Shown: positions 1 to 64,000 of the stretch, piece after piece | Layout of the letters: every line of letters begins with the position of its first letter | Numbering within the stretch: position 1 is the stretch's first letter | Origin: Sipunculus nudus | Lineage: Eukaryota > Annelida > Sipuncula > Golfingiida > Sipunculidae | Length of the DNA stretch: 64,000 nucleotides | Reading direction: 5' to 3' | Assembly (NCBI GenBank): GCA_026874595.1 | Contig: CM049314.1 | Location: forward strand, 27,849,729-27,913,728 | The notes under the pieces: generated by a model | What the model was told of the DNA's origin: nothing | Databases searched by the model: none | Seen by the model: the letters and a program-made list of their open reading frames with translations, nothing else | Translations under genes and position numbers: made by a program

Positions 1-21
1 TTCTTATGTGGGTATCGAAAC

Positions 22-344
22 TAAAGGTGTGTTTCCATGTGCGCTTAAACGTGTATGTTCCTATATGCGCGAAAAAAAAGGTTGTTTCCATGTGCGTGAA
101 TATGCGTTAATTGGGAGACTAATATATTTGTACATTAGATCGAGCAGGCCTGATGGTGAAGTGACATCATTTCAACCCGAATCCCTGAGTTCACTCAGGC
201 CCTATATATGGAAAAATATCTCTCCTATGGCCATTTTGACGCATACACACACAGACGCATATAAACTGATGGAGTCATTGGACACCTAAGTTCGAAACAA
301 TATGAGCATTATACGTATATACGCTCACACGGAAACACCCTTTA
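22..344. mobile_element. MITE-like element with imperfect terminal inverted repeats, copy 1
   Basis: The left end (22-44) reads taaaggtgtgtttccatgtg and the right end (323-344) is its imperfect inverse, gctcacacggaaacacccttt. A second, internal copy of the motif (ggttgtttccatgtgcgtg) lies at about 79-97, and both arms are rich in alternating tatacgcaca-like sequence. There is no credible coding capacity. A relative of similar size lies at 19747-20060, which supports a short non-autonomous family. I could not fix a target-site duplication. Confidence 0.5.
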
Positions 345-574
345 CACTGTGCTCTGTTTAGATTGAACAGTAGTACCAATTTGTCGATAATACAGAAGAG
401 AGAAATCTACTTTGTTTTGTCCTTGTCATTATTTAGAGTAATGATAATGCTAACTCAAGTCTTCATTAAAAGTTTGCTATCCACATACTCCACGTTCTCT
501 ACCAGATAGCTGCCTGCTATCTTTATCGTACAATTCACAAAAGCCTTTTACATTTGAAAACAACACCGTGTCGT

Positions 575-650
575 CTTCTGTGGCTCAGGAGTAGAGCGCA
601 GGACTCAAAGCCAGGAAATCATGGGTTCAATCTTAGCGCTATGCAGGCTT
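575..650 (+). repeat. tRNA-derived SINE head (A and B box)
   Basis: The stretch has tRNA-like promoter boxes. An A-box region tggctcaggagtagagcg at about 580-597 can form a D-arm (ctc/gag), and a B box gggttcaatctt follows at about 624-635. Spacing is right for RNA polymerase III type 2 promoters. The acceptor stem does not close well, so this looks like a SINE head and not a working tRNA. The SINE body probably runs on for some 200 bp, but its end is not visible. Confidence 0.45.
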
Positions 651-1039
651 ATTGGGCTTATATCATTGCATATGCGCAGCAACAGCTTTTCTGTGCTATA
701 TCCAGCCCTGTATGCACTTTGCTACTTTGGTAGTAGATGAGACTTATTCATGTGTGCGTTGAAATGATCTGCCGCAGATTTCTCTATGATTTATGAGAGA
801 AATGTCAGATTACTGACTGGTCTGTAATTGGCTGGGGCTAGGTCAAGACCCTTTTTTTCATTATTGGTTTTATAACCGCAGATTTAAGAGCGCATGGAAA
901 TACTCCACCTTTGAATGATGAATTTACAATATGTGTTATCGCTTTGTTCCTTCACTATTCTACTTGGGACCGGATCATTTGAGCAAGTCGTAGGCTTAGC
1001 TCTTCGGATGAAATCATAAATTTTCTTTTCGTTTATTTC

Positions 1040-1226
1040 GAAGTTAAAGTCGAATTTTGAGTAGCTGACGACTGAAGGCGTAAATTTGACATATGGGTCA
1101 TGAGTTTTCCTAATTTATTTTTTCACTTTTGTCATAGAAGAAATTTGCAAATAAGACTGCAATGTCCTCGTCTTCACCTACAGGCATAGGAGTTTCCATA
1201 GATGTCCCAGACAATTTGTCCAGGGC
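1040..1226 (-). pseudogene. CR1/jockey-like LINE fragment (linker before RT)
   Basis: In one minus frame the stretch encodes a peptide starting ALDKLSGTSMETP and running into LFANFFYDKSEKIN, then a stop. This resembles the region between endonuclease and reverse transcriptase in CR1/jockey-type LINEs. The same peptide (LDKLTGTSKDT) recurs on the minus strand at about 30650-30690, next to a recognisable RT block, which supports the assignment. It is a short, stopped, non-functional remnant. Confidence 0.45.
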
Positions 1227-1889
1227 GGAGAACGGTTGATCTAGTGTTCCCTTCCGCATTAAGTAATAAATCATTTATGTAATCGGTTTTAGTCCATCTA
1301 ACACACTATGTATAACAGTTTCGTACTCTTTTGTATTTATCCCAAAAACTAGAAGTTCTTAGCTTAATGGCTTTCATTTCTAATGCCCTTGATTGTGACC
1401 TCAGTTTGTTCAGATCAGTGGTAAACTATGGCACCCGATTTTGAATGGTAACTGTTTTATCCAAGATGGGTGCATGCTCATTTAGTGCCCGTGTTAACCC
1501 TACATGATATATACCCACTGCATCAGTGATGCTACTTGTAGCAAGAAACATCACTTGTTAGTAGTTACATGTAGTAGTCCAAAACCGAAATGAAAACTCT
1601 GCAAATGTACATACTTAGGTTAAGAATTAGATAAGTCAGCATTAAAAAATGGAGGCGGTTACCTCCACCAAAAGAAAACACCGTAAATGCATAGGTTACA
1701 TATCCAAGGGTCAATCAGTGCATCACTGTGCCTGTAGATTGCCAGTAGTCTGCAAAAAACTGTGTATTGCATTATAAATGTTCTTACCACTAAATGAGTC
1801 TTTCCTCGGTTTAGTTGGTTGCGTTTAGAAACCGGATGAAAATTTAGTTACACGTAACATCATCCATAAACTAGGTTGTGAATGGATGG

Positions 1890-2420
1890 GCCCTGTGACC
1901 TTGACCTTTGACCCAAAGAGCCTAAACTCAAAAGGAATCATCCCCTATTGACAGGTGCGCCACGTGGAAGTCGGAAGGTTTGGGACGAAATTCTGGCTTA
2001 AAATACATCTACAATCTTATAAAGAAGATTTAGGCTGTGACCTTGACTTTTGACCCAATGATCCCTAAAATCAAAAGAGTCCATACTTTAGTTGTATGCC
2101 ATATATAAGTCAAGTCTGAGACCAGTATATCAATCAAGACTGGAGTTATCTTTGGAAACAAATATGCGGACTAATGGCTCCTATGATCTTGACCTTTGAC
2201 GTTGTGACTGAAAAGGTTTTGGATGTAAAGTTTGACTTAAAATGCATCAACAGTCTCTAAATATATGGTCCTGTGACCTTGACCTTTGACCTCATGACCT
2301 CAAAATCAATAGAATTCTTGCGTTGGAGGTAGTCCATATATGTCAAGTCTGAAATCCATATATCAATCCAAACTGGAGTTATCATCAGAACTTACAGAAA
2401 GTCGAACAGACGGACAGGGT
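1890..2420. repeat. AGGTCA-rich degenerate repeat array
   Basis: Four copies of a tgaccttgacctttgacc core (inverse of AGGTCAAAGGTCAAGGTCA) start near 1895, 2037, 2183 and 2273, each within a longer degenerate unit containing ttggatg-like and tcaagtctgaa-like text. The core is a row of nuclear-receptor half-sites (DR1 followed by DR0). It matches arrays at 26.8-28.3, 32.2-33.6 and 61.4-61.7 kb. No coding function is apparent. Confidence 0.7.
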
Positions 2421-3005
2421 GATTGATATGCGGCATCCGCTTATTCAAGCAGGGCCCTAATAAACAACACAAGGTTTCAGGACACAGATAAAACTACATT
2501 TGCGAATTTGATAGTATCAATATAATTTGGCAATCTCAAAATAAAGGAAAAAAGTATCAATAAAGAAAAAAATACAGGTGGCGCCACCAGTCTTCAGGAA
2601 CTAATCATTATCATTTAACATATCAGGTTTCGCGACACTGGATGGAATCACATCTAAGAAATTGACATAATTGCTATCATTTGACGGTCTCAAAGAAAGA
2701 AAAAAAATCGCAAAAAAGGAAAATATAAGTGGCGCCAGGAGTTTTTGGGGACTGTCAAATCTAGCCATGCTCAATATTAAAGGCAGTCCATGCGTTAATT
2801 ATCAAGATACTGGAGGTTTTGTATCAAATTTTGAATTATTCTGTGGGGTACTTACAAGCCCTTTAGCTCAGAGGATATGGGTCACACTGACCTCACTTCA
2901 GGTCTGCAAGAAAATTTGCTAACGGACGTCGGACGGCCAGACGGATGATGGACAAAGCGCCATACCTATACCTCAGATGACTTTCAGTCAGCTTAGCTAA
3001 AAAAA
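2421..3005. repeat. Dispersed repeat scraps with ggtggcgccacc core and undecorated LINE/MITE ends
   Basis: The segment holds the palindromic core ggtggcgccacc (about 2577-2588), a second tggcgcca at about 2730, and an end motif ctcagatgactttcagtcagc (about 2974-2994). The end motif recurs at 31029, 35187, 35770 and 41322. These shared motifs mark a dispersed non-coding repeat family. An 83-codon frame inside it has no recognisable product. Confidence 0.45.
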
Positions 3006-4290
3006 TATCGAATAAAGTCAATGTGTTTCAGAAGTATCAGAGATATGTGTACGTATTTCCTTGTTTTAACCATCTTATTCGATAATTTTGGGGACTATTT
3101 ATTTCTAGCCTTAGGTCGCTCCCAAAAATATACAAAAACGAGGACATCTCACATATATACATTTTTAAGTTTTTATTGAGAAGATTTTTTTTTTTACATT
3201 TTATGGTGTCCAATAACAAGGCCTTATATCCTTCAGCTTTTGTTTGTATGAAAATTTTATATTTTTCGACAAAATCTGCATCATTTAATAATGACCCTTA
3301 AATTTCCAGAAACCAGGATCTCATCTGTTTTGAGAACATACAATATTTGTATCAAGAGTTTAGTAGTCACTTTCAAATTCAGAAAATGGGTCTAAGTTTT
3401 TAGTATAATGATTTTAAGCTCTCAATATTGGAACAAAGTATAGTTTAATTGGAGTGTACTTTGGGTGTAGACGTACCTATGTAAACTTTTGCTTCTTTGG
3501 ATAGAAATACTACCAACCTGTTGACATGTAACGGCTTTACTTGTTCTATAATGTTCAAGATTTATAAAATACATTGCAATCACCGCCAATTATATTACTG
3601 TTATAATAGCCTTTCTAAATCTGAAAATGTTTGAATAAAATTTCTGTATATTTGGTTCATATATATTTCTGAAGCTTCCATTTTCCGTCATAATGAATAT
3701 GTCAGTCATAATGAACCTACCGAACAGATCTTAACACACAACATGTATTTGACACTCTGTTCTTTATCATTGTTGCGACACCTCGGGTAATGAAACTGCC
3801 ATAATTGGAATGGGCTGCATGTGTTCAGTATGCCCTTCGGAGCAGTAGCAGGCGGAAATATGAGTTTATATGAAATGTTTCTTCATCATCTATTAAATGA
3901 AGCCAAAAAACGCCTGTGTATCGTTGTATGTTATTTAAACTTCTCAGGAAAATACGTTCTAAGACATATATTCTGAAATTTCTATGGGCCACATGCAATA
4001 TGCAGAAGCTCCCATAATTACATATTGTAGAAATATTGGTATCTAAACTAAGAAACCGCAATATGCATGTAAAATATAAAAAAGGAAGAAAGCGGAGCTA
4101 AGATTCAGGATCAAATTATTATAATACACATCAGTATAGTTAATACAGAGTTCGGTTTTTTCTAGACCACGGTTTACCTGCTTCCGTTCCGATTTGACAC
4201 TCCGAATTCGGCAGACCTATCGGTGGTGTGCTCTTCTAGAACAAGTTTGTTTTATTTTGCGGGATTCTGCCCTATTAAGTTGAATAATAA
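3006..4290. other. AT-rich DNA without identifiable gene
   Basis: Short open frames only, none with a recognisable motif. It separates the dispersed repeats from the 3-prime, truncated side of the Gmr1-like element. If that element had a 3-prime LTR it is not recognisable here. Confidence 0.5.
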
Positions 4291-4339
4291 TAATTTTAAT
4301 ATTTTCCCATTAGGTGCCCCTATTTCTTTTGTGCTGCAA

Positions 4340-4736
4340 GGTCCTCCATGCCTGTGACGCTTTTTCAGGAACTTGCCAGAATCCTTTTAGCAAGTCAAAA
4401 TTGGAGACATATCTGGAGCTACCGACTCTATCAATACAATAATCGATCCTGGGAATCGGGAACGTGTCAGTCTTGTTGACAGAGTTCCGTTTTCCATAAT
4501 CTGTGCACATACAGTAACTTCCATCAGGTTTTGGCACAAGAATACATGGTGAATGGATACATGGTAACTGTACTAGGTTCAATAAAATCATTGTCCAGCA
4601 AATATTGAATCTCATCCTGTAGATACTTTTGTTTTTCTGGATTCAGTCGATAAGGGTGCTGCTTGACTGAGCTTGCCTCGCCAACATCGACGTCATGGCA
4701 CACTCTGTTAGTTCGCGTTGGAATTACACTAAACAA
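4340..4736 (-). pseudogene. Reverse transcriptase N-terminal fragment (Gmr1-like)
   Basis: Two overlapping minus frames encode the entry to a Ty3/gypsy reverse transcriptase. The upstream part has HDVDVGEASSVKQHPYRLNP and QDEIQYLLDNDFIEPS. The downstream part has ILVPKPDGSYCMCTDYGKRN, then TDTFPIPRIDYCIDRVG and FDLLKGFWQVP, which are RT blocks 1-2. The aspartate of FDLL is the first catalytic residue. A frameshift near 4560 separates the parts, and homology ends just after WQVP, so the YVDD-type active site, RNase H and everything downstream are gone. Confidence 0.85.
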
Positions 4737-4879
4737 ATGTTCATAATTCCGCAGCAGGTTCTTGAGGTCTTGTCTAATTGAATGTCTAAATCAGCCTTAC
4801 AATCAGTATCTACTTTACTGGGTAACTGTCAGTTTTTACACAATTTACAGCAGTAACATTATGTACAACATCTGATGAA

Positions 4880-5130
4880 CTATTTCTGTCATAATATGGT
4901 TTCAACATGTTTACATGGCACATTTTATTTTTCTACGCTTATCTGGTGTCAACGGTATGACATTTAAATCACTGACTTTCTTGTCATCAATATAAGGACC
5001 AAAATACCTAGTTTGCAGAGGTCTGCCAGGAATGGGTAGGAAGGCAAGGACCTTTTCACCAGGCTCAAACGTCTTATTTACAGTGTGCTTGTCATACTGT
5101 TTTTTTCATTTTTCATTAAGATTAGACTTT
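4880..5130 (-). pseudogene. Integrase C-terminal/linker segment of the Gmr1-like element
   Basis: The minus strand encodes YDKHTVNKTFEPGEKVLAFL, then PIPGRPLQTRYFGPY and KKVSDLNV. These match the GPY/F-type C-terminal module that precedes RT in Gmr1-type polyproteins. It ends in a stop near 4915. It sits between the integrase zinc-binding region and RT, which fixes the unusual domain order. About 150 codons of integrase catalytic core expected upstream are missing. Confidence 0.7.
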
Positions 5131-5254
5131 GCAAATTCATAAGCATTCTGTAGTTTATTGCGAAAGTCTGAGACATACTGCAACAAACTAAGAGAACCAG
5201 AATTTTCACACAAAGAGTTTTTCCTTAAGCAGTTTTATTGGATGTTCAGTTCGA

Positions 5255-5556
5255 GGTCCATTTTGATTTGGCTTCCCTACCCTCTGGCATGTATGGCATG
5301 TTTTTCAATATTGTACAACATCTTTCCTGATGTTAGGGGAATATAAGTGTGCACTAACTTTCTGATAAGTTTTATTTATACCTAAATAGCCAGACAAAGG
5401 AGCCTCATGTGCCGTGCTCAGAATTTTACTGCGATATCCTTTGGGCATTATGTTTGATGGCCCATTCATCATCAGCGCATACATCAGGTGGTCGCTATTT
5501 ACGCACGAGCACTTCATTTGTAACATAGAAACAAACTGGGTTCTATGACAGATCAT
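5255..5556 (-). pseudogene. Integrase H2C2 zinc-binding domain (Gmr1-like)
   Basis: The minus frame contains HEAPLSGYLGINKTYQKV, then LYSPNIRKDVVQY, a stop, and KTCHTCQRVGKPNQ. This is the H-H-C-C zinc-binding N-terminus of retroviral-type integrases; the first histidine lies in AHEAP and the cysteine pair in CHTC. A nonsense codon replaces the residue before KTCHTC. The following text does not match the D,D-35-E catalytic core, so an internal deletion is inferred. Confidence 0.8.
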
Positions 5557-6146
5557 CTTTTGAAACTGCCGTGGGAAACAAACCCAGGGTCCTTATGCTG
5601 TTCCGCGATAAGTTCTGACCTTGAAAATTCTGCATCCTGTACGGACGAGTCGTTAGACGAGTCACGGGTGACTCCCAGAGTAATATTATCTGGACCATTA
5701 TCCTCATGTGTGTTTTTCATGGCCATAGATCTAGTTACAGCACATGAAGGATACAAACAAGGAATTTCCTGACTGTCAAGATCATTGTCCTGATCAATTG
5801 ACGGCTTTTCTGTCACTATTGGTACATGCTGTACTTTGTCACTTGCAACATCATTGCTTTGCAGGAACTAAATTCCCTTAAAAGGTAAAGTCGTTCTTAT
5901 GCCCACAGTAATATTCTCATAAATCAATTCTGACTTTAAATGGATAATGTTAGGCGGAACTGAAGTGTGCTTGTTGGAAAACACACCATTTACAAGTGCA
6001 TGTGTACCAGTAAAAGACCTATTAGAAAATGGCAAAGTGTTTGCTAACATGAGAGTCTGGCTTGAACCAGTGTCCCTCAAAATTCTTATAGGGATAGAAT
6101 CTAAAAAATCACTTGAAGGTGATCCAAACCATAATGTATGAATCAA
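5553..6146 (-). pseudogene. Aspartic protease and PR-INT linker (Gmr1-like)
   Basis: The minus frame 6146-5868 carries IPIRILRDTGSSQTLMLAN, a retropepsin-type active site (DTGS), followed by NGVFSNKHTSVPPNIIHL and VGIRTTLPFKGI. A separate frame (5816-5553) continues with CLYPSCAVTRSMAMK and ELIAEQHKDPGF, the linker normally found between protease and integrase in this group. The two are broken by a stop/frameshift near 5860. The catalytic triplet is intact, but the polyprotein is not. Confidence 0.8.
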
Positions 6147-6179
6147 ATAACTCCATTTCAGAGTCAGAAATGGAATCTA

Positions 6180-6549
6180 CTACCTCAGTTTCTTCAAACA
6201 AAAAACTGACACTGACTCTTTTTCGGAGTTATTAAAGGAATCTACATCCTTATCACAATCAAACTCCTCATGGGAGTCAACAGAGGAATTTTCCTCAGCA
6301 GAAATACTCTCGCAAGAGTCATTAAAGGACCAAGCCTTATTTAAAGGATACTCCTTGCAGGAATCTGTCTTGAAAGGACCAAGCCTTGTTAAATTCCTCG
6401 CAGGAATCAACTGAGGTTTTTACCCCGCAAGCTACGGATTCTTCTTTGGAATCAGACGGCACGTTGGCCTCAGTAGCACCAAACTCTTTATTAGAGTCAA
6501 TAAAGGAGTTGTACCTCTTATTTACATGGAAAGAGCTTGGCTCTTGCAC
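6180..6549 (-). pseudogene. Acidic Ser/Glu-rich linker between Gag and protease
   Basis: Two frames encode degenerate Ser/Glu/Asp-rich units such as SCEEFNKAWSFQD, SCKEYPLNKAWSFND and SAEENSSVDSHEEFDCDKD. The DNA shows matching short tandem units (ggaatc/gagtc-rich). The repetition suggests expansion by slippage before decay. Function is unknown; it lies between the zinc knuckle and the protease. Confidence 0.55.
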
Positions 6550-6599
6550 TTAGCTATGCATAGATTTTGAAACAAAACCAGAAGGTTTGCTGTTTGGTT

Positions 6600-7760
6600 T
6601 ATTCGCAAGTTTCCAGGTGTCAGCTATTAGATGACCTTCCTTCTTGAAGTAATTACAGATTTAGTTTGCAAATGACTGGTCTTTGTTGGACATAGACACA
6701 GTGGACGAGGACTGAGGTGTAGCAATGTAGTTTGCTGAACTTTCAGGACTAATAGTACTAGGTGACTGAACTTTAAACTTCTTTTGACCATACTGATTTA
6801 CATTCTTGTTTGTGAATGACTGGCTTGATTTGCTAGTAAAGGACATTTTGTGGGTTAATGAGTAATTTTCAGCTAATTGAGCAGCAATGTCAAGTGTTTC
6901 AGGATTTTTCTCATCAAGAAAAGCTTTAACACCTGCGTTAATGTGGCGTTTAATTCTTCAAGCAAAATCAAGTGGCGCAAGTTGTCATAACCTTCATTAC
7001 ATTTTTAGAACTACAATAGCGATCAAACAATTGCTGGTTTCTCCTAGCAAATTCTACATAGGTCTGTTCTTTGCGCTTTTCCTAATTTCTGAATTCGTGG
7101 CGGTAAGCCTCCGGAACTAACTTATAACCTTTTAGGGTTAACCGTTTTACAAGGTCATAGTCAGCAGCACCTTCTACTGAAAGTTCTGTATAAATGTTCC
7201 TGGCCTTGCCAGTCAATACACTTTGTAACAGCATAGTCCAGTTTTCCTTAGGCCATTTTAAATTTTCAGCTACTTTCTCAAAGTGTAAGAAATATTTATC
7301 AACCTCTTTTTCTGGAAAAGGTGGGACAAGTATAATGTGTTTAGCAACATCAAAACTGTGAGTTGGGGCAGCACGTAGTCTATTTTCTAGTTTAAGTCTG
7401 TCTTACTCTAGTCGTTTGAACTCAATTTTTCTATTTCTTTTTTCTAGTCTTTCTCTTTCTAACCTTTCATGTTCTTTCCTCTCTTTTAATGCTAGCTCAT
7501 GTTGCATTTCCAACTTTTTAAATTCTAATTGCATAGCAAGGCTGTCATTTTTTTATGTTTCCACTTCATTTTCTTCAATTAAACCTTTGCAAACTAGATC
7601 TTGCATGATTTTAGCAATGATATCATACTTTCTAAATTCTTTTTCACTCTTAGCCCTAAGTTTTGTCCCAAACGCAACAACTGTTCCATTGTCAAATGTT
7701 CAAGTTGATCAGGATCGGGATCGTCAACAAATATCTCAGTATGAAATCTGACATGTAAAG
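6600..7760 (-). pseudogene. Gag of the Gmr1-like element: N-terminus, coiled coil, SCAN-like core, zinc-knuckle remnant
   Basis: In minus orientation the first block reads DPDQLEHLTMEQLLRLGQNL (from about 7740). It is followed by a Lys/Glu/Arg-rich helix with LEMQHELALKERKEHERLER (about 7540-7400), probably a coiled coil. The SCAN-like capsid core follows, with FDVAKHIILVPPFPEKEVDK, NLKWPKENWTMLLQSVLTGK and YKLVPEAYRHEFRN (about 7360-7080). Near 6660-6605 a knuckle reads CNYFKKEGHLIADTWK. Compared with C-x2-C-x4-H-x4-C, the second and last cysteines are changed to Phe and Thr, so zinc binding is lost. In-frame stops interrupt the core. This Gag would have packaged element RNA. Confidence 0.8.
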
Positions 7761-7880
7761 ATGTTAAAACAATAGCAAAAAACCACTGAGATAAATCCTG
7801 TAAACAATGTAATGTAAAAAATATGTAATCTTGTAAACAATGTATGATAAAACAATGTGTCCAGGTCAAGGCCTAATAAA

Positions 7881-8316
7881 TGTTCAAAACTATTAAGCAT
7901 TCCGGAGCCTCCAATTTCATGTTAAGGAACCTAATATCGACATATCACGTAGTCGTGACGAAGATAAATTTGGTGATGGAACTAAAAATAAATCAGATTC
8001 TGTAACACTAGGCAGGTTGAAATGTCTAGGGGAATGAATAAAAAAGTCAGTGGTTTTTGTTAGCAAACAATTACAATTTATTCTTAAAACAACCCTAATA
8101 CGTACAGTATAACAACAGCACAACAGTAAATCAACACAAGTATATAAATAATGTGAACAGTACCTGGATACCACCATTGTCACAGCGATAACAAGTCCTT
8201 TATAACGTACAACCCAGATAAACAGTTCACATAAATCTTCTCAGATAATAACAATCAAGTTCATTCACAAAATCAATCCGTTGTAATACAACCTAATTGC
8301 ACAACAGTGCCACTTG
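7881..8316 (-). other. Possible 5-prime LTR or leader of the Gmr1-like element
   Basis: This stretch sits immediately upstream of Gag on the minus strand, where a 5-prime LTR and primer-binding site would be. A tggaggctccggaatg stretch (inverse of about 7898-7913) could be a decayed primer-binding site. No second LTR copy was found downstream, so the assignment rests on position only. Confidence 0.25.
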
Positions 8317-9021
8317 CTTATGTACGGTGGCTTGTATAGGACATGCACAAAAGTATTTTTAATCTCGTTCCCATGCGATAGTATCTCGTGGCCACGCGAT
8401 AATTATCTCGTTCCCACGCATTAGTATCACGTGGCCACGCGATAATTATCTCGTGGAGAGACATCCCCCCCCCCCCCCCCTTAACTTTTTAAGGAGACCT
8501 TTTACGGGAATTTGTTCATTCTTCCCCCTACATCTTTTTTCCACAATAATACTTCAGTTATGTATTTCATATTATGAAAATGTATTATGACACATATTTT
8601 ACCCGAACTAACCCCCCTCCCCCTTTCCCCGCTCACTCATTCTCTGAACAAACATGACCCATGAGTGTGGTACGAGTCCCGGTTGCATCATTTCAGGTCT
8701 CACCATATTAAGCCCGCTCGAAATTCATGCAAATAATTGACCATAGTCTTCATCCAACGTAGAGAAACATGTCTTAAGGATTTAAGATGTAGGTCTTACT
8801 GTATTGTCTATCTACATTTATCTCGTTCCCACGCGATAATTATCGCGTGACCACGCGATAGTATCGTGTTAGAACGAGATAATTATCGCGTGGCCACGAA
8901 ATACTAATGCATGGGAACGAAATAATTATCGCGTGGCCACGAGATACTAACGAGATAATATCCCGTGAGAACGAGATAAAAATAATTTTGTGCATGTACT
9001 ATACGAGCCACCGTACATAAG
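8317..9021. mobile_element. Foldback element with long, subrepeat-rich inverted termini
   Basis: The left end cttatgtacggtggcttgta (from 8317) is the inverse of the right end ending at 9021 (agccaccgtacataag). The match continues through acatgcacaaaa into an array of a short motif of the type atctcgttcccacgcgataa alternating with its inverse. Both arms are built of this motif (8355-8460 and 8818-8990). A perfect 18-bp palindrome acgcgataattatcgcgt lies at 8831-8848. The centre (8461-8817) is unrelated, with an 18-20 nt C run. No transposase is encoded. Confidence 0.75.
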
Positions 9022-9534
9022 TAAATAAACCTGGGAATTATCGGTATCATGCATACATTCGTCTTGGAGAATCTATCAATACCAGCATGTATCATTTACT
9101 TTCCGTATAATGCTAAATAATAATTGAACAATCATATCGGATTTAAAAATATAAATAGCAACCTCTTGTTGTGAAAGATTAATGCAAGGTGATAAATAGA
9201 TTAACAAGGAAATCAAGATAAAATAAGTCCAGGTATCAAGGAAGGTCTCAGAAATAATTTATCTACTCCTTTATCTAATGGTATTTGTACTAATTTCGTT
9301 TTACATCTTTTTTGGATGGAGACTTACGTAACGCAATATTCGATATTGTAGCTGTAGGGAAGCCTCAATGCTTCTATTTACTTCTGTAGACACACTGTTA
9401 TATTTAGCTTCACAAACAGTAACCTGTTCGATGAAGGAATTACACCTGCTGAATAGTACCAGTCGTGCGAGTGCAAGTAAAAAAGGTTTTTTCAAACACT
9501 GCCAGGTGTCTTCACCCTTTTTATTGTTTCTTGC
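9022..9534. other. Unassigned non-coding DNA
   Basis: Only short frames on opposite strands overlapping each other; no motif recognised. Confidence 0.4.
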
Positions 9535-9924
9535 TTTTAATTTTTCTAGATTCTCAAACTTTTTTTCCAGGTGAGCAGAAGTTGATTGATTGTTAACTTA
9601 ACATAAACATTTGAGCTGCTTTAAAAAAAATCTTATTTTATTTTATGTGTAGAGGACAATCAATGATTCTATGACTCATGAATACAACTTGTGCCCAGTC
9701 TGACTTCGTCGTTGCTCACAATTATATTTTTTAATTTTTCTAGATTCTTAAACTTTTTACCAGGTGAGCAGTAGTTGATTGATTGTTAACTTAACATAAT
9801 CATTTGACCTGCTGTAAATAAAAAAAAATCTTATTTTATTTTATGTGTAGAGGACAATCGATGATTCTATGCCTCATGAATACAACTTGTGCCCAGTCTG
9901 ACTGCCTTGTTGCTCACAATTATA
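9535..9924. repeat. Tandem duplication of about 195 bp
   Basis: Two adjacent copies start at 9535 and 9729 with ttttaatttttctagattct and both end gttgctcacaattata (9726 and 9924). They differ by scattered substitutions and small indels. Shared landmarks include ccaggtgagcag and gtgtagaggacaatc. It is non-coding and clearly older than the near-identical duplications at 42.4 and 48.7 kb. Confidence 0.85.
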
Positions 9925-10440
9925 GTTGGCGTGTAGCTCGTAGAAGTCAGGTCATCCTGATCTAATTTCAGTTTTGCGATGAAAATTGCACAGAACTATC
10001 ATGGGCATATTTAGAAGATTTTAGAACTAACGGATACCATTTGCGCCATGTCTATCTGCCTAGGTGCTCAATTGTTTGCTTTTTCAGGTTTCCGAGGAGA
10101 TTTCCAAAGAAATACCCATGATGTTGCGTCTAAAGGATAAAATGTGCGCTCATTTAGTTGCCCTTCCTATAACTATATAGATCACAGTGACCTTATTCTA
10201 TGTTTCGGGGCATTACCACGGGTATCCCTGAATGTCTCCATTTTAAGTATAACGGATTAGATTTGTTCCTCATCTGACTGTTTAAGCACCCAAAATCATG
10301 TTTTGGGCCATAAAACGATTTTATCATGGAACAGTTTTTACATTAATATAGTCTTTTTTGGTTGCTAGATTAACATGACAGACAATAGCAGTAAAGGTAG
10401 AACTGATCACAGAAAGCACGCAACTGATATGGATTATGGT
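9925..10440. other. Unassigned non-coding DNA
   Basis: No open frame or motif worth naming; lies between the tandem duplication and a very AT-rich block. Confidence 0.4.
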
Positions 10441-10460
10441 ATTAATAATTTCATACATTT

Positions 10461-10502
<42 letters not shown>

Positions 10503-10980
10503 ATGATTATCATTATTTTTATTTTTATTATTATTCAGCATGATTATATGACTGATATTATAGGTATGGAATATATATTAGATATTGATATTAACATTTA
10601 TTATATTTATTTATTTTTTTATTATATTTATTTATTTGTTATTATTTTATTTTGAATCATATATTTACTTGTATGTTTAAATTAATGGACTAAATTAAGT
10701 TATTACACCGAAGTATTAAATATATGTTATATATGTATATATATATATATAAATTTATACTTTATGTATAATTTTATTGAATGATATATATATATATATA
10801 TATATATTATTTAATTAAATATTCTTAAATTATACTTATCTTTTTAATATATATATATTGATGTAATTTTCTTAAATTTTGTATAATTAGAATTTATATA
10901 TATAAATATATATAAACAAACAAATAATTATGTACATATACAATCTGTTTCATTTTTTTTCATATATTTATTTGAGAATA
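10441..10980. repeat. Very AT-rich block with TA microsatellites
   Basis: TA runs at about 10464-10498, 10736-10752 and 10782-10808 sit in sequence made almost only of A and T. No coding potential. Confidence 0.8.
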
Positions 10981-11671
10981 AATTGTTTCTGTCACAGTGG
11001 TTTTATAGATTTACCTTTCCCAACCCAAACTATATCATATGGAATACAGCGGATAAACTAGGGAGCTGCTTCCAAATTATGTTAAGGGGTAATGAAATGG
11101 GGGCCGACCGACGACTGTACACAATAATCATGTGAAGTGATACGTTTTCCTGTCGAGCTGTGGTTAGTCTTCTGTCTGTGGTGTCAGTTTATATATGGTT
11201 TGTTTTTCATAACAATTGATAGAAATAGGAAATATGCTGTGGCAATTTACGTTTACGTCTCTTGGCAAACAAAAAAAACGTGGGGTTTGTTTATTTGCCC
11301 TATCATAACGAGCAACCGTGTTTTCGTGTATTTTCGTCATTAATAACATGCAGGGCGGCATTACCCAGTGACACTGCAAAGTAATTACATACATTTGAAC
11401 CATATCAGTCCACATGCAGCTAACGCACAGAATAGTGTACAGGACTAGTTGTCTGCTTATAGAAAGTGCAGAACCACAACCGTCATCGATGACCCTGATG
11501 AGGCAACAGATTTCTCAGCGTTATACACTTGACAGTGTGCTGTGCTTGTGCCGGGGAGGCAGCTGGAACAAATAGTGAGACTGTAGTAAATTTACAGTTT
11601 TTTTTTCAGAGTTATACAGCTCTGGCCTAGTCTGTAGGCCATAGAGCCCTTTACAACAGAGGGTAAATCTA
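10981..11671. other. Unassigned non-coding DNA
   Basis: Opposed short frames of 68 and 83 codons overlap here, neither with recognisable content. No repeat partner was seen elsewhere in the window. Confidence 0.4.
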
Positions 11672-11672
11672 C

Positions 11673-11675
<3 letters not shown>

Positions 11676-11739
<64 letters not shown>
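11676..11739. repeat. TA microsatellite, about 64 bp
   Basis: Uninterrupted ta repeat. It is followed directly by a dispersed repeat beginning atggcggccatgat. A Tyr/Ile-repeat frame across it is an artefact. Confidence 0.95.
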
Positions 11740-11742
<3 letters not shown>

Positions 11743-11880
11743 GGCCATGATATTACTTTGCTGTTAATGGAAGAGCTTGGCCTGTTCACGGCTCTCCGGA
11801 CTACTTGGTTACCTTCCGCCTGATTATTTGGTGGTTGTCTGTTGGCCTCTTTCTCAGGCTCATTGCCATATCACATTTAC
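11738..11880. repeat. Dispersed repeat, copy 1 (partner at 13118)
   Basis: Shares atgg-ggccatgat, then gcttggcctgttcac, cggactacttggttacctt and caggctcattg-like text with 13118-13258. The copies differ at many positions. No coding function recognised. Confidence 0.7.
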
Positions 11881-12930
11881 AAGACTTCCCACCAATGGTT
11901 TTTCCTTGAATGTGTTTATTCAAACATAAATTTCTGAAGGCAAATGCATATAGTTGAGGATTTTGCTGGTTAGGGGAGGGATATGTTTGCAGGGTCCCAT
12001 TTTTTAAATGCGTATTAATTTATCTCCGAAACACATTATCTCATCCGAAGACAGAAACCAGGAAAGCAACAAAAAATCTAATATTTGAATGGCCTTTATA
12101 TTAGCCTTTTGGTAAGTCAGGAAAACAAAACAAATTATCGCTTTTGCAGCGAGTAGACCCGTCTAGTAATGAATTGGCCTGCCTGCGTAGACTGTGCACC
12201 TACGCTGTAACTGAAATGTCAGGCATACCGTGTTTACATTTGTTTACTTTACACACTGTTAACACGCTACGTATTCTCCCATGCTCTAGTCAAATAAAAT
12301 GCACTCATAAAAAAACTATCATATCGAAATATATGTAACCGGGTTATCATATAAATAACATTTCACTCTAAGCATGTACGCGTTATTTTTTTATCATATA
12401 TCATAATCATATATCATTACCAACACACTACACATATACACGTCGATTAAAGCGAGGTATCGAGGTTGGGTCCAACGCGATGCATTTAACTGCAGGTGCA
12501 AAGATTTAAATAAATCGAATCCAAAGCTGAGTTTACCGTCTACATCTTTTTGAATGCTTACTTGACCTAAATATGTACTAGTCCGAAAAATCATTTGAGT
12601 TTGAGACTACGTGACAGGGCGGTGCACGCTTCTGTCCCATACTCCTTGACAAGTGCAACAGGTACAGGATATATACCTTTATATATACTGGCCTTTCCTT
12701 TCCATTATAGCACACATCTTCGCGTTTTCGCTTATATCATGGCATGCGCGAAACATCGCTTATATGATTTCACTTTTTCATAACTGTTATAACCCCATGC
12801 GCACGCATATATGCGCGAATTGGCAATCAATTGGGAGAGCCCACTAGATATACATGTTCGCTCCATTACAGCACATATACAAATATATATGTATGTGATT
12901 ATATGAAGGTAACATTAATATTTTGAGATA
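11881..12930. other. Unassigned non-coding DNA
   Basis: Only short frames of 62-66 codons, mutually overlapping on both strands. A short gcgcatatatgcgcga-like stretch near 12800-12820 resembles the arms of the MITE at 22-344. Confidence 0.4.
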
Positions 12931-13025
12931 TATATATATATATTTATATATTTATATATATTAATATGTATATAGTGAGAGAGACAGAGAGACAGAGAGA
13001 GAGACAGACATACACACAGAGGGGA
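12930..13025. repeat. TA then GA-rich microsatellite
   Basis: A tatatata/atttatat block (12930-12975) passes into gagagagacagagagacag repeats (12976-13012). Confidence 0.85.
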
Positions 13026-13117
13026 GAAAGGAGGGGTTTACAGGCAAATATTCTTCTAGGCAAACTCAGTGACTTTATTATGTTGTGTAGTTTTGAAAAC
13101 AAAACCTGAAACCGGAT

Positions 13118-13258
13118 GCCCAAATGGGGGCCATGATTGTTACGTGGCTGTTAAAAGAATGGAATAGCTTGACCTGTTCACAGCTCTTCGGACTACTTGG
13201 TAACCTTCCGTATGCTAATTCGGTGGTTTTATGTTTTCCTCTTCTGCAGGCTCACTGA
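13118..13258. repeat. Dispersed repeat, copy 2 (partner at 11738)
   Basis: Same order of shared blocks as 11738-11880: ggccatgattgttacgtggc, ttgacctgttcac, cggactacttggtaacctt, caggctcactg. The copies are in the same orientation about 1.4 kb apart. Confidence 0.7.
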
Positions 13259-13259
13259 G

Positions 13260-13869
13260 GGTTAAGGAGCGCCACCGTATGTCTGTGTTTGAGACTGGTT
13301 TGATGGGGGTCAGTTTGTATTTGTCAGTATGTCACTGGTATTCGGGATCAAAATCAATCATGCTTGTTGTTTGGGATTTCAGTAGATATTTTAGCGGTTT
13401 TTGGCTCCTTCTTCTAGGACTTTTCTTTCATGTAAAAATAAAGATAACATTTTGATTTAATGTCGTTTTCCTTTTATGTGCTTTTCCCTTTTAAGCAATA
13501 ATTGTGTTACCGTTACGTTGTCCACTGATCGTATATTTTATCGAACATTTAGTATAGTTTAAAAAGCCGAAACAAATCGCGAACCCGCACTAATTTATGG
13601 AAAGAGTGTCTTAGGAACAAACATTATTTCCTTTCCCTATTATAACATATCTGATGTGGAAAGTGTCAGTAAATGGTACTTTGTATCTAAGAATGTTAAT
13701 ATAATGTTTCATTACCGTTTAGACCCTGAATGTATTGATGATATATTCATCTTACACCCATTAAAGTATATAACATTAAACACATTAAGATAAGTTGCAC
13801 CTAGCTGAAAGAATACATATTGAGAGAAAAATGTTCAAATATAACAAGTTCAATCAGTTTGAATTGATT

Positions 13870-13917
<48 letters not shown>

Positions 13918-15090
13918 ATGCAATATACCTAGCTTACATGTAATATGTAACACATGGTACAGATTTGTAAGTTCTTCGTGAATATGCATGTAAATATAAC
14001 CGGCCGCCTATTTTTGATTGACCATTTATGTAGATTTTTGTTTTCTTCAAATTTGCATTTTTATATTTTCTTAGAAAAAAAATACACCTCTCTTAAGAAA
14101 TAAGCAGAACAAAATAAATAACAGATGCATGTGATGCATTCATGCAAAGCTCTATCATTATGCAAGTCTTGTTGAATTGGCCCAGGAAGGCTTTAAATGC
14201 ATTAATATCAGTTGCATTTGTTCTAAAATTCTGTTGTAAGTAAATTTCATATAAAAACGGTTCATTCTTTGAAATGACATTACATTTATTTATGTAAATG
14301 ATATAATTCGTTCCATTCTTTAAAAAATATATTGGCGTTCAATAAAGCAGATTTGGAGTACTGTTGGTATGATCATGTTTGTTTGATCATGTAATTACAC
14401 AAAAAAAACATAAATTATTTGCTTAATTCGTTGATAGAAATAGACCAGGAAGTCTGGTTTAGTATAGTATGCAGGCATAATTCAGAAACTAGCTTTGATA
14501 TATCTTCAAATAAGCATGATATTAAGATAATTAAGGGTACACACTATATCTGGTTTTTCCCTGGCAGAAAATCCAGCAATACAAATACATCGATGGTTAT
14601 TCATAATTGATAATCAATTATCATCAAACATATTCTTATATCGGTAACCCACATCTGCCCTAAATGTTAGCATGGGTATAGCATTAGCTTATATAAAATA
14701 ATGCAAATAATACCTATTTTTTTAAACGTTGCACTGTCCATTAAAAAAAGTATTCTATACAAACCTCACATAGGATATTTTTTTTATGGAAGAGTATTTT
14801 TAATTTTGAAAAGGTGATTTTAAATTAAAAAGAAAAACACAGGAGCTCTCGTAAACACACGCATTTATGGTTATTGATACATGTACTTCCCTCTAATTAT
14901 TTTAAGTCTCTACTTTATTAATACGGAGGGTTATAATAGAAAAAAAATCAATACATTAGCAACACAACATTTTTTTGGCAGTATGGTAAAACCTGTTTAT
15001 TTTTACTGTTTCGTTGTGCGTTGGATGCAAGCCATAACTTACCCCGAATAGCATTGTCTAGCACCGTATTGTACTCCCTACGACGGTATG
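13260..15090. other. Non-coding DNA with a TA tract at 13872-13911
   Basis: Apart from the uninterrupted TA tract, only short AT-rich frames are present. No conserved motif was recognised on either strand. Confidence 0.5.
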
Positions 15091-15095
15091 TGATA

Positions 15096-15127
15096 CCCTC
15101 TCATTGGTTATAAATATGCCAAATAAG
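15096..15127 (+). promoter_or_regulatory. Candidate core promoter: inverted CCAAT, TATA and CArG box
   Basis: Within 30 bp there is attgg (inverted CCAAT), ttataaata (TATA-like) and ccaaataagg, which fits the SRF CArG consensus CC(A/T)6GG. No open reading frame starts nearby, so this may be chance in AT-rich DNA or the promoter of a non-coding or distant first exon. Confidence 0.2.
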
Positions 15128-15639
15128 GGAGACTCTGCGTTGATAGTGTTGTCTTGCCTGGTGTACATGTGCCGTCTTTTATACAATGTCTTTTAACCTA
15201 GCATGAGATTATAACATAAAGTGCACTTTTATACTGATTCCAAATCGAGACTCTATACTAAACCATCATCCTCAAATACCAGAATCGTGTAAAATAGTTG
15301 AGGTTGTGTTGTATACCATGTATGTAGTCTTTAGACACGCTGCCAAATTAAAGAGAAACACAGAGCGCGTCTCCCCCGCAAAAACCTGAATCTGCACCCA
15401 GACCTAATCAACCCACATCCCACCATTCAATATTAACTTACGTAAAAACTTTAAACACAAGGTGATATTAAGTATACACATAATTTAAAACAAATGCCTG
15501 TTACACTGAGCATCATTGGAGCATACGCCAAATACACAATCACTACTCAGAGGTCTTGACTAATGTTTCTGGTTTCTATTTTTTTTTTATTCTCATTCAT
15601 ATTGCCAGGAATCTATAACTGACGATAGCGCTTTCATGG
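15128..15639. other. Unassigned non-coding DNA
   Basis: No open frame or repeat relationship recognised. Confidence 0.4.
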
Positions 15640-15896
15640 TTACTTTTATTTTCAGCTATGGAGAGGTATTTACCGTGGTCAGCTTCCATTAGCCTCAACA
15701 AGAATGTAATTCAAACGTCGTCCATGCGTTGACTCACGGACCATATAAGCTCAGCATATTTGTATAATCCTAGCACAGGAGCAGGATTAGAAACCACTCT
15801 ACACTTAATGTAAGTGCCGTTAAAGTCAAGCTGCGGCGCAGATATGTTGCAAAACCCAATAAAACCAAACATGTCCGAAAAGAATTATAGATTGTG
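15640..15896 (-). pseudogene. LRR-Ig pseudogene fragment (Ig domain only)
   Basis: The minus strand encodes MFGFIGFCNISAPQLDFNGT, then YIKCRVVSNPAPVLGLYK, IWSVSQRMDDV, a stop, and ITFLLRLMEADHGKYLSIAE. This aligns without gaps to residues of about 302-375 of the intact LRR-Ig protein encoded at 23543-24850 (GFCNISAPHLDYNGTHINCW, ANPAPVLELHKSG). The first Ig cysteine is kept, the second (YTCV) has become serine, and a nonsense codon interrupts the domain. The leucine-rich repeats and signal peptide are absent upstream. It is a 5-prime truncated, dead relative. Confidence 0.85.
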
Positions 15897-16790
15897 TTCT
15901 TCTATAGCAGGTCAATCGTTACGTCCAAGGTAACTGAAATTTATGTCACCCATTCGTGTAATTATACGTGATCGTACATGTTCCAGATACTTGAGTGAAG
16001 TACAGTTATAGATATACTATATTGACTATAGGCTAGCATAGACCACCTCCCCTTCCCTTTTGGGAGAGTAAAAACAATATCTAGTCAGCCAGAAACCTCA
16101 GCTATCAGAATCTCCTTCCCTGCCATTGATACGGTGGTGGTTGTGGTCATATGGCCCGTTACCATGGTAACAACATAATAAAAAGGAAATGCCATAATAA
16201 AAAGTAATGTATTTGTTACTAAACCAAGTAGAAACAATATGTGTCAAAGTATACATATTTTGAACTGAAGATGTCGCATGGGCCAGAAAGGACACCCTCC
16301 GCTTTAGCCAATAATGGAAGCCACGTCTTCTAGTTGTCCAGGAACCTCAGCTTTCGGCATAGTCCGGTCGCCACCGGACTCAACCTTGTTTTATGGTCTT
16401 AAGATTTTTTTATCTTTGTGGATTTTGTTTGCCCACATATCAGGTGTGAACAATATATTGGTTGGCCCTCTGTCAGCCTTGGGCAATTTTTGCTAATTAG
16501 TATAAACCAAAATGGCCGCCAAAATAATGCGAAAATCGCAAAATTGCCATAATTACCCTTACATTTGACAGAGAGGGTCATCCAGTACATGAATTCCGGG
16601 GTATTATGGCCCAGATAATTCAATTTTGGTATATTTTTGTCATTATGACCACCATTTTCAATGTAGCTGTTCTCCTATTTGAAAAGAAATTGAACACATG
16701 ATTTGGTTAGTACGTATTTTCAAAAGAAATCTGCAGATCGAGGGTAGAAAATTAAACAAATTAAACACATAAGTATAAATGAAGATGAGA
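15897..16790. other. Unassigned non-coding DNA
   Basis: A weak inverted pair ccctctgtca (about 16467) / tgacagagaggg (about 16567) is the only structure seen. Short frames have no recognisable product. Confidence 0.4.
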
Positions 16791-16799
16791 TGATCAAAT

Positions 16800-17670
16800 A
16801 TTCTGCAAATCAGCTGTTATACATTATAAAAATAATATGCTTCTTTATTCTTATGCTTTTTTATCCCCCCCCCCCCCTCCTGATTTACAACAAGGCTCAA
16901 TATTTACAACATATGCGAGGTTTTACTTAGTTGAAGGGGGATTATGTGAGCATAATTTGGGTTTGGGTTTTAAATAAAAATGGCAACTTTACGGAAATTT
17001 ATCTTTATTCGTGGCAAATGTAACAGTTGAATCTGTTTGCATATAATATTAAAGGTACTTGAATTATAAAAGATCATGTACATTTTTGTAGAGTGTATTA
17101 TGTAGGGTGTACATTCCAAGGACAAAGCTGTCACATGCACGGAAAACAAGCTGGTCTCTCAAATATTTATATATGTTTATAGCGGGGTCGTAAAACTTTC
17201 AGACAGCTGAGTCTTACTTGAACCCCCCCCCCCCCCCTGTCACACACACACGCCATTCTCTATGACTTTCTTCAGTTTTTTACATATTTTGTCAAAGGTT
17301 ATCTAATGAGGACTTCCATGAATAGCCGCTCACATTCACAGACTTGAGATGTATATTTCTATTTTTTACTTCCCTGGTTTGTTATTTGTTTGCTCTGTAT
17401 ATATCATCATCTTCATCATTTTAGTTACAAATATATGGCCTCCATCATGAAAAAATAAAAGCGAAACTGCCGTAATCCACACATTTTTTATTTTCCCCCT
17501 TGTTTCACGAAGAGGCCCGATAGTTACAACTTAGACGAGAATTTATTTAGTTTTAGGGGGTATAAATGAACATTGTTTGAGTCTAATTAAATCAAAATGG
17601 CACCTTTATCAGAATTCATCTTCGTTCGATGGCAAATGTATCAGTTGTTTGTGTTTGCATGAACTATATA
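16800..17670. repeat. Diverged tandem duplication, period about 615 bp
   Basis: Text at about 16880-17050 (acaaggctcaatatttacaa, aaatggcaactttacgg, ggcaaatgtaacagttg) is matched at about 17505-17665 (gaggcccgatagttacaac, aaatggcacctttatcag, ggcaaatgtatcagttg). Two C-runs (16865-16878 and 17223-17237) lie inside. No coding potential. Confidence 0.65.
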
Positions 17671-18290
17671 TGTCAAGTCATATCACGTATATTGCAACAT
17701 TCTCAGATGTACTGCTGCAATCTTCCATCGGCATCATATAGCCATTAGCATCATATTAATAAAGGTTTTCGTCTGCTATGTGATCGCCAACTATTTCGAC
17801 TTGCCTATGAAAGCTGAACTCATTTTTTCACTTTCTGTAGATAAACAATAAAAGACTATTACTTTATATTTAATATAAAAATAAACAACTTTTTAGAGGA
17901 AGGTGACCCTAATGATAATAGATTTATTTGATTTTTTTAAGGCATTATGGAAACATACAAATTTAGTCGATAGCAACATATTACAACTGATGTAAATGAA
18001 CACACGCTTCTGAGGCCATTTCTGTTATCAAATATTTCAGGAAAACCTGAAACCTTCAGCTCCAAATTTCATGTTATATAAACGATGATGACAAAGCGTT
18101 AGAATTTTATAAAATGCCCCGCCCCCGAACAATTTAGCCGTCGGTTTTATGCATAAAAATTAGGTAAAAAAAGTCTTTCTGAAACTTTGAACTTAAGAAA
18201 ATGCATGAGCGCAAATCGGCAACATATAGATGTATTCCAATTTATGCATACAGAAAACAGGAATATTAAATCCAATAAAGTATAATATTA
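17671..18290. other. Unassigned non-coding DNA
   Basis: No motif recognised. Confidence 0.4.

Positions 18291-18294
<4 letters not shown>

Positions 18295-18346
<52 letters not shown>
18295..18346. repeat. TA microsatellite, about 50 bp
   Basis: Uninterrupted ta repeat. Confidence 0.95.
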
Positions 18347-18347
<1 letters not shown>

Positions 18348-18496
18348 CAATTTATTATTTTTTACTTCTTAACCTCTGTGTTTAAAACAGGAAGAATGTA
18401 CATGCATCAAGTTAATAAAGTACTCTTAAAACTGGAACAACTATGGTAATATCTCATAGTAGGTGGCATCACTGAATGGGGCAGCTATTATCTCCA

Positions 18497-18728
18497 TATA
18501 GTGGGTACCTCTGTAAAGTGGGCAGTTTGGCCAAGTCCCAAGGGTACCCACATTATAGAGGTTCGACTGAATACCCCTCTAGTCAGGGTCCTTCATGGAA
18601 AGCTATCCGGGGGTTCTTTGGGGATCCCTAAGGACTCTGTATGTAACCCTAAATTATGTATTCCTCTGAGAACCCTACAGGACGGTTCTTCCTGGAACCA
18701 TTTTTTTTATTAAAGTTTTCTTGCAGGG

Positions 18729-18767
<39 letters not shown>
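18497..18767. repeat. Foldback-like repeat ending in a TA tract
   Basis: atagtgggtacctct (about 18499-18513) and the inverse gtacccacattatagaggt (18543-18561) form a short hairpin. The segment ends in gggttatata and a TA tract at 18729-18767. A 70-codon frame across the hairpin has no recognisable product. A related text (gttccag, gaaccctttttcttag) appears near 19640-19710. Confidence 0.45.
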
Positions 18768-18770
<3 letters not shown>

Positions 18771-19740
18771 TTATTTGTAAATATATTTATATATATATCA
18801 TATTCGTTCATTTTACATTCGTACTAATTAACGAGAGTGTGGTTTATGAATTACCAGAAATCAGAGGATTTGTTCTTTGTTAATTTATTCGCATTTAATG
18901 TTCTACAATAAATATATAATTTGCAAAATGGTTATATTGGATAAAGTTGCTACACAATGGGAATAATGGCTGGACAGATCAGGCAAAATATCAAAGTATC
19001 TGTTTTTGTAATGTTAAAGTATGAAAGCATTTCTAACTTCATTGTACCTTGATAATTTAAAATGAAAACTTTTTTTAAGGGAACACATTTTTATTTAGTC
19101 GTAAAGATCCATATGATCCTATGGCTTGTTTAGTTCGAATCACTGAAGCCGACTGTTAAGCATTGTCATTTTCCTTTTACAACACTGGAAGATCTCTTTC
19201 TAATTCTACATAACCGGTTTTACTATGAAATTGTATTCCTCATGGCTGCAAAGGTTTTATGCACGCATTACCTATACTGTACTAGGATGTTTATCACCGG
19301 CTGGAATCCATGTTTAGTTAAAGTGTTCGTAAATTTGCAGGAACAGATTTATATACTACATTAAGTCGTTAGAAAGTTAATCTCTAGACATAACATCAAC
19401 ATTATTCACAAGAATTATATATAAATATAAATCTCATATTCCATACATACCTCATATCTCTTCTAATATATCGGGAGACCAAATACCGGCTGTTTGACTG
19501 TTGACCTCGAAGTTCATATACACGGCGCATGTGCAGCCAAATCACCGAGACAGCGGGTCACAAGACGGGTTCCATCTGGAATTCTGTTATAAGTTATGAT
19601 CAAGGCACGAACCAGGTGGACTCTTTAACTGAGAAATGGTTCTAGAAAAACATGGTTCCAGATAGAAGCAATTAGGTTCTTAAAGAAACCATCAAGAACC
19701 CTTTTTCTTAGAGTGTGGGTGCATAATGTGATTTTATCTG
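18768..19740. other. Unassigned non-coding DNA
   Basis: AT-rich, without credible frames; related only weakly to the hairpin repeat before it. Confidence 0.4.
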
Positions 19741-19746
19741 GTAGAA

Positions 19747-20060
19747 TAAAGGGATGATTCTGTGTGCTTGTATATACGTATATGCGTAAAAAAAGTTCAT
19801 ATGTTTTTGTTTCTGAGGTGTTTCCACGTGACCATCATCGTATTATCGTGTGTCGTATATGTGAGAATATCGCCACTCATTGATTCAAGGTAAAATGGCG
19901 TCATTTCACCATCTTTTTGTCAAAGGTCTGCTCGAGCCACTGTACACATGTATAGTTCTGCTAGCTCACACATATACTCATACGCGTGCATGGAAACACA
20001 CCAATTTTTCACCCATATACGCACATACGCATATACACGCACAAGAAAACACAACTTTAG
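19747..20060. mobile_element. MITE-like element, copy 2 of the family at 22-344
   Basis: The left arm (taaagggatgattctgtgtg, then tatatacgtatatgcg and aggtgtttccacgtgacc) is the imperfect inverse of the right arm ending acgcacaagaaaacacaact at 20055. Arms are about 80-90 bp with a short unrelated centre. Length and the two-tier motif order match the element at 22-344. No coding potential. Confidence 0.55.
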
Positions 20061-20159
20061 GGAAAAATGATGATGCCAGGTAGAATTGTGGATCAACTTA
20101 CATAGTCCTATAGTTATTTTATATTATTAATGTATAAAATCTATAAACATAAAACAAAA

Positions 20160-20462
20160 TTGATGCCAAAAAGGAGGTCCTAATGGAAACATTTGTGCAT
20201 TATATTATTGCCTCTGCAGAATTGGAAAAAAGTTAGCAGCTTTATCAATCCATCTCTCTGTCTATTTTTGAATATTTAACAATTATGAATACTATTTTTT
20301 ACCTGTAAGCACTGTTGAATTATATTCGATATCCGTTATGTATATGCTGAGTTGTTGAAACTCCATTATCAAGCCCCAGCCATCGAGTCATTTCACCTGT
20401 GCAATAGGAACATGAATCTTATTACAACTCCGTAAAGGTTATTAAATAAAAAGAAAACAATA

Positions 20463-20514
<52 letters not shown>

Positions 20515-22560
20515 AATTTGCCAGGTTCATTGATACAGTTGTGGAAAAATAAATGTTTTTTTTCCACTGGGTCGAATGTTCCATTACTCATATTGCAAAT
20601 GTTTCACTTTGAAAAACAAATGAATGGCATATGAATAACACTCTATAACCTGAAAATTTATTTTAAGATCTGTAGTCAATCTGTTTGATGCTGATAAGCA
20701 CCTTCGGCTGTAAAACAATCAAAATTCCTTATGTATTATCATAATACACAAAAATCAATGTAGGCAAATTACTATATATGTGAACACGCATATTAAGAGA
20801 AAATGGTATTATTCTGCCATTTGTTTTTAGGGGGGGGGGGGAGAACGACACCCTCACATAGGCCCTAGTATAGGGTTAACAACATTTACCGCCAATTCTA
20901 TTATCTCGCAGTAATAGTCTAATGTTATCAGTGGTGGATCCAACACCAAAATTCTGGGGCTATGTGGGACAAATGATATCAATGAATCACGACTGCTTGC
21001 TCAGTGTGCACGGGGTGAGGGAGAGGCGTGTGAGGACTGCCCCCTACTGCGTTGTAGAAATTATTTAATAAACACATAAGCAGCATGGAAGCAATCTCAG
21101 AACACAGAATACTATTTCAGAAACCAACAAGAAGTAAAAATGTTTTCTTTAAAAATTCTCTAAAACCTGCATGAATTTTAAGCTAAGCTGATTACAAATT
21201 AGCTGAGCTGTATTTATGGTCCATAGTCAGTCGTCTATTTGTCTGACTGGTACGTTTTGAAACCGTTAGACCTACGAATAAAAATTCTGTTTTTTTCTAC
21301 GCTGTTAAATGTCCCCAAATCTCCTATGAAACCATAAATTGGGTTATTGTGACTTCGGCCCTTCGAGATATTAAGGAAAACCTCAGTTGTCATTAGCATT
21401 CTATTATCACATTATTGTATGAACTGTATTTCCCCAATGGTAATGCTGTTTCCACTTCAATATACAAAACGATTAGTGAAATAGTGATCCATATGATGCC
21501 ATGTTGAGGTTATGTATCATTTTTAAAGAAATCGATTTTCGTTTATATATGTTCAACAAATTTAGATATTAATTAATTTGCCAATTTATACCAGATATTT
21601 TTGTTGTAAAAATAAATACACTGTATGCGTAATGTTCTGTTATCTAACAGATATATGATGGTTCAATATTGAATTGTGAATCTAAATAAATTCAGATATA
21701 TACGTCATATTTGAAATGTACACAAACTATAAACTTAAAAAAATATATAATAAAAATGAGGATCTAATGTAACAATAATTCATTATCCCTACCTTATTTA
21801 AATGCATAGTATTTTAACGGGTTTGTTTTGTCCCGTATGTACAAGCAGAGGTGTTGCTATTCCAACGATTACCCCCTCCCCTGTCATTGAGTCCTTGCAC
21901 CGTGGACTGGGACATAAATTCTATTGCAGATGTATAAATGTTTTCACATTAATATAAGAAAAACGAATAGGATATAAATGAAGCCTATATTCTATCCTCA
22001 GGAGGACGGGAAATAAGGGATCAGTTTTGTCTGTTCATCTCTCTTGTTATCCTTGAATATTTACTAATTATGAACTTTTTTTGAAGGGCACGTTTGAAAA
22101 AACAAACCTTTCATATGCTGTATGTATATTGATTTTAACTATTTAAGTCTTTATTTTTTATTAACTTATATATATCCAGATCTGTAATATTGCAAATGTA
22201 AACAATTTTTAAAATTGAAAACAATTTGATTTAATAGAAAAATAGGATCTAATGTAATTTTTTATTCATTATTTACATTCCAAACAGAACAGGAGACAAA
22301 GTGATAAAGAAGATATTAAAAAAAAATATTTAGCAATTGCGCATTCAGCAATTCCTGTTAGCACTGTTAAATTTATTTTCTTATCCTACATGTTTATGCA
22401 GAGATACTGTTACTTCCATCAGCCCCCTACACCCCCCCCCCCCTCCCCATCATAACCTTGCACCTGTTCACGGGGGGCATGAAGTTATTATAGCAACGAT
22501 AAGCATTTTATAAAATTGAAAAAAAATATTCCTTACTTATTTATGCAAACATAGAAAATT
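20160..22560. repeat. Cluster of diverged non-coding repeats with a TA tract
   Basis: Three or so diverged copies share phrases such as tttgaatatttaacaattatgaa (20270; compare 22050 and 22320), gttagcactgtt (20310, 22355) and ccccctcccc-type C runs (21870, 22435). A TA tract lies at 20464-20506. The segment 21190-21400 matches 31029-31250 (gaaaccgttagacctacgaa, tgtccccaaat, aggaaaacctcagtt). No genes recognised. Confidence 0.5.
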
Positions 22561-22800
22561 AAACCACCATGTACTATTTTACCTTTTTGTCTCAGATATT
22601 ATCTCCATTTGTTATTATTTTAGACTTTACTTTGAAGGTCAACTTCAGTTTAGAACCCTGGCCGAATGGTCCCGTGTTTCTTTAAATTTCAATCTCCTTA
22701 CAATAATTGACTTTAAATTACTTGTGTTCTGATTATATATCTTTCTACTATAACATAAATTTTAAATGTAAAAAGCACCTGATTTATTGAAAGGATTTTC

Positions 22801-23013
22801 TTAATTGGAAACCATCCATGCAATACTTTGTTTCAATTTTAATGGTCGCTTGATAACGCCATTTGATTTCATCCAATCTACAATGTAAAATTCATTTTTT
22901 TTTTCAAAAACATGAAACCCTTTTCCTGAAGTACTGGCATTAATTTTTCCCCCAGGTTTGTCAATTAAGGTTTTTAAGTATATAAATAACCGTCGACTGC
23001 AGCCGGGTATCAT
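22801..23013 (-). other. Open frame of 70 codons, unknown
   Basis: The frame begins MIPGCSRRLFIYLKTL and ends KLKQSIAWMVSN. It has a mixed composition unlike the surrounding repeat translations, including VFEKKNEFYIVDWMKSNGV. No family is recognised, there is no partner exon in view, and length is within chance expectation. It might be a transposon scrap. Confidence 0.15.
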
Positions 23014-23497
23014 ACATTTTATTGTATCGTGGATACATATGACTGAACAGTATAAACATTACACACATTACTGCAGGGGTTTTGTTAAAGCACATTCAGT
23101 TTTTAATAGTCAAATAGTCCATTAGTGCATTTAGGTTTCCGAGGCAATTACACTGATTTAAGCAACAAATTTATTCCTACAAGAATTTGGTATTTTCACC
23201 AGTAAGCACCTTGACTAATTTCTCTTGAGCCCAGTTCTGATTTTCTGGTTGTGGATATGATTTTTATTTTTATAATTCCATTAAAAGAGGAAAGAAAGGC
23301 TATATACTTCTCATAGAAATAATCATTAATATCGGAGCTATCAATGGCTTTGCAACCATGGTTGAACAGAGAGAATGCACTCCAAGATATAAATATTTTT
23401 CCTGATCGTAGATGTACGATGTACTGAAAACCACACTATAATACAGTCGCTAATGCAAGAGTTTCTTAGAATGTTTCTAATTCTGCAGTGGCTTTAC

Positions 23498-23503
23498 TTT
23501 ATT
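23498..23503 (-). terminator. Poly(A) signal of the LRR-Ig gene
   Basis: The minus strand reads AATAAA here, about 40 nt downstream of the LRR-Ig stop codon, a usual distance for a short 3-prime untranslated region. Confidence 0.55.
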
Positions 23504-23542
23504 TATGATTCTCGAAGGATCCCCAGATGGAAGCCCATCCAA

Positions 23543-24850
23543 CTATGCGTTTGAACAAAGGTTACAACTGAGAATCAAGGCGGCCGAAGCAAAAAACAGT
23601 AAAAATACACCGGGTGGACAAAACACAATATCCTGAACGGTGACTTTGGTTTCCTCAGTACTGCTCCTTGTACTCTCATTCTCGTGACCAGAAACCAAAA
23701 GAGTGACATTGAGCTCTTCCTTTGTTATGTTATTCCGAGATACGCACGTGTAATTGCCGTAAGCAGATTCTTTAAATCTTGACAAATAGGTGAACCCAGA
23801 TTCATCCACATCTGGATTTACGGACCATTCTTTCTTTCCAGATTTGTGTAATTCCAGAACAGGAGCAGGGTTAGCGAATCCCCAACAGTTAATGTGAGTG
23901 CCGTTATAGTCAAGATGTGGAGCAGAGATATTGCAAAAGCCAAAAATATCAATCAAGTCCAACGGCATTGGCAGGTTGTTTTCCTCTACACTGGATGTAT
24001 CAATCACAGTTAGATTTTTACACCCATAGTAAATGTAACTGATGTTCACGTCTGGTATTAACTGTCCGAGATGGGTGGGAGAAGAACATTTATACTGCAT
24101 CCTACAATTATCCGAGTTATAAAATGTGTTTTTTGTAACTAAACAACCACAATGAATGTCATTTTCCATTAGGGTTATGGTCGCATTACATGACTGAAAA
24201 TAGGGGAGATCATCCAGTTTGTTCGCTGTGAGATCAAGCCAATCAAGAGTTTCCGGTAAGGTGGCGTTCCTTTCTATCTTCATTATATGATTATGTGAGA
24301 GACGCAGTGTGACTAGTCTTGAGATAACGGTGAAACGATCTGACATGAAAGCAGTTATATGATTATGACTCAGATCTAAGTACTGCAGATTTACTAATCC
24401 TTTGAATGTTTGAATCTGTAGGTTTGCGAGATTATTGTGGCTCAAGCTCAGAATTCTCAATATTGACAGATTTAGGAAAGCATCGGTCCCGATATCTGCA
24501 ATTTTGTTATTATCTATGTACAATTCCTCAAGTTCAATCAGGTTTAAAAAATGATGCTTAGTAATCCTCTCGATGTAGTTGTATGACAGGTACAAGTATC
24601 TCGCCGCCATATCCTCAGGAAAGGCACTGCTCCCAAGTGAGCGCACATTACACTTTGACAGGTTTACTGTCTTCATGACAGTCAAATCCTCAAGTATTTC
24701 AGAATGAAGTGTCCCGGTCCATGAACTCGATTTATTTAAAATGCAATATCCAACAAGTTTACATGCATTTGAGTTACCAAAATGTAGAAAATGTTGTAAA
24801 ATAAAACATACAGTGGAAAGCACTTTGTGAATGATCTTCCTTGTTTCCAT
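23543..24850 (-). CDS. Single-exon LRR-Ig cell-surface protein, 435 residues
   Basis: This is the only intact sizeable gene. Residues 1-29 form a hydrophobic signal peptide. Residues of about 57-215 hold six or so leucine-rich repeats (LYLSYNYIERI, LEELYIDNNKIADIG, LRILSLSHNNL, LQYLDLSHNHI, LVTLRLSHNHI, LDWLDLTANKL). A cysteine-rich C-terminal cap follows with Cys234, 236, 249, 255 and 277, then one Ig domain (about 300-385) with Cys322 and Cys369 in an YGNYTCV context. A hydrophobic stretch (about 408-429) ends the chain with at most six residues beyond it, so it is a tail-less type I membrane protein or GPI-anchored. Many N-glycosylation sites. The start is in ideal Kozak context (gccATGG). 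Such LRR-Ig proteins act in recognition or adhesion, and innate immunity is often proposed in invertebrates; ligand and partner are unknown. No introns are needed. Three broken relatives lie nearby. Confidence 0.92.
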   Translation of the reverse strand: METRKIIHKVLSTVCFILQHFLHFGNSNACKLVGYCILNKSSSWTGTLHSEILEDLTVMKTVNLSKCNVRSLGSSAFPEDMAARYLYLSYNYIERITKHHFLNLIELEELYIDNNKIADIGTDAFLNLSILRILSLSHNNLANLQIQTFKGLVNLQYLDLSHNHITAFMSDRFTVISRLVTLRLSHNHIMKIERNATLPETLDWLDLTANKLDDLPYFQSCNATITLMENDIHCGCLVTKNTFYNSDNCRMQYKCSSPTHLGQLIPDVNISYIYYGCKNLTVIDTSSVEENNLPMPLDLIDIFGFCNISAPHLDYNGTHINCWGFANPAPVLELHKSGKKEWSVNPDVDESGFTYLSRFKESAYGNYTCVSRNNITKEELNVTLLVSGHENESTRSSTEETKVTVQDIVFCPPGVFLLFFASAALILSCNLCSNA

Positions 24851-26318
24851 GGCGAGCTGTTATGAATCAACTGGCAGAAATATCAGGCCGCCAAGTGTAC
24901 TGGATGTTTACCGCTTGTTTAGGTCCGCATCTATTAAAGATATAACCGCAAAACCAGGAAGTGTTGGTATATATTTAGCCCGTTGGTGTATATTGCAAAC
25001 TCTCTGTCGATATTTATGCAATTTAACTTGTATTTGTTCTGTGTTTTATTTAGGTCAGCTGACAGAAAGTGATTGCGCTCACTCTTTGTCCATCGTATCT
25101 ATGGCTTTCTGTCTGTTCGGCAGTCCCTTAACAAGGCACCATTTGAGTTACTGAGAACACATCCTGTACATATATTGCATACTGAGTACATCACTACGAC
25201 ATATATTCCTTGTGTTAAAGAAAACTTAGGTTACAGCATCTCATAATTTGAGAATCTTGTTAATAAAAATATTCACAAAAGTACTCATGAGCAAAGGACA
25301 GATAGGAGACTAATCGAAAAAAAATATATTTAAAACTGAAAAGAATTCGAATATTTGGACGTTGATTTTGTTCAACATGGAACCAGCCGAAATATAAAAT
25401 GGTAAAACCCATGACGTTTTAAATCTTGTTTATTTGTTCCTCTCATTTGATATACCAGTTGTGTCAATGGTGCCCTAGAGAAGTAACATTCGTGCGCTTT
25501 GAAAAATAAGTTCTAATCATATTTATGCACAATCTGAACAAAATTGGTACAACCAGTTCTTGAAACATGTTTATGGTCTCGTGTACTGTAAAAACGAGCA
25601 TTTAAAGTGATCAATAGGATTCAGATAGGATCTACAAAAATAACCTTTTTCTATAGGCTGAACCCTGTCAAATTTGGTTAAAGAAGGTAAAAGATAAAGA
25701 TAATTTTTGCGTGGTCCCTAGTGTGTCACATTGATATACATAAAATAGGAACTATCAGGTCCTGATTCAAAATTCCACGCACGAGCAACAAGAACTAAGA
25801 CGACTGCACAACTCGTTTACCAGCAGGATGATAACACAGGTAAAAAAAAGCATGTATGAAAAAAACCTGGAAGAAGCAGGAACACAAAACCGGGTAACCG
25901 GAAACTGGTTTTTCCTCCACATCCTTCCTTTTTTTAAGTAGAGACATTACTGCTTAAACAAATCAACTAAATTACTTTGACGTGATCAAAAGATAATTTA
26001 GCTAACCTTAGAAACAAAGCTGGTTGAATCTTCGCTGTGACCACTAGACTTGCAGTGATCAGAGTCCAGTGTACGCACATTACAGTCTAGGTGATTCCGA
26101 GTAATGTAACAAATACAGATGTATATCAATAAGTTTGTGAAACAAAGATACCCTCTTTGATATCAGGCTTACATAATAATTTTCATGTGTTAGTTATATG
26201 GCAATACAGACGGCTGCAAAACTTGAAGGTTGATTTGCGGCGTCACCATCAGGTGTCGCTGGTTGTGCAATAGATCTTTTCGGTTCCACTCTGAGAAGTA
26301 AAATATCGTGTTCTCACA
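24851..26318. other. LRR-Ig 5-prime flank and non-coding DNA
   Basis: Contains the presumed LRR-Ig promoter (minus strand, immediately above 24850), without a clear TATA box close to the start codon. A plus-strand frame of 107 codons at 24831-25154 overlaps the gene start and is probably chance. Confidence 0.4.
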
Positions 26319-26393
26319 ATGGAACACCTTAAGGCCCTTGTGTACGCGATGGCGGCGATATTTATCATCGTTCTGGTCTTCAATGCGGTGTAA
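26319..26393 (+). CDS. Candidate 24-residue membrane micropeptide
   Basis: A short frame starts in strong Kozak context (acaATGG). It encodes MEHLKALVYAMAA followed by IFIIVLVFNAV and a TAA stop: a short charged N-terminus and a single hydrophobic helix. Third codon positions are mostly G or C in otherwise AT-rich DNA, which is unlike chance frames here. The layout resembles small membrane-helix regulators such as SERCA-binding micropeptides, but the conserved residues of that family are not evident. No other exon or promoter is recognised. Confidence 0.25.
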   Translation: MEHLKALVYAMAAIFIIVLVFNAV

Positions 26394-26792
26394 TTACTAT
26401 CAAACCACTTTCCTAGTATCAATCTCTTCCCACTTAGAAGTTAAATATATGGTCTGACCGGAACATAATTTTGGCAAAATTCTTGACCTTTTATCATAAT
26501 ACATCTTCACACTGGCCTTATGCTTTGCCCGTTTAACATTTGCATTGTCGTTTTGTGTCTGTTTCCATTGCAGCATTAGAATGAGCCATCGGGTTGGTTC
26601 ATTGTCTTATCAAAGGGAGTTTCTAAGTTCAAGCAGTGCTTCTGCTTCCTCTTTGCCATCAGCTATGGTTTTAACATAATGTGCTTCACTACCTTAACAC
26701 CTGCCTAATCATTTCCATTGGCACAGTGATGTTCTTGCGATGACATCCCATGTGATGATTCATTATTTGTTCACGAACTGCTATAATTCATT

Positions 26793-28330
26793 GTATCCCA
26801 GACAAAGTCGGGATACTATGATTTAATGACGGACCCGCCGACGCAGAAAAATCTTGAGAGCAAGATAACTAAAAAATTATTTCATGGATCTTTATTAAAC
26901 TTTACATGTGTATAGATATAAATTAGAGGACGAAGCATATTTAGCATAGGGTCATGACCTTTCCTAGGAGAGTGACTTTGAATAGGTCCATTTCTGCTGA
27001 AAATCACACGTATTCTAACATATCTCAAGAACGCTTTCATGGATTGGTCGAAAAATTCAAGGTAACCGATATCTTGGATAGCCTTGTGATGTGCCGGAAA
27101 CTGAAGGCCCAACCTATAATCCTTTCCTTATTCTCGCATTTAATACCCCCATACTTGCCCCATTAAGTATAAAACTAATTGACACATTTATTTTATATTA
27201 TGAACATGTAGAGAGAGGGTTATGAGATGAGGTCTATTTAAATTTTGGTCATGACCTTTACCAAGAGAGTGGCCTTGACCTTGAATATTCCATATTTGGT
27301 GAAAATCACACAGCTCTTATGATATCTCTAGTGTTGATAGCCATATTGATTTCAAACGCGAATTAAATATGGCCCAATATTAAATTAAGAACCCAAAAGG
27401 TTCTAGGGTCATAAGTTCGAAGTTCAAGGTGATAGGACACATCTTTAAAGATATTTTGGATGCATTTTAAGCAAAACTTTTCATCCCAGATCTTTATTCT
27501 TGAACATATAGCTCACCTGCCAATAGTGGATGATCCATACCAAATTTCAGGTCACCAGGTAAAAGGTGAAGGTCACAGGAGCCATCTGTAAAAAATTAGT
27601 TTCCCGAAAACAATTCCAACTTTTATTGAAGTATGGATTTCAAACTTGATATAAATGTCCCATTAAGAAAACAAAATCCTAATTAATATGGGGTCACGAG
27701 GTCAAAGGTCAAGGTCACAGGACAAATCTTTAAAAAGAGTGTGGATGCATTTAAGCCAAATTTTTCATCCCAGAACTTTCACATATAGCTAACCTACCAA
27801 TAAAGATGGCCCCATACCAATTTTGGGGTTACAAGGCCAAAGGTGAAGGTCACAGGAGCCATCTGTCCAAAAATTTATTTTCTGATGATAACTTCAGCTA
27901 GGATTGATACATGGGTTTCAAACTTGACTTATATATGGCCCGTCGATAAAGCAAGAATCCTATTGATTTTGGAGTTATTAGGTCAATGATCAAGGTTACA
28001 AGACCCACATATATTAAAGATTATGGATTCATTTTCAACAAAACGACATCTCAGGCCTTCCCCCTTGCAAATAGAGTTCACCTGCCAATGGGCGAAGATT
28101 CCTATCACTTTTGGGGTCACAAGGTCAAAGGTCAATCTGACACAGGATATTGGTCAGCCCCAAAATTTTGAAGGACTGCATCTGTTTCCTTCAAATTTGA
28201 CACAACAATCTCCATCAAGCTGTCGACAAGTTCAAACATTTCGGACATTGCTACTGCTATGTGTCAATGTATACTTCAGAAGAATGAGTGCCTATTTTTA
28301 AGGGGGAATGCTTTGTTTGTCTGGGGATAC
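26793..28330. mobile_element. AGGTCA-array element, copy 1 (TIR GTATCCC-CAGACAAA)
   Basis: The left end gtatcccagacaaagtcggg (26793) is mirrored at the right end by tttgtctggggatac (28316-28330). Between them lie about nine degenerate units of roughly 140 bp, many with AGGTCAAAGGTCAAGGTCA-type cores (for example 27699-27717 and 28122-28134) and a ggatgcattttaagc phrase. A second element with the same ends and the same first internal section lies at 32157-33598. No transposase is visible, so it is non-autonomous. Short frames inside are not credible genes. Confidence 0.75.
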
Positions 28331-28538
28331 TACGGCATCATCAATGCCAGAAATTTCTAGGTTGAAGTAAAATGTGAGCCTTGATCGCTCACAACACAAA
28401 TACGAACATGGAATACAAATCACACAAATTGCTTCTTAAGTACATCCTTGACTGCAAATACTGTTGAGGATGACATAAAAAACCACTTTTATGAAATTTG
28501 AGTTGAAGTCAGCTGTAAGGCCAAAAAAAAAATAAATA

Positions 28539-28825
28539 AAAGGTATGGTTCTCAGGCACCGCCCGCATCAAATTTGACACCCCTCCCCCCCCCCCACATA
28601 GAACATTTTTATTTTGATTTCCAACTTTCACGAAAAAAAATTTCAATTTTGATCAGATTTCCTTTGTTATGTGGTGCTTTTACCTGTTTAGCAAAAACAA
28701 AAACCTGTCATTTCTTGCTTTATGCCGGTCATATGACATTTATCGAAACTTGCGAAAAAATGTCAAAAATAAAATCCCGCCCGCCCGCAGTGATTTCTGA
28801 GAAAATGCCTGAGAACCATACCTTT
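28539..28825. mobile_element. MITE with perfect 20-bp terminal inverted repeats
   Basis: aaaggtatggttctcaggca at 28539-28558 is the exact inverse of 28806-28825, and the similarity extends inward (caccgcccgc versus gcccgcccgc). The 287-bp element has no gene of its own; an 87-codon frame across it reads through the inverted repeat. The cleanness of the arms suggests fairly recent insertion. Confidence 0.8.
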
Positions 28826-28924
28826 ATATTTTTTTGACCAAACAAGGTAAGTACGACCTTTGATCTAAAAATAATAGAAGCGGCGATCTTGTTTCATTGA
28901 CCCTTCCCCATCGTGTAGAGGGGT

Positions 28925-29191
28925 ATCTTTCTGCTTAGTTGGTCATAATTGTTCACACGGCTTACAAAACTCGACTATCTTCTTTATTTCCTGACTTTTC
29001 CCCTTCCAGAAAATTACTCCTCTTGCTCTGCGCACCATACTATAGTAACCAAGGTGTGTTAAATGAGAACTTTTTTTCATCTCACCACTATGATATTTAG
29101 GAACTAGAATAGCATGTCCTTTTAGGATTATACCATCTTTACAGCTCACAGTGTCTCTCACATCACAATTTGGCCTCACCTGGAGCATCAT
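28925..29191 (-). pseudogene. Integrase zinc-binding domain (Ty3/gypsy)
   Basis: The frame shows CDVRDTVSCKDGIILKGHAI, then LVPKYHSGEMKK, HLTHLGYYSMVRRARG, VIFWKGKSQEI and a final CKPC. This is the H-x3-H...C-x2-C integrase N-terminus, with histidine of HLTH and cysteines of CKPC present. The catalytic core does not follow downstream. Confidence 0.8.
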
Positions 29192-29399
29192 CTTTACAGC
29201 GAGGCCATCTTTTCATGATCAAAGATAGCAACGTTCGGAGAGACTCATCTTTGCTTGTTGCATCCTTCACTGCCTGCAGTCTAACATCTGGTATGAATTC
29301 AAATATGTTGATGTTAATAATCCGGGTTATCTGGATAGGTTTTGCTTAAAGTATCTGTATCACAAGTTTGGACCCTAGCGATATATTCTCATCATCAAT

Positions 29400-29640
29400 G
29401 ACCAGCCATAGAGATTTCTTGGTGATTCACGCTAACAGTTTGTGTTCATTTTGTACAAAGACTCTGCGACCTTATGGGTATTGGTCAAATCTCTCTAAAC
29501 CAAACACCACCGCAAGAAACTCCTCCATCTCTGCCCAGTTTTGTTCAACGAAGTGAGTGTACGTGGGACATATTGCACAGGCTTTACATTCTGTAGAAGC
29601 ACAGCTCCGAGCTCATCTTAACTACTGTCTAGATGGATAA
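29400..29640 (-). pseudogene. RNase H fragment (Ty3/gypsy)
   Basis: In shifting minus frames one reads DELGAVLLQNVKPVQYVPRT and LTSLNKTGQRW, followed by FGLERFDQY and RRVFVQNEHKLL. These match the RT-linked RNase H of gypsy elements (D-x-LGAVL, ERNY, KPL-type positions). At least one frameshift and a stop interrupt it. Confidence 0.6.
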
Positions 29641-29959
29641 CTACTTAACTCACTGCCACAAAAGGGCAAGGAGCCTTCTCCGTGATGATGTGGAAGTTTC
29701 TCGTTGATTGTCTGGAACATTTTCACTTTAAATTGTCTAGTTTCAAACAGAATCTTCCCTCGTTAGTGCTCTGATTCGTTCCAAGTTATTGACTACTTTT
29801 TTGCAGGAATCTAGCCAAATACTGAGTCAGCCTGTCTCTCATGGCGTCTTCATGATTTCTTGGCATGCACAGCGGAATCGACCAAACGGAGTTATCATTG
29901 TCGTCAATTTGCTGGATTCTTCATCTTGCCGAACATGCCAGAATGCCTATCTTACGTCT

Positions 29960-30211
29960 ACCTTACTAAATATTTAGCTTTGTCTAGCCTAAGTAATACA
30001 TCGTTGACAATCGGCAATGCTCCCGCATCAGACCTTGGTTTAGCGGTTGTGGGTCCATACATATAAGAAAATGTCCAGTCGGTTTGGGTACGATTGCCGT
30101 CTGGCTGACCCAGCTGGTCAGCTCTGTGACTGGGATAATTATACCACGTTGGACATCCATATCCAACACCATATCGATTCTGATCTGTTCTCGACGAGAT
30201 CTTGTCAGCAA
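29960..30211 (-). pseudogene. Reverse transcriptase fragment (Ty3/gypsy)
   Basis: The minus frame contains GIIIPVTELTSWVSQTAIVP, then KPTGHFLICMDPQPLN and LMREHCRLSTMYYL, which are RT blocks 1-2 of Ty3/gypsy elements. Further on, VDVR and HAFWHVRQDEES are readable in another frame. The active-site YVDD block was not found. The N-terminal end of this frame overlaps the first unit of a 65-bp tandem repeat. Confidence 0.8.
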
Positions 30212-30400
30212 AAAAAGGTGTTATCCGCGTAACCCCGTATCGATTCTGACCTGTTTTCGACGAGATCTTGTCAGCAAAAATGTTGTCATCCGCATAACCC
30301 CATATCGATTCTGACCTGTTTTCGACGAGATCTTGTCAGCAAAATTTTGTTATCCGCATGATCCCATATCGATTCTGACTTGTTTTCAACGAGATCACCC
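30165..30400. repeat. 65-bp tandem repeat, about 3.5 units
   Basis: The phrase atcgattctg starts at 30173, 30239, 30304 and 30368, giving periods of 66, 65 and 64 bp. Each unit carries cgacgagatcttgtcagcaa and tatccgcataaccc. The first unit overlaps the start of the gypsy RT remnant, so the array probably grew from element sequence. It is not a CRISPR: there are no unique spacers. Confidence 0.9.
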
Positions 30401-30404
30401 AAGG

Positions 30405-30700
30405 TACTACAATAAACTTAAGAAGTGTTGGTCCGAGTATTGAACCTTGTTGTAAGGAATATTCAATAACAACTAAGGGTGAATGTTTATCATTTATCTG
30501 AATGTTAAACTTCCTATTATTTTGATATGTTGATAACTGAAGGAGTAAATTTTGCACATGGGTCAAATATTGTCGTAATTCTTTCAATTGTGTCATAGAA
30601 AAATATTGCAAAATGAGACGGCGATTTATTAAACTTCTCCTTTAGGCCTCGAAGTATCCTTAGATGTCCCAGTTAATTTGTCAAGAGTGTAGAACAGACA
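30405..30700 (-). pseudogene. CR1/jockey-like LINE reverse transcriptase fragment
   Basis: The minus frame reads KFNIQINDKHSPLVVIEYSL followed by QQGSILGPTLL, the (P)QGSxLGP block of non-LTR reverse transcriptases. Upstream in minus orientation at about 30690-30650 lies LDKLTGTSKDTSRPKGE, the same linker as at 1040-1226. Normally several hundred residues separate these, so an internal deletion is likely. Confidence 0.7.
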
Positions 30701-30824
30701 TTACATATTTGAATCTGGGTTTAAAATTAGCCTTCACTGGAAACATAACACCTGATATTGTAAAAGCATATACGTAATTATAATATATATATATATGTGT
30801 CATACAGACAATAAATGGTATATA

Positions 30825-31028
30825 TATAATTCTTTCCTTCCCTCTTTCACTCATTCTTTCACTCTTTCTTTCATTATTTCACTCTTTCCTTCATCCTTTA
30901 TTTCTCACTCTTTCTTTCCTCCTTTTTTTCTCACACTCTTTCTTTCTCTATTTTATTTCCTCCTCACTCTCTCTGCCTCACTCTTATACTCTCTCTCTCT
31001 CCTTCTGGCCGTCTTTTTCGTCCATTTT
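30825..31028 (+). repeat. Polypyrimidine tract, about 200 bp
   Basis: Almost purely C and T on the plus strand (ttctttccttccctctttca and similar). Scattered A residues interrupt it. It could form triplex DNA. A Phe/Ser/Leu-rich frame across it is an artefact. Confidence 0.9.
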
Positions 31029-31250
31029 TAGCTCAGATGACTATACGTCATCTGAGCTATAGTCATGGTCCTTTGTCCGTCGATCATCCGTCCGTTAACA
31101 GGGCACACTTTGAAAACGTTGGACCTACGAATCCAAACTTTTGCATATTGTTAGGTGTCCCCAAAATCTTCTTCCATACCGGAAATTGAGTCACTAGGAC
31201 TTCATTCCTTCATGATATAGAAAACCTCAATTTTCCATTAAAAACCCACT
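31029..31250. repeat. Dispersed repeat with a palindromic head (partner at 21190-21400)
   Basis: It starts with tagctcagatgac (31029-31041), a 5-nt loop and the exact inverse gtcatctgagcta (31047-31059). The following text, including cgttggacctacgaatcc, ggtgtccccaaaatc and tagaaaacctcaatt, matches 21240-21400. Confidence 0.7.
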
Positions 31251-31567
31251 GTTAAACTTCAAGGCTGCTTAATATAAAAACCACTCATATGTTTTTTATC
31301 TTATTTCATATACGTATTTCTCTAAATATTTCCTATATGCATACAAGAAATTATGTCAGTATTGCGTAATTGTTTTAAGTGATGGGCCGAACATAGTGCA
31401 CTTTGTAAAAAAAACAAGAAATATATTTACTCCTTTTACATAAGAATTGATGAAGCTTGAGATTTTTTTTGTCAGGAATACAACAATATTCAATCAAGAT
31501 TCAATTGTGAACCCAGAAGTAGTTCTGATTTTTTCAAATTTTATAAATTATTAGCATTAATAAAAAA

Positions 31568-31930
31568 TCAGTGCCGTACATTTTGCCCAGCTTTGACCAT
31601 GGCACGTCTGCGTCCTTTAAGGACTGTTGATATAATTTTCATATCATGCACACATAAGGAGTTCAACTTGTTACTTTTGAAAGCTGATAGAAATTGCCAA
31701 AAAACTGTAGCATTTATTAAAGTTTTTATTAAACCATATCCGATCCAGGCTCTACCCAGCCTCTCTTCCGTCACCTGTATGTCACCTTGATGACCTTTCA
31801 GGCATATAATGCATGCTTGAGGGGAGGCCATACTTGGTAGCAAGGCAGCTAATTGCTGGCCACAGTGGATCCAGGTGTCCAACCCAACCCATCTAGTAGT
31901 TGTTTTGCCCATCAGCATAACAAAAAACAA
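31568..31930 (-). other. Open frame of 120 codons, unknown
   Basis: The frame starts MFFVMLMGKTTTRWVGLDTW and ends VKAGQNVRH. Composition is balanced and includes a CIICLKGH motif. This is long for chance at this AT content, but no family, splice context or paired exon was recognised. It may be a transposon-derived fragment or an exon; I cannot decide. Confidence 0.2.
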
Positions 31931-32150
31931 TAAATCAATAAATTTTTAAATATTAATATTTAATAATTTTTTTTTAATAAAAATTAAGAAAAATTAATAG
32001 AAAAGGGATTTAAAAGTTTAAGAGTTACAGAAAAATTACCTTGCAATTATTGACGTGGTAGGAATCTTGTATGGATGGATGAAAATGTATTCCAAATAAC
32101 ACCATGCAGTCACCAATAGTATTTTTCATTTCAATTTTAATGGTAGAAAA
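31931..32150. other. AT-rich non-coding DNA
   Basis: Mostly A/T with no recognisable element. Confidence 0.5.
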
Positions 32151-32156
32151 TAATTG

Positions 32157-33598
32157 TATCCCCAGACAAAGTCGGGATACAATGGTTTAAACACGGTCGC
32201 GCCGCCACCGCCGCCGCAGAGATTTGTTTGGACGCGATAACTCAAAAGATCTAACGGATCTTTACCAATCTTGACATGTGCTAAGATTTGGGTGAGAGGA
32301 CGAAGCTTATTTAAAATGGGGTCATGACCTTTTCTAGGAGAGTGACCTTGACCTTGAATTTGGGGGAAATCACAGAAATTTTTAAATATCTCAAGAAATA
32401 TTTCATGGATTGATTAATCAAAGATCTTTAATAGCCTTGTGATGTACCGGAAACTGGTGGCGCCACTTGTTATCCCTTTTTTTGTTTTCTTGCCGTTTAA
32501 TACCCCAGTCAGTGCCACTTAACAGTACTGAGAGCATTAAAAGTCAAAAACTAAAGGACAGATTTCTTTCATATTATGCATATACATGGACATGAGTTAT
32601 GGGATGATGTGTATTTAAATGGGGGTCATGATCTTTCCTGTGAGAGTGGCCTTGACCTTGAATATTGCCATATATGGTGTTAACCACACACAATCATAAA
32701 TATATCTCAATAAGAGATGCATGGATTGGTTTAAAAATCAAAGTGACCAAAGATCTTCGATGGCTTTGTCTTCTGCGTAATACAGGTGATGCCATCTTCT
32801 GCCCTTTCCTTGTTTTCGCACCTAATAATACCGCATTATTGCCACTTGACAGTACTTTGAGCATTATAAGTCTAAAACTTGTGGACAGATTGGGCTGAAA
32901 GTTTGCATGTTAATTGATCTTGGATACCTCCATCCCATACTCAAGACTGGTGGCGCTATCTTTAATTTTATTGCGTGGCGTCCATCCGTACGTTTGTTTT
33001 CAGTGAAAATTGTTCATATCTCCGGAATGGTTCGAGGTATTGGTCTGAAATGTGGCATGTCCATTCATCTTTGAATTTTTTTTCGTAAAACAGACAGGTG
33101 GCGCCATCTACCTTCCCTTTTTGTAGAATAAATTAATGCCCTTTTCTCAGAAGTGATTTCTCCCATGTTGACCTAAAATGGTGCATATCCATCGATCGTG
33201 GACTCCTCCCTCTTGCACTTAAGACTGTTGGCGTCATCTGCAATCGTTTCGCCATAGCGTCCATCTGTACATGTGTTTAAGATGATGAAAATTGCTTATA
33301 TCTCCGGAGTGGTTCAATGTGTTGGTCTCTAATTGGCATACACATCCATCATGGAGAGTGTTCTCGTCTACCATACAGGTGACATTACCCACCCCACCAT
33401 TTTTATAGTATAAATTAATACCCTATCCTCAAGAGTGATTTCCCGTATTGGCCCCCATATTTGGTGAAAAATTGTTTCTCATTTTGATAGTTGGAACAAC
33501 CATAGTCGCTTGCCAATTGTCAGTATATGCTGCTGAAGATGGGGAGGGGGGGGGGGTATTCTTAAAAGGGGGGGGGGGGGGTTAATTGTCTGGGGACA
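32157..33598. mobile_element. AGGTCA-array element, copy 2
   Basis: Starts gtatccccagacaaagtcgg (32157) and ends tgtctggggac (33588-33598), as does copy 1 at 26793-28330. The left internal part aligns with copy 1 (gaggacgaagctta, ggggtcatgacctttt, taggagagtgacc). The right half differs, with ggtggcgcca cores (about 32457, 33108) and repeated tatctccgga phrases. It ends in two G runs (33546-33556 and 33568-33581). Confidence 0.75.
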
Positions 33599-35090
33599 CT
33601 CTGGCACCAGCCGTGCCAAGAAATATCTAGTTATATTATATTATTCATTACTAATTATTGGGCTTCATTTGAAGGAAATTAATGATACACAAAGATGCAG
33701 TTGATAATATTAATCTAAATTACAGGTCTCTTCCAAGTGTTTTAGCTAGTTAATATATATTCATTGCATAATTTAAAAAAAAGTCAAAATTTAAAAATTT
33801 TCACTGACAAGTACTGATTAAAGATGTCAGTATGTTTTACTAATGATATTAAGACTCATGGCTGTATCAGCTGTCACAAGACTATGTAAATGATCAAAAT
33901 ATATATTTGTTAAAAGACTGGTTCCTTTATTTCAGTTAATAAACATAAACATGCCCGTCTCTAGTTTGATCCTTCCATGATTTATAGTGTGTTCTTTTCC
34001 TTAGGTTATTTTTACACATATTACGGTTTCATAGCTGAGACTACTTTTAATTTTTTCAGATACATTATTTTTTAAATATTTGAAAATGATAAAAAATAGA
34101 TCTAAGACAAGTTCTCATTATGAATTTTTTAATGTTAATAATTGTCATACGATTCTTACTGTGTCTAGTGTGTAGATTAATGTGAACGTCGTCCAAAGTG
34201 AATATATTAGTTTTTTTTGTTTTTAAAAATATTAATCAAAGCTGTAGAACCAGGTACCTGTGATCAATAAATTTCTGAATTTTGTATATTCTGGATTTTC
34301 AACATCTTTGTCTGGCTGAAAATGACTAAATACCAGAGATGGTGCGAATACTTTGCAAATGTATTTGAATAAGAATATGAATATGTACTCCATAATTTAA
34401 TGCATAATAATAGCAATACAGGTAATGTGTTTTAATACAAATACGAATGCATATACTTTCAAAATGTATTCATGAATGCATTTAATTAATATATTCTAAA
34501 ATATTATTTTAATAATTATTTATTTCAGTTATATTATTAAAAAGATTCATATGAGTCTGTTATTATTTTTAATTAAAATTAGATTCGGCACAATATTTGT
34601 TATTGAATTTTAATAAATAGTTAAACTCTTATATTATATGTGCTGGTGCTACTTTTGGGCAAGGATAACCTTTGGGCAATTATTTAAAAACACTTAAATA
34701 AATAAAAAATAGTTAACACTAATGTAAAAAGCATAATTAACATGACTGATAATGGACAGTTCGTTTCAAATACGTCTACTGCAATGTAGAATATTTTATA
34801 CGGCAAGATCAAAACAATTGTGAAAATAGCACTCCATTTGTAAATAATATAAATCGCATCAGTCCTCTTCCATGTCTCCAAGGATACTATCAAAATCTAA
34901 CATATCTAGAAAAATTCCTAATGGTACATAATGTTCTTTATGGTCCTTAACTTTTACAAATTACATAATATTGACATAATTTCGGGCAAATTTATAGGAC
35001 ACATATACAGCATATTTATGATTAAGAGAAATAAAACAGCTCTTGAAATTGTTATAGGGACATCTTAGGGACATCTAACTGTATCTTAAT
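33599..35090. other. Long AT-rich stretch without genes
   Basis: Low-complexity AT-rich DNA; a 69-codon Ile/Leu-rich minus frame (34684-34893) has no recognised match and is probably chance. Confidence 0.5.
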
Positions 35091-35802
35091 TTTGGATAAG
35101 CAGTTCCAATCTGTTTCAAATCATGGCCTGTTAACAGGCGGAAGAAAGAATGGCTGGACGAACGATGCAGAAACCGTCATTGTAGCACAGATGACCTATA
35201 GTCAGCTAACTGACCCTGGGTCTTGGCGCTCAGTTGATTTTTTCTATAAGGATATCTGTATCAGATTTTTCGAAATGTGGGTCCTACGACCTAAAATTAT
35301 GAGATTATGCTATCCTTGAACTTATACCATTTTGATATTTATAACGATCTTTTACCAAAAAAAGGGTCCAGTGACCATGACGTCTGACAAGAACAAAAAC
35401 AAAAATTTGTTCCACTTTTGGCAGGTAAGCCATATGTGAAACATGGAAGGTTAAAGATAAAAAAGTGTAATTTCAATGCATCCACAATAAAACTGATTAT
35501 CAAAAAGCACGGAAAGAATCAAGGCAATCAATGAATTAGTTATTCAAATACTGGAGCTTTCGTATCAAATTTTCAATTATTCTTTGGGTACTTACGACCC
35601 TCATAGCTCGGAGAATATAGGTTTAGTAACCAATGCCGGGTTTCCCAAGATATATTTTATGGACTCCCAAGGGTTTTCCGTTAGAAGTTTCTTGGTCTAG
35701 CGGTTACGATTTATGTCCTGTTACTGGACAGCCTTGCCAACTTAGGAGGACACAAGAGTGACCGCTATAGCTCAGATGATTTTCAGTCAGCTTGGCTTAA
35801 AA
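35091..35802. repeat. Dispersed repeat with agctcagatga / cagtcagct ends
   Basis: Contains cagatgacctatagtcagct (35190) and agctcagatgattttcagtc (35769), the end motif shared with 2974, 31029 and 41322. The interior shares ggtacttacgaccctcatag with 2845-2865 (ggtacttacaagccctttag). No coding function. Confidence 0.6.
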
Positions 35803-36159
35803 TATGGCACACGTGTTTACATGATCAATCGGTATTGTATTTACAAACATATAGAAATATGTACTGTGTTTTTATGTTTCCTCCAGATTCCGCTTATCTT
35901 GTTAAAGGTAGTACAAACATATTCATCCAATGAATTTAAACGAACGTACTGTGCTGGTAAAATCTTTATTAAAGCGATCCATGTTATGTGTCAGCTTCAT
36001 GCTGTACAATTAAGTAACCACGAATGTCCTCTGGTCTATTTATATCGCAACTTTCAAGCCCTGTGATATACTGAATGCTGCTCGCTTGTCCGCATATCCT
36101 AGAGTGGATCAGCTGCACAAACCTTTCCCAACATGACATGGTCTTTGTAATATATAATC

Positions 36160-37466
36160 ATGGATAAGTGGAAGTTGCTCTGTACAGTGTATTTCAAATT
36201 TTTGCTGATATTCAATCATTTTTCAGAAGTCACTATCCGGTATGCGTGTGAAAGTAAAGATAGCTGCCTTTTAAACAGTATGCCTGGATGGACTGGAGTA
36301 CTAAACGTTGAGCTTTTGGAACCCCTGGCGGTGCTGACAACACTGAACCTGCCGAACTGTAGTGTGTCCTCACTGGGAACAAATGCGTTTTCGGAGGAGG
36401 TATCGGTAAAATACATGCATCTGTCTTCAAATTATATTGAAAAAATCGCCAAAGGACAACTCCTTAAACTTAGTAAACTTCATGAGTTGTATATGGACAG
36501 GAATAAAATAAAGAATATCGAGCCGGGAGCATTTCAAAAGCTGACAGTATTATCAATTTTGGATCTGAGTCACACGACCTAACGGTCTTGTTACATGAGA
36601 TATTTAATGGATTGATAAATCTGCTGTACCTAAATCTGGGTCATAATTATTTGACTTATTTTACATCTGATTATTTCAACGTATTGCCAAAACTGGCCAC
36701 GCTTCGTCTCTCATATAACAATATAATGGAGGTAGAAACTATTGGCAGCTTACCGGACACTCTTGATTGGCTTGATCTCACAGCGAACAAACTGCGTGAT
36801 CTCCCCTATTTTCAGTCATGTAATGTGACCCTCACCCTGATGGATAATAATATTCACTGTGATTGTTTAGTTCCAAACAGCATTTTTCATAACTCGGATA
36901 CAAGTAGGATGCAGTTTAAATGTTCTTCGCCCATGCATCTAGGACAGGTAATACCAGTCGTGAATATCAGTTACAATTACTACGGGTGTAAGAATATATC
37001 TATGATTAATGCATCTAGTGTAGAGGTAAACGACCTTCTAACGACCTCGGACTTAATAAGTATATTGGTTTCTGCAACATCTCTGCTCCACACCTTGACT
37101 CCAATGGCACTCACATTAAGTGTTGGGAATTTGCTAACCCGGCTTCTGAATTGACACTGTAAAAATCTGGAAAGCTGGAATGGTCTGAAGCTCCAAGTAT
37201 TGATGCACCCGGTGTCACGTATTTGTCAAGTTTGACAAATTCTGTCCAGGGTAACTATACTAGCCAGTAATAATATCACCTTGGTGGCATTAAGTGTCAC
37301 AATTGCCATCAGAAAGGACACCGTATACAACATGATAAATGATACGAACCAGTCTGTTACTAGCACTGTACATTCAGTTATTATCATGGGAACTATGTGT
37401 GTAATTGGGACGAGTAACTTATGTTTACAATCACTTGTCCATTTTATTAAATATATTGAATTGTGA
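36160..37466 (+). pseudogene. LRR-Ig pseudogene, full length, several lesions
   Basis: A collinear relative of the intact gene on the other strand. The signal peptide and first repeats are open (36160-36582: LNLPNCSVSSLGTNAF, LHELYMDRNKIKNIE). A 1-base deletion near 36574 (after LDLSH) shifts the frame. The next frame carries LYLNLGHNYLTYF, LDWLDLTANKLRDLPYF and the LRR cap (NNIHCDCLVPN). A second 1-base deletion near 37064 falls at the start of the Ig domain. A TAA at 37160-37162 stands where the intact gene has a histidine codon (ELHKSG). A roughly 5-base deletion near 37260 removes the second Ig cysteine. A hydrophobic C-terminus then runs to a stop at 37466. Multiple independent lesions argue against a sequencing error. 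Confidence 0.9.
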
Positions 37467-38815
37467 AGACACATTGATACTGCAGTCTCCTTTTTTTGTA
37501 GTTTCACACATAACCAGCACTCAGGATAATAAAGTATGAAATCTAGCGTGGTAACTTAGTTTTATAATTAGAACATTGTAAAGGTGCTAATTGTACATAC
37601 TTACACTCTATTCCTTCAATGTCAGGATTGCGACTTAATTTAAACTGTATTTGATGGTATATATATTGTATAGTATATTAATATTTGATATACAAGCCGC
37701 CTCTCAAAATATAATTTAAAAATGAATCACAGTATTCTGAAATATCCACAATCAGATTGGTTATCAAGTTAGCTTTGATTTTGTCATGATAAGTAGAGTA
37801 ACATGTTAGCTCTATTTAAAGAGTTGCCTAAACACAAGCGAAACGTAAACGTTAATTCCTAATGTGTAAGGCATGGCACATTCAGAGAAAAAATTGTATA
37901 TTTCATGGTGATTCATGTGACCGTGGTACATAATCTTGACCCGACTGTTGAGCAAGGTGAAACTTATAACAGACGAATGGACGCTGACAAAGAACTTCTT
38001 AAGTGATATTAGTAAATCAGATAGGTAATCTATTACCAGTAAACTAAATTGAATATAGACATTGTATGTGTCGATGCCTGTAGATGCTACCAGGTATCAA
38101 ATTACAATGATAAAGATTTAATTCATTTCTGTAAGTGAATCGTGAAGTTGAAAATAGTCCACAGACGGAATAGTCTTATTGCAAGAGAGATGTGCCTTTG
38201 GAGTATATGACAAATATCTGTTTGTGAGTTGTTACAGCATCAACATATCATATGACAAGAATCTAAGGTAAATGTATATTATTTTAAACTATACAAAATG
38301 CACGGTAGATAATTATCGTTATTATGTCCTTTTTTCCTTGTTGCATTCAGTTTCAATTGTTTACTGTCGCATGTTATTTAATTGTATATATAACGTTTTG
38401 TCATTAACATCCTTTCAAAATAAACTTGTGCAAACAAATGACAATGAATCACATTCCTTAACTCATATAAAGGTTTGCAAGCTCTCTGTGTATAATGGTG
38501 TATCTATCAAGTTACGTTATCACGTAAGTGGAGTGAATGTTATTTACAATTGCTTACTAAGTTAAAATAAAACCTCTTCTACAGTAAAAAATGGATGATA
38601 CCACTCAGATGTGACAACGAACTATGTTTTAGTAGCCCAAGTGTACGTCCGCAAAAATAGGGTAACGGTTTTTCTGATTCTAAATGAAGTTACGTCAGTT
38701 GCACATATAGTTTTATGTATATATATAATATAAATTATCTCATAATTTCTATTTCTCCCTTTAAAACCTGGCCGCAAATTTCTATTTGACCAGGCTGAGT
38801 ATTTCACACATTTGA
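37467..38815. other. Unassigned non-coding DNA
   Basis: Only short frames without recognised content, including a 97-codon plus frame at 38272-38565. Confidence 0.4.
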
Positions 38816-38819
38816 ATTA

Positions 38820-40372
38820 TTCCAAAATGGGCCAATCTTCTTTATATCACGGGAATATAAGAAGGTGGGTAACATTAATAGTATATAATACAGTATGCAT
38901 GTCAATAAGGCTGTCATCCATGATAAAAAAATAGACAAATGACTATATATTCCAGGGCGAAGACGCTGTGTCAAACTAAAAGTGTTAGAAAATTAATTAA
39001 GCACTGCCGTTTGACGTACCGTTTCCCGTATTCTATTGAAACCCATGCTACCTTTATACTTGCTGCACATTTATTGGAAGAGCCATCCTGTCTTCAGATG
39101 AAATAATGTTACCAATTACACACTGTTCACAATAACCGGAACAGCCACGTGAAACACTGAGGTACCTTGTGCAACTTGAAATTTTGTTTTTAATATTTTA
39201 ACACATTTGAAGGACATGTATTCCAAAATTGGCCAATCTTCTTTATATTTCAGGAAAATAAGGAGGTATAAACCTTGTAGAATATAATACAGGATTCCTT
39301 TGCTCTAGGCTTTCATCCTCTCTTAATACAAATAACAAATGTCACATTCTCAAAATCATATTTCGTAGCAAACAAAACCTATCCATACAGATCAAATATA
39401 TACTCACTGCAAAAAATGAGTACAAATGCGGTCTATTTGTCACGTGTCAGATGTTTGCCCTAGTGTACTTAAAGTTGTAGGTTATGGCGAAATTGAACCC
39501 CAGGTTCTAATCAAAGAACCATTCGCCAAATACCTAATATACAATAAAGGGAGGTAGGTAGGTCATTTTATTTCTTAGATCGTGCACTAACTCTTCTCCA
39601 TACCTGTCATATAAAAAAGCATACACATCATTTTTTAGTGGCCTGTGTAATTTATGTCTCAGAAAAATAAATAGCGACCATAAATAGACGCCGGTCCTGT
39701 GCAGGAGGCAGCCACCAGAATATTTTACATTTTTTCTCCAGATGCCTTCCCCCTCTCAATTCATGTGGGCTTTTCAGGGATCAAATTGACCGGATATTTT
39801 TTTTTGAATTTTCGTCTGTATGTGTTTTGATAACATGATTAATTCCTTTGCAATTTATTTTTACAGACCGCGCCTATTTTCTTTTGACCATTGGTCCATT
39901 TTGATTAAAGCCGATCATCAATCCCAGTGAAACTACACAGCAACAATATCAGTACTGAGAAGTGTAACACTCAGACAAACGTTATATCTGCTGTCAAGCC
40001 AATCTCACCCTTTTGAAGCGCTTTAGTAATAGAAATTCCTTCTTGTCGACGTCTAATACGTCCGGTGGAACATTACCGGTGCTATTCCGGTAAATATCAC
40101 CTTCCTATAAATACCAGGGGAGGAAGCTTGAATACGCTGAAAGTGTCGGGAAAGGGAATTAAGCACTGCAGCTTAGGTACCAACCCCCATATTCTGATGG
40201 AACCGATGCTGTTTTGTTAAACAAGATGACATTTATTGAAAGAGCCACCCCGTCTTCAGATTTAAAAATGCTACCAATTTCACACGGTTAACAATGGCCG
40301 TAACCGCCTTATGGAACACTGCGGTACCTGGAGTATCTTGAGATTTTGCTTTTTGAAGAATTTAAATCACAA
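38820..40372. repeat. Two interleaved diverged duplications (A-B-A-B)
   Basis: Block A (38822-38940, ttccaaaatgggccaatctt) recurs at about 39228-39345 (ccaaaattggccaatcttct). Block B (about 38985-39215, aattaagcactgccg, tattggaagagcca, ctgtcttcagat) recurs at about 40155-40372 (aattaagcactgcagc, attgaaagagcca, cgtcttcagat). The order A-B-A-B with unrelated DNA before the last block points to an old tandem duplication later interrupted. No coding function. Confidence 0.65.
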
Positions 40373-41844
40373 ACATTTTACATGTTAAAAGGGACATTTT
40401 TTTTTAATGGTGGGATAATGAAATCTTGGGAAAACGCTGTAGCGCCTATAGTTGCATTATATAGTAAAAATTGTTACGAGGAATAATGTGACTCCAAGTA
40501 GAGTGAAACCTTTTTAAAGATGAAATTGAGAAAACTCTGTTTATACAATGTAATATTACCTGAAAAAATGTTTACCAAAAATCAATTTATGATATATATT
40601 TCCCCAAAGATGCTTTAAAATAATTTATGATGTAAATGTAAACAGATCCAGCGCTAGAATCAACAATTCTATTAGAAAGAACACATAGGAAAGATTTCAA
40701 GAATATGCAAATTATACAACTAGTTTTAATGAAAATAAGTTTAACGTCATATATGTTTCCAGTTTACAAAAGGACAGGGGAGAGCAGAAAGATAAAAAAA
40801 CGCTACCAATATATCTTGCTAATGATATTTCTAAATCTGTTGGACAAATATTTTACAATATGGGCAAAGTAATCTGTTTCCACAGATTAACTGAGGATAG
40901 AAAATGCCAATATGTCATTAATATGACTTCACCGTGTCATGACAATTTATACTGATGTTAAAATATCGAACATATCAATCTATGTCAAGGTGTTCAACAC
41001 AAATAACTGTAAATTTACAAGCCAATTCAGAATCATAATTATTAGGTCCCAGTACTTCATTTTTTATAGAGTTTACTATTGACTCAAAAATGGCAGATCC
41101 CGCTTGGCATGACATGTTATGACTGGAAATAATAATTTTCACATTGTGAAGAATCAGTTGTTATTCTTATGACACCTATACAAATGTCTGATTAAAACAC
41201 ATTATTGGATTGTCCCCTATACAACCTTATTGATTATGGTTGAACTGAAAATAAGTAATACTAAACGATAATATTAAGCACCCTGAAACGGTAAAACAGG
41301 GACGAACAAAGAAACTTCGCTATAGCTCAGATGACTCTTTGTCAGCTGAAACTTTAAGAGCACAAGAAACCCAATATAAATATTGCGCATGTAAACAAAA
41401 TATCTTTTGTGTCCGGTAGTAACCCGCGAGCGAGATATTAAGTTCTCTGTGTGGCCTTCAAACAGCAGTCGAAGGTATATTTTTGCAGTACAGTTTACTA
41501 CCTGCCCGATAGTCAATTTAATCACGTTCAACTCAATACATCTGCAATCTAAGTATGCATCCACTAATTGAAAATAATCGAGAAAAGCCTAGAAAATGGA
41601 GCATATTATTTTTATTTTACCCGTTATGAATTTGGGAAATTTGGAAAAAGTATGAATATAAGAAACATATTTTTTCATTAGGTGCCAATTAATAATCTTC
41701 TAACTGCGCATAAGCACATTTTATTTGGTCTTTCCTGACAGGTACACCTGACAGCTTCATGAATTTAAATGCAGGATATGAGTTAGTTGCTGTTATTCAA
41801 TTTTCATAAATTGATCTTAATATTATAACAGGCTAAAACATTGT
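40373..41844. other. Unassigned non-coding DNA
   Basis: Mostly AT-rich; the shared motif gctatagctcagatgactct lies near 41321. A 96-codon minus frame (41274-41564) has no recognised content. Confidence 0.45.
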
Positions 41845-43058
41845 ACGCATCTACCAGTAAAGCTGAATGTATTATACACAATACCAGAAAGTGGAATGGG
41901 TCTCTGAGTGCTTCACTAACGCAGGATTTTACAATCTTGTTAACACTGAACCTGTCGACGTGAAATGTGCTCCACCTCGGGAACAATGCGTTTACTGGAG
42001 AAAAAGTGGTTACATATCTGTGACTGTCATCAAACTGTATTGATAAAATCAACAAGAACAAAGCAATCTTAACAAAATACGTGAATTGTACCAAGACCAA
42101 AATGACATTTAGCTTGTCCAGGTAGGTGGTTTCCATGATATGGTGAATTTGAACATTCTAGATCTGAGCTATAATGATCTCACTGACCTAGAGACCGGCA
42201 TATGTTAAGGTTTACTCAGCCTATAATGCCTGGAGCTTAGTCACAATCCTGTGAGCTATTTAGTATCATAATAATGCAGGAAAGTCCCAGAATAAGGCAC
42301 TTCGATGATGAAATTCACTGGAAGTTTTTAATTTCAAAATAGCATCATTCTTTAGTCCAAAAAAAGTAGATTTAATTTTAAATATTCTTCGATCAGATGT
42401 CCGTGGCCTGAATGAATGGCGTAAACATAAGTTGCAGTGTTTACGGTTGTAAAAAAAATATGTCGACTACAGAGGCAAAAGACCTTGCAGCACTCTCGGA
42501 CCTGATTGATAACATTGTCTTTGCAACATATCTGCACCACAACTCATTAACTTACATTAACTGTCGGAGTTTTTCAAACCCGGCTCCAGTTTTGGCATTG
42601 TATACATCTCGGGGAATGGAATGGTCAGAGAGTCCAAGCAGTGACGAAACTAGTGTCATGTGTCTCTCCAGATTTAATTTTAAATATTCTTCGATCAGAT
42701 GTCCGTGGCCTGAATGAATGGCGTAAACATAAGTTGCAGTGTTTACGGTTGTAAAAAAAATATGTCGACTACAGAGGCAAAAGACCTTGCAGCACTCTCG
42801 GACCTGATTGATAACATTGTCTTTGCAACATATCTGCACCACAACTCATTAACTTACATTAACTGTCGGAGTTTTTCAAACCCGGCTCCAGTTTTGGCAT
42901 TGTATACATCTCGGGGAATGGAATGGTCAGAGAGTCCAAGCAGTGACGAAACTAGTGTCATGTGTCTCTCCAGAATCACAGAATCTATCCAAGATAAACA
43001 TACTTGTGTAGCTACCAATAAAAGCACCTTTTTGGAACTTAACGTCACAATAGTGTAA
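41845..43058 (+). pseudogene. LRR-Ig pseudogene with internal tandem duplication
   Basis: From about 41850 one frame reads SKAECIIHNTRKWNGSL, then LLTLNLST, a stop, VLHLGNNAFTGEKVVTYL, another stop and LSSNCIDKINKNK. This corresponds to the N-terminus and first repeats of the intact gene. NLNILDLSYNDLTDL (about 42145) and LELSHNPVSYL follow between further breaks. The Ig part (VNISCSVYGCKK, YINCRSFSNPAPVLALY, and HTCVATNKSTFLELNVTIV) is present twice because of a 302-bp duplication. Much of the cysteine-rich cap is missing. The frame ends at 43058 without the hydrophobic C-terminus; a gtaagt at 43055-43060 could be a donor site but is more likely coincidental. Confidence 0.88.
42368..42971 (+). 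repeat. 302-bp exact tandem duplication
   Basis: Copy 1 is 42368-42669 and copy 2 is 42670-42971; both begin agatttaattttaaatattc and end gtcatgtgtctctcc. The encoded Ig peptide is identical in both for about 86 residues. Since 302 is not a multiple of three, the duplication itself breaks any frame. Confidence 0.95.
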
Positions 43059-43408
43059 GTAACTTAACTGAATTCAACTCGACAAATCACACAACAATTC
43101 ACTGTGTTCATTCTCTGGGACTGATTGTTTTTGCGATGACTTGCATCTGTTAACTACCACACGGCCCTTAAATATACAATGTATTTGATTGTAAACAGGG
43201 ATACCGGGGTCTCTCAATATATATATATCCAGCATCAAATAAGAACACAATATATCAAGCAAAATAAATGAATATGGAAACTATTAAAAAACAAAATAAT
43301 AGGGTTGCTATGGCAACTGATGAAATGCAGCAAACACAACATAGGTATTTTTATTCAGGAAACAAAGCGACATTGACACAGCACTTTCATTTTGACATAT
43401 ATCTCATT

Positions 43409-43476
<68 letters not shown>

Positions 43477-44080
43477 CAGTATGCTCTCGTTTAATTACCC
43501 ACCCGCTTATTTTCCAAACACGCCTTCAGCCAACGATTCACAAATTCCCGATCTTCCTTCTTTACATTTATCAGATGATGCCGACACCCTCGATTATCCT
43601 TCACCCTCGCTTATCGCCAACATTTTACTCGATCCCGAAATCGGCGAATAAATGGGAGTAGACTTCTTATCTGTTTTAACATAATTTGGAAATAAATCCT
43701 GTACTCAAAGATTACACTTGTACAAAAGTCCATTCGTTTTCTTGCGCATGGATATAACGAACAGCCTACGTACTCTGGCAGCATCTCCGTTTAAAGATAA
43801 CCGATGTCCAATAGTTCCTGACTCTAAGTTGCATTAGATGTACAGGTGATGGATGTATTCATTATCAATGTTATAACCTTAAAACATATTTCTTAAGGAT
43901 TTTTTTAACATTTGGTAGAATAACTTCCGAGGTACACTAAATTTAATTTTTCTATAGTCTTTAGAACATTCAACTGAGCTAAAAATATTTTTGACCCCAG
44001 TACAAGCACCAATTATACTAATGAAATACGGAAATGGATGGACACAACACAAAAATGATTGAAAGTGGCGCAATTAGTCA
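43059..44080. other. Non-coding DNA with a 61-bp TA tract (43412-43472)
   Basis: The TA tract is uninterrupted. An 89-codon frame through it combines a Tyr/Ile artefact with a Pro/Ser-rich stretch and is not credible. Confidence 0.6.
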
Positions 44081-44545
44081 TGTTAAGATATATAGACAAT
44101 TGAACATGCACAATTTCCGGCATATACTTCAAACCCCTTTCTAGCTATGGGCATAGATGTATGAAACACAATTTCAGGTTTGCATGTCAAATCACTCCTG
44201 AAAAAAAAGCACGGACATATACTGTGTAAAAATATATTGAAGGTAGCACTATCGATTTTGTGTAGACAGAGCTATCCGAGATGTATAGATATGGACAATT
44301 TCAGGTTGATATATAAAATCCCTCCTGAGAAATAAGCAGGGACATGGTCTGTGCAAAAAAAAATTGTAGATTGCGCAATCAGTCTTGTTTATGACGAAGC
44401 TAGGTGTTATGTATAGACATGCACAATTCAGGCTGGTATATCAAATCCCTCCTGAGAAAAAGCAAGGATATACACTGTGCTCAAATGATCGTGGTGGCCA
44501 GGCGAGTTTTGTGTACGAAAACGTTATCAAAGATACATGAGCTTT
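44080..44545. repeat. Degenerate tandem repeat, period about 130 bp, array 1
   Basis: Three to four units share catgcacaattt-caggct, tatcaaatccctcctgagaa, agcagggacat-tactgtgc and cgcaatcagtcttgtttatg. The same unit makes up a second array at 50300-50960. No protein is conserved across the units. Confidence 0.75.
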
Positions 44546-44819
44546 CTTTGTTCCCAGTCTGTTTTTCACTTTATTATGAATTTGTACAAAGTTATCATCT
44601 CAATTGTAGCTGATGAAGCAAGTTGATGAGCTTGGCGTCAACTCATCCTTGAAAAAACAAAGATACCCAACGAAAGCCTAGTGGGAGCTGACACTATGAA
44701 ACCATGACCCAACAGGAAGTTGTTACATATACACCAGTCACACTGTAGCCAATTGCTTTTTTATATGATTAGTACATGAGCCCTATGCCTCTTGGATCAT
44801 GTACCTCCCGAGGTCTTGG

Positions 44820-45130
44820 TCATTAAGGAAATCTATTTGAAATCATTTGTATCACTCTACAGAAATCCAACATGCATCTAGGTTTTTACATTATTTTTCA
44901 AAGGTGTAAAAAACCTGTTTTACATGACATTAGTTCATTAGTATATTTATGAATTAATTTTTGAACTCATGGGTATCACTGTTTTTCAACAGGTTTTTAC
45001 ACGTAAGTGTAGAAAACGTGTTTTTTATGACATTAGTACATTAGATCATAATTAAATAAGGTTTAATTATTTGACCAATTGGTATCAATAAAGAGAATTT
45101 CAACATAATTCTAGGGTTTTTTAACTTTAT
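44820..45130. repeat. Short tandem repeat, period about 110 bp
   Basis: Two to three diverged units share ggtatcactg, ggtttttaca, gtgtaaaaaacctgtttta and catgacattagttcattag. Confidence 0.65.
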
Positions 45131-46886
45131 TTATATATGGTTTGTAAACTGTGTAAAAAACTAGCCAACCCTGATTAGCAATGCAACATTTCAGGATGAT
45201 ACATCAAACTTCTCAGTCAGGTTACCCAGATGAGCAAGTTAAACTGCACTTGCACTCACATTAACCGGAACTAATTTGCAGGGGGCCGCTGCTGCACTGA
45301 GTGAACTTTTGATTTGCACCCGGAGGCACTGACTGAACACTTGACCTGTTGCCTAGTCTGATACAGTTGGCAGTCTGCCAAAGCTATAAATAGGTTAGGA
45401 CTAAGATTTGGCCTTTTGTAAAATCGAAACAGGTACAATGTGAGCAGCTACTTATAGGTACAGACTAAATCATGATCTATTGCCAAATCTTTTCACACAT
45501 ACTTAAAGACTTGGGATACAATGCTTTTTTCCATTCTCACATACTCATTAGACTTTTATTAAAACGTTTAAGGTTGATAACAGATGCCTTTAAAAACAAA
45601 AACAGAATACAGTTTTTTATTTATTCATTGGTTAAACGTAAACATAAATTTGATATGGACCACAATTATCTATATTACCTGTACAGCTCTGCTACCACAA
45701 CAAATTTACTAGTTTGTTTACCAAAGTATCTCACAGTCCTTTCATCGTTAAAGATCCGATTATCCTGCTAAAAATCATTTAAGTAAACATGATTAAAGGT
45801 AACCTAAGAATAATATTTGTGCAATGTTACAGAATATGAAACAATTTTGCAGAAAAAGGTTATTGCAGTTCTCAGTTTGTTATAGGATTACTTGGTCAAA
45901 GGACAAACTTCAGCTTTACATGACTCTACTAATATGTATTCTTATACAATTGAGACAACCCTACCTTTGATAATGCTTGTGAAAAACAAAACCATTCAGC
46001 TTGACATTGACAGTTTTAATATAGAAACTGAAAGGAACTAACATTGCGATGTACGTGCCTTGTTTCAGATCGATGTAGATGGCTCAGTTTAGAATATGTC
46101 ATGTAAACAACATTTGCACAAAACTTGGTGATGCTAGCTCCTGTCTTTTATTCGGTTGTTACGTTAGCATATGCCTTCTTTGCCAAATGACCAAGATCAA
46201 ATTCCTGTGACCAAAATAGATCGAATCCAAACCATTTCAACAACCTTGAGAGAGCTTACCTCTGGAATCATTGCTGTGAAATATTGAATAATTTGGCTGA
46301 ATAATTTCAGAGAAAAGATTGTCAAGGTTTTTTAGCTGTTCCCGGTAAAATGTAATTTGATGAAGGTGGTCTCACCAATTCCACACCATTTGACGTTTGA
46401 CTAATTTTTCCTACAATTTTAGGGAAACTAGCTCCTGCTATTCCAGAGAAATGAGGGGGTATTGCACTGATGGCAGATGACCCCCGTATAAAAAAAGGTC
46501 GATGCAGTTGGCGCCACTCAATTTTAAATTTGACTCATGTGACCAATATTTCCATTAAATTGGTGATGATGGCTCCAGCCGTTTCTGATATTGTATTTTA
46601 AGTATTTTTTTAATGCTCAAGATCAATAAACATAAAAAGTTTAAGGACGTCAAATGAATCCAGAGATGAGAAACTGTACCGTTTCTTTGACATATAAAAA
46701 TATAGAAAAAGATGCGTGAGCATAAAATACAGGTGGCAGCACCACCTTCCCGACAGTGATGCAACAATTCATGATCAATATTCAAGGCAAGATTCATGGC
46801 AACCCAGGCATTTAGCATTAAGATGCAGCAGGTTTTGTGTCCACTTTTAATTTGTTCTAGGGTGCCGTCAAACGCCCCATATATAA
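45131..46886. other. Unassigned non-coding DNA before the Penelope remnant
   Basis: If the Penelope-like element had been full length its reverse transcriptase would lie here; no RT motif was found in any frame. A 99-codon plus frame (45472-45771) is not recognised. Confidence 0.45.
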
Positions 46887-47285
46887 ACACACATTTTTAA
46901 ATACGTATATGCCTCACTACAGGCAAATACGCTCCATACAACTAACGGAAACGGAAAAGCGGATGAAAGGTACAGCGGTCTCACGGAAAACTCCTTTAAA
47001 ACAAGATACAACAACCATAAAACATCTTTCAGACACCCGAAAAAAAGGAAAAGTACGGAACTCAGCAAATACATTTGGGAGCTAAAACATAACAACGTCA
47101 AATTTGAAATACAGTGGAAAATACTCAGAAAAGCCAGATGTAACGTATGCCTGTGGGAGAAATATTTCACTTTGTGTAAACAAAACATGGCCACGCTTAA
47201 CCAAAGCGATGAACTTGTAACAAGTTGTAGACACGCTAACAAATTCCTCCTACGTAAACTCAACACAAAGAGTAATCCAGATTAG
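46887..47285 (+). pseudogene. Penelope-like element GIY-YIG endonuclease, 3-prime end
   Basis: A plus frame of about 132 codons, ending in TAG at 47283-47285, matches the C-terminal GIY-YIG endonuclease of Penelope-like retroelements. It includes a VYAS/RYSGLTEN pair (positions of GIY and YIG), SFKTRYNNHKTSFRHPKKRK, STELSKYIWELKHNNVKFEI, a CNVC pair with LWEKYFTL, and SCRHANKFLLRKLN at the end. This endonuclease nicks target DNA for reverse transcription. It is 5-prime truncated: an in-frame TAA lies at 46884-46886 and the RT domain is absent. YIG has become YSG. A hammerhead ribozyme follows 80 nt downstream, as reported for this class. Confidence 0.85.
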
Positions 47286-47366
47286 GCACGTTGTACAAAT
47301 CCACGTTGTAATAATCACAAACACGCTCTAGTGAACAACAAGTTGTTAAATTACAACCCCTCCAGT

Positions 47367-47423
47367 CATACTGTTCTGAAGAGTGCCGTAAAAACGGTAC
47401 GAAACTAATAAGTCAACACGATG
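47367..47423 (+). ncRNA. Type I hammerhead ribozyme motif (Penelope-associated)
   Basis: All core parts occur in the right order. Core CTGAAGA at 47376-47382. Stem II GTGCCGT (47383-47389) pairs with ACGGTAC (47394-47400) around an AAAA loop. GAAA is at 47401-47404. A short stem III ACT/AGT (47404-47406 with 47411-47413) closes an AATA loop. The cleavage triplet GTC ends at 47414. Stem I pairs AACA (47415-47418) with TGTT (47372-47375) and, beyond a 2x2 internal loop, ATG (47421-47423) with CAT (47367-47369). The short stem III is typical of Penelope-type hammerheads. It lies just downstream of the GIY-YIG frame on the same strand. Activity is predicted from structure only. Confidence 0.85.
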
Positions 47424-47450
47424 TTTACAATCGTTTGATTCCTTAAACAT

Positions 47451-47561
47451 GATATATATATATATATATATATATATTGATACGCTCTGGTTATACTATA
47501 GAGCACTTTGCCATCAGTGCATTGCCAACAGCCTAGAAAGAACAAGTGTAAAAACGTATAT

Positions 47562-47610
<49 letters not shown>
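47451..47610. repeat. Two TA arrays flanking a Penelope-end-like segment
   Basis: TA arrays at 47451-47476 and 47557-47608. Between them the plus strand reads gatacgctctggttatacta and agagcactttgcc-tcagtgcattg. This resembles the minus strand of 63575-63635 (aaacgctctcgtatggcaga, gcactatcgcc), suggesting related element ends. Confidence 0.7.
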
Positions 47611-47611
<1 letters not shown>

Positions 47612-47683
47612 GTAAAGTTACCTTCCGTTGTTAATTGCTCTATGGGCTACAGACTCCGCCAGAGAGATATAACACTGAAATAA

Positions 47684-47749
47684 AACAACACTGTAAATTC
47701 ACGACAGACTGTTTCACGGGATCAACCCGATCATCAGGTGAATGTTGTT
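47684..47749 (-). ncRNA. Type I hammerhead ribozyme motif, opposite strand
   Basis: On the minus strand the core CTGATGA lies at 47737-47731. Stem II is CGGG (47729-47726) with CCCG (47720-47717), loop TTGAT, with a non-canonical U-U closing pair. GAAA is at 47715-47712. Stem III is ACA/TGT (47712-47710 with 47706-47704) around a GTC loop. The cleavage triplet GTC ends at 47703. Stem I pairs GTGAAT (47702-47697) with ATTCAC (47743-47738). After a 7-nt one-sided internal loop it pairs GTTGTT (47689-47684) with AACAAC (47749-47744). The stems are independent of the plus-strand ribozyme, so this is a different family. No GIY-YIG frame is seen upstream on this strand. Confidence 0.82.
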
Positions 47750-47754
47750 AGAAT

Positions 47755-48540
47755 GAAGTGTAGACTCCAAACACGAGTACTTTTCGTATGCAATAACGGT
47801 TTATTGTTTTCTGAAGCATGTTTCTCTTAAGCTACCAAGCACATGCGGCCTTAAGAAAATGGCATTGCATGGCTGCATCTCTTGCATTATATACCTCGAG
47901 CAACGAAGAAAGCAATAGGTGGTAGATACATTCTGAAGGTCATGTAAATATTTAGTGTCGTATTCTCTTGGTGCTAGCTGGTATTTATCTACCGTGGGAA
48001 ATGATAAAGCCAATCAATGTAAACTTTAAGCGTCTGGCTAATTTAACATGACCCTGAATCAGGTACCTCCAGGAATGGCTGGTCAACGCAGGATATACAG
48101 GTGTTGGTTTCGTGGGTTGGGTGTATTACCAATTTTGTTTGGCCGAACGTTACAGTAAAACAGGCAAATATCGTACTTCCAGTGGAAATCAAACATACTA
48201 CACGATCTGTTGTCCAAGTAAATAAATTACAGTTCAAATGTTGCTTAAACATTGAAATTGTCTTACCTGGTTTCCTAAACACTACACTGCCACGTCATGA
48301 TTCCACGTCAGCTCTTGGCTGCCTGGATCTTAATGTCCAATAAGATAACGTATTTACGAAGTGATCGCCACGTGTTAAGTCTGTGTCATATTGTTGAACA
48401 AACAAACCTCGCTTGTTGGGCATTGACGCACGTAAATGTGACAGTAGCTTTGTGTTATACAAAAATACTTCATCAACATATTTTTAATACCATTTTATTT
48501 TCTAATTAATACACCATGCAGATAAATTTGCTTTATATTT
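47755..48540. other. Unassigned non-coding DNA
   Basis: Presumably includes the body or flank of the element ending in the minus-strand hammerhead. Overlapping short frames on both strands have no recognised content. Confidence 0.4.
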
Positions 48541-48549
48541 TATATACAT

Positions 48550-48592
48550 ATATTTATATATATATATATATATATATATAAATATATATATA
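48550..48592. repeat. TA-rich microsatellite
   Basis: Mainly ta repeat with single-base interruptions. Confidence 0.85.
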
Positions 48593-48652
48593 TTGATGTA
48601 TTGGTTTCCTGAAATGAACAACTGCTAAAGTGCTCTATTCTATGACATTTTT

Positions 48653-49174
48653 AGTAAATTTAAGAACCTTTAACAGTATTCTTTTTTGTCGGGATAGATA
48701 CATGTATTTTATGTTACGACGTCAGATTCGACGGGTCATCTGGTGCAAGTGAAAAGTCTGCTTATTTGTTGAGTCTATTCAATGGACAAGATATCCGTTG
48801 ACGCAGTTCAGACCATGTATATAGATTTGTTTATCTATGTGTGTATATATTTGTGTATATATGCATGCGTGTTTTATGTCTGTGTGTATATATGTATATG
48901 CATATGCGCATAAAGTAAATTTAAGAACCTTTAACAGTATTCTTTTTTGTCGGGATAGATACATGTATTTTATGTTACGACGTCAGATTCGACGGGTCAT
49001 CTGGTGCAAGTGAAAAGTCTGCTTATTTGTTGAGTCTATTCAATGGACAAGATATCCGTTGACGCAGTTCAGACCATGTATATAGATTTGTTTATCTATG
49101 TGTGTATACATTTGTGTATATATGCATGCGTGTTTTATGTCTGTGTGTATATATGTATATGCATATGCGCATGT
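48653..49174 (+). repeat. 261-bp near-identical tandem duplication
   Basis: Copy 1 (48653-48913) and copy 2 (48914-49174) both begin agtaaatttaagaaccttta and contain ttgtcgggatagatacatgt and gcatgcgtgttttatgtctg. One substitution was noticed (tgtgtatatatttg versus tgtgtatacatttg), and the junction differs by a base or two. Each copy ends in tgtata-type microsatellite, which continues to about 49260 after copy 2. Confidence 0.93.
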
Positions 49175-50295
49175 GTGTTTATATTTACCTATATACGTAT
49201 AGGTATGTGTTTCTATATTTTAATGTATTTTCGTGTGTATGCATATGAGATGTCTGTATATTGACCCACGCTAGATGTTTGCATTTTTCACACAAACATT
49301 TCACTGCATGCATATGAACCATGAGTCTGCAATAAACATTATCTATATATAAAGGCTATATAAGTTTGAAACAAAATTGTATGGGGTATGTTAACGTAGG
49401 TGGAGTTATTTTTATTTGTTTTTTTTTGCAGATAAAATTCTATAAACTCAGAAAATAAAACACATGAACTTAAATCCGTGTACCATAGTATATCATTCAG
49501 TATGACTTTCAGATTGATAAGCATCCTGGCCCTGTACCAGCAGATGGATTTCGTTCCAAAGCAATTAGGCCCTCAAGGAGAAGTTGGGACAACTATGGTT
49601 CTATTGAACTATAATTTGTCTATGAAATAATGAATTTAACACTTTTTTAGGGGGGGATAAATGACATTTATTATTGTTTACAGGCTATGACCTTTTTGTA
49701 CGGGGTTGTATGGAGTTTCCTCGGGTTGTGATATTAAAATTGTATATATAATATTAATATATATATATATATATATATACACTATTTAAAAACTTCGAAT
49801 TCAAGTCCTTATTCTTAGATAAATGTCAGGTCCAGTTCAATTAACGCTTATTTTATTCATAAAAAAGATCAATATTAATGCATTTTTTTTTTCATTGCAA
49901 ACAGATATTAAGATATCCCGTGTGGTGATACTTAAAAGTCATTAAGAGAGATAAAGCAGCATTTCATTTCTGCTCACCATGTTCCATGTGACACACATTA
50001 TTAGTAATGGGCCTGCGGTAAACATTGTGTGTTTCCTAACTTTATTTATTACTACAAACCTGTCTAATTGCTATGCACACGGAAACAATAAGAATATTTA
50101 CACATATAAGATACTCTAAATATACATTTTACATGTGTACTGTGACATTCATGTTTTAGGGTGGGCATAAAAATACTGACTTCCAAGAGCGGTTTGGAGA
50201 ACCTAAAGAAATGAACATGTTAGTGTACGATAAAGATGTTGGGATAAGACACAAAAGTGTTATGGAAGACAGCGCCGAGTCTAGAATATATGCCT
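49175..50295. other. Non-coding DNA with tgta-type and TA microsatellites
   Basis: Microsatellite tail to about 49260 and a short TA tract at about 49755-49780. No gene recognised. Confidence 0.5.
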
Positions 50296-50299
50296 ACAG

Positions 50300-50960
50300 A
50301 CAGGGTAACATGGCAAGGGGTCATGTGACAACAAAATTAAGGGTGATATGTCAAACTATTCTTGAAATAAATACATAAACGTATTTTACGAATGCATGAT
50401 TGTAGCTGGTGTCAGCTGTCTTGTGTATAAAAAGCTATCCAAGATGAACATGCAAAATTCAGACGGATATATCTAACCACTCCCCTAGATAAATACCTGA
50501 TGGTATTCTACAAATTAGAAACTGTAGGTAGTGCCACCTCTCTGGTGTTTATAAGACTGATAAACATGCATCAGGTTGATCCGGCCGTACACACCTGAGA
50601 TATATGCAATTTACACCATACCGATTTACAAATGGACGATACGTGGAAATGTGGAGGTATCCAAGCTCTATTGACATGCAAAATGTCAGGCTGATAAATC
50701 AAACCAAAACTGAGTAAAAGGCATCGATTTTTTTTTTATACAAAAAGGAAGGTATGTGGTGCCACCTATATATGGACAAGGCCTGCAAAATACATCCATC
50801 CAATCCGTAGATATGTGCAATTCTTTAAAAAAAAATTATGAATGGACCCGACGTGATAACGATTTTGGGTGGCGCTACCAGGCTTGTGTATAAGGTGGAT
50901 GTATCCATTTTCTATGTACGTGCAAAAACTGGAAGGTGTGTCATGCAGTGGGCAATGAAG
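50300..50960. repeat. Degenerate tandem repeat, period about 130 bp, array 2
   Basis: Units share agctatccaagatgaacatg, gcaaaattcag, cggatatatctaacc and gtaggtagtgccacct with array 1 at 44080-44545, plus a gtcttgtgtataa phrase. About four to five units are visible, in the same orientation as array 1. Confidence 0.7.
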
Positions 50961-52073
50961 CATACATCAAAAACTCAATTAGGCTTTGTGGGATAGCACG
51001 TATATTCTATAACCTGTAGAAATAATTTTCCGTGATACATTTCCTTGTATATATTGTTATTCATCAGAGTAAACATAATCCAATTATTCCACACACAAAA
51101 AAAAAAAAAAACTGAAAGGACCATTTATCGTATGCATAACAGAAACATAATTTTGTAAAGACAAACTGAAAACTAATGTCCGAAAATATTTGGAGCCTAA
51201 CCAAATAAACGTCAGCATCATTTTAGTGTCAACTATTTTTATTCACATTTTCTCGGTCATCAAGACCCTATACAAAGAAACAATGATTTTGTAAGCTTCT
51301 AAGAACTTTTTCTATCTGTTAAGATCACCAAATCAAGCAAAATGCAGGGTAAGTTTCCAGACAATCCATGCATAAAAGGGTGCTTTAAAATGTATCTATT
51401 CATAATAGTCCAATTTTAGTAAAAGTTTGTAAATGTCCGTCATTTTCATGAAGAAATGTTCTTGGAAAGCATGGATATCCAGTTTTTTCTTACCTTTTCT
51501 TTTTCGCCTCAAAATAAAATCTCAATGTATAATCGGATCGAATTAAGTGTTTTCATCATCGGCGAACTTTAATAATAATGATAATTATAGTAGTAACAAA
51601 TAATACAACAGCACTTAATACATTAATATACTGTAAGTCATAAAGTCATATAAGATATAACATTTACATAAACCTAGCTGCCATTGGATTTTAACCTTGT
51701 ATTTGTATATTAACACACAAATGTATGCAGTATACATATATCCATATCTAGAGGCAATAAACAAGTGTTGAAACTTGCAATTCATAGTAAGCTGACATTG
51801 TTACTTTTATCTATAAATGTTCCCAACATTTCGAGGACAGATGGATATAAAGATCCTTCCATCTCTCCTCGTATAGGTGTCAAGACCTTTATTTCTAAGC
51901 AGTAATTTCTTAAAACTTAGATCTTCCAGGACCCTTTCAATGTATTCTTGGATTAAAATATTTTATTGCCTGTGTATAGAATATTAAACATGAATTAATA
52001 AATAATTTAGTTATCCTCAGTATTTCTTCTCCTTTTCCCCATAGTCGCCAAACATAACGACTTAAAATGTAAT
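50961..52073. other. Unassigned non-coding DNA
   Basis: Includes an A run at about 51097-51110. The LINE 3-prime untranslated end may occupy the last part, but no poly(A) tail is distinguishable. Confidence 0.4.
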
Positions 52074-52726
52074 TTAAAAGTGTCTATCATTTACCAATGG
52101 GATCCAAATTTTACAAAATTTTCTCCAGAACGACTGTAAGCACTTACATGAGAAAAAATCTGTGTTCCATTGTATCGATTTCAACTTTGCAATAGTCGAA
52201 TGTGGATTATCCTCATGTTTCATGCGGTACATTTTGACTTTGAAAGGAATCACTCTATGCAAAAAGTTGAAATTGAAGTCCTGCAACTTAGCATATTCTA
52301 TAAACTGTTTTAAAAAACATATAGAGGAATTGAATTCCTGTTCTGTAATTAGCTGACTCTTATTCTAGACCCTTAATGCTGTCGTTTTTTAGTTTGAATA
52401 AATTGTTATAATATTATTTACATTTACATTAAGGGTATAATAAATGTCTAGATAATGGTAATTTTATCGTGATATCTATTTCATTTTACGAACTTTGCCA
52501 GACATCAACATCGGTTAGCAACAAAGTTTTCCAGTTCTTTGGTATAAGACTGATGATAGAATAGGAAATTTGTATTTAAATTATATCTTAGATTCAGCTG
52601 ATGCATAAATAAGATTTGTCCTTTATTATCATAAAGATCATATACAAAACGTATTCCTTTTCTATACCAATGTGAATAAAATATAGGTTTTCCCTTTGGT
52701 GACACAGAGATGTAGGGGTTATACAT
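52074..52726 (-). pseudogene. LINE ORF2 C-terminal region
   Basis: The first piece reads YNPYISVSPKGKPIFYSHWY, then KGIRFVYDLYDNKGQILF. The second reads LQDFNFNFLHRVIPFKVKMY and FFSCKCLQSFWRKFCKIW. This matches the post-RT region and zf-RVT-like cysteine region of L1/Tx1-type elements; the first cysteine pair appears mutated (NPHSTIAK). The pieces are separated by about 220 bp of broken frame. Confidence 0.75.
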
Positions 52727-53086
52727 GATTATTTCACGAATTATGTCTTCAGTGCCTGTAGGAGTAGTACGTGTTTTAAGGTCTTTTAGAGCGAATGAAG
52801 AATGTCTTTATAAAACAGCGGGATAAGAGGTGGTACTTTGAAGGAACATCTTTTAGGGACAACATATCTTTTCCCAATTATGCATTTAACATTTCTAATG
52901 TGGGGACCGAATTTCTCATAATACCCCTTATCCAACTTAGTTTTACCGCCTTATCGTGTCTGTAAATCAATCATTATTATGCCTCCATCTTGAATTTTCT
53001 TAATCATTACATTATATTTTATCTGTGGTGGTTTTCCACACCAAATAAAGTCATTTATTATTTTTGCGTGCCAGGACAATGTATTT

Positions 53087-54190
53087 TTATTTTAGTATGT
53101 GGAACATAGACATGCAATAAAGTAACTGTGAGAGCCCTAGTGTTTTAACAATAAGATTTCTTCCGGTAAGTGTAAGATTCCTTTTTTCCCATGATGTGAA
53201 CATTGATTTCATTTTCTTAATTATTTCTTTTATGTTGTGTTCAGAAGTGTCGTTTTCTGTCGGGTAAAATGTAATTGCTAATGTTTTGAATTCCTTTTGG
53301 GTCCATCTCACTGGCAGGTAACCATCCTCTTTATCTACATTGCAACTCAACCATCTCGCTTCTGTTTTATTTACTTTCAGTCCCGCATAGAAGATTTTTT
53401 CCTGACTGTATATCAGCCATAAAATACGTGGTGTCATCTGCAAGTTGCGAGAGTTTAATCTCAATACTGCCTATAATGATTCCTTTAATTGAATTATTTT
53501 TTCTTATATTTATCGCAAGCATTTCCACTGTTATAATATCGATGACAGGGGACATGCTTGACTTACGCCTCTCATGATCTCAAAAAAGGCAGAAAAATAT
53601 CAGTTGTTTTGCAGACAGCTCCTTATATTTGTATACAAGATCTTTGTACATGAAATTAAATATTCAGGAATAACATATTCATTTAACGATTTCCACAGAA
53701 AATCCCATTACAAGGTATCAAACGCCTGTTCAAAATCGTTCAGTAATAGTAAAAAGTCCTTTGAAATAGAAGATTGATTAAGAATGTCTTGTATAATTCT
53801 TATGTTTTCTCCAATATACCTATCCGGAACGAAACCTGTTTGATTTGTATGGATCAATTTTTCGATAGATATGGTTTTAACCTATTTGACAATGCTTTGG
53901 CTAATATTGTATAATCGATTGGTAGAATAGAAATAGGTCGCCCATTTCTTAGTAATTTCTTATTTTTATCTGTGTTGGGATGCAAAGAGAAGACGCCTCG
54001 CTTTTGTTCTACTGATAGAGAACCGTGTTCCTGTGAGTAGATAATACTTTGAAAAAATAAATCTGACAGATCTTCCCAAAAACATAAATAGAAATCTGAT
54101 GTAAAGCCATCCAGTCCTGGGCTTTTACCAGACTGTTTTAGTGCTTTAAAGTATCCTGTAACTGTAAGTGGGTTTTACAATTTAAGGGCG
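53087..54190 (-). pseudogene. LINE reverse transcriptase domain
   Basis: The minus strand reads PGLDGFTSDFYLCFWEDLSD, then RPISILPIDYTILAKALSNR, HTNQTGFVPDRYIGENIRII and LLLNDFEQAFDT. After a break ISQLADD-type text appears as LSQLADDTTYFM (about 53452-53420), the second catalytic block with ADD. Further on come WTQKEFKTLAITFYP and LTLTGRNLIVKTLGLSQLLY. These are non-LTR RT blocks 0-7 of L1-like elements. Several stops and frameshifts intervene. Confidence 0.88.
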
Positions 54191-54702
54191 TCCGTATCGC
54201 AGAGTTTAGTAACATTTGGGTGATTTAAGAAAGGGCATTCTGTATAATCGTGTATGGACGTATTTCTAGTTTTATATAACTGACCGTAGTATTGGCTGCA
54301 TTCATGAAGTATTCTGTTTTTATTATATATCTGTTTTCAATTTACTTCTAAGCAAACAATTTGTTCATTGATCGCATTATGTTTTTCTAATTGAAAAAAA
54401 AGTATTTGGTGTTTTTCTCTCCATACTCATACCAGCAAAGTTTTGATCTCAACATTGCGCCTTTCGTTTAAAAGTTGTATAAATTACCTATATTTTCTTT
54501 AATTTTGGCTATTTTTTTTTTACTTGCAAATCAAAATCTTCAGGATCCTCATTTGTTCTCTCACTTAATATTTTAAAATCCTCTGTAAGTATTTTTTTCA
54601 TTATTCCTTTTTTTTATTTATATTCGTTTCGATTATTGTATCGTGTGGCCTCTTATCTCGCATTTAACTGTATCCCAAACAATATTTTTATTATCTACGT
54701 TT

Positions 54703-55430
54703 TCATATTTTTTTTATCAATTCAGCAAAAAATTGTTTAGTTTGTGTTAGGTACACGTCATCTTTTGGCAGATCGTTATTAAACTTCCAGTAACCTGATC
54801 CTCTATCGTTAGCATAGCTACCTTGAAATACGTCTGTAATTAAGCGATGGTCTGGAAACGTACACGGTATTATTTCTGTAGAAGCGACGAATGACGTTAT
54901 GGCATTTGCTACCAACCAACAATCCAGACGTGATGAGACTCTGGGGTTTTATTTTAATTCCAGTATACATTTTTTCCAGGGTGTAGAGTTCTACATATAT
55001 CGACGAGAGATAAATCATTCATAAGATTCATTAAAGACCTCGCAGCCTGGCTAACTTGTTCTCGCCGTCCCGCTGCTTTATCAAGTTCTGGGTTTAAAAC
55101 TATGTTAAAGTCTCCTCTGATTATAAAATTACATGGTTCTTAAATATCTAGATGACATCGTAATTTCTGTATAAATGATAACTGGTCTTTCGAGTGATCC
55201 TTTGTGGAAAAATATTGATTAATCAATGTAAATGGAACCTCATCTATTGTGCACGTTATTATCAAAAGGCGACCTTGGGGATCTTTTTCACTCTTTAAAA
55301 CATTAATATTAAGGTCAATTGTTATAATAAAATTGCAACCCCCTGCTATTATTCTGTCCATGAGAATACAGTATTTCTGTACCCCATTCATGCGCCCATG
55401 CATTTTCGTCTAAAATGTTTAAATGCTGAA
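54703..55430 (-). pseudogene. LINE endonuclease domain
   Basis: Frames in order show NAWAHEWGTEILYSHGQNNS, then DPQGRLLIITCTIDEVPF and LINQYFSTKDHSKDQLSF. IIRGDFNIVLNPELDKAAG follows, with the GDFN catalytic motif at 55104-55115. After it come RLDCWLVANAITSF and a PDHRLITDVF motif matching the terminal S-D-H box, with Ser replaced by Pro. Frameshifts near 55320, 55140 and 54960 and a stop before NKTPESHH interrupt it. Confidence 0.82.
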
Positions 55431-55520
55431 GGCCCTGGACAGTCGAGAGGAAAAGGTTCGATCCCCGGCGTGGCCATGTGGGTGGGTTGTGGTGACCCGT
55501 ACACTCCGGATTTTCCGGTT
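55431..55520 (+). repeat. SINE-like fragment with a B box
   Basis: ggttcgatccc at 55455-55465 is a consensus RNA polymerase III B box (GGTTCGANNCC) followed by ccggcgtggcc. No good A box is found upstream, so it looks like a 5-prime truncated tRNA-derived SINE. It lies exactly where the minus-strand LINE homology begins. Confidence 0.4.
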
Positions 55521-56274
55521 TCAAAAACCTCTAGGCACTACCAAATGCCTTCATCTAAGCCAAAAAGAGTGCACTTATTAGCTGTAATAACTATTTTACA
55601 ATCCATGTAAAATACATAAAGTTTAGAATTAACGCCTAGTTTAAAATTAAATATACAACTGTCATTCTGTTAACATTACTGGATAAACATTCTCGTGGTA
55701 TAAATATTATTAATTTAAGATCCCTGTAAAGCTTCAGAGAAGACCTTTCTTGATAACAACACAGGTCCTGTAGGAATTCCATTACGCAGTTCCATTTTTA
55801 TCGCAAACCTTAAAATAAGTGTTAAGCAAGGGTTCTCTCTACGTGTAATATAGTGTAATAAAAGATACAACTTACGTTTATTCCAGTACATTATAATATG
55901 CTTTATTTGAAGAGAAATTCTTCATTAGTTGCTCATAATTGACAGAATAGAGAAAATGATTGAATTATTGCGGGCTTCCCTATATTCCATTTTTTGTTGT
56001 CATGCGCTATTGACCTACGCTCGACACCTCGATTGAGTTGAAAGGGAATGAACGATTGCAAGGTTTCATGCTGATGAGCAAATGGTAATGAATTAAAAGC
56101 AATGACATAATGATTATTGTTGTATATAAGCAAAGTTTAAACAAGATTATGTTCGGAAACGACTATTCCAATTGAAGTCTGGACTATCGTGACTCATTAC
56201 ACCTGTTTAGTCATTCTTTATCTAACTGACCTTAGACACTACGTTAGCGCAAAGCTTGTCTACATATATTTTTA
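55521..56274. other. Unassigned non-coding DNA
   Basis: No gene or repeat recognised between the LINE and the Ngaro-like element. Confidence 0.4.
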
Positions 56275-56345
56275 AGCAAATCTAAGTCACAACAAACAAG
56301 TAAACAGTATATAATTTATTTATAACATAAAAATAAATTATAATG
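56275..56345 (-). repeat. Split direct repeat B2
   Basis: agcaaatctaagtcacaaca then gtaaacagtatataatttat; matches B1 at 56553-56627 in the same orientation with a few differences. Confidence 0.8.
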
Positions 56346-56444
56346 TGCTTTATCCATGCCCAGTGCTTCACCATCACCGAACCGTCTTAACCTAGGTACC
56401 ATGATCATTCATATATGATAAATACGATTAATATATTACCAATT

Positions 56445-56548
56445 AGCACCTAGCATGAATAAGTTACCGTAAGCGACCTGGCGCCTACGAAGTGTAGCTA
56501 ACCGCCGCAGGCGGCAGCACATGCAGTTTAATTGTTCTGTGACCACTA
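56445..56548 (-). repeat. Split direct repeat A2
   Basis: agcacctagcatgaataagt, then ccgtaagcgacctggcgcct and accgccgcaggcggcagcac; matches A1 at 60472-60575. Contains the small hairpin gccgc-ag-gcggc. Confidence 0.88.
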
Positions 56549-56552
56549 TTTC

Positions 56553-56627
56553 AGCAAATCTACGTCACAAAAAACCAAGAAAACAGTATATAATTTATTT
56601 ATAACATAAATAATTTAGATTATAACA
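56553..56627 (-). repeat. Split direct repeat B1
   Basis: agcaaatctacgtcacaaaa then acagtatataatttatttat; same text as B2 and almost abutting A2, as expected in the B1-A2-B2 cassette. Confidence 0.8.
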
Positions 56628-56747
56628 AGAGTATAACCTTAATACCAAAAAGAGAAACAAGTAAAAAAGACTTGGCCTGTATGACATGCCCATCTGAAGA
56701 TGAGAATACAGGAAATAAAAGCACATGAATAAGCAAATAAAAACTAA

Positions 56748-57781
56748 TTACTGTGACAGCATGAAAGATGTGTACTTCTTTGGTGCTTTATAGGTTACAT
56801 AATGTTCAAAGGAAACTGATCTAGACTTTCATCTACCAATATGCATAGCTGTGTCAGGATCACATTGGTGCTCAACTGCCTTTGTGGCAGCTGAGGGACG
56901 GAAACATTTAGCAGAAATGACCCTGTCCACCAAGTCCTGCAGCAGATATACTGTCCTGTAAAATCTGACCTACTGTAGCGGCAGAAATAGCAGAGTATGG
57001 CTTCCAAAGAGTAAGGAACAATGGGCCCTTTGGCCCTCTCATATGAGATATTCGGACAATATAAGTCTGTAGGCAAAGTACAGGGTCGATCTGTTTATCA
57101 GCACACTGGGGCAAAGTAACTGAAAACCCTGATCTATCAGTGTCATTCTTTATTCCATGGTAAGTAATAGTAAGGAATCCTTCACTTTTAAACTCTAATT
57201 GGTCCATGGAAAATAACATTCGCTTAGCATCACCTGACCCTGGGTCAAACTGAACAGCCTTAGGTACAAGATCAGAGGGTCTAAGCATGTAAGTCATAGC
57301 GAAGAATGTGATTGCTTTCATACGTACTTGCTTTATTGACAGCTTGTCATTCTCTAGGCAAGCTTTGAAGAGATCAGTAAATGGTTCAACTAGGAGCAAT
57401 TTTACACGTCTATGAGGGACAGTAGTACCTGATTCATCCCATCCACCATTCTTTTAATGTTATTATCAACAGTAATATCAGGCAACTGATGGGCCACATA
57501 GCAGTGAGACAAAGCAGCAAGCATGGATTGTAAAGTGGACCTAGGCCTATCAAACGCATCAGATAGTACACATAACAAATCTGCTAGGTCTGCCGTTTTC
57601 GCTGGTGGGAACACAACCTTGGGTTTTCCGTGCAAAAGTAAAATAACTTGTTTAAAAGTCTGTTATAAAGCTGTAATGTGGACTGAGACAGACTGAACGG
57701 GAGCTGCCTTGCAGCACGTTGTGACCAACCTATAGCAAGTAGCCGATCTTGCCAGATATTCGCCAAGCATACAGGCGCCAC
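56748..57781 (-). pseudogene. Tyrosine recombinase of the Ngaro-like element
   Basis: The N-terminal core-binding part (57781-57402) shows QLPFSLSQSTLQLYNRLLNK, PKVVFPPAKTADLADLLCVL and RPRSTLQSMLAALSHCYVAH. The catalytic part (57399-56908) has TYMLRPSDLV (first catalytic Arg), ITYHGIKNDTDRSGF (Lys region) and LQTYIVRISHMRG. After a frameshift near 56930 it continues KCFRPSAATKAVEHQCDPDT (second Arg region), AMHIGR, a stop in place of Trp, and VSFEHYV, where Tyr is the nucleophile, ending at 56748. This enzyme would integrate a circular DNA intermediate. Three frame breaks and one nonsense codon inactivate it. Confidence 0.88.
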
Positions 57782-58560
57782 CCTGGGTTCTTAAAGGTTC
57801 CGGCTGCAGTCCCAGTGGTATTACCCTACGTTTGTTTTTCGGTAGCCTGACAGACCTGTCTATGCATAAGCTGAAGAGCCTGTGGAACCAAGACTGACTG
57901 GGCCACCAGGAGGCGATCAGGGTAGCGTCTGCCTTCTGAGAAACGACTAGGGCCAGCATTCGAGGAATTACCCAAAACGGGCAGTTTACAAAGCTGTTGC
58001 ACCCCCCCCCCCCCCAGTTGGTTTTGGCCAGGGCATCGACAGCCTCGGTCAGAGGTTCCCAGTACAGTCTGTTGTATCTTGGGAGCTGAGTTATTATGAG
58101 GGATGCAAACCGGTCTATGTCGTGAGGACCCCATAGTCAGTCTAACATTTGAAACAAGCGAGGGCTCATGATCCAGTCGTAAGTAGTGAGCTTTCGTGAT
58201 AATAAGTCGGCATGAGTATTTTCTGGACCAGCCAAATGCGGCATCCCATAAAGCCCTTGCTATATGTGTCAGTTGTAAACATGGGCCGCCTAAGTGGTTG
58301 ATGTAGGCAACACTGGAGACATTGTCTGTTAGAACCTGTACAACTTTTCCCTTGAGCAGAGGCATAAAAGTTAGTAAGGGTAAAAGTATGGCTAACAGCC
58401 AACAAAGATCCCTGCAGTTGGCGGGATTTAGACATTGTCGGTCTGTCCATGAGTTTCTTGTAGCAAGCAACCGATACAAATTACGAAGTAGTAGTTTGGC
58501 AGGTAAAATACACAATGTCTTACTAATACATTGGTCTGCTATACGTGCTAGTGCCCTAGC
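57663..58560 (-). pseudogene. RT C-terminus and RNase H of the Ngaro-like element
   Basis: The minus frame begins LTARALARIADQCIS and CILPAKLLLRNLYRLLATR, the end of the RT module. RNase H follows with LLKGKVVQVLTDNVSSVAYI and NHLGGPCLQLTHIARALWDA. The LTDN aspartate is a catalytic-type residue. A C run at about 58001-58014 coincides with a frame change. In the other frame ADATLIASWWPSQSWFHRLF, typical of the RH-recombinase linker in DIRS-like elements, is readable. Confidence 0.82.
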
Positions 58561-58599
58561 AGTTAGTCAACCTTGATTTAAGGCTCTATTTATATCCTT

Positions 58600-59411
58600 C
58601 CTAAGTCTCCTCACCCTATCTTTGGGGATGTAAATGCAAGTTTTGTTATCATTTGTAAAGGTACATATTTTACACCCAAGGAAATTAACCACATGACTCG
58701 GAAGCAGATTGGATTTTTTCCCAGTTTATAAACCAGCCAATATTCTGTTATACTGTTAGCAGTAAATCTTTGTGTGCATCAATATTATGACTACCATTAA
58801 TATGAAGCATTCAACATAAGCAACAACCTTCAAGTTGTTTTGTCTCAAATATTTAACTACAGGCCTATTACACTTCTGAAAATAAAATGGAGAAACACAT
58901 AAACCAAAGGGTAAAACCTGCCATACATAATATTTTCCCCTCCGAAAAAAATCCTAAATACTGTTGGTGCTCCCTGAGAACAGAAATATAATAAAAACCA
59001 TTGCGTATATTTAAGTGTTATAAGTTTGTCATGAGGCTTGACAAGTGACTGTTCAGTTCTAATATCCTCTTGTTTGAATGAAGGTACATCACATCACCTG
59101 TTTACCTCTCGAAGATCTGTAATCAGTCTCAACTGATTATTTCTCTTCGGCACCACTGAAATGGGAGACACACAGGCAGGTTTAGAGTCAACCTGTCTCA
59201 CAGCACCAGATTGAAATAAGCATTCGAGTTCATTGTCAATAAAAACACAGTGTTTATAATCAACAACCCTATTTTGGAATTCAAAATAATGATGTAATAC
59301 CCTGAACGGTATTGCAACACCCTGTGTTAACCAGCTAATGACTTGTGAAGGCGCCCAAATGTTTGCATAAGCTTTAGCATTTAATGAGTTTGCTGAAAAC
59401 GGTATACACAT
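58600..59411 (-). pseudogene. Reverse transcriptase of the Ngaro-like element
   Basis: The frame 59411-59094 reads YFEFQNRVVDYKHCVFIDNE, SGAVRQVDSKPACVSPISVV and PKRNNQLRLITDLREVN, the entry blocks of DIRS-type RT. Further on, in shifting frames, come EHQQYLGFFSEGK and KCNRPVVKYLRQNNLKVVAY. The active-site position reads AYVECF, where functional enzymes have Y-V/A-D-D, so both aspartates are lost. Several stops are present. Confidence 0.82.
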
Positions 59412-59651
59412 AGTCCATGGGCATGAAAATTATTAATGAGCCTGCTGGAACTTGCATACACATAGTCCATGGGCATCAAAAGTAGGCAGCAGTGTTGAGA
59501 ACCAACAGAAGTAGCTAAAAATCTAAATGTTAACAGCACACAGGGTTACCAATCAATTCCGATCACGGCCGTCCTGCTGGGATTGTCTTGAATATGGAAC
59601 ACCAGAATCTTAGAAATTCCGGAATGCAGAGGTATTGGCATTGTACTGTCT

Positions 59652-60200
59652 TCACTGATAACGACCACGATACCCAGCCCTGTAGCCAAAACCTCTGGGA
59701 CGGCTGAATGACCTCTCTCTGTCATGTGCTTGGTACTTCGGGATAATGCTGTTTGCTATGCGGAGATTTTCAATTACTCTCGGGGGCAAGGCAGACCTAT
59801 TTTTCTGCAGAGTACAAAAAATTCTGGAGGCTTGTGGATATTGTGAGCGTACAATTAAGTCTGCATACTCACCTTGCAAGGACTGCACATGCGCCAGGTT
59901 ATCAGGTATATGTGGTTAAGTTCTTGTTCGAGGACCTTATCCTGTGGTAGTGTTGCCAAGAGCTTTAATGTAGTTTCAGCATAAAGAGCCGACTTACTAA
60001 TTAACATTGAGCCATGGTTGGTCATTGCGTGGCACTCCTTGTGGACAACCAAGTACCTTATGGTCAGCAGGGAGCACAACATGAGCTGGAGAGTCACGTA
60101 TTGATTTGAACTGTCCTTGCAAATCTTCTTCAGGGTGATTCACTGTGCCGTAACAAGGACTGAGGGGGCCCTCAAGCAGTGACAAGGGCAAGGATCATCA
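59652..60200 (-). pseudogene. Gag-like remnant of the Ngaro-like element
   Basis: Two frames read STMLISKSALYAETTLKLL-like text with LPQDKVLEQELNHIYLITW, and QGEYADLIVRSQYPQASRIF followed by an Arg/Gly/Tyr-rich end, RPRGFGYRAGYRGRYQ. The basic RG-rich C-terminus suggests RNA binding. Assignment rests mainly on position between A1 and RT. Confidence 0.6.
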
Positions 60201-60471
60201 GATGCGACCTTGTGTGGCAAAGCATGTGCTACAAAAGTCTCACTGTTTATCTGAGTCGAATTAGTTGTTCTCACGGGCGGGTTTGGTGCCGGCGCAGCCT
60301 CGCCTTCATTTTTATGAATTGCGGCATGCCCCTCTAGACTTTCAATCCTGGCATTAGGTTCGACTGTTTGACTTTAAAACACTAGAAGACACTACATAAT
60401 TGACTTACTAACACTTCAATTTTACAAGGTTTTTCATTATCGCTCATCGCGGCTGACCCAGGTAGTGAGGT

Positions 60472-60575
60472 AGCACCTAGCATGAATAAATAACCGTAAG
60501 CGACCTGGCGCTTACGAAGTGCAGCTAACCGCCGCAGGCGGCAGCACTTGCAGTTTAATTGTTTGTGTGACTACT
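60472..60575 (-). repeat. Split direct repeat A1
   Basis: agcacctagcatgaataaat, then aagcgacctggcgcttacga and accgccgcaggcggcagcac; same orientation as A2, 4.0 kb away, with a handful of substitutions. Marks the 5-prime end of the element on the minus strand. Confidence 0.88.
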
Positions 60576-62490
60576 AGCTTCAAAATAGTCTCAACATGCA
60601 GCCCTCAACTTGACCTGGCTTTTACAATTCCCTTTCCTTTCCCAAATTTAATTTTTAAGTCAACTGAGCTTAATTGATCGGTCAGCGTCCGATGTCTAAC
60701 CGTCCGTCTGTCTGTCTGTAAGACTGGCATGTTTTTACTATATTACATTTATAAACCCGTAATTTCATATCCAGGGTGGTCAGTACAAAATCTCCTTAGA
60801 AACCTGATATGAGGTCACTGCGGCCTATATCCTCACACTTGGGGATTGTAAGTAACCCCTCCCCCCCGGCCCCAATAATTAAAAATTTGCTACAAAACCT
60901 CCAGTATCTTGAAAATTAATGCATGGATAGCCCAGAATCCTGCTTTGGATATTGATCTTGACTATGTTTGTCAGTTCCCGAAAACTGGTGGCGCAGTTGA
61001 CAAATGACAGCAATTATGGTAGTTTCTCAACTGTGGTTGCATCTAGTGTCCCGAAACCTGGTTTGTTTATTTATTATGACTGGTTTCTTCGGTTCCTTTT
61101 GATTGTTGGTGCAAACTGTATTTCTTTTCTCTTTTGTATTCATGCTTTCCTTTATTTTGAGACTGCCAATTATATTGATATCAGATTTGCAACAATAGTT
61201 TCATCTAGTGTCCTGAAACCATATGTGTTATTAGGTTTCCACTTGAAAACGTGGATGCCTTATAGTAATCACCCTGGCCGTCCGTGTGTACGTCTGTTCG
61301 TGTATCTGTATGTCCGTCTTATTTGTTTTCTTATGATAACTCCATTTTGGATCAAAATATTGACTTCAAACATGAATTATATATGGCCAACCTCTAAAGC
61401 AAGAAGAGAACAAACAAAAAAAAACAAATTGATTTTTGGGTCATGAGGTCAAGAGTCAAGGTCACCGGATCCAATTTTTAAGAAAGATTGTGGATGCATT
61501 TTAAGTCAAACTTTTCATCCGAAACCTTCCATCTAGCATATATAGGTGACCTGCAAATAGGATGATGAATCTCATTGGTTTGGGGGATGGCAAGGTCTAA
61601 GGTTAAGGTTACAGTGGCCATTTATCAGCATGTTTGTTTCTGAATGATAACTCCAGTTTAGTCCATAAAAGCCACTAGGATTTCATAGAAATATTTTCTG
61701 AATCAATTTCAGCTGAGCGCTGTGACCCACAGGTTACTTGTTCACAAATATTTTAAAATAGCAACAGCCATTCAGACGTGTTCTTCACACACATTCTCTA
61801 AACTCTGTTTACTCATTATGCATTCAAACTGTCGGTGATGTTTGCCTTAAGTATTAATTGTTTTAAAACGGTTGGCAACTTAACCTTTAAATTATAAGAA
61901 ACTCATTGTACTCTATAAGGTACATTAATTCTCATTTAAATAGTGGATAACATTCACGGTTGGGGTTGCGTTTGTAGGGCCCTCTTGAGATATGAACATG
62001 GAAACTTTGCTCAGATAATATAACAAAAATTCTAATACATGTATTTTGCTATGAAGGACTGGGTTTCCCTTTCACTTCTGCACCGTTCTAAATAGGCTTT
62101 CTTTAATGAAACTGGAGCGGGTGGAAAGAAGAATATAAGGTAATTTCTGTTCCAATTAAGCCTTATGATTTCTTTAAAATAGCCATATATCAAGATTAAA
62201 AGCACCATCTGCTTTACAATCGAGTAACCGACTTCATTTACCCCCAATAAATAGATGTAAGGACTGAACCACGACAATGCATATCTTGTCCCTTTCATTG
62301 ACTAAAATATTAAGCTGACCTCTTACTTGCACCAGATGATCCATCAACTTTGACGTGACGTCATAATAAAATACATGCACCCCCCCCCCCATGAAAAGAT
62401 GCAGGTGTACTATGAACAATGTTCTTAAAATTTACTAACTCAGTACTTTACAACGATCAGTGTTATTCCGGCAACTATAACACCTATTAT
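60576..62490. repeat. Dispersed repeats including an AGGTCA unit
   Basis: Contains aactggtggcgcagttgac (about 60980), duplicated phrases (tggttgcatctagtgtcccg and tagtttcatctagtgtcctg, about 170 bp apart) and tcatgaggtcaagagtcaag with ggtcaccgg and ggatgcattttaag (61440-61505), matching the AGGTCA arrays. A 164-codon plus frame (60952-61446) runs through these repeats and is not credible. The part after 61700 shows nothing recognisable. Confidence 0.55.
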
Positions 62491-62494
62491 ACAC

Positions 62495-62705
62495 ACCTAT
62501 TAGTGTACTTGTATACACATACATGTATACATATATACACTTACACATACCCACACATATACCCATATACATATACATACACACATATATACATATATAT
62601 ACATATATATATACATACGTGCATACATACACATGCACTCATAATTACATATACATACATAATAAATACACACTAACACACATACATATAGATACCTATG
62701 TATAA
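62495..62705. repeat. acat/tata microsatellite
   Basis: About 200 bp of acatatac-, catatata- and acac-type repeats. Tyr/Ile/His/Thr-rich frames on both strands are artefacts. Confidence 0.95.
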
Positions 62706-63510
62706 GTGATTACCCCTTAACACAGCCTTTTATCATCCTTGCGATTGTTCCAGTTTTTGCCATGAAACAAGGATTGCCCCCTCAGGTGAAATAGATCCGA
62801 TCTTAAGTATAAGTCTGAATTATTAATAATCCTTATGTATAAGTTATTGCTTTCTGGTATTCTTCTTTTCAAGGAATATATATGCTTGCGCATTAAAGCA
62901 TCAATGTGGCAAAAGTAATCAAATATTTCTAACCAAGGTTTCATGAAAATAATTCCTTGACAGGCTAAAAGAAATTTACTTCAGGCAAATAGGTCCGACT
63001 TACATGTGACAGAAGGTGGCCCTCCCAAGTTCAACAGAATGGTAACAGTGTTCCTTGTGTACCATGCTTTTAACGTATATGTACAGAAAAGCAATTGGAC
63101 ATGCACGGAGGATATTATGCTTGTAGTATTAACAGCTGTTTCCAGAAGTTATGTTGGTAAGAACAAAGTGAGTTTATTTCTACATCCAGGGATCGGCATA
63201 ACCACTCCAATGCCCTAGTATACAGCAGTGCCTGTAGACTTCCCTTTTAACATCCTTGAAGATTTCAAAACCCCCTTCAGCTGCAGTACACCGCTTTATA
63301 CTTATTTTATATTCCTATATACCTTAACAATATGATTTGTTTTACAGCTTATTAAAAGGACATACATGCTTGATTAACTAATAGGGGAAAGAAATTAAAA
63401 CATAATTAAACATTGTTAAATTTAACAATGTTAATCAATAATACAATTATTAATGCTCCTGGTTATCCTATGACTTTATGTATTCCGTACATTCCTCAAT
63501 AAGAGCGAAA
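62706..63510. other. Unassigned non-coding DNA
   Basis: No recognisable feature. Confidence 0.4.
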
Positions 63511-63514
63511 TATG

Positions 63515-63516
<2 letters not shown>

Positions 63517-63565
<49 letters not shown>
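63517..63565. repeat. TA microsatellite, about 50 bp
   Basis: Uninterrupted ta repeat bordering the structured segment that follows. Confidence 0.95.
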
Positions 63566-63569
<4 letters not shown>

Positions 63570-63627
63570 GCATTGTTCACATAATATTCAATGCATCAAG
63601 GCGATAGTGCTCTGCCATACGAGAGCG

Positions 63628-63800
63628 TTTCTAATTAATTAATGTTCAGTTAGTTTGCAATATTGCCGTTGCTCTCACTCATCAGGTACCGCAGTGATGA
63701 GCAATGAGTGAGAGCAACTTTTAACATTGCTCCCATGAAACAGTACTGTTGTACCAACGGATGAAGTCAAACTAACTGAACACTAATTAATTATATATAT
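63628..63800. repeat. Nested inverted repeat with hammerhead-like elements
   Basis: Outer arms: aattaatgttcagttagttt (about 63636) and its near-inverse aaactaactgaacactaatt (about 63770). Inner arms: gttgctctcactcat (63668-63682) and the exact inverse atgagtgagagcaac (63704-63718). On the plus strand GGTAC (63685-63689) can pair with GTACC (63751-63755). A GTGATGA core-like run lies at 63694, GCAATG (63701-63706) pairs with CATTGC (63725-63730), and GAAAC-AG-TA-CTGT follows at 63737-63749. This resembles a decayed hammerhead with extra bases and a changed first core residue. Confidence 0.5.
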
Positions 63801-63837
63801 TTATTTATATTTATATATATTTATATATATATGTATA

Positions 63838-63838
63838 A

Positions 63839-63901
<63 letters not shown>

Positions 63902-63922
63902 GATAGAGAGAGAGAGAGAGAT
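63838..63922. repeat. TA then GA microsatellite
   Basis: ta repeat (63838-63860) followed by ga repeat with a few gaca/gata interruptions (63861-63922). Confidence 0.95.
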
Positions 63923-63957
63923 TTGTAGAATGAATTTTAGGCATTTTTTAACTAAAT

Positions 63958-64000
63958 ACTTTCGTACCACATACACATAGCGTGTGCCACTCTTCAGGTG
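63958..64000 (-). ncRNA. Partial hammerhead-like motif, cut by window end
   Basis: The minus strand shows CTGAAGA (63997-63991), a stem II GTGGCAC / GTGGTAC with one G-G mismatch and one wobble pair, then GAAA (63963-63960) and GTATTTAGTT. The last part is related to GAAACTAATAAGTC of the 47.37-kb ribozyme but with stem III and cleavage-site changes (C to G, C to T). It is a relative of that ribozyme, probably inactive. Stem I lies beyond the window. Confidence 0.5.

Follow-up and report, generated by a model that had tools for sequence, protein, structure and literature searches.

A stretch of 57 nt in the genome of Sipunculus nudus (1.43 Gb in 153 contigs) reads as a small self-cleaving RNA, which raises the question of what element it belongs to, whether this copy still cuts and whether the cut marks an end of the element's RNA. 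The window, that is, the whole stretch of DNA analysed, comprises 64,000 nt (contig C9:27849729–27913728), and the genome was searched for relatives of the sequences in it. The initial annotation had read the 57 nt as a type I hammerhead ribozyme with a very short stem III, belonging to a Penelope-like element (PLE) and invisible to ORF-based annotation, a last point with which we agree. The features of the window that bear on these questions are listed here.

11578–11675 (+): family B tail copy without a recognisable hammerhead, ending at (AT)n 11676–11739
46912–47550 (+): PLE-A, a 5'-truncated family A copy running from the coding interior to a long 3' end at about 47550 (blastn to L010; leader homology ends at +118)
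46914–47285 (+): open frame P0001 with its stop TAG, the C-terminal half of the endonuclease (EN) fused to an upstream piece, without the GIY half
46946–46949: internal deletion point, about 547 bp relative to L016 (comparison with the segmental duplicate)
47367–47423 (+): hammerhead HHR-1, predicted cut after 47414 (motif reading, RF00163 register, descriptor, 45-row alignment)
47452–47477 (+): (AT)13 within the leader, corresponding in position to the short AT run of the sister copy L009 (GATATATATTGATAC)
47484–47513 (+): hairpin module M of family A (GCTCTGG...ATAGAGC ACTTTGCCA)
47557–47608: (TA)26 array with one interruption, at which PLE-A and PLE-B meet 3' end to 3' end
47609–47758 (-): PLE-B, part of the pLTR of a second Penelope-like family; on the upstream side its similarity ends at about 47758
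47629–47666 (-): hairpin module M of family B
47686–47748 (-): hammerhead HHR-2, core 47737–47703, predicted cut after 47703 (pattern scan, descriptor, family B rows)
63566–63640 (-): a decayed tail resembling that of family A, which includes a module-M-like stretch and stops at (AT)n 63517–63565; 0 of 1000 shuffles reach its score against tail A
63951–63997 (-): HHR-3, a probable decayed hammerhead like HHR-1, with core and stem II kept and stems I and III not

The order of parts first proposed for HHR-1 was confirmed position by position: CTGAAGA (47376–47382), a 7-bp stem II (47383–47389 with 47394–47400, loop AAAA), GAAA (47401–47404), a stem III of 3 bp (A47404–U47413, C–G and U–A, with loop AAUA), GTC, and a two-part stem I in which UGUU/AACA and CAU/AUG are separated by a 2x2 internal loop. 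The predicted cut site is 3' of C47414. A type I hammerhead is defined by CUGANGA, GAAA and UH in this order and by stem I being the open one of its three stems, II and III being closed; CTGAAGA is permitted because position 7 of CUGANGA is free. HHR-1 has this core and these stems, and its alignment to RF00163 agrees with the definition.

A stem-aware descriptor found two places on both strands of the window, HHR-1 and HHR-2, against 0.021 per simulated window (n=1000). Motifs as good as HHR-1 arose in 0 of the 1000 simulated windows and motifs as good as HHR-2 in 2, figures that flatter both hammerheads, as the descriptor thresholds were fixed after the motifs were known. The descriptor found no third place in the window even with one core mismatch allowed. 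Scanning the window for core plus stem II gave four places against 0.56 expected (three or more in 7 of 300 simulated windows), one of which, at 54543 on the minus strand, looks like chance. Rfam returned no match at the gathering threshold for the whole window, and 16 matches, none of them a hammerhead, for a 1-kb slice around HHR-1 at E-values up to 10. With a 91-nt slice, RF00163 was the better of two Rfam matches and lay in the right register, at 14.5 bits (E=0.45) and thus below the 34 bits at which Rfam admits a member. The initial annotation had named a significant covariance match as the check to make, but as a ground for refutation this is too strict: Rfam also misses seven of seven loci with related copies (five of family A, two of family B), so its threshold seems to exclude the PLE hammerhead variant of the HHR-1 type. 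In the proposed folding check, the hammerhead fold (-9.7 kcal/mol) was not the minimum-energy structure (-10.8 kcal/mol), from which it differs by about 1.1 kcal/mol, and the stability of the 71-nt stretch is unremarkable (z=-1.08). For two HHR-1 copies placed in tandem, the predicted fold was not a dimeric hammerhead.

The 141 bases around HHR-1 have at least 44 genome matches, window included, among the best 40 of 290 candidates scored, a procedure by which copies with odd ends may be under-counted. We aligned 45 rows of this family, here called family A (the window plus 44 blastn pieces from 34 of 35 fetched loci). Each core base is kept in 43–45 of the 45 rows, two free positions excepted; at position 7, 32 rows have A, 12 have T and one has a gap, 17 have C and 28 have A as the cut base, and two have lost the G of GAAA. 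Stem II pairs hold in 42–45 rows at each step, while the fourth pair of stem I is C.A in 41 rows and T-A in four, the window among the latter. Covariation is slight, given how similar the copies are. In 43 rows the stem-III strand is a 10-nt palindrome that can pair with itself along its whole length, namely ACTAATTAGT and one- or two-step variants of it, with a fourth stem-III pair (III.4) of A-U in 24, G-U in 18 and G-C in one; the two exceptions are the window copy and L016. Self-duplexes of this strand are predicted at -9.0 and -9.2 kcal/mol for the common forms, -13.6 kcal/mol for a third family form and -0.8 kcal/mol for the window. The palindrome suggests that family A ribozymes may cleave as dimers. 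A nearly identical subset of 12 rows with CTGATGA and cut base A (L010, L012, L014, L015, L033, L035, L037 and L041) suggests the recent spread of one subfamily. Close inverted pairs of family A pLTRs occur at L012, L013, L014, L015, L018, L030 and L039; one arm of the pair starts inside stem II in L018, and in L012 the junction falls within the coding region.

Coding sequence at the related loci indicates the type of element. The minus strand of L010 holds a C-terminal frame with SVIYQATV...TYIGLTENSFKTRYNNH and an upstream frame with GLYRDDG, and a frame with GLYRDDG is also present in L009. We take YRDD to mark a reverse transcriptase (RT) and the IYQ...YIG of L010 a GIY-YIG endonuclease, an assignment that would place both enzymes in one element, as in PLEs. 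Pfam, NCBIfam and PDB returned no RT or GIY-YIG match for the proteins tried, and some unrelated families at weak E-values. L009 and L010 hold tandem units of 2425 and 2428 bp, each with a hammerhead, in the order coding end, stop, hammerhead, leader; the next listed ATG lies 166 nt past the cut in L009. The pLTR holds the hammerhead, and pLTR copies in tandem or partial tandem, inverted pLTRs and 5' truncation, all traits of PLEs, are present. Telomeric repeats just past the hammerhead, as in a terminon, were not found: the window copy is located within contig C9, with (TA)n directly at its 3' end. Given the repeat family, the conserved core, the RT and GIY-YIG frames and the 2.4-kb units with a hammerhead in each, HHR-1 is a PLE hammerhead, a known kind, as had been claimed.

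The window copy itself is damaged. By blastn to L010, positions 46912–46946 correspond to 2312–2346 of its reverse complement and 46949 onward to 2894 onward. L016, a segmental duplicate of window 43845–49986 about 572 kb away on the same contig (aligned blocks 91–98% identical), retains about 547 bp of element sequence that is missing from the window at 46946–46949. Through this deletion P0001 became a fusion without the GIY half, so that the claimed position just downstream of a Penelope GIY-YIG frame holds in that HHR-1 lies just past the coding end, but not for the local frame. Our initial guess of a short microhomology deletion for the loss of the GIY half is ruled out by the length seen in L016. 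AlphaFold modelled P0001 poorly (mean pLDDT 53.9), the protein matched no RT or GIY-YIG entry in Pfam, NCBIfam or PDB, and of its candidate relatives in viral contigs (2 stretches) and genome contigs (597 stretches), none was confirmed. Further along the same duplicated block, 48653–49172 is a tandem duplication (99.6% identical, spacing 261 bp) that is single copy in L016. As stem-III symmetry is lost in both the window copy and L016, HHR-1 of the window is probably a weak ribozyme or a relic.

Three other readings of HHR-1 deserve weighing. A Rfam score far below gathering, an unremarkable folding energy and descriptors set after the motif was known are all what a chance match to a short, loosely defined motif would give. 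We nevertheless give this reading almost no credence, since at least 44 genome matches, the window included, share the conserved core, a degree of conservation across copies that we judge refuting; furthermore, none of the 1000 simulated windows had an equally good motif, and the hammerhead sits at the same place in tandem PLE units. It is only marginally less improbable that HHR-1 came from a small non-autonomous retrozyme (tandem repeats of about 170–400 nt with a circular RNA) lying beside a PLE by accident. Short pLTR-only arms with a whole or partial hammerhead do exist in this genome, and type I hammerheads with weak helix III are known in animal retrozymes, which are further described as having short tandem repeats and no RT (excerpts of PMC7229834). 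The hammerheads of L009 and L010, however, recur at 2.4-kb spacing with PLE coding sequence between them: two of the three loci scanned for repeats are built of the 2425- and 2428-bp coding units rather than non-coding repeats of about 170–400 bp, none of the three holds a hammerhead array of 170–400 bp, and the 410–412 bp spacing in L009 corresponds to coding pieces.

Whether the window copy works today, processing the RNA of its own locus, is a separate matter. The initial annotation had considered that it could self-cleave, or recently could. The core bases of HHR-1 are all intact, whereas L016 has lost the G of GAAA, and its stem I has a T-A pair (47372–47418) found in only 4 of 45 rows. 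Against this stand a stem III of just 3 bp, the 5' truncation and deletion of the copy and the broken stem-III palindrome, whose self-duplex has fallen to -0.8 from the -9.0 kcal/mol of a common form, and a working ribozyme at this locus appears unlikely.

HHR-2, absent from the initial annotation, lies tail-to-tail with PLE-A at the same (TA)n. A pattern scan identified it on the minus strand at 47737–47703 (CTGATGA...GAAACAGTCTGTC); there is an outer stem in addition to the 6 bp of stem I, and stem II has a U.U at its base. Its 91-nt slice gave no hammerhead match in Rfam, and its pattern had no match in viral contigs. The forced hammerhead (-8.6 kcal/mol) is less stable than the best fold (-15.7 kcal/mol; z=-0.51), which retains stem II and part of stem I. 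The region has at least 51 genome matches, window included, among the best 40 of 1583 candidates scored. In the 40 rows aligned as family B, from which L044 (the window itself) was left out, the core is conserved, stem III is close to a palindrome and 38 rows have the U.U. As the cut base, 22 rows have A, 12 have T, five have C and one has G; a hammerhead with G as cut base should not cleave. Among 28 family B loci beyond the window and its duplicate, with pieces of fewer than 61 query bases dropped, three contain clear PLE protein pieces (EN at 46% identity in L070 and 48% in L068, RT at 41% in L071) and L073 a weak one; the pieces in L070 and L071 run in hammerhead orientation, and the EN piece of L068 is opposite. 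Owing to these protein pieces, HHR-2 most likely belongs to a second PLE family. We considered whether a single pLTR, copied in inverted orientation, could account for both HHR-1 and HHR-2, and rejected this: the two have no significant mutual alignment and separate lists of genome matches.

That the cut would define an RNA end of the element, as the initial annotation had it, is not supported by the copies. The leader can be followed past the cut in all 45 family A rows, each of which continues beyond it, and none ends at the cut; shorter copies may have escaped the search, whose query extended 26 nt beyond the cut and in which the best candidates alone were scored. Short 3' ends are found in 25 rows, ends at +118 to +124 in 13 and other ends in four (+90, +115, +130 and +153), while three rows run into the ORF. 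The short-end rows lose the leader at a short AU run, about +36 to +46: an AT array of at least 12 nt starts there in 20 of them, it comes later (+60, +79), after interrupted AT-rich sequence, in two, and none of that length is present in three. In 12 of the 13 long-end rows a TA run occurs in the next 22 bases, the thirteenth, L010, being AT-rich. Module M sits between the short and long ends, which are about 80 nt apart. The (AT)13 at 47452 was rejected as the end of the element, as homology runs through hairpin M to about 47550. In family B, the AT array of seven arms starts at +32 to +43, just ahead of the place of module M, and no start at the cut was found among the 51 listed matches (query 79; the best candidates were scored, and shorter copies could be absent from the list). 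In 14 of 41 family B rows, with the window counted twice, the usual upstream sequence breaks off 14–23 nt before the core; the initiator-like motif seen upstream of the core is too short to count as evidence. Module M matches the window three times by one pattern and twice by another, both patterns being post hoc. As a whole, tail A and tail B are not significantly similar (129 of 1000 shuffles reach the score), but 0 of 1000 do so for tail A against the 11578 copy, and it is from this comparison and the short post hoc hairpin pattern that kinship of the two tails is drawn.

At the (TA)n site, L016 has an inverted head-to-head pair of family B arms, one long-ended and one short-ended, joined within hammerhead core and stem II and with TA repeats on both sides. 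An insert between TA repeats supports insertion into (TA)n; another reading is that an insert of the L016 type was lost from the window copy. Part of the (AT)n beside copy ends could also have arisen by expansion of the AU run that the element itself carries, and not from the target.

Other parts of the window contain further repeats. HHR-3 is a probable relic hammerhead in which CTGAAGA, stem II and GAAA are found with no visible stem I pairing and a broken stem III; of 5000 shuffles, 7 attain its alignment score, and an unrelated stretch scores just as high. The decayed family-A-like tail lies about 300 nt beyond it and adjoins what is, by eye, a probable MITE (63639–63790) with TIRs of at least 15 bp (TGTTCAGTTAGTTTG / CAAACTAACTGAACA) and TTAATTA flanks. 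Two long frames, at 23543–24859 (-) and 36151–37154 (+), share 74% DNA identity over 915 bp and look to us like leucine-rich-repeat plus Ig-like receptors, and a 305-bp tandem duplication, 100% identical, at 42368–42974 includes a receptor-like ectodomain piece. Frames at 56908–59429 (-) resemble the recombinase and RT of a DIRS-like retrotransposon.

Minimal type I hammerheads of Penelope-like elements were reportedly described by Cervera and De la Pena in 2014 and by Lunse, Weinberg and Breaker in 2017. HHR-1 resembles them in its type I order, its very short stem III and its tandem pLTR copies. Compared with these hammerheads as excerpts of PMC7761336 present them, family A differs in the 10-nt palindromic stem III of 43 of 45 rows, family B in the basal U.U of stem II, kept by 38 of 40 rows, and both in the hairpin 3' of the hammerhead. 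The same excerpts state that dimer cleavage is possible for PLE hammerhead variants, and amphibian hammerheads, with a palindromic tetraloop on a weak stem III, are described as cleaving as dimers (excerpts of PMC6155905, PMC7229834 and PMC7761336). Among animal retrozymes, likewise with type I hammerheads, some share the weak helix III (PMC7229834, in part). Parallels also come from PAc, a Poseidon element of Anolis carolinensis, in which, according to excerpts of PMC11167929, the hammerhead lies at the pLTR–ORF junction, the target is AT-rich and two reverse-transcription starts beyond the hammerhead delimit an optional tail, as in family A. There the ORF begins at stem II and the cut falls 26 nt into it, whereas the first listed ATG of family A is 166 nt past the cut; the optional tail measures 30–40 bp, against about 80 nt with hairpin M in family A; and the starts are said not to match the target, whereas both family A ends lie at AU-containing sequence beside AT-rich DNA. 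According to these excerpts, the anole hammerhead is inside the copied region, with reverse transcription starting beyond it, catalytic ribozyme mutants left insertion in vitro unchanged, and the ribozyme cut only with protein present. Bdelloid Penelope elements share inverted pLTRs, an optional tail and tandem or truncated copies with family A; their tail is 31 bp against about 80 nt, and the word 'hammerhead' has no occurrence in the text of PMC3846280.

Taken together, it is very likely that HHR-1 is the pLTR ribozyme of family A PLEs, that the copies examined were not made from cut-ended RNA and that the window copy is probably weak or a relic, all three jointly. In the element's RNA, the ribozyme would separate the end of one coding unit from the leader of the following one, and it would cut this RNA once, most likely as a dimer of two ribozymes paired through the palindromic stem-III strand. 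The DNA copies examined would not have been made from RNA ending at the cut; judging from the copy ends, reverse transcription may start further 3', at one of two AU-containing sites flanking the hairpin, and is likely to be primed by (TA)n DNA of the target. The sequence comparisons establish the repeat family and its conserved core, the tandem units, the copy ends beyond the cut, and the duplication and the deletion; cleavage, dimer use and (TA)n priming are what we infer from them. The window copy would be an old 5'-truncated insertion that suffered an internal deletion, was duplicated with its surroundings and lost its stem-III symmetry.

A broader reading, which we put forward tentatively and regard as rather unlikely with all its steps taken together, draws on a layout common to the two families, whose proteins are only 41–48% identical: a hammerhead at or near the RNA 5' end, the cut, about 32–46 nt further on an AU site for priming, then a hairpin whose ends match and a second priming site. 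The hammerhead would make unit-length RNA, which would then be circularised or used as a multimer, and reverse transcription from the leader sites would run back through the hammerhead and the gene. This would place the hammerhead just inside the 3' end of a copy and give tandem copies when transcription runs round. The hairpin might be a docking or start signal, and priming on both target strands could yield inverted pairs, some of them meeting at or just upstream of the hammerhead.

The review PMC7761336, as excerpted, describes the role of PLE hammerheads as unknown. The S. nudus genome offers two repeated PLE families with sharp copy ends, a segmental duplication that places an interrupted and an uninterrupted (TA)n site side by side, and natural variants with a broken core, a broken palindrome or a changed cut base, so the effect of cleavage on insertion becomes testable both on the copies and in vitro. 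The PLE hammerhead variant is passed over at Rfam thresholds. For specialists, the value of the locus may lie in a like layout in two distant families, with natural test cases within one genome.
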